A DNA stretch of 64,000 nucleotides from contig JAQGDQ010000038.1 of NCBI GenBank assembly GCA_030141605.1, positions 248,001-312,000 of the forward strand. The letters are read 5' to 3'. The notes below the pieces were generated by a model, which saw only the letters and a list, made by a program, of their open reading frames with translations, searched no databases and was not told the origin of the DNA. This document shows positions 1 to 64,000 of this stretch, piece after piece. Both the position numbers and the translations under genes were made by a program. This stretch comes from Tubiluchus corallicola. Its lineage: Eukaryota > Priapulida > Priapulimorpha > Priapulimorphida > Tubiluchidae. The number at the start of each line of letters is the position of its first letter. Position 1 is the first letter of the stretch.

Positions 1-157
1 TTGCAATTTATGATCTTATTGAGGTTCCTCAAGACTGAATTGATTTCAAGTGCTATTAGAAGATTCTAATCACTAATAATTTATTACTAGGTATTACGTT
101 GTATAGTAAACAGTGTGCAGTAGCAGTACCGTATAAAAAAAAGCCTATGTTACTAAC

Positions 158-3100
158 CGTTCACGTCTAGATAATTCCACTTTTGTATCTGCATCAATAT
201 CAGTCGCCTTCCTCGTCTTTGCTTTAGCTCTATTTGGATTTTCTATTTCAATTAAATGACTCACACCTTTTTTGTCCTAGAGAAAAGCAAAAGTGCCAGT
301 TAAACGGGATGTTCTATTTGGAGTCACCTAACTTATTCAAAAAAGATGCTTAAAGCCAAGCAACACAATAGATTTAATGACATATACAATAGAATCAAAG
401 CCCATCAAAAATAATAAGTAACTGCCCTGCGAACAATTTTGCTCATAAATATCAATAATGCACAAACATCCTACATTCACTGAGTTTGTATATTATCCTT
501 GCCCTTTAACAGTCCTGTTAGGTATTATGATCAATGCAAAGCCAGCAGCAGCTTTTACTGACACAAAGTGCCAGGCAGAGTACAATAGCATGACATCAAA
601 ACAATGCAAGTGTCACTGTAACTTCTAAGCGAGAATCGCCCAAAACTAGAAGTTCCATTTGGTGGAGGTGACCCTAAAAGACAACCACATCGCCACAGGG
701 GCGTCGTGCACCAAAAAAAATTGGGGGGGGGCTGACTGTATATAATGGCGGAACTTAACTGTTTAAAAAACGTCGATGATCTCATAGAACAGAGCTGTTC
801 GGAGAGAATCAACACCGGTTTGTTGCGTTATCTCTGTATGCCAGTACTCATCAATTCTTTTCGAGACTTTGCGACGACGTGGCTCACTGTACTGCACCCC
901 AATGCTCTCAGATATTTCTTGTGCAATCTTCCAGTACTTTTCGAAGTCATTCACCGTTCGCTTTGCTGCAGTCTCTTTAATTAAGGCTTGGATGAGAACC
1001 ATGATGAAATGTGCTCAAAATCACGCCTTTTTATGCAGCAGACTCGTGGGAAAGAGTCGCTAAGGAGTAGCTAAGAGTCGGTAATGTCCAATCAGGAGGT
1101 GGCTCATCAATTTGCATATCCCAAACCGACTCTCTGGTACTAGGCTAGCTCGACAAACTGACTCTCTGGTACTAGGCTCAACATGACTTCAATGTTTGTA
1201 TTGCTTTTGCTCTATTATTTCACTGCTGAACGAAGCTCGAGTGCTAACTGAGCCGTTTTGTTAACTAACAGTCTTTTGTGCAAAGACGCTAATGCTACTC
1301 AAAGAGCTGCTTTGTTAACTGTTCCTGCCTGCCTCCTGAATAGATTACATGCAAACAAATTAACTACATCCTGACTTTCAGGTAAACACATCTGGTCAGG
1401 CACGTATTAACAGTCAGAATAATTTAACTCGGCGACAAACTTTAATGATAAAAAATATTATTGGGTTACTGTACCGAAACGCTCATACTGTTTGCATTTA
1501 TGGAGCGCTGGCCCGCTATTGTGTGTCAAAAAGTCGGAAATAAATTTGCTTACCGTTTGCCGTCGAGTTCTCATGTTTCTCTCTTTGACATTTTCTAAAA
1601 AAATTGGGGGGGGGGCCCAGGCCCCTATGGCACGACGCCACTGCATTGCCATGTAGCCCCATTTATCCTCTTTCCAAAGACATAAATCTCCTTCCAAGAC
1701 CACCCACCAAAGTTAGAACTTTTTTCTACACAGTTTTCCGAGAAAATTTTGAAAAAAAAAACGGGTAGCTGGGTCAAGGAAAATGTCCACTGCGGTTGTT
1801 TGTTTTGTTTTCTAATCCATGTAAGTAGACACAATGATACAAAATGAGATATATGAGACAAAATGATTACACATCTAAGTGCATATTTTTTACACAGATC
1901 AGCATACGGCAGTGTGAGAACGCATTACTTAATGCCAAGTCCTACTACTACTGTTAAAAGTGATGGTGGGATTGGAAGAAGCTTTATTACGAAAGATAAT
2001 CTCCTATGATGAAAACTGAGCTATGTCAGAAGTTTCTTAGTTATGCTGGCATTATTTATAGGCTTTTATACCCATGATGAACCCAGTAATGGCAAAAGGG
2101 AAGCCACACAAAAACATTTGCTAAAAAGGCTCAGTGCTGCTTAATTTTCACAGACAAGGACACAACTTGAACATTTTTACACAAATTTTACCTCTTCTTC
2201 TGAATCTGAAGAGCTATCAGACTCTTCATTATCTGCCTTTTCATCTCCTTCAGGTGGCTCATCATCCCCATGCTTAACCTGCGGGATAAAAAGCAGATAC
2301 CAAATGTAATATTAAGTGAAAAATTGCATATACACAATGCAAGAATGTTCTATTAGCAATATACACAAATGCTGCTATAAGATTTGACAGCTCAATACAA
2401 CAACCTTAATATAACGATAACATAATTTGTTATAAGGCAGATTATGTAGCTTAAAAACTGCTCTTAATAAAGTTACTTTTTATATAGTTTGAAATTCTGC
2501 AAGCCAGTGGAAGTACTCGCTGAAAAGCTAAAGCCTAGCTCCTCTAAGATGAAACACTGAACCGATCTACGTGCTTATACCTTAGTAAAAATTGTCACCT
2601 AGCAAGGTAAACACTATAGGGGGGCACTTCTACAGTACAGTGCAAGAAATTGCCTAGAAGTAGTTTTATTGATGGTCACCCATCCATTTTACTGACAGGA
2701 TTCAGCTTCTGTCCCTACGCTCACAACATACTCTCTGCGTAGTCTTTGAAAACATTGTAAACAGTAAAACAGTCTTCATTTTGTTACTATTTTATTCTTA
2801 CAATACTGTGTGTGAACATAAGAGACAGTACGACCTAGTTATTACTAATCTAGGTCAGACACTTGGAAACATCAAAACAGCATCGTGCTGAACTAACTAA
2901 TCGCCTAGCTAAGAGTAATCAACATACAACTAACCTATCAAATTTTGTGCTGAAACGTAGCTATTATTACATATTATACTATAAGCTTGTATAGTATCTA
3001 TACGCCCATACATATATAAAAATATACATCTAACGTCTTATACTATACTAAAAAACTATACTATACTATCATTTATCTGTTCAACAGAAAACTAACCAAA

Positions 3101-4677
3101 CTTATATTCATTCTATGTCTTAAAAGCCAAAAGTGCTCACTTCCATAAGCACCACAAAAATTTTATGATAGCAGACAAAAGGAGATCTACATTATTATAA
3201 GTTTTCGTTCTGGATAATTGCAATACTAGTAAAATTATAATCAGAAGATGACAATCCCATATAAATAATGTTAAGGAACTACCTAGTGAACATAATAGTC
3301 ATCATACCCTGTACTCTTGTTTAGCTCGTTCTTCTGCCATTTGTCGCTCCATCTCTTCTGGTGAAGTAAAGTGCTTCTTGCCACCCTTTTTACTCTTTTT
3401 ACCTCCTCGTCCACCTCCACCTACAATACAAGACAAAATATTAAAATATTGGAATTATATATTCAATGTCAATCATTTGTTAACTAGGCTATTACAAAAA
3501 AAACTGTAGCATACATACAATAGACTTGTTGTTGTCTGTAAAATGCATCTAGTGATGTGCAGTCAGGTAGAGCTACTAGGTATACTTTAAAAGCACAGAA
3601 TTTCTTTTGATTTAGTAGGCAAAATGCATAAAAATTTCTTATCATACACAATTTAAAGGAGCAATACACCTTAAAATCATGTTGCGGTATATTAATAGTT
3701 ATTGTCTTTAGTATTTGATGGCACTATTTGCACAGAAAAATTAATTCCTCAAAAGTTGTTGTGCAGATAAGCGGCAACACCACAGGTACCAAACGACGAA
3801 AGCAGCAGTCTAACAGAACTTCTTCCACGAATATCAGAGAATTCTAATTTACACAACAGCCTTTTAAAGGGGACAAAAGCAAATGCTTTACAAAAACTAT
3901 GTCACTATGTCATAGATAAACTATGTCACTACCCTTAAAATGGTCTTTATCAAAAGTTTTAGTTCATTCATTAATAGAAGAAAGCAAATTAGCAACTACT
4001 GAACGAAACATGCTGAAACTTGGACAATGTTTGGCTAAAGTAAAAGAAACCAGAATCTAACAGACCTTTAAAGAAAAGATACACTCATATCTCGGTTTGC
4101 CAGACAAAAGCGGGGAAACGTTGGTCCCTATCTTCCGATTTTCAGTATTTATGGATACTACGCTAATACAGTAGGCACTGTGTATTGGACTCACGGTAAT
4201 GCAGAATCAATCACCTAATTGTCTCAAAAACGTCTAGTATGGTCCGCTCCTATGCAGAAGTATATAAAACCTGTTGGCAATTGACCCAAAAAACTCTGCA
4301 TAATTGATTCTATAGTTTTACAGAGAGATATACAAGTGGTTACACTGATGTAACGATGTAAACAAGTGACGGCCTGCGTGTCCATAATATGCGGGACTTT
4401 TTAACAGTCCAGATATTGTCCAATTCTGCCAATCCGTAAAAGCATGATCCAGCAAACCGAGAATGCGAGATATGAGTGCACAAGTAATTTAGTACATTGT
4501 ACAACTCTTTTTAACACCCATCCAGCTCCCTTGCTCGGCAGACGTCAGTATCAATTTTTTATGTGCGTTTTTCCAACTTGAGTCACGGAATCGATTCACT
4601 TTACTAATTACTAATACTAGTATTAGTAACTAATAGATACCTACATACACAATTTAAGCCTTACCACTTCGCGGCAT
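158..4677 (-). CDS. PDAP1: PDAP1-like phosphoprotein (28 kDa heat- and acid-stable), 5' part, four exons
   Basis: Four spliced exons read on the minus strand: 4677-4665 (start ATG at 4677-4675), 3420-3308, 2278-2192 and 276-158. All have AG acceptors and GT donors, and the phases join without a stop, giving 110 codons. The protein starts MPRSG, then has a Gly/Lys-rich stretch followed by KKHFTSPEEMERQM, the PDAP1 N-terminal signature. Exon 3 is an acidic Ser/Glu/Asp stretch (DSEEE). Exon 4 has the conserved LIEIENPNRAKAK and ELSRRER blocks. The family protein is about 180 residues, so the C-terminal third lies beyond position 1; nothing coding is visible at 1-157. The family is a small, highly charged, disordered phosphoprotein first found as a PDGF-A-associated protein and linked to RNA and translation. 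The first coding exon is only 13 nt long. Confidence 0.9.
745..1002 (-). pseudogene. hAT-like transposase N-terminal fragment (ZMYM1-like)
   Basis: A minus-strand reading frame starts with ATG at 1002 and runs to about 745 before stops appear. It contains NDFEKYWKIAQEISESIGV and EPRRRKVSKR, followed by a segment about sequences of the type DSLRTALFYEIIDVF. The pattern 'IGV..x..PRxxxxxxxR' followed by a hydrophobic 'DSL' helix is typical of domesticated or decayed hAT transposases annotated as ZMYM1-like or '52 kDa repressor'-like proteins. The frame is short, lies inside a PDAP1 intron and does not continue, so it is best read as a dead transposon piece. The family call is from memory of the motif, so moderate confidence only. 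Confidence 0.45.
1001..1280. repeat. Dispersed repeat R1, copy a
   Basis: The segment aligns by eye with 8923-9185 in the same orientation. Shared blocks include GATGAAAT, AAGAGTCG/AAGAGTCA, TAAGAGTCGGTAA, TCCAATCAGG, CATCAATTTG, ACTTCAATGTTTG and CACTGCTGAAC. It lies directly upstream (on the minus strand) of the hAT-like reading frame, so it may be the 5' terminal region of that transposon. Copy a also has an internal duplication of CTGACTCTCTGGTACTAGGC (around 1127-1175). Confidence 0.6.
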
Positions 4678-5610
4678 CCTGAATAGCAGTATCACTCAAT
4701 AAGCTCCAAATTATTACACACTTAAAGCTAGTCTGAGCAATCGAATTCAATCTGCTGATTCGGTTATCGTGTTAAAATTATCAAAAATTATAATATTGTA
4801 CTGAATTTGTCACTAATCAACACTATGCAAGCACGGAAATATTATATTTGATGCAAGCAAGGCTATGGCAATATAGCGGCAAAAGGAGGAGACTTGGGTT
4901 AACTAGTTAAAGCAGTTCTTCTTCTTTTTCTTCATACTTTTATGGGTGTGCCGATGTTCAATAGCAATTACTCATCAGATAACACTTATCTCATCCCTTT
5001 GGCGTTTAGTTTTAAAAATTTCGAAATGAAAACGGTTTTTGTGAAACGCCAAAAAGTACTGACTGCTACCTCTATATCAATTAAATGTAAGTGAGCATTT
5101 AGTGTACCTAATTTTTGTGTTATCAAGATGATAACTTTTTAACTAGCAAGTTATTGGCATTATTGTCATCTGAAATCTATCTTGATACTAGTTTTTGTGT
5201 CATAGTAATTTAGTATAGACTTATGTATTTATTGTGTAATCATACTAGAATATTTTGTTATATCTTGTCAAATTTGTATTTTAATGTAATCATAAATGTG
5301 TATTGCCGCAGCACTAGAAGGGTATCTGTGCAATTAAACTGAATAGAATTTACAATAATAGAAAAGTACACTTTGATAGTACTTCACACTGCTATAACTT
5401 TGCAACTGGCCATTGCCACAAAAGGTCAAGACCAGTTTTAAGGGCTGTTGACAGGGCCGATTGACAGATTTCTTCGAATTGGGCACTGCGAAAAGAGAGC
5501 GGCCCTCCACACACACGGTCGAGCCGATGACTCTATGGATGAATTAATGAGAGTCCAGGGTGCACGAAGTTTCTTGATACTGTGCACACAGTGTAGTACT
5601 CAGTCTAACA
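4678..5610. other. Intergenic region upstream of PDAP1; likely promoter side
   Basis: This stretch begins directly upstream of the PDAP1 start codon, so the PDAP1 promoter and 5' UTR should lie in its left part. I see no clear TATA or Inr arrangement that I would defend. There are no credible exons. Confidence 0.4.
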
Positions 5611-5613
5611 GCA

Positions 5614-5657
<44 letters not shown>

Positions 5658-5682
5658 CGCGCGTGCGTGCGTGCGTGCGTAC
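5611..5682. repeat. (GT)n(GC)n(GTGC)n microsatellite, Z-DNA-prone
   Basis: The tract is an unbroken purine/pyrimidine alternation of 72 bp: a short GCATACAT lead, about 14 GT units, about 7 GC units, then GTGC units, ending CGTAC. Such mixed CA/GT and GC alternation is the classic sequence type for left-handed Z-DNA. Confidence 0.85.
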
Positions 5683-6394
5683 TTTTTTTACTGATCTTTT
5701 GTAATTTCAGTTTATCATCTGCTTTAGAAGGTACATGCACAAACAGTATGTCAGTAATTATCTTGAATTGTAATAAAACATTAAATATTTCATTCAGGTT
5801 TTCAGTTTCTAGTACATATTATTGTAGCTGATGAAGGAGCCTGAAGCCCTTAACTCTTTTTGGCTGCGAGTGGCATACTACATGAAACTAGTAGAAGCTC
5901 GTAACTGAAAGTAGTGCAGGTGCTGCCTCAGAAAATTATCTTCAGAAACGTTACATCACCTCCAAACAGCAAATACGGAAAGCAAAACAGTGCATTTTTA
6001 CTGCACAGCCGCAAAGCCAAGTTTTCTGTAGGCACTATTTAGAAATAAAGCCACGAATATACTTCTCATTGTTGCTTATTCTTTGATGAAATATTTGAAT
6101 ATTTCCAGGAAGCATAAAACATTAATCTTCAGCTTTTGTAAAGTAGAGGGCCCCACTAACAATTTTTTAATTGGGCCCCGCACTTCTTGGCACCGGTCCT
6201 GCTAAATGGATTATAACAAACTAATGTACTATAGTCTATAGGTACATAATTCCATCAACTAAAACAAATTAGGCAAGTAAATAATTAATGTACAAATTTT
6301 AATAAACTATGGAACATTCATTCAAACAAAGTTGGTATCAGCAAGTGATAACTGAAGATTGCAGGTAAGTACATGACATGAAAACTGAAATACA
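5683..6394. other. Intergenic, no gene seen
   Basis: AT-rich sequence with no convincing exon. A GGGCCCC-containing stretch around 6147-6180 (an inverted pair around an A/T run) resembles the A/T-run plus G-run blocks in the PDAP1 intron and may be another repeat fragment. Confidence 0.3.
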
Positions 6395-6850
6395 AAAAGT
6401 GATAGATATGACAATTTTAAAATCACAATGGAAAAGAGAAATTAAGCTAAAAACAAAAATGTGCCTGGAGAAATTAAGAATTAAAAAAGTTGATTGCTCA
6501 ATGTACTAAACTGAGGTTTTTAAAACACGCTAATATGTAAAGAATGTGTTAAAAGATGCAGCCTAAAAGAAACAAGTGACATTGACTATGAGAGTATAAG
6601 GCTGAACATGACAAAAATTAAGGGCAATTATACATGAGCCATTACAAAGACGTTTTATTGTAGCCTTTTTGTGGTTCCGCAGATGATTCAACTGAGCACT
6701 TTTTCGACTGCAAAGGAAATCAAATGTTAATTAAAGAAACAAATGTGAATACAAAAAGTGAAAGTGGGAAGCATTGAAAAAAGTTTGTGATTTCGTTGGA
6801 GACTGTATGAGTTTGAGAAAAATGTTAGATAAAAAACCTAAACAAAGTGG
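6395..6850 (+). pseudogene. Decayed 3' end of a LINE related to the 33.8-38.3 kb element
   Basis: Translating in shifting frames recovers the same order of motifs as the C-terminus of the long LINE: QWKREIK near 6423, TKLRFLKHA near 6510, IRLNMTKIKGNY near 6596, then a cysteine/histidine segment ending DDSTEHFFDC near 6678-6710. The long LINE has EWKKEIK, TKLRFLRH, IRLNMIKVKGNY and DDTTEHMLRC in that order. Several frameshifts and stops separate them, so this is an old dead copy of the same or a sister family. Confidence 0.7.
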
Positions 6851-8152
6851 TGTTTAAAGAAATCCTGCCACCATGTCCTTACCTGAGGGCTCATTAAGGA
6901 TGAAGTGGGTTCAGCATGTGTTCATTTGATGCAACATAGACAATAATAATCATATCATGATAATAGTATGGCACGCTAAATTTGCATGACTGTGGTAGTC
7001 AAGTAATTTTAATCGCCATAAATATCAATGATTTCTATTAGTACATTCGATCTGCTCAACTGATCAGCATAGTTAGCAAAGTTATACTGTAGTGCCATAA
7101 TGATTATAATTAATTAAAATTTGTGGGTTTTTTGTTTTATTTCTGTTTGACCTATGTTTTTGACCCCTTTGATCACGTTATAATTTACAACATCACAAAT
7201 TTGCTTGCATTTCAGTAAATTTTGTTACTTATCACAGCACTAGCTGTTGTATCATCATGCAATACATGCTTTTTATTCTAGGATGCTACTATAAATTTCA
7301 CGACACTCTTATGTCACTGTTCCATAATATGCTTTTTGTGTATTGATCAAATTTGTGAATTACATATCTAGCTCCTCTCAACCTTTAGAGCATATAAACA
7401 TGCGTCTTATTTGTATTAAATTTACTTGTCATTAAATTCATTTTTAGATATTATGCTTTTTAATTATTTTTATTGGCACTAACTAATTATGGAATTATGA
7501 TTGCATGCTAGCTAATTTTATATTTTTGACCTCTTATGTATTTTAGAGCAGTTCTAATTTAATTTTATTCAAAGCATAACTAGTACACAGAACCTCTTGT
7601 GTCAACATTATTGTAAACACCAAAATTTTCGTAATTAGTAATCGGATTAGTTTTTCAATGTACACTAGTAGGTAGCTCTGCCTATACTGGTTAAATTGGT
7701 TAAGCAATTGTTGAAGCCTTCTCATGCTACATCTAATTATGTTCCAGTCAAAACATCTGTTCTCACAAGTTTGAATAAAGTTGTTTCTTTTAAAATACAT
7801 TACAATAGAATTCCTGTATAAATTAAGTAACTATTGTTGATATTATGTTATCGTACGTATTGATTGATTCTGTTTCGTCTGGTACTATAACCCAAATAAA
7901 AGTATTGAAGACAAGCTTTCATATTTTTGCACCATTAATTTTGGCATAAAAAGGGTTAATTCTGTATTATGGCAACAAACTTTCATATTAATTCCATACT
8001 GTCTATTGCTTTCACGATAAAAGCAACAAAACTAATTACGGCCTATCTCCGCGACCAAACGCTAGACTCGCCAAACACAGCCCACAATGTGGCTTGCAAA
8101 TAAACTTCGGTAAACTGTTTTTCAGTTTACAAAGAATTACGTTATTGTGGAA
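6851..8152. other. Intergenic, no gene seen
   Basis: AT-rich sequence with no splice-bounded open segments that I can support. The minus-strand open frame at 7543-7800 has no recognisable motif. Confidence 0.35.
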
Positions 8153-8155
8153 GTT

Positions 8156-9474
8156 GGGAGCCGAGTAATCCACTAGCCCAAGTAGGACCATTGGCGTACA
8201 TGACCTAGCCCAAGTAGGACACTAGAGACAGGTCGCGAATTGAGTCGTTAAGTGTACTGGCACCGTCCGTTGTCCTTGTCTATGTAATAATAATAATAAT
8301 TAAAAACGTTACTACACGTTGAATAATTTATTATACATCTGATAAAATAAAAGAATTTTATTCTAAGCTGATAGAACGGACAATATTAAATTTGGTTTCG
8401 ATATTAATGTTGTTGAAGAGAAAAAAACCCACTTTTTTGCGAGTTCAACATTTGTTTAAGGTATATCATTTTTGATTTTGCCTCGCTTCACAAACAGGTG
8501 ATCCGTTTCACTACCTCTAGGGCAAATAATTGTTTTCTTCTAAGTAAATGTTCTAGCGATCGACGTGTCCTACATGGGCTAGCGAGCTACAGTGCCCTAC
8601 ATATTACAATACTACTGATACTATTAAAACTAATTGTCTTTGCTTTTCCTAAATGTTAAAATTACTTTTTGGTGTTGTGAAGGCTTAGCAGCATCTGTCT
8701 CATTTTTAAATTTGCAATTACTACGTTTAATGTTATGATGATATTAATGGAGCTAATCATAATGATGAAATTATTGTAAAAAATGCATTTGTAAATTGCC
8801 AAGGAATATCCATTTCTAAAATAAATTTTGCTTTATGTTTTATTATGTCATAATAATACTAATAAACAATGGTAATATAAACTGGAAACAAATTGAGCAG
8901 GGGTTCCCCTAGCAAGAGAAAAATGATGAAATTTGCCCAAAATTGGGCCCTTTTATCCAGAAAAAGCATGACAAAGAGTCATTATAGAGTCGGTAACATC
9001 CAATCAGGTGGTGAGCCATCAATTTGGTATCATGATTAGCACTCATAACAACAGGCTGCATAACACAACTTCAATGTTTGATATTTTCCTGCAGTATTGT
9101 TTCATTTCACCACTAATATAACCATACTGCTGAACAACGCTAGACTGCTAAATGAGCTGCTTTGTTACCAAACAAACTCTCGTTCAGTAAACGAGCTACA
9201 AAAGTCACCGCAAAAAAATCTATGTACTGCATGCTGAGTTAAACACCTTGTCAAGCAAGTTTCCATGACGCCAAACTGACGACAACTCAACCAACAAGCA
9301 CAATTTTTAATAAAATGAAGAAACTGTTACAGAATTTTTAAAAATTTGACAAAATTACCGATTCTCGACAAAAATCGCCAGTGTCCTACTTGGGCTGCCC
9401 ATGTACGACACTACTTTTAGCACATGGGTTTTACCGGAAGTGTTCTACTTGGGCTAGTGGGTTACTCGGCGCCT
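8156..9474. mobile_element. MITE, copy 1 (interrupted)
   Basis: Two blocks (8156-8670 and about 9289-9474) align almost base for base with the two halves of 27896-28618. The left end begins GGGAGCCGAGTAATCC and the right end is its imperfect inverse complement (GAGTAACCCACTAGCCCAAG on the other strand). No coding capacity is seen, so it is a non-autonomous DNA transposon. The middle (about 8671-9289) is foreign sequence that carries repeat R1b. Target-site duplications could not be settled. The element ends about 110 bp upstream of the ADAP start codon. Confidence 0.85.
8671..9289. repeat. Insertion inside MITE copy 1, containing dispersed repeat R1 copy b (8923-9185)
   Basis: Copy 2 of the MITE runs straight through the point where copy 1 is broken, which defines about 620 bp of inserted DNA. 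The part 8923-9185 matches 1001-1280 (R1a). The rest (8671-8922, 9186-9289) has no other relative in the window. The insertion is therefore younger than MITE copy 1. Confidence 0.65.
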
Positions 9475-9585
9475 TGCAGTAGCTACAGTTTTTAATTATA
9501 ATGTTGTCGTTTTGGTTCGCGATTTGCGGAAATGGGATGTAATGAGAAGTCGTTGGTAATATTTAGTTTCCTTTAGGATTTCGCC
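9475..9585 (+). promoter_or_regulatory. ADAP 5' flank between MITE and start codon
   Basis: Only about 111 bp separate the end of MITE copy 1 from the ADAP ATG. The sequence just before the ATG reads TTTCCTTTAG then GATTTCGCC, so a splice acceptor for a 5' UTR intron is possible. If there is no such intron, transcription must start within this flank or inside the MITE. The start context GCCATGG is strong. Confidence 0.4.
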
Positions 9586-12500
9586 ATGGGTAGTGAAAAA
9601 AACAGAGCCAAAATTGTAGAGTTGCTGAACAAACCAGGGAATAATGAATGTGCAGACTGTGGTGAACAGGGTAAGGAATTTAAAGTTATAAGAAGTTTAC
9701 TTTCTTGTATGCTTGGAACAGGCTATGTAGGATGCTTTTCTATTTTATCTTTCAAAGGAGAAGAAGCCTTATGGGCTTTTTAAGTTAAAGGCGGATATAA
9801 GCCCTTTTCAAATACCATTTCGAAGTGTTTGAGAAGTGTACTATATATACCAGAAGTGTACTACTAGTACTATAACTAAATAAGCAAGCTCTCGGTTAAA
9901 TTTGATGCAGTATATTGAACTAGTCAGTGTGTAGTCCAGTTAATAATAATCATAATTATACTAATTAATATGAAGTTTTGCAGTACCTATTACTGCTAGC
10001 AAGTATCATTGGGCAGCCAAAATTCACTCAGTTTGATTAATAATGTAATTGCAGTAGTCGATCTGTATCTCATAATAGCCAATATAACTAAGTAGCAGTA
10101 CATCAGTTTTATATATATATAATTGATGTGCTGCTCTACTACATATATATGTATGTATGTATGTATGTATGATAGCAATCTGTAGTTCTACCTGTATATA
10201 ATTTTCTTTTTGTACTTGCCAATGTGTGTAATGTTAATTGCATATTTGCACAAAAAATTAAATTGAATTGAATTATAGTCATATTATGAGCCTTGTTCTT
10301 TTCATTTAATTTATTTTGACGAGCACTATGCAGTTATGTCTGATAATTACAAAATAAAGTAAACTTGTTTCTATATTTTACTATAATAGCGTTTTTGCTC
10401 TTTTCAGCGATGTAATTCTGATCAGACATTCACAGGTTAAGACATGAAGCTTATATTTGGCATGTTACTGTCGAAAAAAAGTAAACAGTGTTATTTCAGA
10501 TTCCAGAAACCCATTTTCCCTGCTACTGTTATGGGCTGCCATAATATCTCTCATCTGCTGGGTTATTGTAGTAGTTTCCTGAGAGGTATTTTTTAACTTT
10601 CGACGAAGGAAATCTGAGGCCCACTGCCGACATCCGCAATTTTTTTGCACTCTGCTACAAAAACCATCAGCAACAATGCATGGCATTGTGGCCTGCCCAC
10701 AGAAAGTGCAATTTTCTAAATGCACTTTTTAAATGATGAAATTTCTGGCGCACTATTGTCTCATTACTGGTAGAGTAAGTGGTTCTGGTATTCATTTAGA
10801 TAACTTTTAAGCTTGTCAGTGTTCTCTTTTTATAAAAGGAACTTAGGAAACCTTATTAATAACGGGCTGAGTAATTTTACTGAAGAACATCTTTTCAGTA
10901 ATTCTAAAGATTTTTTCACACCTGTGGTTATTGCACGTTTGGTAGAGAATGACCCAGATTTTGCTAAGTACACTTCTTGATGTCTTGAATTTTTGAAGTT
11001 GGTATTCCTACAATATGGTTAATATATATTAGCAAGTCGTATAGCATGTCATTATAACATTAACTATTGACATTTGAATGATTGATTATGGTATTTTTAT
11101 TTACAGCATTACTTGTTTGCACTAAGTTCTCCCAATGGGCTTACGATGTAGGTAGGCCTGGTTTCTAGAAGCATAGATTTAATCTTTGTTATCAGTAAAA
11201 TAAATACAAGTCCATGCTACATTTTTCTAACTAGTAGTATTTAGGCCGGGAACTGTAAGTAACTTTAGGAGAAAATGTGTGACGGAATTTTGATTTGTAC
11301 AGCGGTGTTTCATCGTGCCCGTAACTGGGTTGATATCCATAGTTAGGTCTTATGGCATAGTCGTTACTTGCACTGTAGCTAGGTTTCGAATAATAATCAT
11401 TACTCGGGGTGTCATCATAGCCATAGCTCGACTTCGCTTTTTGACCACGTCTATTGTATAGTGAAACAGAACTACTAATGTGTTTGTGAACTGGTTTTGC
11501 ATTATATCCATAATCATCCTTGTCGTCATATCCATAACTTGGTATGCTGTCATATCCATAGGTAGGCTTGATGTCGTCATAGCTTGGCTTAGCTTCATAT
11601 CCATAACTTGGTTTAATGTCATATCCATAATTCGGTTTAGTGTCGTATCCATAGTTTGGTTTAGTGTCATATCCATAACTCGGTTTAGTGTCATGTCCAT
11701 AACTTGGTTTAGTCTCGTACCCATAACTTGGTTTAGTGTCATATCCATAACTTGGTTTAGTGTCATATCCATGAGCTGGTTTAGCATCGTATCCATAGCT
11801 TGATTTATAGTCATAACTTGGCTTGGTATCATAGCCATAACTTGGTTTCGAATCATATCCATAACTGCCCTTATTGTCGTAACCATAACTTGGCTTCGTA
11901 TCGTATCCATAACTGTTCTTGGTGTCATAACCATAACTTGGTTTTGTATCATGTCCAGAACTGCTTTTGGTGTCATAGCCATATCCATGTCTAGGCTTGG
12001 TGTTATATCCATGTCTAGATTTTGCATTGTAAGTTGACCTGGGTTTTAGGTCAAGACCATAAATAGATTTTGAATTGTATCCAGTGCTAGGTTTTGCTGC
12101 ATATTCGTAGCTTGGCTCGATGCCATATCCATAATTTGGTAGTGCTTCATATCCATAGTTAGGTTTGTCGTAGCTGTAGCCTGCTATTCCATGCCCTCGA
12201 CCATGTTTGGAGTACCCGCGAGAACTCGGTCTTCCTGAATATTGTTTAGGCGGTCTGTACCCATAAGGCAATCTGCTGTCGTAGCTACTGCTTTCATGAC
12301 TGAAATGAATTTTATTGTTATTAATTAGTGCAATTAATCTAGTGGAGTTAAACATTTGAAATTTTATATATTATTTACTACTTTTAGTCTCCTGGTCAAT
12401 TAAATTTTGCTTTGAGCATTTTAAATTGAAATGCAAATCTGAAATTATGTGAAAATACTTAGTCGTTAACTCATTTCCTGCTAGAATTTTCTAGTTAATA

Positions 12501-14560
12501 GTGTTTAACATATATATATGTATATACATTGTTGTGGCATAATAAATAAAGTAATACTGTCTGGGTCCTATTAAAAATTATGAAAGCTATTGTGACATAA
12601 TAAATAAAGTAATACTGTTTGGGTCTTACTAAAAGTTGTGAAAGCTATTGGGGCATAATAAATAAAGCAATGCTATCTGGGTCCTACTAAAAGTGGTAAA
12701 AGCTAATGGGGCTTAATAAATAAAGTAATGCTATCTGGATCCTATTAAAAATGGTGAAGCTATCTTTTAGTAGTTTTGTAGTTATTGCTTGGAATTTTGC
12801 ATTGCGATGTGTGTGTGTGGAATAATTGAAAAACTTGCTTCTGCTAGCCAGCTACTATTAGTCATGCTCTTCAGTGGCTACATTGTTCATACCGTAAGCC
12901 AACGACATAAAGCAGGGAGCAGCTTGGGTTTAGAGTTTATTACTAATAGTAGCTAGTAAATTAATATTTTTTTGCAGTACACGACACATGTTGAATGTGA
13001 AGTGATTTCTATCCAAGCCAGATTGTATTTGAGAAGGCAGTGTTAATCGAGTACTTAGTTTGCTAGTTAGTAATATGGCTTACAGCTCACAATTCAAAAA
13101 ATAAATGCTGTACCCTATGCAGACCCGAAAAATTCGGAACCCCTGTGATTATAAGCTTGTTCAATTTCAATTAGTATTTGATGTCACATATTTTGAACAA
13201 ATCTTTTATGTACAGTGGACAGAGTCTGTGTTAAGTTAGGTTTTTAATGAATTTTCATATCAGAGCCTTTGAAATTTATGCGTAATTTACTCTTACCCAT
13301 TAATTGCCGGATAGTATGGAGAACCATTGTGTCCACCATAGTCTTGTGCATTTACCTGGAAGAAAGAAAATTATAGCTTGCAGATTTAATTTTGCACAGC
13401 TTTAGTATTTTTTCCTCAGTTTAGTTTATCAATTTTCTTCTCAGACCTGTGTAACTAGGTAAAACTTTATACTTATGTTTCTACTGTCTATTATGTAATC
13501 AGTTAATTACTTGTTGTGGCTTTTACAAATTACCATGTTTAGCTTGTTTATTGTAGCCACTCCTTTTAATCTATTTAAAAATGGCTAACATTGCCTTTGG
13601 TGCCAGTCTTAAACTCAATTTTGAAAATAAAACCTTATGGGCTTATTATTCTGACTACTTTCAAGAGAATTTTAATTTTAAAAGGCTTATGGCTTGAATT
13701 ATATATTCTGTTCCTAAACTGCTGAGTGTTATATAATTTGCACTGGTGTGTTGTAGACTTAATTACACAATAGGTCACACGTTTAATATAATGCCATTTA
13801 ATTTGTCTGCAGAAGTAGTGTATGATGTATGTTTAATTATATAAATTTGACTCACCAGAAATAGTACCCAGCATAAGCTGACTGTTGTTTTCAAAATTTC
13901 CATCATAACACTGCTTGAACTATCACACCTAAAACAATGAGATTCACGTTGTCACTGTTTGCATGGCTTGTGGAGAGGTGAAACAACACGCATTCTGTTA
14001 TATACCTGTGTTTTCCGCTTCTCTTTTTGACCTACTTCATCTAATTAATGCTGTTACATAATTAACACATTATAGCTTAAATAATTTGTTGAACCCTTAC
14101 AGTAGGGCTGATCCAAGCTGACATTAGTGTTTAGTGAAGCATAATTGGAAGGTAGTAGAGGAAGATCTAAAAACTTCGTTTCTTCTAGGAAACATGTGTA
14201 GTGTTTTATTACAGTATTAATGTTATTTTTTTACTTTAAACATACATTTTATAATACTTACTACAAAATTTGCCTTACATTATACTTCTGCCTTGTACTT
14301 TGAGCATGCTGTAATTTGTTGTGTTCCTCCATTAGCTTAATGGTTGTATCTGAAAGCATTAAGCATTTATCTGTCTAGAGTAACTATTTTGGCAACAGAT
14401 GAAGTAAGAACAGTGAATGCAGCTGTGATGTTAATGCCCAGGTTAGATTGAATTGGATTGGATTAGATCACAATAGATAACAGAATATTTTAATATGGAA
14501 CGTGTTGTAAAGTGCAGCTGAATATAACTGAACTTGTACAAAATTTTAGTACTTCAAATT

Positions 14561-14595
<35 letters not shown>

Positions 14596-17500
14596 TAATA
14601 ATAAGCTTAGCAACAGTAGCGACGAACATAAAAGCAGCATTGTAGTGGCAGCAGTACGTGATAGTGAGAGCAACAAGAACAAGAGCAACAACAAAACTGG
14701 GGTTACTTAGCCAGTTCTCATTATATTTGCATTAAGACTCATTTAGTTGCTTTATTTTAGCTCAATGAAAGTTAATTTCATATCATATCATGTTCTATGT
14801 CCTATATAGGTAAATTGTCTTTCGTGTATGATGTTTAGTCAGGCCTGTATTTAAATACTCATAATGGAATAACGTATATAAGCATATTTAGTTGCTCATG
14901 TAACATATGTAGGAATGTAATCTTTAAAATTTATTCACGTACATACTTATAAAATACACACTTATAAATGCTATATTGCTTATTTGTATTTGAATAGCAA
15001 CAAAATTAATAAAATTACTCATCTGGAATCAGTTTACAGTCTTTATTTGGTCTGGTCCAGTGCCTTCTGAATTTTTCTGCTAAAACACTGAACAGTTTTC
15101 ATTGCTAGTTTGAAATTGTACCTATGCAATTCTAAACTAAATCTCTGTAATACATTTTGAAACAAAGACGTTTCAGTCATTTAAAAATCAGAACTGCTTT
15201 CTCAAACGCCTACATGTGCTATCAAAGTTTTTAATGTTCATTAGACCAACTTGTGTTTTTGTACCTCTTAAATAAGGGCATCTTTGTTATACCATTCTTT
15301 GTTGTTTGCCTTTCATTACGAAAGTGAAACGGTTATGACGTGAGTGATTGTCGGTGGATTAAGTACGTTGTTGGTTAAACGACTAATCTGCTACCCAATA
15401 GTCTGTAGAACAAAGGTGTATATTGATTAAATTTAGTTGGTAGAAGTTGCAAAGAATTATACTGCATGCGAAGAAATGATTAACAAACTGCAATTTGGCA
15501 GATTATCCATGATAAAGAAATGGTTGTTTAGAAAGTAAAAGTATTTCATCAGCTTTAAACTTGGAACTATCTACTGCACTATGACTTTTGAATCTGTCTG
15601 TCATTTCCTTGACAGGTTAAAAACAGATCATATTTTATGAGGTATTTCACCTGTTTCAGCTGTTTAGACTTGTAATATTTTGTTTGAACAGGTGTACTTC
15701 CCATCATAAGACTATTGCAGAAGGCAGAGTTGAATTGAATAAACATAATAAACACTGTTTAAAAGCAATAATGTTTTATATAAGAATGTGTTCTGGAAAA
15801 TTTGTGCACTTACTTCCGGGTAGCTATTTGTCAATACTGTTTAATATTAAATTTTGTGACTGGTTAATGTATTTAGGAATACCTAAACATAATTCATGCA
15901 TAACCACTCTTACTTGTAATCTTCTTTTGCCCAATAAGATGTTCTACAAAACTTTCTCAAGTCATATTATGTAAAAATTATTTCCAACTTTCTCTTCTGG
16001 AAACTGCTCATAAACTTACTAAGTTGTTGAATGCATCTGAAATGTTAACAACTCAGATTTTTCAACAATTAAACTGAGCTGTCAGCATTTTAATTTTAAT
16101 AGCAATTGTAATTTAGAATATTTGCTTAAGTGCTCGAACAAAAATCGATTTAAAAGTTAATAGCACAGTTTCAGTAGTAAATGCGTGATATACTCCACTG
16201 ATTTAATAGATTGTTTATTTACAATTTTATAGTGGATAAAATATTTGAAATAAGGCTTATTGCTACAGATTTGATTTGCAAAACACTAAGATTTAAAGCT
16301 GCAGTAGAACAAGAATCATTGTTAATAATTAAAGGAAATGTGTATTTTGTTTATATGACTTTCTTACACTAAAGTTTACAGATGCTTATAATCCTGTTTT
16401 GTTAGAAATATCTCTAAGAGATATGTTAAGAAACCACTTTGCTTTCATTAACACTGAGACATTTGCGCACGCCTGCTGTGCTCCCACCATGTGGTGGAAT
16501 ACAATTTTGTATGTTCATTTTTACAATATTAGGGACTCCATTTATTAAAGTCAGTTTTGCCTCAAATTATTCGTAAGCTACCATTTATGGAAACGGGTAT
16601 TTTTGTAGTGCCCTATGTTGAAGTGACATGACTGGAAACTGGATTTATGGTGTGATGACGGCTGAGTAGGTGCGTGCTTCCACATGAGTGGCTTGTGGCT
16701 TTACCTGATTGTTCCAGGTGGAATTATTTGTAAGCCTTGGCTGTTCACCTCATAGAAGGAGGATAAGTGCATCTGAATATGGCTGAGATACCTCTACCAG
16801 TTCAATGGCTTATCTTATATACGTTGCCAGTGAACCAGACTTCAGTCATGCCACATACATGTTATTGTATATTTCATGCTTGCATGCTGGATTCCCACTT
16901 TAAATAAATATTTCACTGATAGTGAAATATTTTGCTGATTTTAATATTGTTTGTATCTAGCCCAGCTTATGGTAATTACATAATTTCTCTATGCCGTACT
17001 GCATTTTGCAAAGTGGGTTCTGCAGCCTGCAGACCAGCCCTATAAGATATGATTTTGGCTGGACTGGGACTTCCTTTGTTTTCGAAGATAGTCCTCTAAG
17101 GTGAGTTACCGAATTCACATAAATGTCCTAGGAATGTTCAGGGCAGTATTGGAAACAATATCAACTTGAACCAGTTTTCTTTGTAGCCACTCACTCATCC
17201 ACACTCCCATCTCTTTTGCCGTCCCCAAAACTTCAATTATTTCTATATTACAATTACTAAAGAACCAATATTTTTTATTTTTCAGATCCAGATTGGGCAT
17301 CATATAATATTGGCATTTTTCTCTGTACAAAATGTGCTGGTTTTCATCGAAATCTGGGTTCACACATTAGCAAAGTAAAATCTTTGCGTTTAGACAAATG
17401 GGAATATCATCAAGTTGAAGTAAGTACATGTATGATGACATTAATGTATCAGCGAAATTTTTAGCAGTGGTGGAGTCGATGCATTTCACCAATATTGCAT

Positions 17501-20500
17501 GAAACTCGAAAAACACTGTTGCGATTAAAAATTCAATTTTTTAATTCTTAACGGTGCGCGGTTGTTTATTGGTAAAATACATTGAATCTTTAGCTTCCTT
17601 AATGTAAGTGCATGTAGCGCCAGATATGCTAAAGGTTTCTCCTGATCATGTGCCTTATAAATCACTGTGCAAGAAAATGGGATAGCCAAGCAGCAGCTAG
17701 CTAATGAAATTTCGGACAGAAATTTTTCACCAAGAGTGCCTAAAATTCTAATACTAATGGTGTATGCAATTTGGCAGTACACCAGGTATTTAGCATAAAT
17801 ATACTGGTAACCAAATCAAGAAATACAGTCGTGTAATTTGAAAACAGTCAAATTGTGGCAAAAATCGAATCATATTAAATCGAAAATTGTCAGTTAAAAT
17901 GCAAATATAATCGAAATCCAGAAAATTTGAAATCATTTGTACTCTGTATGCAGATTCACAAGATAAACTAAATCTTGAGGAACTGTATATTTTAACTTGT
18001 ATGTGCAAAATACAAAGCTTTATGTAACCAAAGTTTCTAATACCATTGATGGTGCAAGCCATAATGACCAACAATGATAAGGTTTGCTTCTTTACCAGTT
18101 GTGCATGGTTATTACACATTTACATATTGATATTTTCTTTGATATTACATTGGTATTGAGCAGACCTGTTTCATGCATTTTCTACACTCGTATCATGTAT
18201 ATTGCAGTTTATGTTGGAAAAAGGGAATCTCGCAGCAAAAGAAAGGTTTGAGAGGCATGTTCCAATCTGGTATCGTAGGCCCGGACCTCACGATCCTGAG
18301 TGAGTAAAAAGTATTTAATTAACTAGGTACTATCGAATTTAAAATGTTTTTTCACACTTTTTAATTTAGAGGTTAAACTGAGAATAGCATTTCATTATAT
18401 GCATAAAAAATTCGGGGATACTGAAAACAATACATGTGCTTCACTTTTCAAAACTTGCCAGACTATATCAAGTTTACTAATGTGTAAATGAAACATGTCT
18501 GAGTTTTCATTTCTTGTTTTTATAATGTTAGGGGTCATCATGTAATTGTTATCAAATCTTCAGCAAAATATTGCCATTCAGACTGTTTTATTGCACTAAT
18601 TTGAACAATTTTTTTTGTTTTCAGTGTTCTAAGAGAGCAGTGGATCCGTGCAAAATACGAGCGAAAAGAATTTCTTGAAGAGAATGCTTTACAACAACAA
18701 GTGAGTGTATAACTAAGTATAACAGTATAAACAAGTTAGCATACTTATTGGTTTTACAAACATAAGTATTACTTGCTAATTTATTTATCTACATTTATAG
18801 CAAAAAGTAGTAGGAGGCGTTTGCAGCGCCAGGAACTAGAAATGGAACAGCTATTGGAATTTGAATTGTTCGTCAGATAACTTAATTTTTGTTTAAGTAG
18901 GCCACAGAAAGGAGGCTTAGTGCGAGCTAGCTGTTTAAACTCAGAATCAGTTTTTGAAGTTAAATATCACCTTTTCTGCTCAGTATTTAGATAAGTGAAA
19001 AATAATCATTAAACATTATTTGATTTTATTATTTCAGCCACTTATAAAAGAAGGATTTCTGTATAAACGTGGGAAGGATGACAAGAAATATCAATTGCGG
19101 CGATTTGTACTTTCTGACACTGACTATACTCTCAAATATTTTGTGCGGGATGTAAGTGTGTTTTAAAGAAGAAATTTGTTTTTAATTAAATGTAAGTAAA
19201 TAAAATAAATAACTTAAACGTAATAAATTAATACTTCTTAAGCCCGTGATTCAAACTAATATGTTGAACAGCAAAGACCTTTGTTGTTACAATTACAGTA
19301 GTCGCTACTTAATAAACCACGGATAATAAAACCGGCTGCATTGAACCATGTTGGCATTGTCCAGAATTACTTTTATAGAAACTATTGTTAAGAAAATTCT
19401 ATTAATAAAACCAGTGCGCCATTTAATAAGACCACATCTTCAGTAATAGACAACAAAAGCAACACAAAATGAAAAACAAAGTGCATTTTTGATAGTTGCC
19501 TGTTTTTAAGATATGTAGTTGAAATTTGCGTCCCATTTCCTAGATTCACTGCTTCTTAGTCAAAGTCACACTGAAAGCTACAGTCAATTGTTTTATAATA
19601 ACCATCCTGCTTGTACAGCTGCTGAAATACATTTCAGTCTGTTGAATGAACTTGGGTCACTGTTGTACGCTTGAGTCAATCTATAAGCAAGCTGACTGCC
19701 GCATGTATGCATGAGCCTGTAAGCAAAGTGTTTGTGTGAAATGCGTTAAAATATGTCACGCTAACAGATCAAATTTTGAATTGAATGAAACAAATTGAAT
19801 TCAATAAATCAAAATAGGTTTGAATAAGTTTATGTGTATGCCTGGTTACAGAAATGCATGGTAACACCAACTACATGTAGCTATAATTGACAGCAATATA
19901 AGTTTTTATGCCAAATACAAATACTTGTGACAGGTCAATACTTAATAAAACCGCCATTTTATTGGTGGTATGGGCAGCCGAGTGTGTGTGGGGTGATATA
20001 AGCTAAAACTTAAACAGCCGACCTCCCAGCTGTTTGTTAGACTAGTAACCACCTAAAATGTCTTTTTTGTAACCAATGCTGATTTTACCACATTAGTGTG
20101 CAATCCCATAATGAACATTGTGCATTGTTATAGTGTATCAACTAATGTCTATTGTTTATTATACAGAACATTCCAAAGGATGTTATCAGTATTAAAGATC
20201 TGAATGCTTCCTTCTGTCCTCATAAAATGGGAAATCCTAATGGTTTGCAACTCACTTATCTAAGAGAGGATGGTAATAGCAGATGTTTGTACCTGTACAG
20301 TGAGGATGGCAAAGATATTGTAGAATGGTATAATGCTATTCGAGCTGTAAAATTTTCTCTTAACCGCGTTGCTTATCCGGGCACCAAAGAAACTGTCGTA
20401 AGTTGATTTCTGCTATTCTGCTTTGAGAAGTTTGTGGTTGTTTGGCATTGCATATGCATGTAGATGTAGCTGCCCCTTTAGTGGTTATACTGTTACCAGA

Positions 20501-23500
20501 GTATCAGTGTTTGGTTTCTGCAGACTTGAGTGTTAAAACTTGCAGTAACATGGAGGACAAGAGAGTACAGTGGTGCCTCCAGGCAATTTGACATACTTTC
20601 AGAAAACTAATGTATAATTTTCGCTGCTAAAAGCAGTTTTTTGTCATATGCATGTTATGTAATTAGTTGCGAAATAATTAAACTGCATGGTTATCATTGA
20701 CATTTTTGTTGAAGTTAATGCAAATTTAAATGTTATTGATACTTAATTTTTGAAAAGCATTTTAAACAGTACTTCTTTTTATCATAGTGTAGATGGATTA
20801 GTACGCTTTCTAAAGCATCAGACATAATCAGACAATGACCATTATCTAAACTTTATGTGTGGCCATATTTTTTAAGTCAAACTTTGTAGCTGGGAAAAAT
20901 TTTGCCAAAGTTAATAATCTGCATAAGTTGGTAAGTAGTAACAAATAAGTAGTTTTCGAATCGTTTTAAATGACTGCACTAATTTTTTTCAGCTTGCTCG
21001 CAGGCTGGTAAGAGATTTCACAAAAGAAGGTTGGATTTGGAAAACGGGTCCTTCTGGCAAAGAAAGCTGGAAGAAACGTTGGTTTATACTAGACGATCGT
21101 AGGCTGATGTACTTTGACCAATGCTTAGTAAGTGAATTTATTTTTGCACATATTGTTTTTTTAGTTTAACAACAACTTGAAAACTGTGTATAATTAAAAT
21201 GCTCACTTGAAATTTTTTTACACAACTATACAGGGAACAAAATAGTTGGAATATTGCGTAATGGTGATTTGAAGAACTATAAACCTTCGCTAATAATGTT
21301 ACTTTTAATGTGTATTTTGATGTATAGTGGTGTCGGTTTTGACATGTGAAACTAACAATGACATATCGGTGATAAAATTATCACTTCACAGGAACACTAG
21401 AACAAAAGCATGAATTCATTTAAATGTTACTTTTTGTTTCCAAGTAATTGGTGTGTGTTTTGAGAACCAGATAGAAAGTGGACTTTTGTTTTTTTTAAAT
21501 CAGATGTAGAGTTTTTCTACCTTGCAAAAGATTTCTGTTTCCAAAGTCGGGTTTATCATAGCAATTAAACATTGTACTACAACATTTTCGATGAAAGACT
21601 AGTTTTTTCGAGGAAATGAAGAATTAAATTGTAGCTTGTGACTGACAGGCCCTGCTTATTAGGCCTCATGGCTGACATAGTGGTTAAATTTTTTGTTGGT
21701 TTTTGATGACTCAGATTCACACCACATCTAGTACGAGGTTTCTACTTGAGCACTGAAATTGAGAAGTTAAAATGCTATTAAGCAGAATTTTTTCCACTGC
21801 TGCTGATCTGTTGATTAAGTTCATTTTTAGCTGACAAAGTAAAGAAGATTCTATATGTGTGTGTGTGTGTCACTGTCGTAGCCACAAATATATATGTAGA
21901 CCTTATTATTCAGAATATGGCTAGTTTATTTTGAGTAATCAACTATTCTTTTGCTCTAGGATGCATATCCTATACACGATATTTTTCTTGGCACTGAAGA
22001 AGAAGGTTATAAAGTCAAGGAAGGCTTGCCACCTGGGTTTAAAGAAAAGGACCAATGCTACGGGTTTACTCTAAAAACACCTGGCAGAGAATACAAGTTT
22101 TGCACTGAAGGACATGATGAAAGAATGGTATGTAGTTGTATATATCTGTTAATGCTTAATTCGGCATCTTTAATTAGGGGAAAAAATTATAAGGGTTATA
22201 ACTAAACTGATAAAGCATTACCTTCTCAGTGCATGCTGTTTTTTTACAACAAAATTGTAAGTAAGAATCTTTGTGAGTCTGATTCTTGATTACTGCTCTT
22301 TCTGCTAGTCAAATTTTCAGAGAAATTCATTTTTTGGATTCATTTATAACATCCCCAACCAGTGTTCCCATTACGGCTTTCTGGGTTAGAGAATTTTAAA
22401 GTTGTATGTGAATGTGGCATGGTTTCAGCAAATAATTGTGAACGACATCTCCATGTTTCCAGACTACCATATATTCGCTTTTTATTTCAAAAACTAGAAT
22501 CACTGGGATACTAGGATCACAAGCAACAATTATCTACTTAGCTGTCCTATAAATACATCTACTTTCGCTTTTCTAACTCTTCATTTCAAATATTGTTGTA
22601 TTTTAAGACTCATTTATGTGATTTGCACCACTGCTTAGATCATGGCTATTAATGCTATTTGAATTAATTGCTGTTTAGTTTTGCAAGAATTTATTTTCAC
22701 TCTTATACTAATGCTTTTTTATATAAGCAGATCTTTCAGGTTACATGGGTTATTTAGTTTTTTGGCTTATTGCCACAATTTGGCTGAATGCGGAAGTACT
22801 GGCCTAAAGAAAATTCCATATCTTTCTGCAGACTAAACTGGCATTTACCAGACATCCAGAATGTGTTAACCAACTATGGAATAAATAACACGACTGCTTT
22901 TACTTGACATGCGGAATGGAATACACTTTGTTCAAATATGACTGCTTCATTGAAGACAGGGTAATCATTGCTATAAGAACTCACTTTACACAAAAATAAG
23001 CAAATTTGCAGATGGGGAGTCTATCCCCTTCCGTAAAAGAGGACACATTTTGTTCAAGAAAGGGACCTGTATAATGAAATGTTCCAGAGATGTTTCAGAA
23101 TAACACAAGACCAGATTGCCCAACTCTTGTTTATTCTGTGCGTGGGCTTGATAAAATATCACATAGTACATAAATTTATATGTGAAGGGTAATGTTTAGC
23201 CATTTGTTTGAGATAATTATAAATGATACTACTAATGAAAAAATAAACCTGCAATATAGTGTAACTAGTTTTTTTTTAAGCCAAATTTGACCAAAAAATG
23301 ATGAACGTGATTAAATCTTCCCAGACTTGGATTTGAATCATGAACTTTTGTATTCAACTTCAGCACCACATGACAGTCTTTATTAAGGAAGTAGTCTTAA
23401 GGTTATCAATTAATTCTGTGTTAAAGGCAGGATAAGTTATCAATTAATGATTTTTGGTTACTGTCATAATTGCCAGACTGATAGAGAAAAGATCTGGAAG

Positions 23501-24220
23501 ATTCCATCCCATGGATTGAACCTAGGATCTTTTGATATCCAGTTGGTCGGATATCATAAGATCTGGGATTCAATTTTCAGACTCTTGGTAGTTTCCATAC
23601 ATAATATAGAACTTGCATTCCAGTCTTTTGCATGCAGTCCTGCCTTGCCATTAATTTCCTGCTTCAGAAGTGTAATAACACTTGTGTCATGTGATGTTTT
23701 TTCCACTGATCACTACACCGATTTTGCAGGCCCAAAATGCACCAACACAGGTCTAATAAACAGGTGCATTGAAAACAATATAAAGTGATTTTTATCTATT
23801 ATGCAACAACACATATGCATAACGCATTCCACATGTAAATGCCATTTAAATAATACTTTATCGTTAGTCCTACACTTATACCAATGAGCAAATAGTTGCT
23901 GAAGCAAAAATATAACTGCAGCCACATTTAAATTGTTTACTAAATCATAAATTGAAATATTGCTGTACAGACCAGTGAAACACATTTTACATTAATCTGA
24001 TCCCAAATTTTTTATACGTATCACTACGAATAAATCCAGTGACTGGCTAGGTGAGGGACTAATGCTGGGTAACTTAAATTAAATATAAAGATTCGGTATT
24101 TGCTTTCTAAGTAATATCTAATCAATTTTCAGTGAGCTGCTTGCCAAACTTTGTTTCCTTTCTTTTCAGGAGTGGCTTAATTGTTTACGTCATGCCTTGC
24201 GACGTCGCCAGTATCTTTAG
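9586..24220 (+). CDS. ADAP1: ArfGAP with dual PH domains (centaurin-alpha family), nine exons, complete
   Basis: Exons: 9586-9670, 17286-17419, 18208-18299, 18625-18700, 19038-19151, 20167-20397, 20993-21127, 21960-22127, 24170-24220. All boundaries are AG/GT and phases join to 361 codons plus stop; human ADAP1 is 374 aa. The ArfGAP domain (about residues 8-125) has the zinc finger C22-x2-C25-x16-C42-x2-C45 and the catalytic-type FHRNLG with Arg50. PH1 spans about 130-230 ([11 protein letters not shown] ... [11 protein letters not shown]). PH2 spans about 253-357 ([26 protein letters not shown] ... [10 protein letters not shown]). The family binds PIP3 and inositol phosphates through PH domains and stimulates GTP hydrolysis by Arf6 at the plasma membrane. 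ADAP1 versus ADAP2 cannot be decided; this may be the single ancestral gene. Intron 1 (7.6 kb) hosts another gene on the opposite strand. Confidence 0.95.
10465..10725 (-). other. Cysteine-containing open frame in ADAP intron 1, unrecognised
   Basis: An 87-codon open frame with stops at both ends and no ATG at its start. It contains [13 protein letters not shown], then [13 protein letters not shown], then a polar helix-like tail. The cysteine spacing looks zinc-ribbon-like. It could be a transposon remnant or an exon of an unseen minus-strand gene. I do not recognise it and no neighbouring exon supports it. Confidence 0.2.
11096..11101 (-). terminator. Candidate polyadenylation signal AATAAA for the tyrosine-rich gene
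   Basis: AATAAA on the minus strand, about 130 bp downstream of the stop codon of the tyrosine-rich repeat gene. The hexamer is frequent in AT-rich DNA, so this rests on position only. Confidence 0.35.
11231..13906 (-). CDS. Secreted tyrosine-rich octapeptide-repeat protein, three exons, complete
   Basis: Exons on the minus strand: 13906-13856, 13355-13297 and 12299-11231, with AG/GT boundaries and matching phases, giving 392 codons plus stop. Exon 1 starts with two ATGs and encodes a signal peptide (MMEILKTT then [10 protein letters not shown]), with cleavage likely near NAQ/DY at the start of exon 2. Exon 3 carries the body: a basic Gly/Arg/Tyr-rich start ([13 protein letters not shown]), then about 25 units of the octapeptide SYGYDTKP with variants ([24 protein letters not shown]), and a looser C-terminus ending RPKYY. 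At the DNA level the core (about 11580-12000) is a 24-bp tandem repeat. Tyr, Lys and Pro in short repeats behind a signal peptide recall mussel-foot-type adhesive, egg-shell or structural extracellular proteins. That comparison is inference; I recognise no named family. The gene lies wholly within ADAP intron 1 on the opposite strand. Confidence 0.85.
11580..12000 (-). repeat. 24-bp tandem coding repeat
   Basis: On the plus strand the unit reads CATAACTTGGTTTAGTGTCA plus TATC, i.e. the complement of codons for SYGYDTKP. The period of 24 keeps frame, and the other two minus frames and one plus frame are also open across long stretches purely because of the periodicity. Units around 11640-11770 are the most alike, which suggests recent expansion there. 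Confidence 0.85.
12532..12765. repeat. 58-bp tandem repeat, four copies
   Basis: The word CATAATAAATAAAG (last copy CTTAATAAATAAAG) begins at 12538, 12596, 12654 and 12712, an exact 58-bp spacing. Each unit continues TAATACTGTCTGGGTCCTA or close variants, then AAAGCTA. The array lies in intron 2 of the tyrosine-rich gene. Confidence 0.85.
13907..17285. other. Rest of ADAP intron 1, with a (TA)n tract
   Basis: No supported exons. A (TA)n run of about 30 bp is at 14563-14592, followed by a CAACAAGAACAAGAGCAACAA stretch-like purine-rich region to about 14700. The promoter of the minus-strand tyrosine-rich gene should lie just above 13906. The plus-strand open frame at 15684-15974 lacks motifs and a true ATG at its start. 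Confidence 0.4.
19297..19965. repeat. Possible pogo/Tigger-like repeat remnant in ADAP intron 5
   Basis: Five copies of a TTAATAAAACC-type word occur at about 19309, 19322, 19402, 19422 and 19941, the first just after CAGTAGTCGCTAC. Pogo-like transposon ends begin with CAG after a TA target and often carry this kind of TTAATAARACC word several times. I could not find a matching inverted right end, so this is tentative. Confidence 0.3.
21128..21959. other. ADAP intron 7, no gene seen
   Basis: AT-rich intron with a short GT run near 21857-21870 and no open segment of interest. Confidence 0.5.
22128..24169. other. ADAP intron 8, no gene seen
   Basis: Two-kilobase intron. Around 23490-23580 there are paired ATCT/GATATC words and a GGGATTCAATTTTC stretch faintly like a tRNA-derived B box, not enough to call a SINE. 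Other open frames (23447-23788 plus, 23713-23985 minus) have no motif support. Confidence 0.4.
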
Positions 24221-27200
24221 CTCTCTGCTTCTACTTTGCACATCCAGACCTCTTTAACCATTTGTAACAGTACAAGTTCTCCATTAGATTATTTATTATT
24301 TTACTAAGGAGACAAAGTTAAGATGAATATAATAATAATAATCATCTTCTACAATGATGTGTAAATTTGACAGTACTCTACGTAAGTATTATATTTTTTG
24401 TAACCGTCCAGTATTTTACTCAGGCTGTGGTTGCCTCGTGTCTACTTTGAAATTTTGCTCTATATCCTTGCTTTTGCAGTACTACAACTACTTGCATTCC
24501 AAGATGCATTTTACTATTACATGTAATACTCCTAGATTTGCTATCGCACTGTAACTAATTCGTTTCTAACCATGTCTGTAGTGTAAACAGAAATTTTCAC
24601 TGGACCACTAGTGATAACAGTCGCAGCTCCCATTTTTATGATTTTGACAAGTGCTTACTTGAAGGGATGCTATAGTTGATTCAGAAATTTTTGATTGATT
24701 CATTGTATTATTACAATATAGCAAAAATAGTGCAATGAAAGATCAATGTTTTCAGTTTTGGTTCATAAATTTTTCATCGTGTTACGACAAACATGCCTTT
24801 GGATTACTCTGTTCATTTGGTCTTTGGTTTGCTGCCCAAAGCTACACCCTGGTGATTGCTTTTTCTTTATTTATACCAAGAAGTGTGTAAGTGCAATTTA
24901 GTTATTGGCCAAGCATCTGCAGTTATTGGAAACCAGTTTAGGGGGTTCAGTGCAGCTGTGCTGGTTCATGTGGTCAAATATAATCTTTGTTTTTAATGTT
25001 GAACACGCCATTACAAATTCTGATGCTTGAAAAATGGAAGCCCCTATTGAATTTTTCAATAAACCTGCCTTCATTTTTCATAGCTTTTTCAATCGAAATA
25101 TAAAACGTTGTTGTTTCATTGCACTTCAGTATTGTCTTCAGATCAGATAAAAATGTTGCTTCAACATTAAGACAAGCATAACATTCTTCTGCAGTTAAAA
25201 CTGAATTCATGTTTTTGTTTTCATAGTATACCTTCAAATGCATTGTACGTGTTTTACAATCCACTATAGTAGATATATTTTTAACAGTATTCAACTGTGA
25301 TGTCAGTTTTGACACTCTTCTGATTTTTTTAAATCATGGAGTTTTTTAAATTTTTGATAGATCTATGTTTTATAGTTGATATTGAATTTTTTTCTTATGC
25401 AACTTATAGTGATAAATTATCTCATCTGCCTAACATTGATTACACAAGAAAGTCATGTTTCTAACTGATTATTCAGAAAAGCTGCAACCAATGTTTTAGC
25501 TCTAACATTTGCTTTGGTTTAGAGCTCATGAAAATTTGTTTTTAGGAATGGATGAAAGCATTTCTTGTAGTTTTTCAGCGGCCTCATTCTCCTCAAGACC
25601 GAAGATAGATTTCTTATTTATGCAGATATTCTTTGAATAGCCAATTTCAATAGGATAAAATAATAATTACTAATGGTTTCCTTTGTGATAATGGAGAGAA
25701 GAATGATTATTGTTTCATGGCACAATATTATGTACCATTCATATAGTTTTAATTAGTAGTTAATGTCAAAGCCTAACGTTGTTGTCTACAACTAAAATAT
25801 TTATTGTGAGGGTTAATTTAAGTTTTATAGTTTTAATTAATCAAGCATTGTGTCTTATCTACTTGTAATTGAAAATGATGCCTTTTTTAAGTAGATGCAT
25901 TCAATGCAGAGTCATTACTCGCACAGTTAAAATTAGCTGATGTAGCCAATGCTTTATTTTACTGTTTTGAATAACTATAATTTAACTTTATTTTTATTCT
26001 TATGTTTTTAAATTAGTTTAAATATACATAGGTTAACTGAAAGATTTCTTTTCATAAATAACTTATTTAGTGTAATTTGTAGTTAGAAAATGCTTGTTCA
26101 AATTATTTAAAACTACCACCAATTTTTATACACTAACTGTTAGTATTAATCATCGCACCTGACACAACAAATTTTTTCATAATGGACTATTGTATGTGGT
26201 CTTTAGGTCTCGTTAACTATATTTTCTGTCATTCTCAGTTTCAGTTAGCTGTGATACTATGGCACTTTTTTTATAAATTTTTTAAAAAAAAATTCATATA
26301 CTTCATGTGGTCTTTAGAACATTAATTTTTGTGTGCCAAATTAAACTGCCATGACAGTTTATTCTGAAGGAAATATTGTACCTTTCTTATTGTTGAATTT
26401 TATAATCATTTATTCACTCAGTAACACATTTGCTGCATGCCTGTAAAATGAACATTGGCTTTAAAAATGTCGTTCATACATTATAGCACTAGTTTAAATT
26501 CATGAAAGATTAAACATTAATACTATAATTATTTTTGATCATAAAATTAGTAATATACTTGGCATTTTTCATATCAGCGAGCGATACATGATTTTTTGTT
26601 ATTTTGTACATTCCTTTTTATATATTATATCAGTCCTTGGTTAATATTTTAACTTTCTAATTCATAATCAAAATTGCTGCCAATTTTCAGGACTGTTTTC
26701 ATTTGATTTTACATTGTTAATTTTACGAAATAAAATACTTTCTATTCTTCATAATAGAAGTTTAGAGTTTGATTTTGTTTTAGTTTGTTGTTGCTAAGCT
26801 GGTAGTTGCATGCTGGATCACATCAAGGCACACTCTTCTCAAGCACCAAATTAATGTGTAATATATGTAGATGTATAATTTCATCATCATTATTTGGCTA
26901 TACGTTTAGTGGAGCAGTTCATCGACAAGAGCACACAGAAATCTAAAGTCCAGAGTAGAGGGGCTCAGAATACTTTAGTCCGGGCAGAGGGGCTTAGAAT
27001 ACTTTAGATTTGGCACTTTTCACCATAAATTTATGGTTGTATAATTGTATTACTAATTCATGTTGCTAAAATTGTGTTGTTGATTAATTGTATAAATTCA
27101 GTTTTATTTGCACAAATACATACAATGTATATTGGCAAAGCAATACACGTTAAATACTACATAAACCGGCTGTGTGCAAAGTTCTTTTCATAAACAAATG

Positions 27201-27895
27201 TTAAGATATGGTATACTGATACTAACATCACTGCTACATAAAAATTGTATAACTTCAGTTAGCAATGGAAAAAGAAAAATAACCTAAAAGTAGTAGGTAA
27301 CTGTACCAGTTTTTTAAATGAAAGATTATAAAAATAAAATAGAGTTGAAAAAAAATTTGAATGATTGAATTTTATAGTACTTAATATCAGAGAATGTAAT
27401 AAAGGCTACTCGTTGTCGTAGCGAATATTACATTTTCTGTTAATAATTAATTCCCCTCATAGTCAACCTCAAATACACCAACCATCACGTAGATATATCC
27501 ATGGTCAGAAGTAACACTGTGTGAATAGCTGTTCATTTAAGTCATCCAAATACAAAGAGCTCTCGTACTGCCTGGCTCTCTCTTTTTTGTGCTATTTTGG
27601 AGTAGTAGTGCTGGATCACTGTGCTTGCCTGTCTTAAGTGAGGAGTTCTTTTATTACCGTCGAGCAAGTGCGGACGTCCTGCGTTGTATAATGTCATGAT
27701 TCATCATTGTCGTCAGTTTTGACCCTTGAGATTGCTTCTGTAACGAAAAAACTAATTTTTGACTGTATTGTTTCACAATTTGCACCTGAAAATGTGAGCT
27801 AAACATTTGATCAAACTAAAAGGTTACTATTTTCTCTTATGATGTGGAGAAATATACAGCCTAAAGGCTTATCAGTTATAATAGTTTCATATGTT
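24221..27895. other. Downstream of ADAP; mostly non-coding
   Basis: The ADAP 3' UTR must begin here; I see no single convincing polyadenylation site. The sequence is very AT-rich. One unrecognised minus-strand open frame is listed separately (24974-25315). Around 26943-27010 a short direct repeat occurs (CAGAGTAGAGGGGCTCAGAATACTTTAG followed by a near copy GGGCAGAGGGGCTTAGAATACTTTAG). Confidence 0.4.
24974..25315 (-). CDS. Unrecognised open frame, possible terminal exon or pseudogene
   Basis: A 113-codon open frame that begins after an in-frame stop near 25340 without an ATG; the first ATG is about 25 codons in. The protein text (SKLTSQLNTVKNISTIVDCK, later CYACLNVEATFLSDLKTI and KFNRGFHFSSIRIC) has a protein-like mix of residues and is not low complexity. 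No family is recognised and no upstream exon was found, so it may be a terminal exon, a gene fragment or chance. Confidence 0.25.
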   Translation of the reverse strand: MSKLTSQLNTVKNISTIVDCKTRTMHLKVYYENKNMNSVLTAEECYACLNVEATFLSDLKTILKCNETTTFYISIEKAMKNEGRFIEKFNRGFHFSSIRICNGVFNIKNKDYI

Positions 27896-28618
27896 GGGAG
27901 CCGAGTGGACCACTGAGCCAAGTAGACCGATTGGTCTACTTGGGCTGCCCAAGTAGGACACTAGAGACAGGTCGCGAATTGAGTCGTTAAGTGTACTGAC
28001 ACCGTCCGTTGTGCTTGTTTATGTAATAATAATAATTAAAAACGTTAGTACACGTTGAATAATTTACTATACATCTAATAAAATAAAAGAATTTTATTAT
28101 GAGCTGGTAGAACGGACAATATTAAATTTGGTTTCGATATTAATGTTGTTGAAGTGAAAAAACCCACTTTTTTGCGAATTCAACATTTGTTTAAGGTATA
28201 TCATTTTTGATTTTGTCTCGCTTCACAAATAGGTGATCCGTTTCACTACCTCTTGGGCAAATAATTGTTTTCTTATAAGTAAATGTTCTAGCGATCTATG
28301 TGTCCTACATGGGTTAGCGAACCATGTAGGACAGTGCCCTACATGTTACAATACTACTGATAATATTAAAACTAATTATCCTTGCTTTTCTTAAATGTTA
28401 AAAATTACTTTTTTACCAACAAGTTTTTTACCAACCAACAAACACAATTTTTAATAAAATGAAGAAACTTTCACAGAATTTTCAAAAATTTGACAAAATT
28501 ACCGATTCTCGACAAAAATCGCTAGTGTCCTACTAGGGCTGCCCATGTAGGACACTACTTTTAGCGCATCGGTTTTACCGGAAGTGGTCTACTTGGCTCA
28601 GTGGTCAACTCGGCTCCC
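27896..28618. mobile_element. MITE, copy 2 (uninterrupted, 723 bp)
   Basis: The ends are inverted repeats: left GGGAGCCGAGTGGACCACTG and, on the other strand, right GGGAGCCGAGTTGACCACTG, both continuing AGCCAAGTAGACC (about 33 bp with one mismatch). No coding frame is present. The interior repeatedly contains CCCAAGTAGGAC or CCCATGTAGGAC in both orientations, some arranged as palindromes (around 27941-27960 and 28306-28335), which could be subterminal transposase-binding sites. The internal sequence matches copy 1 (8156-9474) very closely. Superfamily not determined; a target duplication is not clear. Confidence 0.88.
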
Positions 28619-30708
28619 TACACATACGCAACAAGAACCTAGCTGATTATTAAAGACAACGGAGTGTCTGTGCGTACAATTGCAGCTGTTTTTCTTTTCC
28701 TCAGCAGTGAATTGATGATCAACCATATAATGTATTCTTTTAATGATGTGCAGCATACTTTTGCGTCCAAAAGTCGATAGATCTTTCATGCAACGAAGTT
28801 AAAAAACTTAACTGTAGCCATAAAACAGTTCTTAACCTGATCCGTGGGCCATGTGTACTATGAACAAAGTACTGCCTCAATTGAGAAATACCTTTTACAA
28901 AAACCAATTCAAAGCAGTCACAAATGAAATAGTTCCACTTGTGTGCAAAAAGTTTAGTTAGTAGTAAGTGACTGACTAAAAGTAAATAAACACAACAAAT
29001 GAGCTGAAGGACATTGAATATTTACAGTAATTTAGCAGGGTTCCCAAATTGCCAATTGGACTTGATGGATGTGTAGTCTGCATACATGTGTATAACTGAT
29101 AGAATTATAAGAACTTAGTTATGATGACGTGCATACACTGGCATATATGCTATTTTCTAGGCCTTGTCAGTCCTAATAGAATGTCCGCTGCATTTGATGG
29201 TTTATGAATAGCTCTTTACATTGTCTCTGATGCTGCTTCCTCTATGTACAGTTAGACATTTCTACTTCCTATAATAACAAGTGTAAATTACCTCAAGAAA
29301 AGTATTTTTTCCATATCTGGATGACGCTTTGTACTCCATTCTGTAACAGTACTTTGACTAATTTCCACCAATGCTCAATTTAGTTACAAATTTTTCTCAT
29401 TATTGCAAGTGACAGTACTACATTTTAGATTTAGCTGATAACAGCTGCTAATTAAGGAGCTAGGTCTTTTAGTAAAGGAATCGAGTTCATAGTACTGGCA
29501 ATTTTGACAATTTAAAACATCAATAATGTAATAAGGATGGTTATGGATGTTGTTAACAGTTATTTATTACCACTTTCAGATTATCATGCATGCTTTTGTT
29601 TTGTATGTCAGAATATCCCGGCAGGTATCCCCAAAAATTATAGTTTTGCAGCCACTCGCTTTATTACGACTTTGACATAGGCCTACCTCAACTGATGAGG
29701 CTTAGCCGACTAAGAATTGAATTTAATTAGGTATAATCTTATTGGTCCCCTTGTTTAAAAATGTCCTCGAGTTATAATGGGCACATGACATCGTTGGTCT
29801 TTTTGTCTTGTAGCCTATTTATTTATTACTACTTGGGACTTAAAAAGAGAAAAATTTCCGACCCAAATAATAATAATGTGAATAACATTTACTGTCAATA
29901 TCTTATCTTATTTCTCAGGTGTAATTAGGCATCCAGAGCAAGACCGCAAGTAGTCTCATTATGATGTATATAATCCTTTAGAATGAAATACTGTGTCACA
30001 ATTGCACTCAGAAGTTTACACATACTTGCTTAAAAAGAAAAAAAACAGTGAAACTAAGAAATGAATTTCCAGATGGTGGTGACCCGTCAAGTCACTGATC
30101 ATCTTTGGCACAGCTTAACTATAGCCAAGCACCCTGGGTACAGAGTGAGATGATTAAAGGCATCCTCTTAGAAGTTATTGGTTACCTCCATTGTAGCTCC
30201 ACACACATTGCAAAGTAAAAAAAATGACAACCAAGGCAACTAGTCATAGTTGTAACCTCAAACTAAAATTGTATAGTAATTTTGTGATGCAATCTCAGGC
30301 TTCGAAGTTCTTGTGTTACAGTCTCATCCCAGTGCCAATGTTAACATGTGTGTGAACGTGCTTCAAAAATGCATGTGCAAAGTACCATGCTTTAAGCATA
30401 TAAAAAGAATCCTATTTGTTTTCCAGCTGCTTTTTTGATGAAACAGGGAAAACAGCATGGGTAAAAAAATTATCTAGCCACTTTGAACTAGTTTCTAGTT
30501 GTTTTTGCCTAAACATATAATTAGTAATTAGACATTTTCAGGTCTTGAAACTTCTCTTAGATTGATGTCATAGATAGATGACACATTATCTAATTTATAA
30601 TGTCTATGTTTATAATGTCACATTTAGTCTGTTATATAGATACATAATCTGTGTCTGTGTTCAAAAGTGTGATATACAGCGCTATGTTTATTGCAGGATA
30701 AATACAAT
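28619..30708. other. Intergenic before ZNF277, no gene supported
   Basis: A minus-strand open frame at 28598-28789 overlaps the MITE end and has no motif. The plus-strand sequence TTTATTGCAG at 30687-30696 just before the ZNF277 start looks like a splice acceptor, so a 5' UTR or short upstream coding exon of ZNF277 may lie in this stretch. I could not identify it. Confidence 0.4.
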
Positions 30709-32004
30709 ATGGATGCTGTACTAGAGCCACTTAGCTTTCCCACTGAATCTATGGAAGAAGTGACAAAGGAAACTTTTCGTTCATATGATTGTGTTTTGTG
30801 TGACACAGCATTTGATTTTGAAATGAAAGATGAGTTGTTTAAGCATTTGCTGTCCACTCACAAGCTTGTTATAGCAGATGTGCAGTTGGTGGCTGACCTG
30901 GGTTGTTACCTTCATTATTGGAAAAACCGTTTTCGACAGGACGAATTGACTAAGTTCTGCACTGTCATACAGACAAATAGCAATGAGTCAGACATCGGGG
31001 AAAGAGAAAATTACTATCTTTTATGTGACTCACTGCAAGAAGATAAAGACATACGAGAAAAATTACAAAAAGATAAACTTGTGCAAGTTTTAGAACAATT
31101 GCAACTTGAGAGAGTAGATAAAAATTTCTCCCAAAGTTGTTTGTTTTGTAAACATCATACATTTTCTGATAAAGTGGAATGTCTAAATCATATGAAGCAA
31201 GAACACAGCTTTAATATTGGTCTGCCAGATAATATTGTGTTTGTGAATGAATTTATTAACACCCTACGAGAAAAACTAGAAAAACTTCAGTGCTTATATT
31301 GTGAACGTACATTTAAAGACAAAATGGTTTTGAAAGAGCACATGCGTAAGAAAGGACACAAGAAAATTAATAATAAAAATACATTTTACGACAAATTCTA
31401 TGTTGTGAACTATTTGGAATTTGGGAAAAACTGGGAGGTTGTCCAGAAAGAAGATGATGCACATTGTACAGAAGATGCTGAATGTTCAGATGCTGAATGG
31501 TCAGATTGGCAAGACAAAATTGCTGGCAAAGCCATCTGTTTGTTTTGTGATAAAACCTTTGAGTCCGGGGATGAAATTTTATCACACTTAAAAGTGGAAC
31601 ATTTATTAGATTGGTGTGAAATTAAAACTCGGCTAAACCTTTCATTTTACCAACAAATAAAACTGGTAAATTTTATTCGACGTCAAGTTCATCAAAATAG
31701 GTGTGTTTACTGTGACCTAAGGCATGACACGAGGATTTCTTTGTACACACATATGATGGAAAAACACCATTTCGGCAAGATTCCGGATATTCCTATTTGG
31801 GATCAGCCACAATATTACTTTCCAACATATGAAAATGATAACTTGCTATGCATGATAAGCAGTATGGACCAGGAAACAAGTGAAGAAAATCCAGTGTTTG
31901 CTGAGGACCCTCCAGACATTCTAATCAGTGAAAGTATTTTGGAATCATTATGTAGTGATGGTGATGCTGGTGTTGCCGAGCCATTACAGTTTTCTGCTCA
32001 TTAA
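30709..32004 (+). CDS. ZNF277: ZNF277-like C2H2 zinc-finger protein, intronless coding region
   Basis: The frame from ATG 30709 encodes 431 aa (human ZNF277 about 450 aa). The start is the first in-frame ATG after a stop at 30670, and the sequence before it looks like a splice acceptor (TTTATTGCAG at 30687-30696), so an upstream exon may exist. Near the start is VLEPLSFP, matching the vertebrate ILEPLSLP. Five C2H2-type fingers are visible at about residues 28-51 (CVLC...H..H), 144-166, 193-216, 280-301 and 334-357. Highly diagnostic blocks are NIGLPDNIVFVNEF, LQCLYCERTF, FYQQIKLVNFIRRQVHQ and YYFPTYENDNLLC. Known biology of the family: a nuclear/cytoplasmic protein that associates with ribosomal protein uS5 and with the Polycomb factor BMI1. 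All fingers keep their Cys and His ligands. Confidence 0.95.
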   Translation: MDAVLEPLSFPTESMEEVTKETFRSYDCVLCDTAFDFEMKDELFKHLLSTHKLVIADVQLVADLGCYLHYWKNRFRQDELTKFCTVIQTNSNESDIGERENYYLLCDSLQEDKDIREKLQKDKLVQVLEQLQLERVDKNFSQSCLFCKHHTFSDKVECLNHMKQEHSFNIGLPDNIVFVNEFINTLREKLEKLQCLYCERTFKDKMVLKEHMRKKGHKKINNKNTFYDKFYVVNYLEFGKNWEVVQKEDDAHCTEDAECSDAEWSDWQDKIAGKAICLFCDKTFESGDEILSHLKVEHLLDWCEIKTRLNLSFYQQIKLVNFIRRQVHQNRCVYCDLRHDTRISLYTHMMEKHHFGKIPDIPIWDQPQYYFPTYENDNLLCMISSMDQETSEENPVFAEDPPDILISESILESLCSDGDAGVAEPLQFSAH

Positions 32005-33832
32005 ATAATTTTATGATATATTGTTAAACTTTTTAATAACCAGTGATTTTGCTTCTGGTTCTATACTTTCTGTTGCGTATCTAAATAATCCGTGTGTGTA
32101 TTTCTTTGAGTTACCAGGATTTATTAAATTCACACACCTGGCGTGCCTCACCTGCGGACAGAATTTAAGTGTTTAGAGTAGACTTTAGCTTAACTTAGAG
32201 TTAAAGTCATAGTTAATTAAAAAAACTTATGAACAAAATTTAGCTTCATGTTTAATTCTGTTTTGCTAAAATTGGAATTTCTGAATTATTAATAATTTAC
32301 TATGCTGAAACTTTCATCTTTTGTACAAATTTGAATTTTGTAAATTAGGATTGATATCAGATGCGGTTACAATTATCAGATTCAAGTCAGTTATCAAGAT
32401 ACAAGATCTATTATTGGTTATATGTATTCCTCATTTTACTGTCCCCCTTGTCACCAGTTTGTTTTACTATACCACGACGGTAACAAGTATTGCAATTTAA
32501 AGTATTGCTTCTTATCTTATTATATTGCTTCAATGTATTGTTTAATGTTTCTTTTTATGTTATTAGTTTGATTATGCAGCTGTCAAATTATCTAACTTTT
32601 TGTAGAAATTATGAATTTTTTATAGTTAATATGTTTATTTAATAGATCTATATTAATATTCATATTGCAGCTTTAATTTCTTCTGCCAAGAGAAAAAAAT
32701 TATAAAATAATAAAATCAGAAAATATCTCCTTTGCTGCTGAATGTTATCGCACATGTATTTGTTTGTCTTACTGAAAATGTTACTGTTGTTATCATTGTT
32801 ATACATCATTCCTGGTTTTACTTTTAAGCAGTGCGATATCAAGTTATCTCATCTACCTTTGATTGTTCTGACTACATTGGGTATGATGCACATCACAGTC
32901 ATTTTAAGAAGACTAAATTAAAATTGTGTATTTGGTATAGTAATAATATGCTATTGTATAGTACTGTATGCTTTCTTTGCGGATGCTAAATCAACTTGTG
33001 TGCAATATTCGTCAGTAATTTAAATGTCTTATTAAAGATATATTAGTGTATACTTATGTGTACTTTGTAAAACTGCTATGTGAGGAGCTGATATAACAGA
33101 CCTTAAATTAATGCTAACACAAAAAAACTGCCAAAGTTCACAGCACCATTGCAACAATAAGACAAAACTTAGAAAGGGTGTATAAATTATGTACTTGTAA
33201 GGATGAACCGAGCCTTGTTTGCTATGAAGTTCTACAAACTAGAAATATGCGCATACTTGGGAAACTAATAATTTGTTTTATCCGTTATTGTGGTATTGCG
33301 CTTGAAAACCGATCAGCGAGGGTAGTACAGATTTGGCAGTGCCTTGTGTCTCTCTTTTTTACTTGCACTTAAAACGGCGGCGAAAAAGCTAGAATCAGCA
33401 GCCCTATTTCTCAAAGGTGCCCCATAGTACTCATTTCAGAATGCTTGAAGGAGTCTGTCTATGTCTCGTTTCTTTTTAATAAATGTAATTTCGCCAGTTT
33501 TCTCTGTCACAGTCAATGTTTGGTAGGCAATATACGTATTTTAAAAATGAATCTAGGTGAATTATAACGAAGCACTTTTTTGCCTTACTGAAAAGTGAAA
33601 AAACGATATTTGGTGTTTCTTTGTTTTCAGCTTTCTTAAGTGCCAGCCTAAACTGTCGCTGTTGAACTAAAACTTCAAGTACTGCTCTATACTGTTATAA
33701 TATAAAATAAAATTTACACTAACAGAACTTGATAAGGATGTGTATTGAATACATTATATACAACAGCAAGCTCGCTTGTCTTCGGCACGCTTTAAAACTG
33801 CCTACTGTTGTGAAAATAAATTTTCAACATAG
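32005..33832. other. Intergenic between ZNF277 and the LINE
   Basis: Starts with the ZNF277 3' UTR. AT-rich; no supported exon. The plus-strand open frame at 33178-33372 has no recognisable feature. Confidence 0.4.
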
Positions 33833-34909
33833 CAATTTGAAGATGTGCTGCACAGAGAGTGCATTGGCATGTCAAAGAAAGCGTATAAAGCGGTAGGCAC
33901 AGCAAGTGCATTAGTTATAAATGACACTTTGCACTGGTTTTGCGGTAAGTGCGAAGAAGAAGTCAAGAAGATAAAGGAAGGCATGGGAATGCAAAAAAAT
34001 ACACAGCTGTTGAATGAAGTACAATTAGGAAATCTAGAGGAGGAAATGAAATGCAAAGAAAGAGAAGTAGAAAATTTGAAAGATGACTTAGAGAAAATGA
34101 GGCAAGAAGTGAATAAGAAAACGGATCAATTGGCTGAGTTTGACTTAAAGAGAAAGAAATATGAAAGTGAAATAAAACAGTTGAAAGAAGAAGCAGTGCA
34201 ACTCAGACAACAACTAGAAAAATTGATAAGTGAGGCAGCGGAAAATAGAACTACAGTAAATAGCCTAAACAGGCACATAAGTGATCTACAAAAGATAAAT
34301 GAAGAATTGTTGATGAGCAAAATGGGTATGGGAGGAACATATGAAGAGGCAAAAGAAAACAATGAATCTAATAAGAAGGAAGATGATTCCAGAAAAGAAG
34401 TACAGAGTCAAAGAGAGGAGGCAGAGCCTGATACGCCACTATGCAGATATGTTGCAAAAAATGTGTGGTGTAAATTTGAAAACAGATGCAAGTTTAGACA
34501 CTACAAAACAAAAAAGGAGTGTCAAGAGCTCAGTGAAAGTGCACATAGAGCCAAACAAGGAGAATATGAACAAAAGTTGTGTTCCTATTTTGGAAGGAAT
34601 AAATATTGCAAATTTGAAAGCAAGTGTAGGTTTAGACATTATTTGAAACCTGGGGAAGATAAGGAAAAGACAAATTTGTGTTGGAATTACAAGTATGATG
34701 GTGAATGCAAATATGGTAGTAGGTGCAGATACAGACATTTTTTTAACGATGATGAAAAGAGATACCTACGAACACAAGAACGAGAAGGACAGCAGACAAC
34801 TCTAGAAACAAATAAAAATGAACAAAAGACACAAAATGAAAGTTTAGTTGAGCAGATTAATTTTTTAGTGAGAGAAATCAATGCAATAAAAGAAAAACTG
34901 TGGAATTAG
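33833..34909 (+). pseudogene. LINE ORF1: PHD-like end, coiled coil, three CCCH zinc fingers (5' truncated)
   Basis: The open frame follows a TAG at 33830-33832 and has no initiating ATG. The N-terminus reads LHRECIGMSKKAYK ... LHWFCGKCEEEV, the second half of a PHD finger (H-x2-C ... W-F-C-x2-C); the first zinc ligands are missing. Next comes a long Lys/Glu/Leu/Gln-rich coiled coil (about 34000-34330). Three CCCH fingers with exact C-x8-C-x5-C-x3-H spacing follow, at about 34440-34502 (CRYVAKNVWCKFENRCKFRH), 34578-34640 and 34678-34740. A polar tail follows. In LINEs ORF1 usually forms the RNA-binding particle protein; CCCH fingers commonly bind single-stranded RNA, so that role is plausible. 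Apart from the truncated start the frame is intact. Confidence 0.8.
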
Positions 34910-34947
34910 AAAAAAAAGTAAGAGTGAAAAGATCTCAGAAAAAGTAA

Positions 34948-37900
34948 AAGAAGTTTAAAAATTTTAATGTAGTATATACAAATTGTCGAGGGCTAAATAA
35001 TAAGCTAGAGTCATTGTATGGAGTGATAAGGGAAAAAAGGCCTAGTGTAATAGGAATTGTTGAAACTCATTTGGGGGAAGAAGAATCAGTGCAAATTGAG
35101 GGTTACAAAGTGTTCCAACTGAATAGAAATAAGTACGGAGGGGGGATATTATTGGCAATTAAAAGTGACTTAAAAAATGTAACAATAAAAGCTGATCAGT
35201 ATAATGAAGTAGGTGAACAATTATGGGTTGTAATGGATAATTCAAAAGTAAAATTGAGAGTAGGATTATTGTATGCACCTCAGGAAAGTAGGACAGATAA
35301 AGAAGAAATGAAGAAAATGTATGAACAAATACGTAAGCAAGTACAAAAAGCAAAAAATGAAAACCAGAAGTGCTTGCTTATAGGGGACTTCAATGCAAAA
35401 GTAGGAAATATTATCGAAGGTAATAGTGATGAAATAACTTGGGCAGGGAAAATGTTACTAAATCTGGTTAAAAAAGAAAAACTAGTAATATTAAATGCAA
35501 CTGAAGAATGCTCAGGAATTTGGACAAGAGAAGAAGCTGGGAAAAAATCTGTTATTGATTATATAATAATAAGTGCAAATGATGTAAATGCACATAGGTT
35601 CACACTTGTTGATGAACAAAAACTGTATGGAGTGTACAGAGTGACTAGTAGTGGTGAGAAAAAAATTGTATATACAGACCATAACACAATATATAGTGAA
35701 TTTGATTGGGTTGAGATTAGTAAAATGAAAAGAGATAAAAGTGATGAGATAAAAAAATTAGTAGTGTCTAATAAAAATAAAATGAACAGATACAAAAAAG
35801 AAACTGATGATCAAATATTTAGTAAAGTATGGAGCAGTAACAGATCAATTCAGAGCAAATATGATGGCTGGATAAATCAAGCTGCAGTAGTAAGAGACAG
35901 GTGCCTTTCAGTAAAAGGAAAAAGGAAACAAAAATATGGAAGTAAAATGTCAAGGAAGCTAAATAAAGTAAGTTAAAACGTGAAATGAGCGATGAAGAAG
36001 ACTCGGAAAGGAAAAGAATGATAAAAATAAAAATTGAACTAATAGAAAACATGATGAGGGTTGTGCAAAGGAAGGAACAAATAAATAGAATAAATAAAAC
36101 TGTTAGGACAATTACAGTAAATGGAAAACTTAACCAGCAGTTGTTTTGGGAATTCAAAAAGGGCATCGATAAACCTAAAATGGAAGAAGCTATAGCAATG
36201 AGAGATAAACAAGGTGAGATCCAAGAGGATCCAGGAAAAATTAAGTTGATTTTTAAAAAATATTATGAAGAACTCCTACTCAGACAGAGGATGAATATGA
36301 GCAAATGATAGAATCAAGGGTTGAACAAATTTTCAAACATGTTGAACAAATGGCAAGTGAGGAGGAAGTAAAAGAAATTACTAACAGTGAAGTGAATGAA
36401 GCAGTTCGATCACTAAAAAATAAAAAGGCTCCAGACATGCAAGGATGGAAGAATGAAATGATCAAACAAGCAGGGAAGGGATTTATTGATAGTATAGCAG
36501 CAATGCTGAATGAAATAATGAAGCAAAAGAAAATACCGAAACAATGGGCCCAAATGAAAATAAATTCAATTTATAAGGGAAAAGGCGACAAGAAAGAGAT
36601 GAAAAATAGACGAGGGCTGTTCATAACAAATATTTTCAGTAAACTAATGGAAAAAGTGATCAAAAATAGAATAATAGTTAAATTTGAAGAAAACATAGGA
36701 GTACATCAATGTGGCGGAAGAAAAAACAGAGGGGTCTATGACCATCTGTACACCTTGAGGGCAATGTTAGAGTATAACAGGTTTTATAAAAATGAAGTGT
36801 ACATAATTTTTTGTGACATAGAAAAGTGTTTTGATAAGTTGTGGTTGAAAGATGCATTGACAGAATTATGGAGGATGGGCATATCACCAGGAGAAATATT
36901 TATGATATATAAACTGAATGAAATTGCAGAAATAGTTATAGAAACGCCATTGGGAAAAACAGACCAGATAGAAATAAATGAAATAGTCCGACAGGGAACA
37001 GTGTTGGGACCATTACTATGTTGTGCTGCAATAAACCGGATTAATGAGATGGTGACAACAGGGACTGTAATGGGCAGGAATATACATGTGGGTATGTTAT
37101 TATTCATTGACGATATTGTCGGAATAGGACAAGAAACTATAATCAAGCAGATGATTAAAAACTGTCAAGAAATTGAAAGAACCAAAAGATTATCATTCAA
37201 TATACAGAAAACACAATATATGAGAACTAACATGACACGAAAGAAAAGGATCCCAGAATTATGTGAGTCACTAAGGAACGGAGAGGTTAAGGAAGTAGAG
37301 GAATACCAATATTTGGGAGATTGGATAAATACAAAAGGTAGTTATGAAATACTGTTTGGAAAACGAACCGGGAAAAACAAAATGATAATTAGTTACATCA
37401 ATACAATAGGAGGTGAGCTGAAAGTGGGAGATTGCTCAATAGGGGTAAAACTAATGCTGTACGAGCTTCTTTCAGTGAGTGCAGTGCTAAATAGTTCTGA
37501 GACATGGTCAAATTTGACAACAACTGATTGGGAGAAATTAGAAATGATTCAAGCAAATGCTTTAAAAACATTATTTAACCTTAGTGAATCAACGCCATAC
37601 TGGGGATTAGTAACTGAAATAGGCATATGGCCTCTAAAACATAAAGTAAACTATAGGAGATTGATGTTCTATCGGAATTTATTGATTAGTAAACCAAAGA
37701 GATTAGCATCAGAGATACTCGAAATGCAAATAAACAGTGTACACAAAAGGTCATGGTATAATGAAGTATTTGAGACTGCAAAAATATATACCATAGATGC
37801 TAATAAAGAAAGGGTGAAGGTCATGAAAAAGTCTGAATGGAAGAAAGAAATAAAGAATAAGATTGAACGTTGTATAAAGAGCGAATGTGCAGAAAAATGC

Positions 37901-38266
37901 AGGAGCAGCACTAAATTAAGATTTTTAAGGCATACCGAGTGGAAACGACAAAATTACATAGACACATGCAAGCCAGAAGAGGTTAAAGATATATTGAAAA
38001 TAAGACTGAATATGATTAAAGTTAAGGGGAACTACAAGAATGAGTTTAAGGATCAGTTATTATGCCCAGTGTGTGAGGAAGATGATGACACTACTGAACA
38101 TATGCTTAGATGTTACAGATATGGAGAATGGAAAAAAATTTTGAACTCGGAAGTATTAATGAACAGTGAAAAGGAAGGATTGCTAGAAATTAGAAATCTA
38201 GTGAACGAATGTATGGAATACAGGATAAAGACAAATAAAGACATTAAACTTGGAAAAGACAAATAA
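34948..38266 (+). pseudogene. LINE ORF2: APE endonuclease, reverse transcriptase, C-terminal zinc knuckle; two frameshifts
   Basis: The endonuclease part (about 34948-35976) shows NCRGLNNK, the catalytic Glu motif in VETHLG, GDFNA near 35386, DYIII and TDHN near 35676. The frame stops at 35976; similarity continues in another frame at 35985-36290 and in a third from about 36290 to 38266, so at least two single-base-type indels break it (about 35965-35976 and 36270-36290). The reverse transcriptase has FCDIEKCFDKLW (about 36811), VRQGTVLGPLL (about 36990) and the active-site box LLFIDDIVG (about 37097-37120), where Ile replaces the usual Ala of FADD. A C-terminal cysteine/histidine knuckle is at about 38062-38113 (CPVC ... 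TEHMLRC). The RT frame from 36305 is 653 codons without a stop. Confidence 0.88.
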
Positions 38267-38295
38267 AAGATCAGCGTTAAAGAAGAAGAGACTTT

Positions 38296-38312
38296 GCACC
38301 CTATAAAGGTGC
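38296..38312 (+). other. 3'-terminal hairpin of the LINE
   Basis: GCACC and GGTGC form a 5-bp stem around the loop CTATAAA, about 30 bp after the ORF2 stop. A short direct hexamer repeat (CGCAATCGCAATC) follows at about 38346. Short stems plus short terminal repeats are typical of tRNA-like or template-recognition 3' ends of LINEs. Confidence 0.5.
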
Positions 38313-38622
38313 CCGCCTCGGATAGGTGGAGAGAGTCGAGTATCGCAATCGCAATCAGATATTCTGTGGAAAATCTTTAGTCAGTATAATTCAATGAAAG
38401 TGACTTATTGCTTTGATTTCTGAGATAGCATTCTGCATGACATATCTTCACCTACACAATATGTGGCAGTAATAATAATCATACAATATCTCGATGGAGT
38501 AGTTTTTGACAAGTAATAGCTTTGGTTTCCATTAGCAGTGACTTTTTTATAAAACATCACAACAACAAACAAAAGCCCTGTAAAATAAGCAAAAACTCGC
38601 CCGTAAAATGTGCATTATTGAG

Positions 38623-38680
38623 TGAGACTTATCAAATTTTTATAATTGAGTTTGATAAGTCTCACATTTTTATAATTGAG
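38623..38680. repeat. Perfect 14-bp stem-loop with repeated loop sequence
   Basis: TGAGACTTATCAAA (38623-38636) pairs with TTTGATAAGTCTCA (38651-38664). The loop ATTTTTATAATTGAG-like word recurs directly after the second arm (38666-38680), giving an A-B-A'-B arrangement. Confidence 0.8.
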
Positions 38681-39169
38681 TCCAAGTTTAATTAAGCAGT
38701 CAGGGCAGCATCTATGTTGTCTTTGTAGATCACCTAACTATAGTGATGCTGACTATACTCATATCGGAGCGGAAGTTATTAAATATGTATAAAATCATTA
38801 TTCTCATGTTTTAGTGGTCCGAGATTTAACTTTCCCTAAAGTAGACTGGCTAGATTCGACTTCACTTTAAGGTGAAGCCCGCAAGGCAAGCAGACTTCGC
38901 TTCCTTGATTAGTCAATGTTTTTCAGTGTCTACCATTTTCTACCTGAAGGATATAAATTTTAGATAGCTACTTTATTATTCTATTAGGTATCTTTTTAGG
39001 TATTTATTAGAGTAATGTATGTAAGCATGTAAGCCTGACATATGGAAGGAAAACTACTAAATGATCTGTGATCTGGAGATTGCAACTATCACAACGTTGC
39101 ACATAGTGACTTCACAACATTAGATGTGATGAAAAAGTTTTGAAATTTGCTTGTGATAACAACGATATC

Positions 39170-42100
39170 ATGGCTTCTGATCAAGACATTACTGAAACTG
39201 GATCACTGTATTCACGTACTGTAAGTAGTTTTTAAGATAAGTAAAGCTATACGTTATTTCATTTCACTTTGGCATATTGCTTGATTTATAAGAAAGTGTA
39301 TATTGATTCATCATTCGCTGTTTTATAACTGACATCATTTAATGAATGCATCTTATTATTTTTTATAACTGTCATTGACACTTGTATTTATTTAAAAAAT
39401 ATTGGTTGCTAAATTTTTGTTTCTTTATATTTTTATAGATTGGTACCATTTACGTGTTCAACTTGATTGTTGGTACAGGTGCATTAACCATGCCTAAAGC
39501 ATTTAGTGATACAGGCTACTTGCTCGGTACAGTGTTGGTCGCTGTCCTGTGTATCATGAGGTAAGTGCTTTTTGTCTGCATTTATTTGTAAAAGTTTAGA
39601 ATCAATGTAGAAACTACAATTAAACAAACTGTTGTAATGGTGAGGTATATGACAAGTTTTGCTACTTGAGTGCTTTCGAAGTACTACAACGGATGGTTTT
39701 TGGTGTATTATAGACTCAGTTAAAATCAACCTTAGGAAACTCTGTAATAATTGAACTAATTTGAAAAATTGATAGTACCATCAGAATTGTTCATTTTTTA
39801 AACGTTCAGTGAGTGCACTTGTAAGCATTTAGCTGTTTAGTTGTCATGTTAACCCTATACCTCACACTGACTTCAAACTTTATTATTCTGGACATTGAAA
39901 AATTTTCTTGCTTTCGTTTGAGTTTAAACAAACCCAAAAACTTAAAATCTAAAACTAAAAACAACTTAGAGCAATTAAAAGTGGAACAGAAGTACAAAAC
40001 CCTATTTCTTTCTTCCTATAGAATAATAGTAATAATGAAAAATCTATATAAATAAACTTTTTGCAAATCTAGTCTTGTTAATAACTTGCCATGTGCTCAG
40101 TATTAAATTTAATTCTTTGTTCAGCTGTTTAAGTTTGACTATTTTGTTTTGTGTGGTATAGACTTTGAAAATCATGTAAATTACAAAAACAGTAATTTCT
40201 TTTTAGCTATATTACTGTTACATTCGTCATTGAAAGCATGGCATCAGCAAATGCAATGTTGCGCTGGAAAAGAATGCAGAAAATAAAGAAGGTGTGCCTT
40301 TTTGCCATTTTAAGCTGTTAAGCTCATTAAAAGTCATCAAAAGTTCATGAAAACTGATAATAACCTCTTGGCATTGTACTAAAAATACAATTTCCACTTT
40401 CTTTTCGTATCAAAAATGTTTTGGAAAAATGACTCCTGATAATTATGCTGTAAGCTAACAGTAGAATGTATGCAGGTTCTTTTTTTTTTGCTTTTTTAGA
40501 CATTTCTGAACAGCAAATGAATGAAGTAGTTCCTGTTTGTCACAGTTTTGTAGCATCACTTGACTGAGAAACAGTAATTTAGTTTAAGTTTTTGTAGAAA
40601 CATTTTAGTTATCATATTTTGTGGTATAACAGCAAAAATGTTTTAACAAAAAACATATTACTGGCATTTGTATCTGTCGCCAGTCTTTTCTTTTTTGTTT
40701 TTTTAGTCATTTCGCATTTTTCAAGTCTTTTTAGGAATAGAAAGCATCACATTTTTATATATTTGCTCGAATGCTGGAATGATGCTATACAACATTTAGA
40801 GAATTCCTGTATATTCTAGTGACATGTTTTATAAATTAAGGAAATCTATTTTTGTAGTCTGGAGATGTAACTGATGAAGATGTGGCCAAAGAACTGGAAG
40901 TAAGTGCTTCAACTTCGGAACGCACACCTTTATTGGAAAAGGGTGGAGAATGTAAGCTGCTCTTCACAATAAAGAAAGCGGGTTGACATTTATTAGCTTA
41001 ACTTTTTTAAACATATTTCTATTATAAAGTAACTTGCCCTAAAAGTAATATCACTTTTCATGTGTTAAAACTTTAAAAAGAATAAATGCATTACATTTTC
41101 ACATAAATGGTGGAGGACACCTTTGCTTTGATTTTCAGTGTGAGCAAAGCACATAAGTGAGGTAACGAAATGAATAGTTAGCACCATTTAACCAATATTG
41201 AAATGCACTAATCCTGCATCTGTTATTTACTGTGTTTGCGCATTTCTTACTGGATTTAAACATTCACAGTTTAATTGCCAAGTGCGCCAATTGCAGTAAG
41301 GATAATTGACAGGTACGACAATTCCAGTAAGGAATAGGATGTTAGACATACTACTGTAACGTGTAATCCATCAATTGCGTTGATGTAATACTTTTATGTA
41401 AAAAAGCTCTATAATTCATAGCATGTACTTAAGTAAGGCTTTCACACTTACACATCAATTTGTTTAAACTTTTTACCTAATAAATGTGTAAAGTCGCCTC
41501 TGATAAATGTGTAAAACTGATAAAAATCGAGGTCCATAAAATTCCATATTGCTGCACAAAGAAAGACAAAGTATACTTTTTTCCAAGACAATAAATTGGC
41601 ATTCGGTATTCATCTAAATAAGTAACATTATGGTAGCCCTCTATATTAAACAGATTTATACTGCGATCTTAATATTCTATATCACGGACTCATGTGGCAC
41701 ATAGTTGAATTATGCCATAAGTTGAATTAGATCTACAGCTGCTGGAAGCTGAAATTGATAATGCCCACTCAGAGTAGTACCATGAAGGCTCGTGGCCTTC
41801 ATCATTGAATGACAGTGAAAGTTCTTACTGACTTGCTGTATTAATTCGTGTATGCTGTATGATTTACAGACAGCAAGTCTGTAAATAAAATTGTTTGTTT
41901 GTATCTACAAGTGATAAAGAGCCTTATTATTGTTTCTGTTAGCATAGTTTGTTAATTGTTCTGACATGGGCAGTTTTTGTTGCACAAGCTTGAAAGTACT
42001 CATTGACATCAGGAACTAATTAAATTTCAGTCACTTAGTTAGATTTTTATGCAACCATGTTATATAGTAAGTTTTGTTGGTTAAATTTTATTCAAATTTT

Positions 42101-45100
42101 GTTTAACTTTGTACTTTAGTTCTCGAATCTCTTAATTATGGTGACTTAAATACTTTCTATGTAGCATGAGGCAGATTACAAACGACAATTTAATTGAACT
42201 TTAGAATCTATATATGAAACAGAGTTTTGCGTAATTTTTGCTTCAGGTATTTCTGCTGCTAAGCTGCCACAACTGGATTATTATGAAATTTCTAAGCGCA
42301 TTGAAATGGTACGTTTCTAAATTTAAGCATTTTTAAAAGAAATAGGTTTAAATAATGATTGCATAACTTAAATTCAATTTAAGTTGGAGCTCATTGTGCA
42401 TGTTTTGCTTGTGTAATTATGCGAGGTGTAATGCATCCATACTGGAGATGATATTATTAAATTAAATTTACAATAACGCACTATATGGACGGTACATATT
42501 GCCAGTTGTTTTGGTAGAAACCATTCTATGTTTGCATTTTTCACAAATTGTGCAATACATGTTCTGTTTTCATGGAGTCTCTGCTTGGTACATTTATTTG
42601 TATGTTTAACTGTTATAATGTTTGAGTACCAGATTAAATATAACAACAGGTGTTGTTGGTCGATGACTTATGTTTATTTAATAACACACAATATTAATGG
42701 ATTTATATCAGTTCTTTAAAAAAAGTTAATGTTTTGATTTTGCTATAGCTAATACAATAGCAGTCATCTTCAGCTATATTGACAAATTTGAAAACTTAAT
42801 CATTTAAGTTTATCTCAGTTGCATTAGCATTGAGTTATTCCTGAAACTAAGAAGGCTATCGTATTTTGTATTACAGGGACAGATGACTTCGCTGTTTTTT
42901 AATAAATGTAAGTTGTTATATTCTTCAATAGTCAATAGTACTTTTTGTAGTATGTAGCATTATATGCTTTTTGTATGCATATAGTGCTGCAGGCAATTTT
43001 ACAGCTTTTTTGAGCTCAAACTTTTTGCATTTTTTTGTACAGCCCTTTTATACAGTTTATCTAGCTGGTCCAGCAGTGCGTACCGGCTCTTTCCTCTCTA
43101 ATGAATAGTGTAGTTCTCGCTATTACCATGCCTGCTTTCTATTTATTTTCACTTTTTCAAGTTTCAATGTTTTTGCAATTTATTGCTGGTTTCCATTTTA
43201 AGTTGCTTTTCTGTTTTTAGGGGGAGTGAATTTCTTTTACATTTTTGTAGCCATATATTTGTATGGAGATTTGGCTATATATGCAGCAGCTGTGCCAAAA
43301 AGTCTCCGTGATGTTGCCTGGTGAGTAGCAAACTGTTGTTTTGATTTTGCTAAAAATTAAATGGAATCTATAGCAATTGTTAGCATATTTGAAAAAGCTA
43401 AAAAGCTAGAATGTAAAATAAATTGCTGTGTAGCCATTTAGAATGTGACTTGTACTGCACAAGAGAAGTTTTCAGTTGCTTGTCACAATGTGTGTTTTTA
43501 CATATTTTTCTTGATTTTTTGGCTAGATGTCAAAGTACTAAGTACAGAAAAGGGCTCTAGGCGGACTGTGGAGCATTTACAAAAGAAAAATGTGGTCATA
43601 TGTGCTGAAAGCAGCTCATAGGCCAGTGCCTTCTTGAAAAAATGTGATGTGTTCTGATTAAGCATTGGGTTTGCTTGTAAATTGATGTGTTGCCACTATT
43701 TCATGAGCCTTCTTTTGTGGAGAAATTTTTAATACATGAATCAGTTTATGCCTACATTTGTTTTTTTAGTATGGCACCTAATGATAGTAATGCTTCAGGT
43801 TCTTCGTCTTCGGACAATGAAAGCGCACCCTGCTGGCCGGGGAGTAAATTTAGTATAACACGCTTCAACGCATATAGATTATTTTTGGTAAGCATCCTTC
43901 TATACTACTTAAATTGTTTCTTGCAGAATGATTTTTACTTTGCATTCAATGCAGTTAACCTAGCTAAGCATGCAAGAAGTCAATTAACACCTGCATGTAG
44001 CAAACATAAACTGAGAAAAGAACAGCCATTGGCAGCTTCAAAGTAGAATTCTGTCACTTAATAAAGAGTTCTAAGCTTTATTAAATTAGAACTCTTCTTT
44101 TGACAAACAAATATTAGTGTAGGTTGTATATAAGGCAAAGTACTATATGAAACTAATTGTTAATAAAGTGGAGTATTTTCTTTGCATGCTTGTGGTTTAC
44201 GTGATTGTATACTTGAAATTGTCATTATTATACATGTTGTTCACTGTATGTTGTACTGCATTTTCATAATGATTTAAGCAGCCTAAAAATTCTATTCTTA
44301 CACTTGCACTAATTATTTTTTACAGGCAGCGTTTACTCTACTTATCTGTCCATTTGTGTTTTTCAATGTTCAGAAAACCAAATATCTTCAGTTATTTACA
44401 AGCTGTATGCGATGGTTAGGTAAGATTACTTATTTCAACATTAATATTAGTTTTAAACATGAAAAACAATGTGATATGAAATTAACTTCAATATAACAAA
44501 GCTTTGCTAAGAATACGTCATTATTGTGTGTAACTGAATGTAACTGTTTCATGAAGTTTGGCACATTGCAAGTCAATAATCGGCTGCTAAAGTTGAATGG
44601 TAGTGGTGGAACTAGAACCTATTATCATTATCAATGATAACCTTTTAAAGCGATGCATCGAAATGCAAAATGGGCCATGTTCAGATGTGTGTACAACATT
44701 TTTCAATGAGCTAAATAGAAATGATCCAAGTATGGTTTAAATTATCGAAAGGTGTATGACAGGTGAGAAACTGTTGCCTGGATGCTTTCCCTTTCATCAC
44801 CCATCCATATTCTAATCAGGCTTTCAGTGCGATTAGCTTTCATAGCCAAGTACATGTCTTCATCATTTGTCTGCTTCCTTTTCCCCAATTCCCTTGCCTG
44901 CATTTTTCCGTATAATACAATTTCCTTGAAAAGCTACAAAAAATTCTTCTACTCGCCCTTAAACTTCTATTATTTGTAGTTTATTGTGATGCTGCAGGCC
45001 CCGGTAGACCGCTTTTACATATCAGATACCTGTGATAGTGATGTTTTCAGTTGCATCATGTCACAGTTTCCTGATATGGTGTGGCTTTTTCAATTGTATG

Positions 45101-46313
45101 CAAGTATTTGCATTTTCAGAAGACAGTTGTTTAGCTTGCGCAGTGACAGTATTTAATTTTACTAATTAAGCACACTAGTGGGGAAACTGAGCTAGCTTTA
45201 CATATTTATTTCCTATGTTTCTCTTTGTATTACTTTTTGTAGTGCAATTGTTTGTGTATATTTCGATATTATTCTGCACAGTCTATACAGTAATACTATG
45301 ATATTCATCAAATCTATTGTATATTTATGAATCAAAGAAAAAGACATTTTAAGAAGCAAGCTGGTTATAGAAGACATACAGAATGTATTCTTATAAAACG
45401 TATTATAGATGATAGTATATTTTCTAGTCTTATAACTGTATTTGTTAAGTAAGTGTACTGATATGTGCAAGCTAACTTCATTCAAAAAAGTTTTTTCCAA
45501 ATTGATTTTTCCAAAGTGAAGTTATATGTGAAGAAATATTTATCAATTTCAGCTTTTAGCATTATGATCATCATTGCTGCAATACGATTAGCCCAAGGAA
45601 AGGGTAGAGGAAATCCAGACACAGTTAATTTACCTGGATTGCCAACCTTATTTGGAGTTTGTGTTTACTCTTTTATGTGTCATCATTCTCTGCCATCGCT
45701 TGTTACACCTATCAAGGAGAAGTCACGATTATATTTGCTATTTTTTGGAAATTATATCTTGATATTATTCTTTTACTTACTGCTGTCGATAACGGCAGTT
45801 TTTACTTTTAGTAAGTTAGAGGATTTGTATACATTAAACTTTCAACCGTCAGGGAGTCCGGATGCTATTATTAACATAAAGTTTATACAATACTTTCTAG
45901 CCTTATTTCCAGTATTTACACTTAGTACAAATTTTCCTATTATTGCTATCACATTACGAAATAATCTGAAAACCCTTTGCTACAGAGAAGGTCGTCGATA
46001 TCACTGGTGTTTAGACAGAATATTATTTCCATTAATAACTCTAATACCGCCAATTGGGGTTTCCTTTATCACACACAATTTGGAATTTCTAGTGGGCATT
46101 ACTGGATCGTATGCTGGAGCAGTAATACAGTATATAGTGCCAGCTTTACTTGTTTACTATGCAAGACAAAATGTAACCTTAACTATTGGGTCTGGCATTA
46201 AAAATAAATTCATCTCTCCTTTTAAACATCCTATTTGGATTGTACTTATACTAATGTGGGCAGCAACTTCTGTCCTATTTGTAACAGTTAATCACATTAT
46301 TCAAAAAAAGTGA
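39170..46313 (+). CDS. TMEM104: TMEM104-like multi-pass membrane protein, ten exons, complete
   Basis: Exons: 39170-39220, 39439-39560, 40207-40291, 40858-40951, 42247-42308, 42877-42907, 43221-43320, 43770-43887, 44326-44419, 45553-46313. Phases join to 505 codons plus stop (human TMEM104 is 496 aa). The N-terminus has DITETGSLYS and the signature VFNLIVGTGALTMPKAF. Later blocks are FVIESMASANAMLRWKRMQ, KRIEMGQMTSLFFNK, YLYGDLAIYAAAVPKSL, NVQKTKYLQL, LFGVCVYSFMCHHSLPSL and PVFTLSTNFPIIAITLRNN. The many hydrophobic segments fit the amino-acid/auxin-permease-like fold; the substrate of this orphan transporter is not known to me. Exon 4 is ended by the GTAAGC donor at 40952; the GTAAGT at 40900 would put the next exon out of frame. 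The extracellular-type loop in exon 8 is Ser/Asn-rich and variable. Confidence 0.95.
40952..42246. other. TMEM104 intron 4, with hairpin at its centre
   Basis: No exons seen. At 41863-41885 TTTACAGAC pairs with GTCTGTAAA around AGCAA, followed by an A/T and TTTG-rich tail (TTGTTTGTTTGT). This could be the 3' end of a SINE-like element beginning somewhere after 41690, but no second copy exists in the window to confirm it. Confidence 0.4.
44420..45552. other. TMEM104 intron 9, no gene seen
   Basis: AT-rich intron. The open frames in it (44782-44979 plus, 45213-45500 minus) have no motif and no splice support. Confidence 0.5.
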
Positions 46314-46528
46314 ATGTGCTACAAGAATTTGTGTGAATACAACAGTGTTAACTAGATTCTAAGGCTATTTTCATCATCACGATATTGTACGAGAATGTTG
46401 TTAAAACAGAGATGATTGATCTTGGAATATCTGTTTATTTTAATATAGCGTTATCAGTTTCTTTTTAGTGGCCGTATAGCTGTTACATATAAATATTTTT
46501 AGACGCTTGCAGGTTATTGCAGGTTGAC

Positions 46529-46546
46529 AATAAAGGGCAAAATAAA
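46529..46546 (+). terminator. Candidate polyadenylation signals for TMEM104
   Basis: Two AATAAA hexamers (46529-46534 and 46541-46546) lie about 220 bp after the TMEM104 stop codon, the first strong pair downstream. Confidence 0.45.
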
Positions 46547-48932
46547 TCATGTTTTTTATATTGTAGGTGAAACATTTGAAAATATTTTTGGAACATTTTT
46601 GTGCATGTTTTTTATTTCATATTATTTCCGGTCATTGAATAATGACTGCATTTTCATATCAGAGGTATTGGCCAGTGGGGCTCTTAAAACTGGGTGAACA
46701 TTGCCTCTAGCTCTGGGATGGAAATGATAACCAGGTGTCCTACTTTTAGGAGAATTGTAATACAAGCTCTCCCAGACCCCTACAAATTTCTTTGCAAGTA
46801 TGTTTCACGAAGTCATGAGGATATTTTACATTTTTCAGCACTCTGGTGGCCAGTATAGGCAGAAAGCCCAAGGCTTCCATACTATTATAATTATTTCATG
46901 CTTTATTATTTAACAGCATTACTTATGTATTCATAAATTGTACTGCAGCACACATTAATAGGCCATCTACACTATGCAGATATAGTAATTTATTATAGAC
47001 ATACAGTAATATTATTGCCAACTATTGACTTGTTATTAATACAGTAGATTAAATGATTGTTACAGTGCTACGTATATTTTCTTTATAAATTGGTAGGTGT
47101 AATGAGGTGTTTGTTTCTTAGATTTGTTTTTCTGTCCACTTGTTGTAATTTACATGAGTGTGATGTTACAAGTTGGTGATTCTGTGTAATGCATGGCATT
47201 AAGGTATTTTATACTTTTGGAAATTGGATAGGCATCGTACTAAAGTTTTGTGTCAATTATGTGAAATAAATATTTTTGTAATTAAATGCTACTAAGTTGA
47301 TAAGACATTCAAGTGCAGCACTATTGTGCTATATTATTTTGCTTTTGTAAAGAAGTTGGTTGGCTAGCATAAATAGAGTATTAATGGAATCACTGAAAAA
47401 CGATGGAGATTACTAAGCTCATTCAAACAAATAATCAGAGAGATTATGATAATTAATTAATCTCTGACATATGACAATCACGATAATTAATGCATTTTAA
47501 AAATGGCACAATCAATTATCATTAAAAATGGCACAAATAATCATTTCTAACACTATTTCGCTTAAAATATTTTAGGTGGGAGTAACACTCGTTTTGGCAT
47601 ATTTATTCCTTGTGCAAGTGTGTATAAATGGTATAAATATTTTTTAGTTTTGTATGAATTATTGTACATATGTATTAAGCGTAATCATTATTATGTGCAA
47701 TACGTATGCTGTATCTGTGATGGTAAATTACATTTTTCGTTCATAATAAAATGGTATCAAGTTGCACTCACTGTTATGCATTTGCATGTTTGACTGTGTG
47801 GTTACTGAATCAATTGGTCCGCTGCACACCTACTGAAAATCTGCTTTCTGTCCTTTAATTAATCAGACATCTGAACTGTGTGACATAAAAAAAATTTTTA
47901 AATTTATTGGCACTTTTGAAGTGAGATGTAATACTAGGGAATGGCAGTAATGCTTATGATCTTTTATAATAATTATTTTCTTGGAATGCCTGTCTTTAAC
48001 CCTCTGTCATATGGCACTGGCATGTTGACAACAGTAATCGGATTATAAAAGGCCAATCTACACTTGGGTTGCTTTTGCTTGATGTATTTTTTCTTTAATT
48101 GAACGAACTACGCTATCATATTTTACAAACGGATTTATTTTGAAAATATTATCAATAAAATTTTTGTAGTAGAGAAAGCTTCTGTTAATCTTGCCTATTA
48201 TTACTGGGTTTGAATTTTTTATCCTTCGTTTCTATGCATATTGCTGGCTTGAGGCTACCTAGTAAAAGTTGCCCCAACGTACACCATGCTACTATGCTAC
48301 AAGTCTGACAAATAGAAAAACTGCTCGTACAATGCTCCAGCTTTTAATAAACTTAGTTATTGGTTCACATATATAATTGCCATAGGTTGCATTCTATTCT
48401 GGTTATATCTGATGTATTATTACTGAGAGAAAATTCTCCATTGTGACAAACAGTTCTTTTGTGAAAAGTGTAAACATTAAATTATTTTTTGGTAGACTTT
48501 GGAGATGATAATTGCAGCAGGAACGATTCCATTATACAAAAATATACCCACTCTCCAGACCGAGTCCACTTTTATTTTGCAGAACTTGTTTTAAAGATGA
48601 ATGAGACGAGCAGTCACGAGCGAAAGACTAATTACCGAAGATCAAAGAAATCATTGAAACTTATGTAGCTAAAAAGATTTTCGCTATTGCGGTTTAACCA
48701 TTATGAAAAATTTATCAGCAAATTGCAAATAAAGGTATATTAATCAAAAATTAATCAAACTGCAAAATCTATAAAAGTAACGTTTATTGGAGAGTAAAAT
48801 TAGCAGGTAAGCGGATTTCTTGAAGAAAATCGACAAGTGTGCCATTTGAAATAATTAATGACGCATTGAGCATCATCAGAGTATGAAACTCTTGACTTAT
48901 CGAATTTGAACTGATCTCCAATAGCAGTAATT
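46547..48932. other. Intergenic, no gene seen
   Basis: AT-rich with scattered direct repeats of AATCATTA/AATTAATT type around 47430-47560. Nothing coding supported. Confidence 0.4.
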
Positions 48933-50067
48933 ATGGAGGACGAGAACACTACGGACGTCCGCGATTGCTCATATTCGTGCGATGTACTGCATCATAGTGT
49001 TTGGCTGTACACATCCCGCCATTCCGTCACGTACCTCCCCACCTTTCCTAGTCGTGCACGATGCTATGTTGCGAAGCGCCACGTGCTGTGGTTTATGCTT
49101 AAATACTGCGGAATAAGCACTACGAACGTTCGGTTATTTAATAATTTAATGATTCAGGGAAGGTGTGGTACAACTGTACTACCTCGAACTGAATTGAATA
49201 ATTTATTTTTCTCCAAAAGTTCAACAATTACTGTCTGAACTTGTGAAAAAGAGAATGGGCGGCAAAGGGACCAAACGGTCAGAAGGTCAGCTGCCCCTGT
49301 CACAGTATAATATCTTGGTGCAACGAAGCTTTAGGGTGATTAAAACGGTGGTGTCTAACTCGTTTCAACCCTATTCACACTCCGATGAAGTCGCAAAATC
49401 TCATTCGCACTATTCCAATGCAGGGCACAAATTGAATGCTGGTCATCCCGGAAATTCCAGTAAATATGTCTTAGGACCAGCAGAAGTCGTCTGCACAGCA
49501 GCCAGCGTGCACATATATATATATTACTTAGAAGTGTATTATTTATCACGTACTTTCAGTTAGTCTGGTTGTCTAAGAAGCATCTGAATGCTAAATCACA
49601 AAACGTTTTTCATTCGCTTGTTAATATGAGGATGCTGCCTTGTTAATAACATTCTCACTGGTGTATGCCAGATTTGAATCGCACCTCTTACTTGTGCACC
49701 AAATGAACTATTAATTTACACTATACAAAAGCAGATAGACGAAATACAAATTTATACATTTGACTAAAATTTATGACATTAGTACTTTTTTTACTCAAAT
49801 TTTTTTACACAAATTTTCACAAGGAGATTGATTTTTGCTTGTCAAAACTTTTATAATGTTTATGTTATAATGTTTACTTCTTATGATAACATTTGCAAAT
49901 GGATATCAGCAAACAGAAAAACACTCATAATTGATTGCAAAGTGGATTTCTTGGATGAAGCTGTTTCTTGCGAGGAAGAGGAAGACACAACTTCTTCATT
50001 AGTTTCCGATGACGTATCCATCGTATTCACTTCTTCTTCTCCAGGTTGCCGCTTTCAAGCTTTTTAA
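48933..50067 (+). CDS. Possible unrecognised short gene, about three exons
   Basis: The ATG at 48933 opens a frame starting MEDENTTDVRDCSYSCDVL. A pyrimidine-led acceptor at 49219 opens QQLLSELVKKRMGGKGTKR ... LPLSQYNILVQRSF; a GTAAAT donor at 49460 leaves phase 1. The acceptor ATATCAG at 49909 is also phase 1 and continues NRKTLIIDCKVDFLDEAVSC, an acidic/serine stretch, then a stop at 50067. The join between the first and second exon is weak (only a poor GTGTTT donor at about 48997 fits the phase). The base composition of 48930-49500 is visibly less AT-rich than its surroundings, as expected of coding DNA. No family is recognised. Confidence 0.3.
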
Positions 50068-50525
50068 ACCCGAAGAACAAAAGGGCGGGCATCTGGACTG
50101 GAGATATGCGTAACATGTTTCCATAATTATAGAATACTAGTCACTTCGCCTATGACAAACACGAGATGATTCTAAGTCTAGGAAGAACAAAACTCGCATG
50201 CTAGTAGTACATCATCATTGTAGCGAACCTATAAATATATGCGGCTAATATTAATTACAGTGAAGTCAGTAAGATACAAAAAAGTCAGTCAATTTCATTT
50301 GCACAAAATTTCTGTTTGTATGAAAAGTTTTATAGCAAAGTAACTGCAATAGGATTCATCACTTGATGAAACATCTCATAAGTTTGCTGTCAGTGTACAT
50401 GTGTAGGTAAAACAGCTGGGTGCTAAGCTGCTAAATGACTATTTGTTTTTATACAGCTAGTAGTCAAAATGATTTTTCAACACGTGATTTATTAGCATTT
50501 TCATATGCTGTATAGTAATTTCTAT
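50068..50525. other. Intergenic, no gene seen
   Basis: AT-rich; nothing supported. Confidence 0.4.
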
Positions 50526-50526
50526 A

Positions 50527-50643
50527 CCGAACAATTTTTGCAGCTCCAGGAATAAAAGCATATATATATATATTTTTTGCAGCTCCAGGAATAAAAGCAT
50601 ATATATATATGCTTTTATTCCTGGAGCTGCAACAATTGTTCGG
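50527..50643. repeat. Cruciform-forming inverted repeat with internal duplication
   Basis: The left arm starts CCGAACAATT at 50528 and continues TTGCAGCTCCAGGAATAAAA then GCATATATA. The right arm (about 50603-50643) is its inverse complement, ending AATTGTTCGG. Between them the block TTGCAGCTCCAGGAATAAAA is present a second time in direct orientation at about 50576-50597. Flanks are TATA-rich, as for a small TA-targeting MITE. Confidence 0.85.
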
Positions 50644-50684
50644 ATATATATATATATATATATATATACTGTGCTGTGCTGTAG

Positions 50685-50717
50685 CAGTTATGTATGCCCA
50701 TTTATGTGGACTGTGAA
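50685..50717. repeat. Short dispersed repeat, copy a (copy b at 51577-51608)
   Basis: GTTATGTATGCCCATTTATG followed by TGGACTGTGAATA recurs as GTTATGTATGCCCATTTATG plus AGGACTGTGAATA at about 51576-51608, one mismatch over about 32 bp. Both are preceded by ACTGTG(C/T)TGT words, so the homologous segment is somewhat longer. Probably two fragments of one small element. Confidence 0.7.
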
Positions 50718-51835
50718 TACATAGTAATACAGGCAATGGGCCCTTGTGAAAAGTCTGCAATATGCAATAATATGGTGCACTGTATTCAAAATTATTATAT
50801 TAGTTAAATGAATGGTGAAAGATCATTCTTTTTTGTGTGTTCGTATTACCTGTATGGGCACAGTAAACCTATTTGTGATAATAATGTTATACTGTAGTAG
50901 TAAGTAGAGTAGGATATATCACACAGTGAAGTTGTGCTTTGCGTTTGATTGGCTGGGACCGTGTTCCATACGCACTCCTATTTTCATTTGCACACCTATT
51001 CTCTTTCGCACTAAACTTTTTCTCATTCGCACGCACCATCACATTAGTTGTGCACCACTGGATTAAAATATCGGTGTATCACTTGTTCATGTGTGTTAAG
51101 ATTAAGTCCAAATTTGTGTGATTCAGTTTTATGTTGAAGTTAAACAATATGACAACTGTAGAGTAAATGTAGCAGGAATAGACTTGTACTTATACAAAAG
51201 CCTAATTGGTGAAGAATATAACTAATATCTAACTTCATATACCATGCCAATTACTTTGATTTAATACCTTATGTGTAACATGCTAAATATATGATTCCAG
51301 GATAGCTTAGATTCACTAATGCTTCTAAATATTTCAGCTCATTTCCATGTTTAATGGTATTAGTATTACCCATTTTAAAGTTACTATCAGCTTCATTTCT
51401 GCAAACTATCTTCGATTCACTTAAAGCTAAACTGTCAGTGATTCACTTAAAGCTATACTCTCATTATCATCAACTCATATAATTTGATGTCCTTACATAA
51501 ATATATGTCATGTCTAGAAAAAGATCTATAGTTTGATTCTGTGATTAAATTTAAATGTGATTTGCACTGTGTTGTACCGGTTATGTATGCCCATTTATGA
51601 GGACTGTGAATAATAATAAGTCTAAATGACACAAAGTGGAATTCTGAAAAACTACCAGAAGAATATTGAAAAGGAGACACCAGCAGTTTTAGTCTGTTAT
51701 TGATAATATACCCTCTCTGTTACTTAGTTCGATGTATTCTGCTTAATACATATGCAATTTGGGCTTGCAAAATTATTCGAAATTTTGGGTTATTCATACA
51801 CTCTTATGCATTGGAAACCACTTGGTGTGCAATAA

Positions 51836-52770
51836 GTTTGGTACTAGTAAATGTGGTCCTGGTAATTTTGGTAGGAGGAAATTTTGGGACTCTGAAAATT
51901 TTTTATTAGGAATTTTTGGTTCAGGGAAAATGTGGTACTGGTAATACAGTATTGGGGAAGTTTTGTACTGGAAAATTAGGAAAAATTGCTACAGAGAAAG
52001 CTTGATACAGGAAAGTTTCATACTACAAAAACTTTTATATAACACGTGTACTCGAAAAACTTATGGAGGGTCATATCGTTGTACTTGTTTTTATTTGGTT
52101 TTTTGTTCATTAGTTTGTTTGTGTGTTGTTTGTTTTATCATTCAATGTTGTTGTTGTTGTCTTACTCCTTTGTTGTGATCATCACCTTCATCATCATCGT
52201 TGTTACTTTTGTCATTTTGTTGCTGTTGGTGCTGTATATTATTGTTTCTGTTCTTGATGTCGTTGTTGCTGCTGCTGATGTTGTTGCTGTTGTTGTTGTT
52301 GTTTATTTGTCTGTTTGTCTGTTTCTTGTATACTGTTTGTGTTATCATCAATATCATCATTATTTTCAATGCCATTATCATCGTCATCGTCGTCATTGCT
52401 GTTGTCATTGTCACATTTGTTCTTTCGTTGTTGGTGTTGTTGTTGCAATTATTTTTGTTGTTTAGTATCTGTTTAGTTCTCTTTTCTGTTTAGTACCAAA
52501 GTCTCCTAGTACCATATTTTCTGAGTACCAACATTTCCTTGTACCACACTTTCTTTGCAGTAAACAACCCTGGTACCATGTATTTTGTTTCTACCAAAAA
52601 TTCCCTATAATAGTTTTTCCTAGTAACAAAAATTCCTTTGTTCCTAAAGATCATAGTACCAAAGTTACCTACACCAAAATATCCATATACTGAAAATTCT
52701 TTGTACCAAATTTTTCCGGTGCCAAATTTACCTGTACCAAACTTACCCGTACCAAACTTACATACATTCA
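51836..52770. repeat. Inverted minisatellite arms around a triplet-rich core
   Basis: Left arm (about 51836-52030) consists of degenerate units such as TTTGGTACTAGTAAATG, TGTGGTACTGGTAAT and TTTTGTACTGGAAAATT. The right arm (about 52493-52770) has the same unit inverted: ACCAAACTTACCCGTACCAA and GTACCAAATTTTTCCGG. Units are about 15-18 bp. The core (52140-52490) is GTT/GCT/ATC triplet-rich (TGTTGTTGTTG, GCTGCTGCTG, CATCATCATC). Open frames here are by-products of the repeats. Confidence 0.75.
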
Positions 52771-54974
52771 AGCCACCTAGCTTCTTACCATTAATCGTTA
52801 TTACAAACTACATACATTTCACTACCATAAAAGTGACACCAGCATAATTTGTACGTTGTCTGTGGCACTCTGCAGCATGCGTAAAAAAATAAATCCTTAA
52901 CCTTCGTCCTAAATTTGAATTGCCATTGAAAAGTCACAGAAGCAATGTGAGGTTTTTTCTTAATTATACCTGCTAGTTATACAGCTCAGCATGCTGTAAG
53001 CCAAACTTGTGAGCTCAGTGACATGACAACTTGTTATATTGGTGACAAGACCAGAGGTTACCTTGCAAATGGTGTTCTTCTAAGATGAGCTACTAGACTG
53101 GCAGAGATGTCTTCCTGAAGCCACCTTAGCCACGTTTGGATTTAATTAAATTTATCTCTGGTCTAGAACTAGCAGTCCACAAATCATTAGCTTAGTGAAA
53201 ATATCTTACACTCTTTGTAAATAACCTTAATTATAATAATTTTTGAGTTACTGGTGCACACTGGTAATTGTGGATCTTGTGTTATAGTTTCTAGGCTAGT
53301 TGCATAAATTATTTAACTTTTTAATGACTACACATTTTCTTTTCTACTAGTGCGAACCTTTCAAGTAAGAGCGTTGCTAACTTTCAATTTGCAATTTTTT
53401 TAAAGAAAATTTCGCTTAACGTTTAGCAAATTTTACTCTAAAGACAAATGATGAAAATTTGATCAAATTTGATGGAGGCATTGCCGATGACGTGGTATCT
53501 GTTGTCTTTTCAAAGTTGACAAAAGTCGGGGCCATTTAGCAGCATGGGCATGACTTTGCCAAAGTTTGACCTACTTTGGATCACCACATTAAGATTATGA
53601 ATAATTAATTTGAAGTAATTCATTACAGTTCTTGATTAAGTGTAATTTGGTAGAAATAATAATGATATTTCTCCGTTTGTGACATAAAGTTTTTGCAGTA
53701 TCGCTAATTAGGATTTCTCTTGTGTTGTTTTTATGATCATTAGTTTTGTGATTAGGTTAAAAAGTGAAAATTTGTGGTTCTTCTAATACTTTTGAGCACT
53801 CTTTGTTCATCAGTATTTAACTGCATTGTTGACCATTTCTAGTTTATTTTTCAAAAAAAGCGCAATTAGGCATCTTTATGTAGGACACCTGTATAGTTGC
53901 TCCTTGTTTATAGGTTTGTTTATAGCGTTGAACGCACGATTTTGTTTGAAGCAATATGGAAGCCATTATCTGACAAAATGTGTGGAGTTTGTTTTATGCC
54001 CTGCAGCTTACAGTGAACCCGTTATAATATAATAATCTTTATTTGCCTTTATGTCGCCGAGGTGTGGAAGGTTTCGAAAATTTATGGGGTCTCTCCAATG
54101 CAGTTATTTGTAAATGGAAACAAGCGGAAGTTTTGCTTTCTGGCTATCGTAGAATACGTGGTGCTGTAGATTTCTAGCGTTTCTGTTAACCATTCTGCGG
54201 TAATGATACTGTACATGTAACTTGTCATGTCCTAATGAATAACAATGTTTTTGCCGTTACCATGGCTGCATGGAGGCAGTTACTTAGCTGCTATACTGCT
54301 ATCCTAGCGCGAGTGTGTATTATGCTGATTATTTGCAAACTGAATAATATTAGTGTACGCGACGATGATGGTTTAGTGTAAAACTATAAATGTGTTACAA
54401 CTCACAAGTGCGACATTTTCGTTGTTTTTGTGGTGGCAGCTGGTAAGCTGACCTCGTGTTGCATTAAGAACTTCACAATAATTGCTTTGCCGTTTGTGCA
54501 TAAAATTAGTTCATAGTGTTGGTTTATTACATGTTTTGATTAAATGAACTTGACAAAGATTCTTACTGTAGACCTGGCTCTTATTATATAGGCAGCGTAC
54601 TACTGTTTGTGGCGCATCATTCGAGAAATTACCTGGTACGAAAAATTTTTAAATAAAATGTATTAGTTCAATCAGTATAGGTTAGACAGTTGCACATGAC
54701 GTTAGGCCCGAAACTGAAGAGTAATTGTATGTATGTAAATGTGGCTTTGATGCTTTCTAATATATTGTGCGTAAAACTGTTACGTTTCTAAACGTTTCTT
54801 CGATTTAATTGCATTCCGAAAGCGATAGGTGGACAATACAATTTAAATGAACTTATTTAGACAACTTCGCCGAACCGACAGTTATAACTTAAGAAACGTT
54901 TTGTAAGGACGTTGTTTGTATAAGTAGAGCTGTATTAAAATGGTTTCAGAGTGACTAAAATTTTTTTCTTACAG
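52771..54974. other. Non-coding, probable promoter region of a right-hand gene toward 54.0-54.9 kb
   Basis: No coding exon is supported. From about 54030 on the sequence is somewhat richer in CG words (e.g. TATGTCGCCGAGG, TACGCGACGATGATGG) than the surrounding DNA, which could mark a promoter for the plus-strand transcript proposed to the right. Confidence 0.25.
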
Positions 54975-54975
54975 T

Positions 54976-55101
54976 GGATTGCAAGTGTCAGGGCTGAGAT
55001 AATAGCTGGATCGCCTTAGTGATTCCAAACAGAAGTGCTGCCACACTATTCGAAGGCGAAATTTACAATCGTTTGAAGACAGCAAATCGATTGTTCCTCA
55101 T
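54976..55101 (+). other. Candidate 5' UTR exon
   Basis: TTTTTTTCTTACAG precedes TGGATTGCAAG at about 54976 and a GTAATT donor follows TGTTCCTCATG near 55101. The stretch has stops in frame and so would be untranslated. Support is only from the two splice-like edges. Confidence 0.2.
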
Positions 55102-55948
55102 GGTAATTTTGTATGCACTTCTTGAATACTAAAAAGATAACTTAATTAACATTTTTCAGACGATTTGTCTTAGTTTTTTAATATTTCTAAGCACTGTATG
55201 TTAGTTGAATTGCAAACACACGTTAACGTAGCATTCATGATTATTCTTCCTGTTATATAACTCATAACACTTAGGTATTGCTGATTAGTTTTAGTGAAGT
55301 ACCCTACATCTTTAGCACCAATTTACCAATTTACTGTCAAATGTACTATTATTCTTCTGGGGCTTTTGGTTTGAGAACGCTTTGTTTTATTGCTTTTGTT
55401 CTGGTTGTCATGGATTAAACGTTTTAAGAAATGACCTAAGAAATAACAGCTGATAGAAGTAAAAGTGAAATGTTGCATTTCTTCTTCTACAATTTATGAA
55501 AAGTGTTAAGCTAAGCTAACCCAACTGAAACGTGTTTAACTGTTTACCCGCTCTTTGTGAAACCAGTCTCAGAATGGCAGCCCCTATACATCGTGACAAC
55601 AGCCATGTTTCTTAATTTGGATCAAGAATTAAGAGCAAAAGATCTATAGGTGATACTGAATTTATTTATTTACATTACATTATCTGGAATTTTTAAAATT
55701 TATAGGAAAGGTCGTAGTTTGAGGGAAGAAAATATTACAGTTCCCTGTGATGAATCTGCCCCAGATATATAGGTGAAAATAATTCTTTGTTCCTTTGTAA
55801 TGCAACTGTGTAGCGTCCAAGCAGCTGCAAAAGCTGTTGATGGTGTATTAGTGTATTGCTTAGATTACGGTGAGGCGCAGCAGTTTTTGTTAACAGCATA
55901 GTGCACGTACAGTAAAATGCAGAATCGTTCATGAGTTTTTGTGTACAG

Positions 55949-55985
55949 CATGCCAGAGAAACGTGTTCTCTATTCGACTATTAAG
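55949..55985 (+). other. Candidate short exon with ATG (MPEKRVLYSTIK)
   Basis: TTTTTGTGTACAG is followed by CATGCCAGAGAAACG ... ACTATTAAG and a GTAGGA donor. The 12 codons end in phase 0, which matches the phase of the open segment at 58421-58526. Too short to identify. Confidence 0.22.
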
Positions 55986-56156
55986 GTAGGATTATTTCAT
56001 TAATGTAACGTCATTAATGTAAACACGCTTTTTGCAGGAATTTGCAAACTGCTGTATTATTGTCTTCCCGTGTAGTATATAATTCGGAAGTATATAAGGT
56101 ATTGGAAAGTTGTCCATCAAAGGAACCATAACTAATGTAAACATCATGTGCATTGA

Positions 56157-56712
56157 CTAGGGTTGTCAGATTAAAAAATTAGAAATATAGGACACTCTCA
56201 AAATTTCCCTATATACTATATATAAATTTATGTGTGCCTGCACACACAGACCAGTATATCATATAAAAGTAGAGACATAAGTTAAAAACATAAGGCAAGG
56301 ATGTTAATGGACTATGATAAAAACAAAAGTAAAATCATTTGAAAATTATTTAATACAAGCTAAAAAAAATCTGTAAAAGTGAAATCATTTGAAAATATTC
56401 ATTTAATACAGATAACAGAGAAATATTACTATTATTTAATACAGGCAATATAGATAACTAAAAGAAATTCTGAGAAAGTGAAACCATTGCAAAATTATTA
56501 TTCAACAGAGACAATATAAAATGTATTTTAAATAAAATAATTTTGAAAATTAATATTTAATACAACCAATATAGAAAATAAACTAAAAATTTATTGAGGC
56601 TGGAGAGCAAAACGGTAATCATGGCAGCTGAACAGAGGTCAGTACGGTACCGGGGACAAACTTATCAAATATGGGACATGTGCCGTACATGGCGGATGTC
56701 TGGCAACCCTAG
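56157..56712. mobile_element. MITE, 556 bp, with 14-bp TIRs and 5-bp target duplication
   Basis: Ends are CTAGGGTTGTCAGA and TCTGGCAACCCTAG (one mismatch as inverted repeats). ATTGA flanks both sides (56152-56156 and 56713-56717). The interior holds about four imperfect units of the kind GTGAAATCATTTGAAAAT ... TTTAATACAG at roughly 60-70 bp spacing. No coding frame. The 5-bp duplication could be part of a longer one, so the superfamily is open. Confidence 0.75.
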
Positions 56713-58420
56713 ATTGACTGTATTCTAAATGCAAAATCTCAACTATAGAGCCAAGATTATGAATGATGATTAAACCAGAACACCTTTAAGCTGGATACTA
56801 ACAAACTTCACCCCACTTCTACACTATTACAGATTTGCTAGCCTAGCAAATTGCTTAATTTAGTTAATGAATGATGTAGCCAGTATTTTAGTTATTGATT
56901 CCTGTTACTTATTCTATGCATTGTTTTTATTATTTTTTGCTGTTAACTATGAAATTTGATAGTTTGAATATTATTCTGATAAAAATGCTTTTGCATAAAA
57001 ATGAAAACAGGCTATATAATTCTAAGTTACTGTGAAAAACACATTGGATATATTTATTGGAATTAATGTCACTTATTTTACTTTTTGTTTGTCATTAGGC
57101 TTACACAACATTTGTTGTTTTTGTTTAAAGTCGAGCTACTTTTTGCCTGTCTTTATTGCAGATATCTATTAGTATTTCAAGTGTACTTCTGAGAGCATGT
57201 TGGGCGATGTGTATTATACATGTTGATAACTTGATACACTCACTAATCAAATAGCTGATTTTTATTTATTAGATTAGCCTTATCTGACTAACTCCATTGC
57301 TACGAAACCGTGAAGCATGCAGCAAAACTAGTGATACATTTATAACTCCTTCTGTTTTGTTTTTATCGCTGATTCTGATTCGTTGCTGGTCTTGATATCT
57401 GGAGGTTAATAATGGTTACTTGCTTTGTCTTAATAGCATGTCTGATTTACTGCACATGTTTTTATTTCTGTCAGTTTGAGTCCTTATAGAAGTTTACTAT
57501 AGCACCCAGCAGATCTGTTTGAAATTTCGAATGAGTTAAAGGGATGGCTCCACATTTTGTTAGACACTTGAAATTCTTGCATGGGCTTAATGCTGTGGAC
57601 TTATCCATTTTAAAGTCACTTAAGTTTTTAAAGAACTCAGTGGGCATGCACGCTCATAACAGGAGCAAATGTTTTACTCTTGTTGATAAAGAATTCAAAA
57701 TTCCCTCAATATTATCAAATTTGGATGAAACAAACTGATAAGTTGATACGAATTGCTTTACTTCAAGTGTTACATGACTATAATTCCGCTTGGATGCATA
57801 TTTTCAGAATAAATATATTGATCTTTGTTACCTGATCCTGTTACCATTAGAACTGTTGTCATAAAGAAACATTTCTTGTTACCATTAGAACTGTTACCAT
57901 ATAGAAACTTTTTTTACTAACTGTCCAATTAAATAAGTGCAGAAATTACATAATGAGCATGGATTGTAATGAGCATGGCACTCACGTGGCTTGGGTTTGT
58001 CGAAGATGTAGTTACAATTACAAGTTTTGGTTAACATCTTCGTGTAGCATTGTCTTACCTAAACCTGATCATTTTCTTGGTAGCATTACTTTTTTGATTT
58101 TCACTGCTATATTAACAAAATTTATGGATTGAATGGTAGCTTTCATTTGATATGCAAGTTCGGACTGTAACTGTTATGGCAAATGGCAAGGATTGCAAGT
58201 TTTGCCTGCAGTCGCAAGTCTGATGCATTGTATAGTTGCAAGCATTTCATCTGATCAGTTTTAGCAGCTCCGAAGCATGCCTGGATTTGTGACTAACAAC
58301 CAGTTTTGCTCTTGCACCTGAAGTTTGGATTGCATGGTGTGTTATCAAGTTGCATGAAGTGAGTATTGTATTATTGCTTTAATAATTGGAGAAAAAATTG
58401 TATAATTTCGTGCTGTTCAG

Positions 58421-58526
58421 TTAGACACAATATTCTTGGTGGATTTGGAGCGCCCTAGTGAGCGATTTTTGAGGCTATGCTACCAGGCAATCATGGAAGG
58501 GACAAGAATTCTGGCGACATCTACAG
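58421..58526 (+). other. Candidate coding exon, unrecognised
   Basis: Acceptor GTGCTGTTCAG, open segment LDTIFLVDLERPSERFLRL then CYQAIMEGTRILATST, donor GTATTA. The residue mix is protein-like. A GTGAGT donor at 58359 just upstream would make a 62-bp intron, also in phase 0. No further exon could be joined with confidence and no family is recognised. Confidence 0.3.
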
Positions 58527-61500
58527 GTATTAAATTAAACTAAACTAGACTGCTTATTGTTGGTTATTGTGTAAAATTTCGATGCGAAACTGCAACTCTG
58601 TTGTAGGTTACTTGCTTATGCGGAGTACAGGATATACTTAAAATGAAAAAAGGCTGTGCAAAGATGAGAGTATTTGCAAATTGAAATAGATAGTGGATAA
58701 AATGAGGAGGAGCTTAAATCGTTGTGATAATGCATTTTTGGCCATACTACCGTATAATGGAGTTTAAATTTTAGCCTTTTGCTATGGTTAATTTTGATTT
58801 TTATATACAGCTGTTAAGTGTGATTAAACTTCATTTTTAATGAACTTGAGTCAAGTCAGTGTATACACTGATATGTGTTTTTTAACTGTAAGAATTAGAT
58901 CCAGGCAATTAGCAGCCATTGTGTATTGATAATGGATTACACTTGCATCATGTTATAAAGTTACTGAAATTCACTTTTAATGTTAGTCACTCCATATTAT
59001 TATTGATAATAGCAGTACTGAGTTGTGACCAACAGATTTTTTTCGTAAACACAGCAGATTTTTTTCATCTATTCTGTCTGCTTGCTCTAGTTTCCTGAGT
59101 TATAATAAACCTGTTTTTTGCCAAGGTTTGATGGATTACTGCAGCCGTAACATAGCATTTTATGTCTTGGACTCTAAATCCCATTTTACGTTGTTTCATC
59201 TGCTAGCGTATTGGTTAGTGGCGAATTAGAAATAGTTATGGATAGACATTAATGAAGGCGGCCTTGGGGTGAATACCAATGATGATGTTTGGAGTTTTAC
59301 AGTTGAATTTATTGGTAACAGGATATAATAAATTCAGCAGCACATTTCCTGCTTATGTGTCTCACACACATGAATCATAAGTTGCTGTGAAAGGCATTCT
59401 ATGTTCACTGAATGGGAAGTATTAAATTGTGCACACAGCAATCTATTAGGTGTGAAGTTAGAAAGGTATCCAGTCCATAAGAATGTTCCCACAGTAAAAA
59501 TTGGGGTGCTAGTAAATCTCGATAACTCTCATGCTGTCATTTGAAATCTCTTATTAATTTAATTGTCGAATTGATATTTTAATTAAAATGTAGTTTTCAT
59601 TCTTTTAGTTCACTGCTATACGAAGACACTTCATTCACCTATCCGTTTGTTTGGACTTTTCCCGCACTAAATAACGTCCTGTTCTTTTATAAGCAGCTGC
59701 CCCTAAACCTAAATATGACCCTGGCAGCTTGCATAAAATTATCATGTTTAAGTGTAATTAATGATGGTTTCCTGCTGCACTGTCTGAGTACTTGTTGGTA
59801 GAGTGACTCATGGTGGGTGTTCAGCAGTTGATGGGTGAGCGTCGTGGCGGATCTCTTTCTCAATTGCCATATTAAAATTTTGCAAAATCAGCTTGACAGC
59901 AGCTTTTTCGTCATTTAAGTAGTGTGTCAACTCTTTTTTTGTAATAAGGGCGTTTAAACTTCAGACAATGGTAACAAAATTTATGCTGGGGTTTGACGTA
60001 AGTGTTACTTAATTAGTTCATTTGCACTCATCATTACTATTAGTTATTTATGAAGCAGTATAATGAGTTACTTGCTAATTTGAGCTTGCGGCGGTTGGAG
60101 AGTGACACCCTTGTTTGTGAGTTGAATTCCAGTTTCACATTTCACACACACAAGCTGAGAGTTACACATTGGTTTCTTTGCATTCTTAAGCTTCCAGGTA
60201 ACGCTATGTACAAATCTAAGGCGCTATAACAGCAGTGTAAACACTTCCACTTTGAAACTGAGCAAATTTTAATTGATCTAGTACTTGTGTTTCACCCTGG
60301 CATATACCCATTCTGAACGTTCCTCTATTGATTGTACGACTTGTTGATATTATCTTGAATATCTTACTCCAAAAGTGGTTTTGTCTACTGATTAAAGCTT
60401 GCTTTAGTCGGCTATGAATGGACCCCCCTCAGTAGTTGCTGAATTTAATTGGCTGGAGGGTAATTGCAGGGTTTTACAACGCACAGGAACTACCAATTGC
60501 AGGATTGGAACGGCGGGTGAACGTGCTGGCGTGTCTGACTAGTTGCGAGGACCAGTTGTTTTGTTAAAGGAATGCGATAGTTTTGACAGCGGCGAACACC
60601 ATTGTTGTCACTTTGAATTTGTGTGTGTAGAGGTGCTAATGCTTCTCTTCTTTGTCAAATACAGCTTGATTAGAGGCTGATGTGGTTTTTTGTGTTGATG
60701 GTGTCAGGTAGATTTGATGTGACTAATTGTCTCAGGAGAATGTAATAACCGCGCTGTTTCACGTTTGAGCTTTATTGTAGTGTGCCAGTCTTTCGATTTC
60801 AATTGTGACATGCTAGCATTTTGCATCAATGGCAATATTTTGTGTAAAGAAAGAAAAGCGACAGGCCTAGAAAAGCGACAAACATCATGGCCTACTTTGG
60901 TGGAAAATGAAATGCCTTTAGGTGCCTATTTTGACTGTTGAGCTGAATTCAGTTTACCAGTATAGTTGGCAGTTGTCAAAAGCAGCAATTTAAATAACAG
61001 GCGCCCCACCATTGTATTTATAGTATTATTGTGGGGGCCAATTATTGCGTTACATCCTGAAGCACTTGAGTGTTGAAATGTTTGTATGGTGCTAACCTTT
61101 GTGTGCTACTTCATCATTGAGTTGAATTCAGTCATTAGATCAATTATATAGGGATCAAGTTGAGGTGAAAAGCTTAATTTGTAGTTCACATTCTGTTATG
61201 TCCAGTGCTGGTTTACTGACTTATGTACAGTCACAGGGAATTTCTCTTGCATTTAATCACTGCATTTAATGCTTTTCCATTTTTGTGTATTCCATGTTGT
61301 AACTTTTAATATTGTTTGAAATTTTAGCTTAGCTTGAAATAATATTTGAACCAGTTGTTTTGAAAAAAATCGGCTTGTTCTACTTCTGAAAAGTCATGTT
61401 TTCATACTCTCCCATCGGGAAGTCGCTGATTTTTTGACATAATTCTTGACTTGAAAACTTTTCTTAGCTTGAGAAGCGCCCGAGCCAGTACTTTTGCGGG

Positions 61501-62149
61501 GAAACGGCACACAAATGCTACTTCTCAGTTGTTATGTTTTCAGTATTCTCTCCAATAAGTTGTTTTCATCTGACAGAATTCTGGGTTTATTGTCCTTGCC
61601 TGGATAACTTTGGAGCTTCATCACAATGGATGCTTTGTCTCACGTGCAGTGAGTTATTTTTCAGTATCTGCTAATTGCGAAAGCTACATAACTTATGTTA
61701 TTAATTCAATGCGGTGCGTGGCTAGGTATGAATAAAACTGATTGATCGTTGTATTTTTTAATTTTAATTCTCGTTTGATGCGTTTCTGCTGTTAATAAAC
61801 CCCTGCTAGCCTGCAGAGATACCTGGCCTTCTGCGTACGATTTACGCCTCTAGTTTGTTGAGATTTACAAAGTTAAGTTACTATTAGCAAACACGCTATC
61901 TTCTAGTAGGAAACGCGTTGCTCGTTATAAAATTCAGTCGATTTTTTTCTTAGGATGTTTTATTTAGAGATGGCTGGGTGCGCTTGTTTTTAGGTCCGAC
62001 CCACGTTTGGCCCTGCCTGGGGTGCTGTAGCATACCAGGTGTTTTTGCTTCTGTACCTGCACGCTAACAATACCAGTGAACAGTGACAAGGTTGTCGGTG
62101 TGACAGCGTTAAAAATTGTCCATTCCCACCAATCGGTTGTGAGTATCAG
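58527..62149. other. Non-coding or leader-intron sequence
   Basis: No firmly supported exon. An open stretch after TTTTCTTAG at about 61470 (LEKRPSQYFCGETAHKCYF) and another after ATTGCAG at 60506 (LERRVNVLACLTSCEDQLFC then stop) are possible but unsupported. Confidence 0.3.
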
Positions 62150-62274
62150 TATTCGTGACTTTTTGGGTTTGTTCTTTGCTCGGCTGCGAAATAGAACTTT
62201 TGAGATAAACGCGATTTTTGCGAATAATCAAAGTAAGTGAAAAAGACCGAATGACCTTCCGTGTTTTCTTGCAG

Positions 62275-62419
62275 CATGTTTATAATAAAGCTGAAGAGTT
62301 TTTAAAAACTCGAAGTACTGAGAAGATTCTGAAAGTTGAAGCTGAAGCTAAGCTAAAGTGCACTACTACGTTTGATGAAATAGAATGCTGTGTCACATTG
62401 ACGAATATATTGGTAAACT
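62275..62419 (+). other. Candidate exon preceded by a 42-bp intron, unrecognised
   Basis: GTAAGTGAAA ... TTTTCTTGCAG (62233-62274) looks like a complete minimal intron. The following segment is open for about 48 codons (HVYNKAEEFLKTRSTEKIL ... TTFDEIECCVTLTNIL) and ends at a GTAAAC (62413) or GTAAGA (62420) donor. The upstream exon side contains stops in the matching phase, so it may be untranslated or the intron may be chance. Confidence 0.25.
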
Positions 62420-62557
62420 GTAAGACAGTTTCAGAAGTTTTCGTCATATGAATAGCGACGTTAAAGTTCTATATTGGTAATAATTGACTGAGAAAAACCA
62501 AACGTGAGAAGAAAAATGTGTGACAGTGAAGACTTCAGATATGTTCCTCTATAATTA

Positions 62558-62629
62558 ATGACGATTCCAAAAAACATGATGCTAGAGTCAACGGAGATGA
62601 AGCCTAGAGCCAGAATAAAATACAAACAA
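62558..62629 (+). CDS. Candidate first coding exon of a gene continuing to the right
   Basis: ATG at 62558 opens MTIPKNMMLESTEMKPRARI then KYKQ, 24 codons in phase 0, ending at a strong GTAAGTAAC donor. No downstream exon is seen in the remaining 1.4 kb, so the rest would lie beyond position 64000. The codons look real but the product is not identifiable from so little. Confidence 0.35.
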
Positions 62630-64000
62630 GTAAGTAACAGCTCGGGCTTCTTAAATCCTTGGTTCCATTATTGGCCAGAGGATCGAGTATGAAATGATGG
62701 CGTGTTGTAACGATAGAGTAACGAGCTAATCATTATAAATTTATAATTATTATATAACCAGGTTATTTTGACTGAGCTGACAATGAATAAAACAACGGAT
62801 TCCTTTATTTCCAGAACAAATTTAATGACCTGCAACTTGTTTTAGATGTGTTATCGTGTTTCTGGGATTTCTGCAATTTCTACTGGGTCTGATTATGAAA
62901 TAGTCACATATTTAGAGCTTATTTTTTGACTAATTGCTTAAACTACAAAAATGTGGCATATGCAATTTTGTTAATGCAGTATTGTTAATATTTTGTCCAT
63001 TTGCGTATCTGTCGGTTTTTCTGACCAGAGGTCAGGGTCAGTTTGGCCAAAACCCAATTTGAAAATCAATAAATGTATCTGATGCTAAGTAGCTCCATTA
63101 TAGCTTATAATATATGGAATAAAAATTTGTTAGAAAACGAATTGAAGAGTGTGGATTGTGAGCTGCAATATTTTCCTGGTTTCTTGTAGTACATATATAT
63201 ATATACGTGTACATAACGGTTTTTGCTGGACACTACATGACGATGTTACCACGTGTGTTTTAACATCATAAACAATATTAAACATGTAAGCGTGTCGTAA
63301 AATTTGTATTACAGAAACATTCATAATTACTAATTTAAAATGTTACCGCCAAATTTTACTGGAAGTCGCTTTTTAATTAACATACATGTATAATGTCTGT
63401 ACAACTGGGCATAATTTTTTTTGTGTCCTACACCGTCTGATTTATCATTTTTCAAGCAAAACTAGGTACAGTTTTCTTGTACGCATATTATATATGGGCT
63501 TTTTACTTGTCTCTGTTTTCATTTGATATGTTTTTGTTTATATTTTATTAAAGTACCTTCATTAAAGTTTTATCAATGTAAAATTTGTTTTTGCGTAATG
63601 TTCCCTTCTAAACGTTAAGGCGCCCTAATAATTTCAATATACAATTTGGAAATTGTAGTTTATACTTAGTGTGAATGTCTTGATCGGTCAGAATTGTTTT
63701 CTATTTTTACCACTATAGGCTTTTGTTCTGTGAGCGAAGTGTGTACAGTACAGTAAAAAATGTTTAATTCTTTGGGTACGCATTCCTTTCCCATATTTGG
63801 GCAATGGAATTTTGGGTTTTTACAAAACGTCTGTGATAAACTGCCGTGATACTGTCATGTTGTGCTTGTGGACGTTTTATTGTTATTGTTATTTATGCAT
63901 TTATTTATGTATGTAAATTATTTCTTGAATTTTATAGACATAATTGTTGTTACGTTGTTTACGAGTATGTTTGATTATGACTATGATTTTGACATTCGAG
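62630..64000. other. AT-rich sequence, probable intron
   Basis: No exon seen up to the edge of the window. A short (TA)n run lies near 63191-63206. Confidence 0.35.

Follow-up and report, generated by a model that had tools for sequence, protein, structure and literature searches.

Foot proteins of the quagga mussel byssus are described as tandem octads, DKYPGGGN and PKYPGGGN in Dbfp1 and YPTYPEKK in Dbfp2, with tyrosine contents of 14.7 and 23.2% and lysine contents of 12.3 and 17.7%, respectively (PMC6474901). Mefp-1 is reported to carry hydroxylated prolines and DOPA (PMC4275877). In trematode eggshell proteins, tyrosine is described as often preceding glycine and DOPA-quinones as binding lysine (PMC2758302). 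Furthermore, the N-telopeptide of collagen alpha1(I), pGlu-LSYGYDEKSTGISVP, is reported to contain the lysyl-oxidase (LOX) cross-link site SYGYDEK (PMC5932954).

Here, we analyzed a stretch of 64,000 nucleotides (the window) from the priapulid Tubiluchus corallicola that carries a gene for a protein made largely of octads related to SYGYDTKP. It combines a signal peptide, as judged by a simple rule, with tandem Tyr/Lys/Pro repeats, the layout of DOPA-type adhesive proteins of the mfp-1 or dreissenid fp-1 kind. We consider it probable (about 0.6) that this is a real gene and that its product, a secreted structural protein without Cys and probably disordered, belongs to an extracellular matrix or gland secretion and would be cured through its tyrosines and lysines.

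A three-exon gene nested in the first intron of ADAP

The gene runs on the minus strand from an ATG at 13906 to a stop codon ending at 11231, and its three exons (Table 1), joined in frame, amount to 1179 nt, i.e. 392 amino acids plus the stop. The sequence-only reading had proposed a complete three-exon gene with junctions 13856/13355 and 13297/12299; the coordinates that we obtained are identical and the reading frame is open throughout. Its placement of the gene antisense within the first intron of ADAP (plus strand, intron 9671-17285) was also borne out, ADAP exons 1 and 2 flanking the gene. The identity of the host gene rests on the ArfGAP domain of exon 2 and on its presumed similarity to human ADAP1; PH-like open frames lie beyond exon 2.

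Table 1. Features of the repeat-protein gene and its host gene (positions in the window)
Feature	Position	Strand	Content or basis
ADAP exon 1, coding part	9586-9670	+	sequence
ADAP exon 2	17286-17419	+	ArfGAP, 70 bits
TATATAA, TATA-box-like, candidate promoter element	13998-14004	-	last base 92 nt upstream of first ATG
Exon 1, coding part	13856-13906	-	signal-peptide start and h-region; donor GTGAGT at 13855
Exon 2	13297-13355	-	Tyr-rich mature N terminus; presumed cleavage between VNA and QD; last Gly codon shared with exon 3
58-nt x 4 tandem repeat in intron 2	12532-12763	-	sequence
Exon 3	11231-12299	-	Tyr/Lys/Pro octad array, then less regular C terminus, TAG stop
Core 24-nt tandem array	11525-11983	-	19.5 copies (TRF)
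AATAAA, poly(A)-signal-like word	11096-11101	-	~130 nt past stop

The first donor and the first acceptor are the best of their kind in the region (rank 1 of 125 and 1 of 184, respectively) and the second donor ranks 3 of 125. The acceptor of exon 3 (12300) is weak (rank 44 of 184) and in-frame open models are also obtained from acceptors 12255, 12339, 12276 and 12273; therefore, exon 3 may begin up to about 15 residues earlier or later. Exon 1 contains a second ATG at 13903. Among 489 enumerated gene models, 16 have a signal-peptide-like N terminus, and the 12 top-ranked models all use this exon 1, in a ranking whose score rewards the signal peptide itself. The signal peptide was judged by hydrophobicity and the (-3,-1) rule, and disorder from composition. 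Concerning the flanking signals, TATATAA is weak evidence taken alone, with four further TATAWAA words in the scanned stretch; AATAAA occurs there three more times, always upstream of exon 3.

At least 4 of 8 positions match SYGYDTKP in 28 non-overlapping octads (4 of them exact) that together span residues 84-369, whereas 300 shuffles of the mature sequence gave 3.0 octads on average and 7 at most. The repeat array first put at about 25 units is thus real, that figure being slightly low. The most conserved positions are Gly3 (26 of 28), Tyr4 (24), Tyr2, Lys7 and Pro8 (23 each), and Asp5 (19). Tyrosine makes up the quarter of the repeat previously stated if the consensus unit is considered (2/8), and 19.1% of residues 21-392 as a whole (71/372). 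These tyrosines are mostly spaced by 2 and 6 residues, and 26 of the 71 are directly followed by glycine. Lysine lies within four residues of 53 of them, so that the description of Tyr as "always" near Lys was slightly too strong. All Cys, Trp and Met are confined to residues 1-13, leaving a Cys-free mature chain that is basic (computed pI of about 9.0, 42 kDa).

A signal-peptide-like start followed by tandem units is also what a precursor of many small secreted neuropeptide-like peptides, one per octad, would display. We regard such a precursor as very improbable: the whole chain has only one dibasic pair, at residue 320, and lacks Gly-dibasic amidation sites, and proline, which hinders trypsin-like cutting when it follows lysine, does so for 20 of the 36 lysines.

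Coding signal of the octad array among minisatellites

The T. corallicola genome is rich in 24-nt minisatellites with accidental open frames, and coding was therefore tested directly. Among the 26 distinct units of the array, differences fall mostly at third codon positions, a bias restricted to the coding frame (permutation P = 0.002, with 0.95 and 0.88 for the two remaining forward frames). Relative to the consensus, 43 single-base codon changes are synonymous and 23 nonsynonymous (65% synonymous). We compared these values with ten hand-picked arrays, comprising nine minisatellites and the locus L019 described below, and allowed their units to start at any offset. The nine minisatellites, which are not independent of each other (L007 and L008 have a unit in common, as do L003 and L005), show 0-34% synonymous changes, third-position P values from 0.42 to 1.0 in their own open frame and a mean unit heterozygosity of 0.04-0.16 versus 0.32 in the target. 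The lack of codon-frame bias expected of a minisatellite is not what the target array displays.

The coding frame has a pN/pS of 0.33 (pS of 0.73) and no stops, versus 0.57-1.49 in the other five frames. This ratio was dropped as a decisive test, several of the nine arrays examined in this way reaching 0.28-0.50 in some frame (L012, 0.28; L005, 0.38; L008, 0.43-0.50) and L017, which has four distinct units, 0.00. The open frame taken alone gives 0.50 for L008, 0.53 for L012 and 0.58 for L019. Since controls can show equally low ratios, the third-position test with controls replaced it. A binomial P of 7e-16 for the codon changes was likewise set aside, as the units share ancestry.

These results support the view that the octad array is coding and under purifying selection. 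The alternative, namely that a 24-nt minisatellite of the intron is open by chance and that the upstream pieces, joined to it by eye, have nothing to do with it, has some basis in this genome: many such arrays contain long open frames (for instance, 852 amino acids on C161 and 416 on C2136), the period of the target array is exactly 24 nt, and its pN/pS is equaled in some frames of the controls. We nevertheless hold it to be highly improbable, given the third-position and synonymous excesses of the target, the far greater divergence of its units, the open, Tyr-rich and non-repeat flanks of the array, the ranks of the splice sites and the signal-peptide-like start. For genomes laden with repeats, the third-position test with controls offers a usable rule to distinguish genuine repeat proteins from minisatellites that are open.

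Search for relatives

No Pfam-A family and no PDB sequence matched the protein at E-values up to 1, so that the check for a well-described family came back empty. In particular, Chitin_bind_4, the R&R chitin-binding domain of arthropod cuticle proteins, is absent according to Pfam, and the trematode eggshell synthesis domain, for which we take the Pfam library to contain a model, gave no Pfam-A match at the same threshold. Strings of the GYDTK or YDTKP type were not found in the literature searched, where SYGYD occurs in six papers, five on collagen as judged by title and one irrelevant. Hence, the repeat unit, already unfamiliar to the sequence-only reading, is without match in Pfam, PDB sequences and the literature strings searched. 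Viral contigs gave 4 pattern matches and bacterial and archaeal genomes 21, none of which was confirmed as a relative.

No second copy of the gene was found in the same genome among the loci translated (see below), and a 210-nt DNA query taken across its promoter and exon 1 has no match elsewhere. The protein search gave 69 matches at E-values up to 0.001 (105 of 273 first-look candidates being scored); one is exon 3, one overlaps exon 2 and the remaining listed ones are confined to the low-complexity part of the query (residues 81-356). We translated 17 loci surrounding such matches (L002-L018); of the 69 matches, 24, spread over 14 contigs (e.g. C1594, C628, C1310 and C49), lie outside this set. 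L014 and L015 have no Tyr-rich frame at the chosen cut-off. With the exception of L011, which looks like a real coding repeat, the other translated loci were rejected as paralogues: they are tandem arrays by eye, several of them open in more than one frame.

L011 lies within L019 (C2172:138702-140384, minus strand), a candidate for a second Tyr-rich repeat gene. Like the target, L019 has octads, GYGSRPDT, that contain Tyr, Gly, a basic residue then Pro, Asp and Thr, and 19 of its 34 single-base codon changes are synonymous. Unlike the target, it has Arg in place of Lys, its identity to the target (35%) concerns the low-complexity part only, and its third-position test is not significant (P = 0.19). 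No Pfam domain was detected in the three open frames scanned, and a LamG assignment made by eye for two upstream frames was dropped as Pfam found nothing.

Elsewhere in the genome, Chitin_bind_4 and Glyco_hydro_6 gave no match, but their controls were equally silent, so that both domains may still be present; COX1 likewise gave no match. Codon patterns for neuropeptides returned 0 hits for FMRFGKR, one hit for an anthozoan-type RFamide, which does not encode the peptide, and three hits for a medusozoan-type RFamide, with no tandem array (L027 was inspected as DNA and L028 in translation).

Possible curing chemistry and comparison with known structural proteins

If the protein is a cross-linked structural protein, its signal peptide would be cut between VNA and QD and the basic mature chain would leave the cell as a precursor, either soluble or coacervating. 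Its tyrosines could then be oxidized, either by tyrosinase to DOPA and quinone or by peroxidase to dityrosine, and would form links among themselves and with the lysines, one per unit, so that an insoluble material results, be it an adhesive, tube, cuticle, egg-case or skeletal matrix. In favor of such curing, enzymes of the right kind are encoded in the genome: tyrosinase exons are present on four contigs, and one LOX gene was detected, with five exon matches on C2110. Genes of both kinds are widespread in animals, however, and do not single out this protein as their substrate. The tyrosinase genes (PF00264) speak against an arthropod as source, arthropods not being known to have genes of this type.

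Cross-linking is not a must for chains rich in Tyr, Gly and Pro; the weak acceptor of exon 3 is a further reservation about the structural-protein gene as a whole. A secreted protein rich in Tyr, of the matrix, mucus, biomineral or silk-like kind, could act through cation-pi interactions and hydrogen bonding, or through mineral or chitin binding. Within the unit, Tyr alternates with Lys and Asp, which would suit this, and cross-links are invisible in DNA. However, the presence of Lys beside two Tyr in 23 of the 28 octads and the lack of Cys suit oxidative curing at least equally, and we consider a purely non-covalent protein rather unlikely.

Another possibility, which we judge unlikely, is a multivalent LOX substrate whose SYGYDxKP units would mimic the telopeptide site. 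The unit Lys would become allysine and link the protein either with itself or with collagen, and the tyrosines would serve recognition, instead of or besides DOPA chemistry. SYGYDTKP has six of eight residues in common with SYGYDEKS of the telopeptide, and Asp occurs two residues before 18 of the 36 lysines, as in the DPK undecapeptide, reported to suit LOX best among a series of substrates, with Asp at i-2 noted (PMC5932954). Both the LOX gene of this genome and the LOX enzymes reported in barnacle adhesive (PMC8371367) are in favor of such a substrate. Nevertheless, the telopeptide match is short, of low complexity, post hoc and met by accident in the literature, the 18 lysines, which derive for the most part from copying of a single ancestral unit, do not count as 18 observations, and the isolated telopeptide is reported to bind collagen only at the millimolar level (PMC5932954). 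It is decidedly unlikely, though conceivable from the motifs, that the approximately 28 tandem telopeptide-like sites combine tyrosinase-type (YG) and LOX-type (DxK) curing in each octad, making a dual-cure polymer in which LOX would harden a matrix that is neither collagen nor elastin. If LOX does act on these units, one octapeptide would combine two cross-linking chemistries, and a telopeptide-type cross-link motif outside collagen would become directly testable. Beyond the SYGYDxK motif with Asp two residues before Lys, as reported for the collagen alpha1(I) N-telopeptide (PMC5932954), the two proteins differ: collagen has one such site per chain end versus 28 related octads in the target, which has no triple-helix sequence, and the likeness would be convergent at best.

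Returning to the Tyr/Lys-cured structural protein, the reading first proposed is supported as regards a complete-looking gene for a secreted protein and an octad array under purifying selection, and a DOPA-type adhesive, cuticle or egg-case role would be plausible. With mussel foot protein 1 the protein shares layout and composition only; the unit differs, and no homology was found in the libraries searched. If the protein is indeed secreted and cross-linked, a repeat unit new to the libraries searched would join the small set of natural polymers cured through Tyr and Lys; the SYGYDTKP unit is simple enough to be synthesized and tested as a peptide.

The quagga mussel octads and the trematode eggshell proteins are precedents for a design of this sort. 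Like the target, Mefp-1 has a signal peptide then short Tyr/Lys/Pro repeats, but its unit is a decapeptide instead of an octapeptide, and the target has Asp in most units. The trematode eggshell proteins P14, P19 and P48 are, as described, Tyr-rich precursors with frequent Tyr-Gly and with Lys, the DOPA-quinone partner in trematodes (PMC2758302), features that the target shares while lacking any Pfam match. With the dreissenid foot proteins (Dbfp1/Dpfp1 and Dbfp2), compared here by description, it has in common secreted tandem octapeptide repeats rich in Tyr, Lys and Pro (PMC6474901), and it is set apart by a unit, SYGYDTKP, that contains Asp as well as a pair of Tyr spaced as YGY.

Gene structure within the ADAP intron

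Two ADAP exons bracket the repeat gene, which thus lies inside ADAP intron 1 (9671-17285) in antisense orientation. The sequence-only reading had described a three-exon minus-strand gene at this place; the open spliced model and the flanking ADAP exons bear this out, and the description is correct in nearly every detail. Open frames near 19.0, 20.2, 21.0 and 22.0 kb look like the two PH domains, by likeness to human ADAP1. The window has a G+C content of 33.7%.

Features of the window
Feature	Positions	Strand	Remarks
Repeat gene, exon 1	13906-13856	minus	opens at ATG 13906; ends at GTGAGT donor
Repeat gene, exon 2	13355-13297	minus	acceptor TTCTTTCTTCCAG; closes at GTAAGA donor
Repeat gene, exon 3	12299-11231	minus	acceptor TTCATTTCAG; terminates with TAG
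TATATAA	ends 92 nt upstream of ATG	minus	such words frequent in this A+T-rich stretch
AATAAA	about 130 nt past stop	minus	such words frequent in this A+T-rich stretch
Core octad array	11525-11983		TRF, 19.5 copies of 24 nt
Tandem repeat	12532-12763		58-nt unit, four copies, 86% match; inside repeat-gene intron 2
ADAP exon 1	9586-9670	plus	reads CADCGEQ up to GTAAGG donor
ADAP exon 2	17286-17419	plus	Pfam ArfGap, 70 bits; continues exon 1 reading
Single 443-codon open frame	30673-32004	plus	three zf-C2H2_2 stretches (Pfam); apparently intronless; presumably ZNF277-like
LINE-like element, in pieces	33833-38266	plus	Pfam scan
LINE-like zinc-finger frame	33833-34909	plus	three CCCH zinc fingers
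LINE-like endonuclease frame	34948-35976	plus	
LINE-like reverse transcriptase frame	36269-38266	plus	
Open frame matching Aa_trans	45462-46313	plus	amino acid transporter (Pfam); presumably TMEM104-like

Splice sites were scored with approximate matrices over a 2.9 kb region. Donors 1 and 2 rank first and third of 125, acceptor 1 ranks first of 184 and acceptor 2 only 44th. Sixteen of the 489 enumerated open models have a hydrophobic stretch ahead of a (-3,-1) site. Exon 1 is common to all 12 best-ranked models, a sharing partly built in since the score includes a signal-peptide term. These models diverge mainly in the exon 3 acceptor (best at 12255), so that protein length is certain only to about 15 residues. 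The originally proposed model is ninth by score, its signal peptide and repeat being identical to those of higher-ranked models.

The predicted product has 392 aa. Its N terminus has a hydrophobic core as well as a V-x-A (-3,-1) site ahead of Gln-Asp; Cys, Trp and Met are all confined to residues 1-13. Residues 21-392 (computed pI 9.0, 42.3 kDa) contain 19.1% Tyr, 14.0% Ser, 11.3% Gly, 9.7% Lys, 9.4% Pro and 8.3% Asp. They include 28 non-overlapping octads matching SYGYDTKP at at least four positions, four of them exactly, versus a mean of 3.0 and a maximum of 7 in shuffles. The most constant positions are Gly3 (26/28), Tyr4 (24/28) and Tyr2, Lys7 and Pro8 (23/28 each), and the least constant is Thr6 (12/28). 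Gly follows 26 of the 71 Tyr and Asp 19, and 53 have a Lys at most four residues away.

Coding repeat or minisatellite

The main threat to the gene reading is a minisatellite origin, because the source genome (343.5 Mb, with an animal gene set) is rich in 24-nt arrays that happen to hold long open frames. These include SHLYSFKL on C161 (852 aa), YSFKPSHL on C2136 (416 aa) and CSKRTFFI on C535. Among loci L002-L018, 24-nt minisatellites were seen on contigs C535, C1579, C161, C2136, C2, C2172 (110300-112700), C1822 and C2197; minisatellite frames in this genome stay open for about 150-850 codons, and some units are common to several contigs. Such open-frame minisatellites are a source of false repeat-protein calls in this genome.

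Units were aligned gap-free and compared. The coding frame has no stop, a pS of 0.73 and a pN/pS of 0.33, the five other frames giving 0.57 to 1.49. However, this ratio alone can mislead because several of nine control arrays reach 0.28-0.50 in some frame (and one, with 4 distinct units, 0.00). We therefore preferred to ask whether unit variation sits at third codon positions. In the coding frame, third positions show an excess of 0.239 (P = 0.002); both remaining frames give negative values. For the nine minisatellites (about seven unit families), each taken in its own open frame, P runs from 0.42 to 1.0. Furthermore, 43 of 66 single-base codon changes in the octad array are synonymous, against 0-34% in these minisatellites. 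Hence, the array is most plausibly a coding repeat under conservation, old and with near-saturated silent sites, and the proposed gene also passes the minisatellite control.

Relatives

Neither Pfam nor PDB sequences matched the protein at E up to 1. No relative was confirmed in viral contigs or bacterial and archaeal genomes. In the source genome, promoter and exon 1 are single-copy, and no other match among those listed covers the protein ends.

The nearest locus in style is L019 (C2172:138702-140384, minus; locus C2172:138700-146000), a candidate Tyr/Arg/Gly octad protein whose 561-codon open frame has GYGSRPDT octads, then GYGxRADG-type units. Of the loci read, it alone is a second coding candidate (19 of 34 single-base codon changes synonymous, but third-position P = 0.19), and it would be a possible relative at most. 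Upstream frames at this locus, in which Pfam found no domain, could also be exons of this candidate.

Possible cross-linking chemistry and known structural proteins

The protein has the layout of those cured once they are secreted: a signal-peptide-like start, no Cys, and two Tyr and usually one Lys-Pro per unit. The sequence itself shows the open spliced model and the conservation of its unit. The gene, presumably transcribed, probably encodes a secreted cross-linked structural protein (probability about 0.6), a putatively disordered chain that would be oxidized and cross-linked into a material. The adhesive or structural role suggested earlier is reasonable by likeness of design, no homology having been detected, with its chemistry and tissue hypothetical.

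Tyrosinase gives 10 exon matches on four contigs and lysyl oxidase (LOX) five, all on a single contig as expected of one gene, a missing match in this genome being no proof of gene absence. These genes show that the chemistry is available in the genome, nothing more. Some tyrosinase matches presumably resemble the vertebrate type. Two tyrosinase stretches, L023 (C957) and L025 (C1918), look nearly identical by eye in translated frames, introns included, reflecting either recent duplication or unmerged haplotypes.

A literature search for the unit found no GYDTK-type string; SYGYD was found within the collagen alpha1(I) N-telopeptide, LSYGYDEKSTG, whose Lys is the LOX cross-link site according to PMC5932954. 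Of a series of LOX substrates reported there, a DPK peptide, with Asp at i-2, was the best suited. Asp lies at -2 of 18 of the 36 Lys of the repeat protein, these sites being largely copies of one rather than 18 observations. The octad and the telopeptide agree at 6 of 8 residues; the match lies in low-complexity sequence and was noticed afterwards. The octad as a LOX-type substrate is a testable idea, not a result.

Among known systems, barnacle adhesive contains lysyl oxidases (PMC8371367). In trematode eggshell proteins, Gly often follows Tyr and DOPA-quinone couples to Lys (PMC2758302). Quagga mussel byssal proteins carry octads such as DKYPGGGN and YPTYPEKK (PMC6474901).
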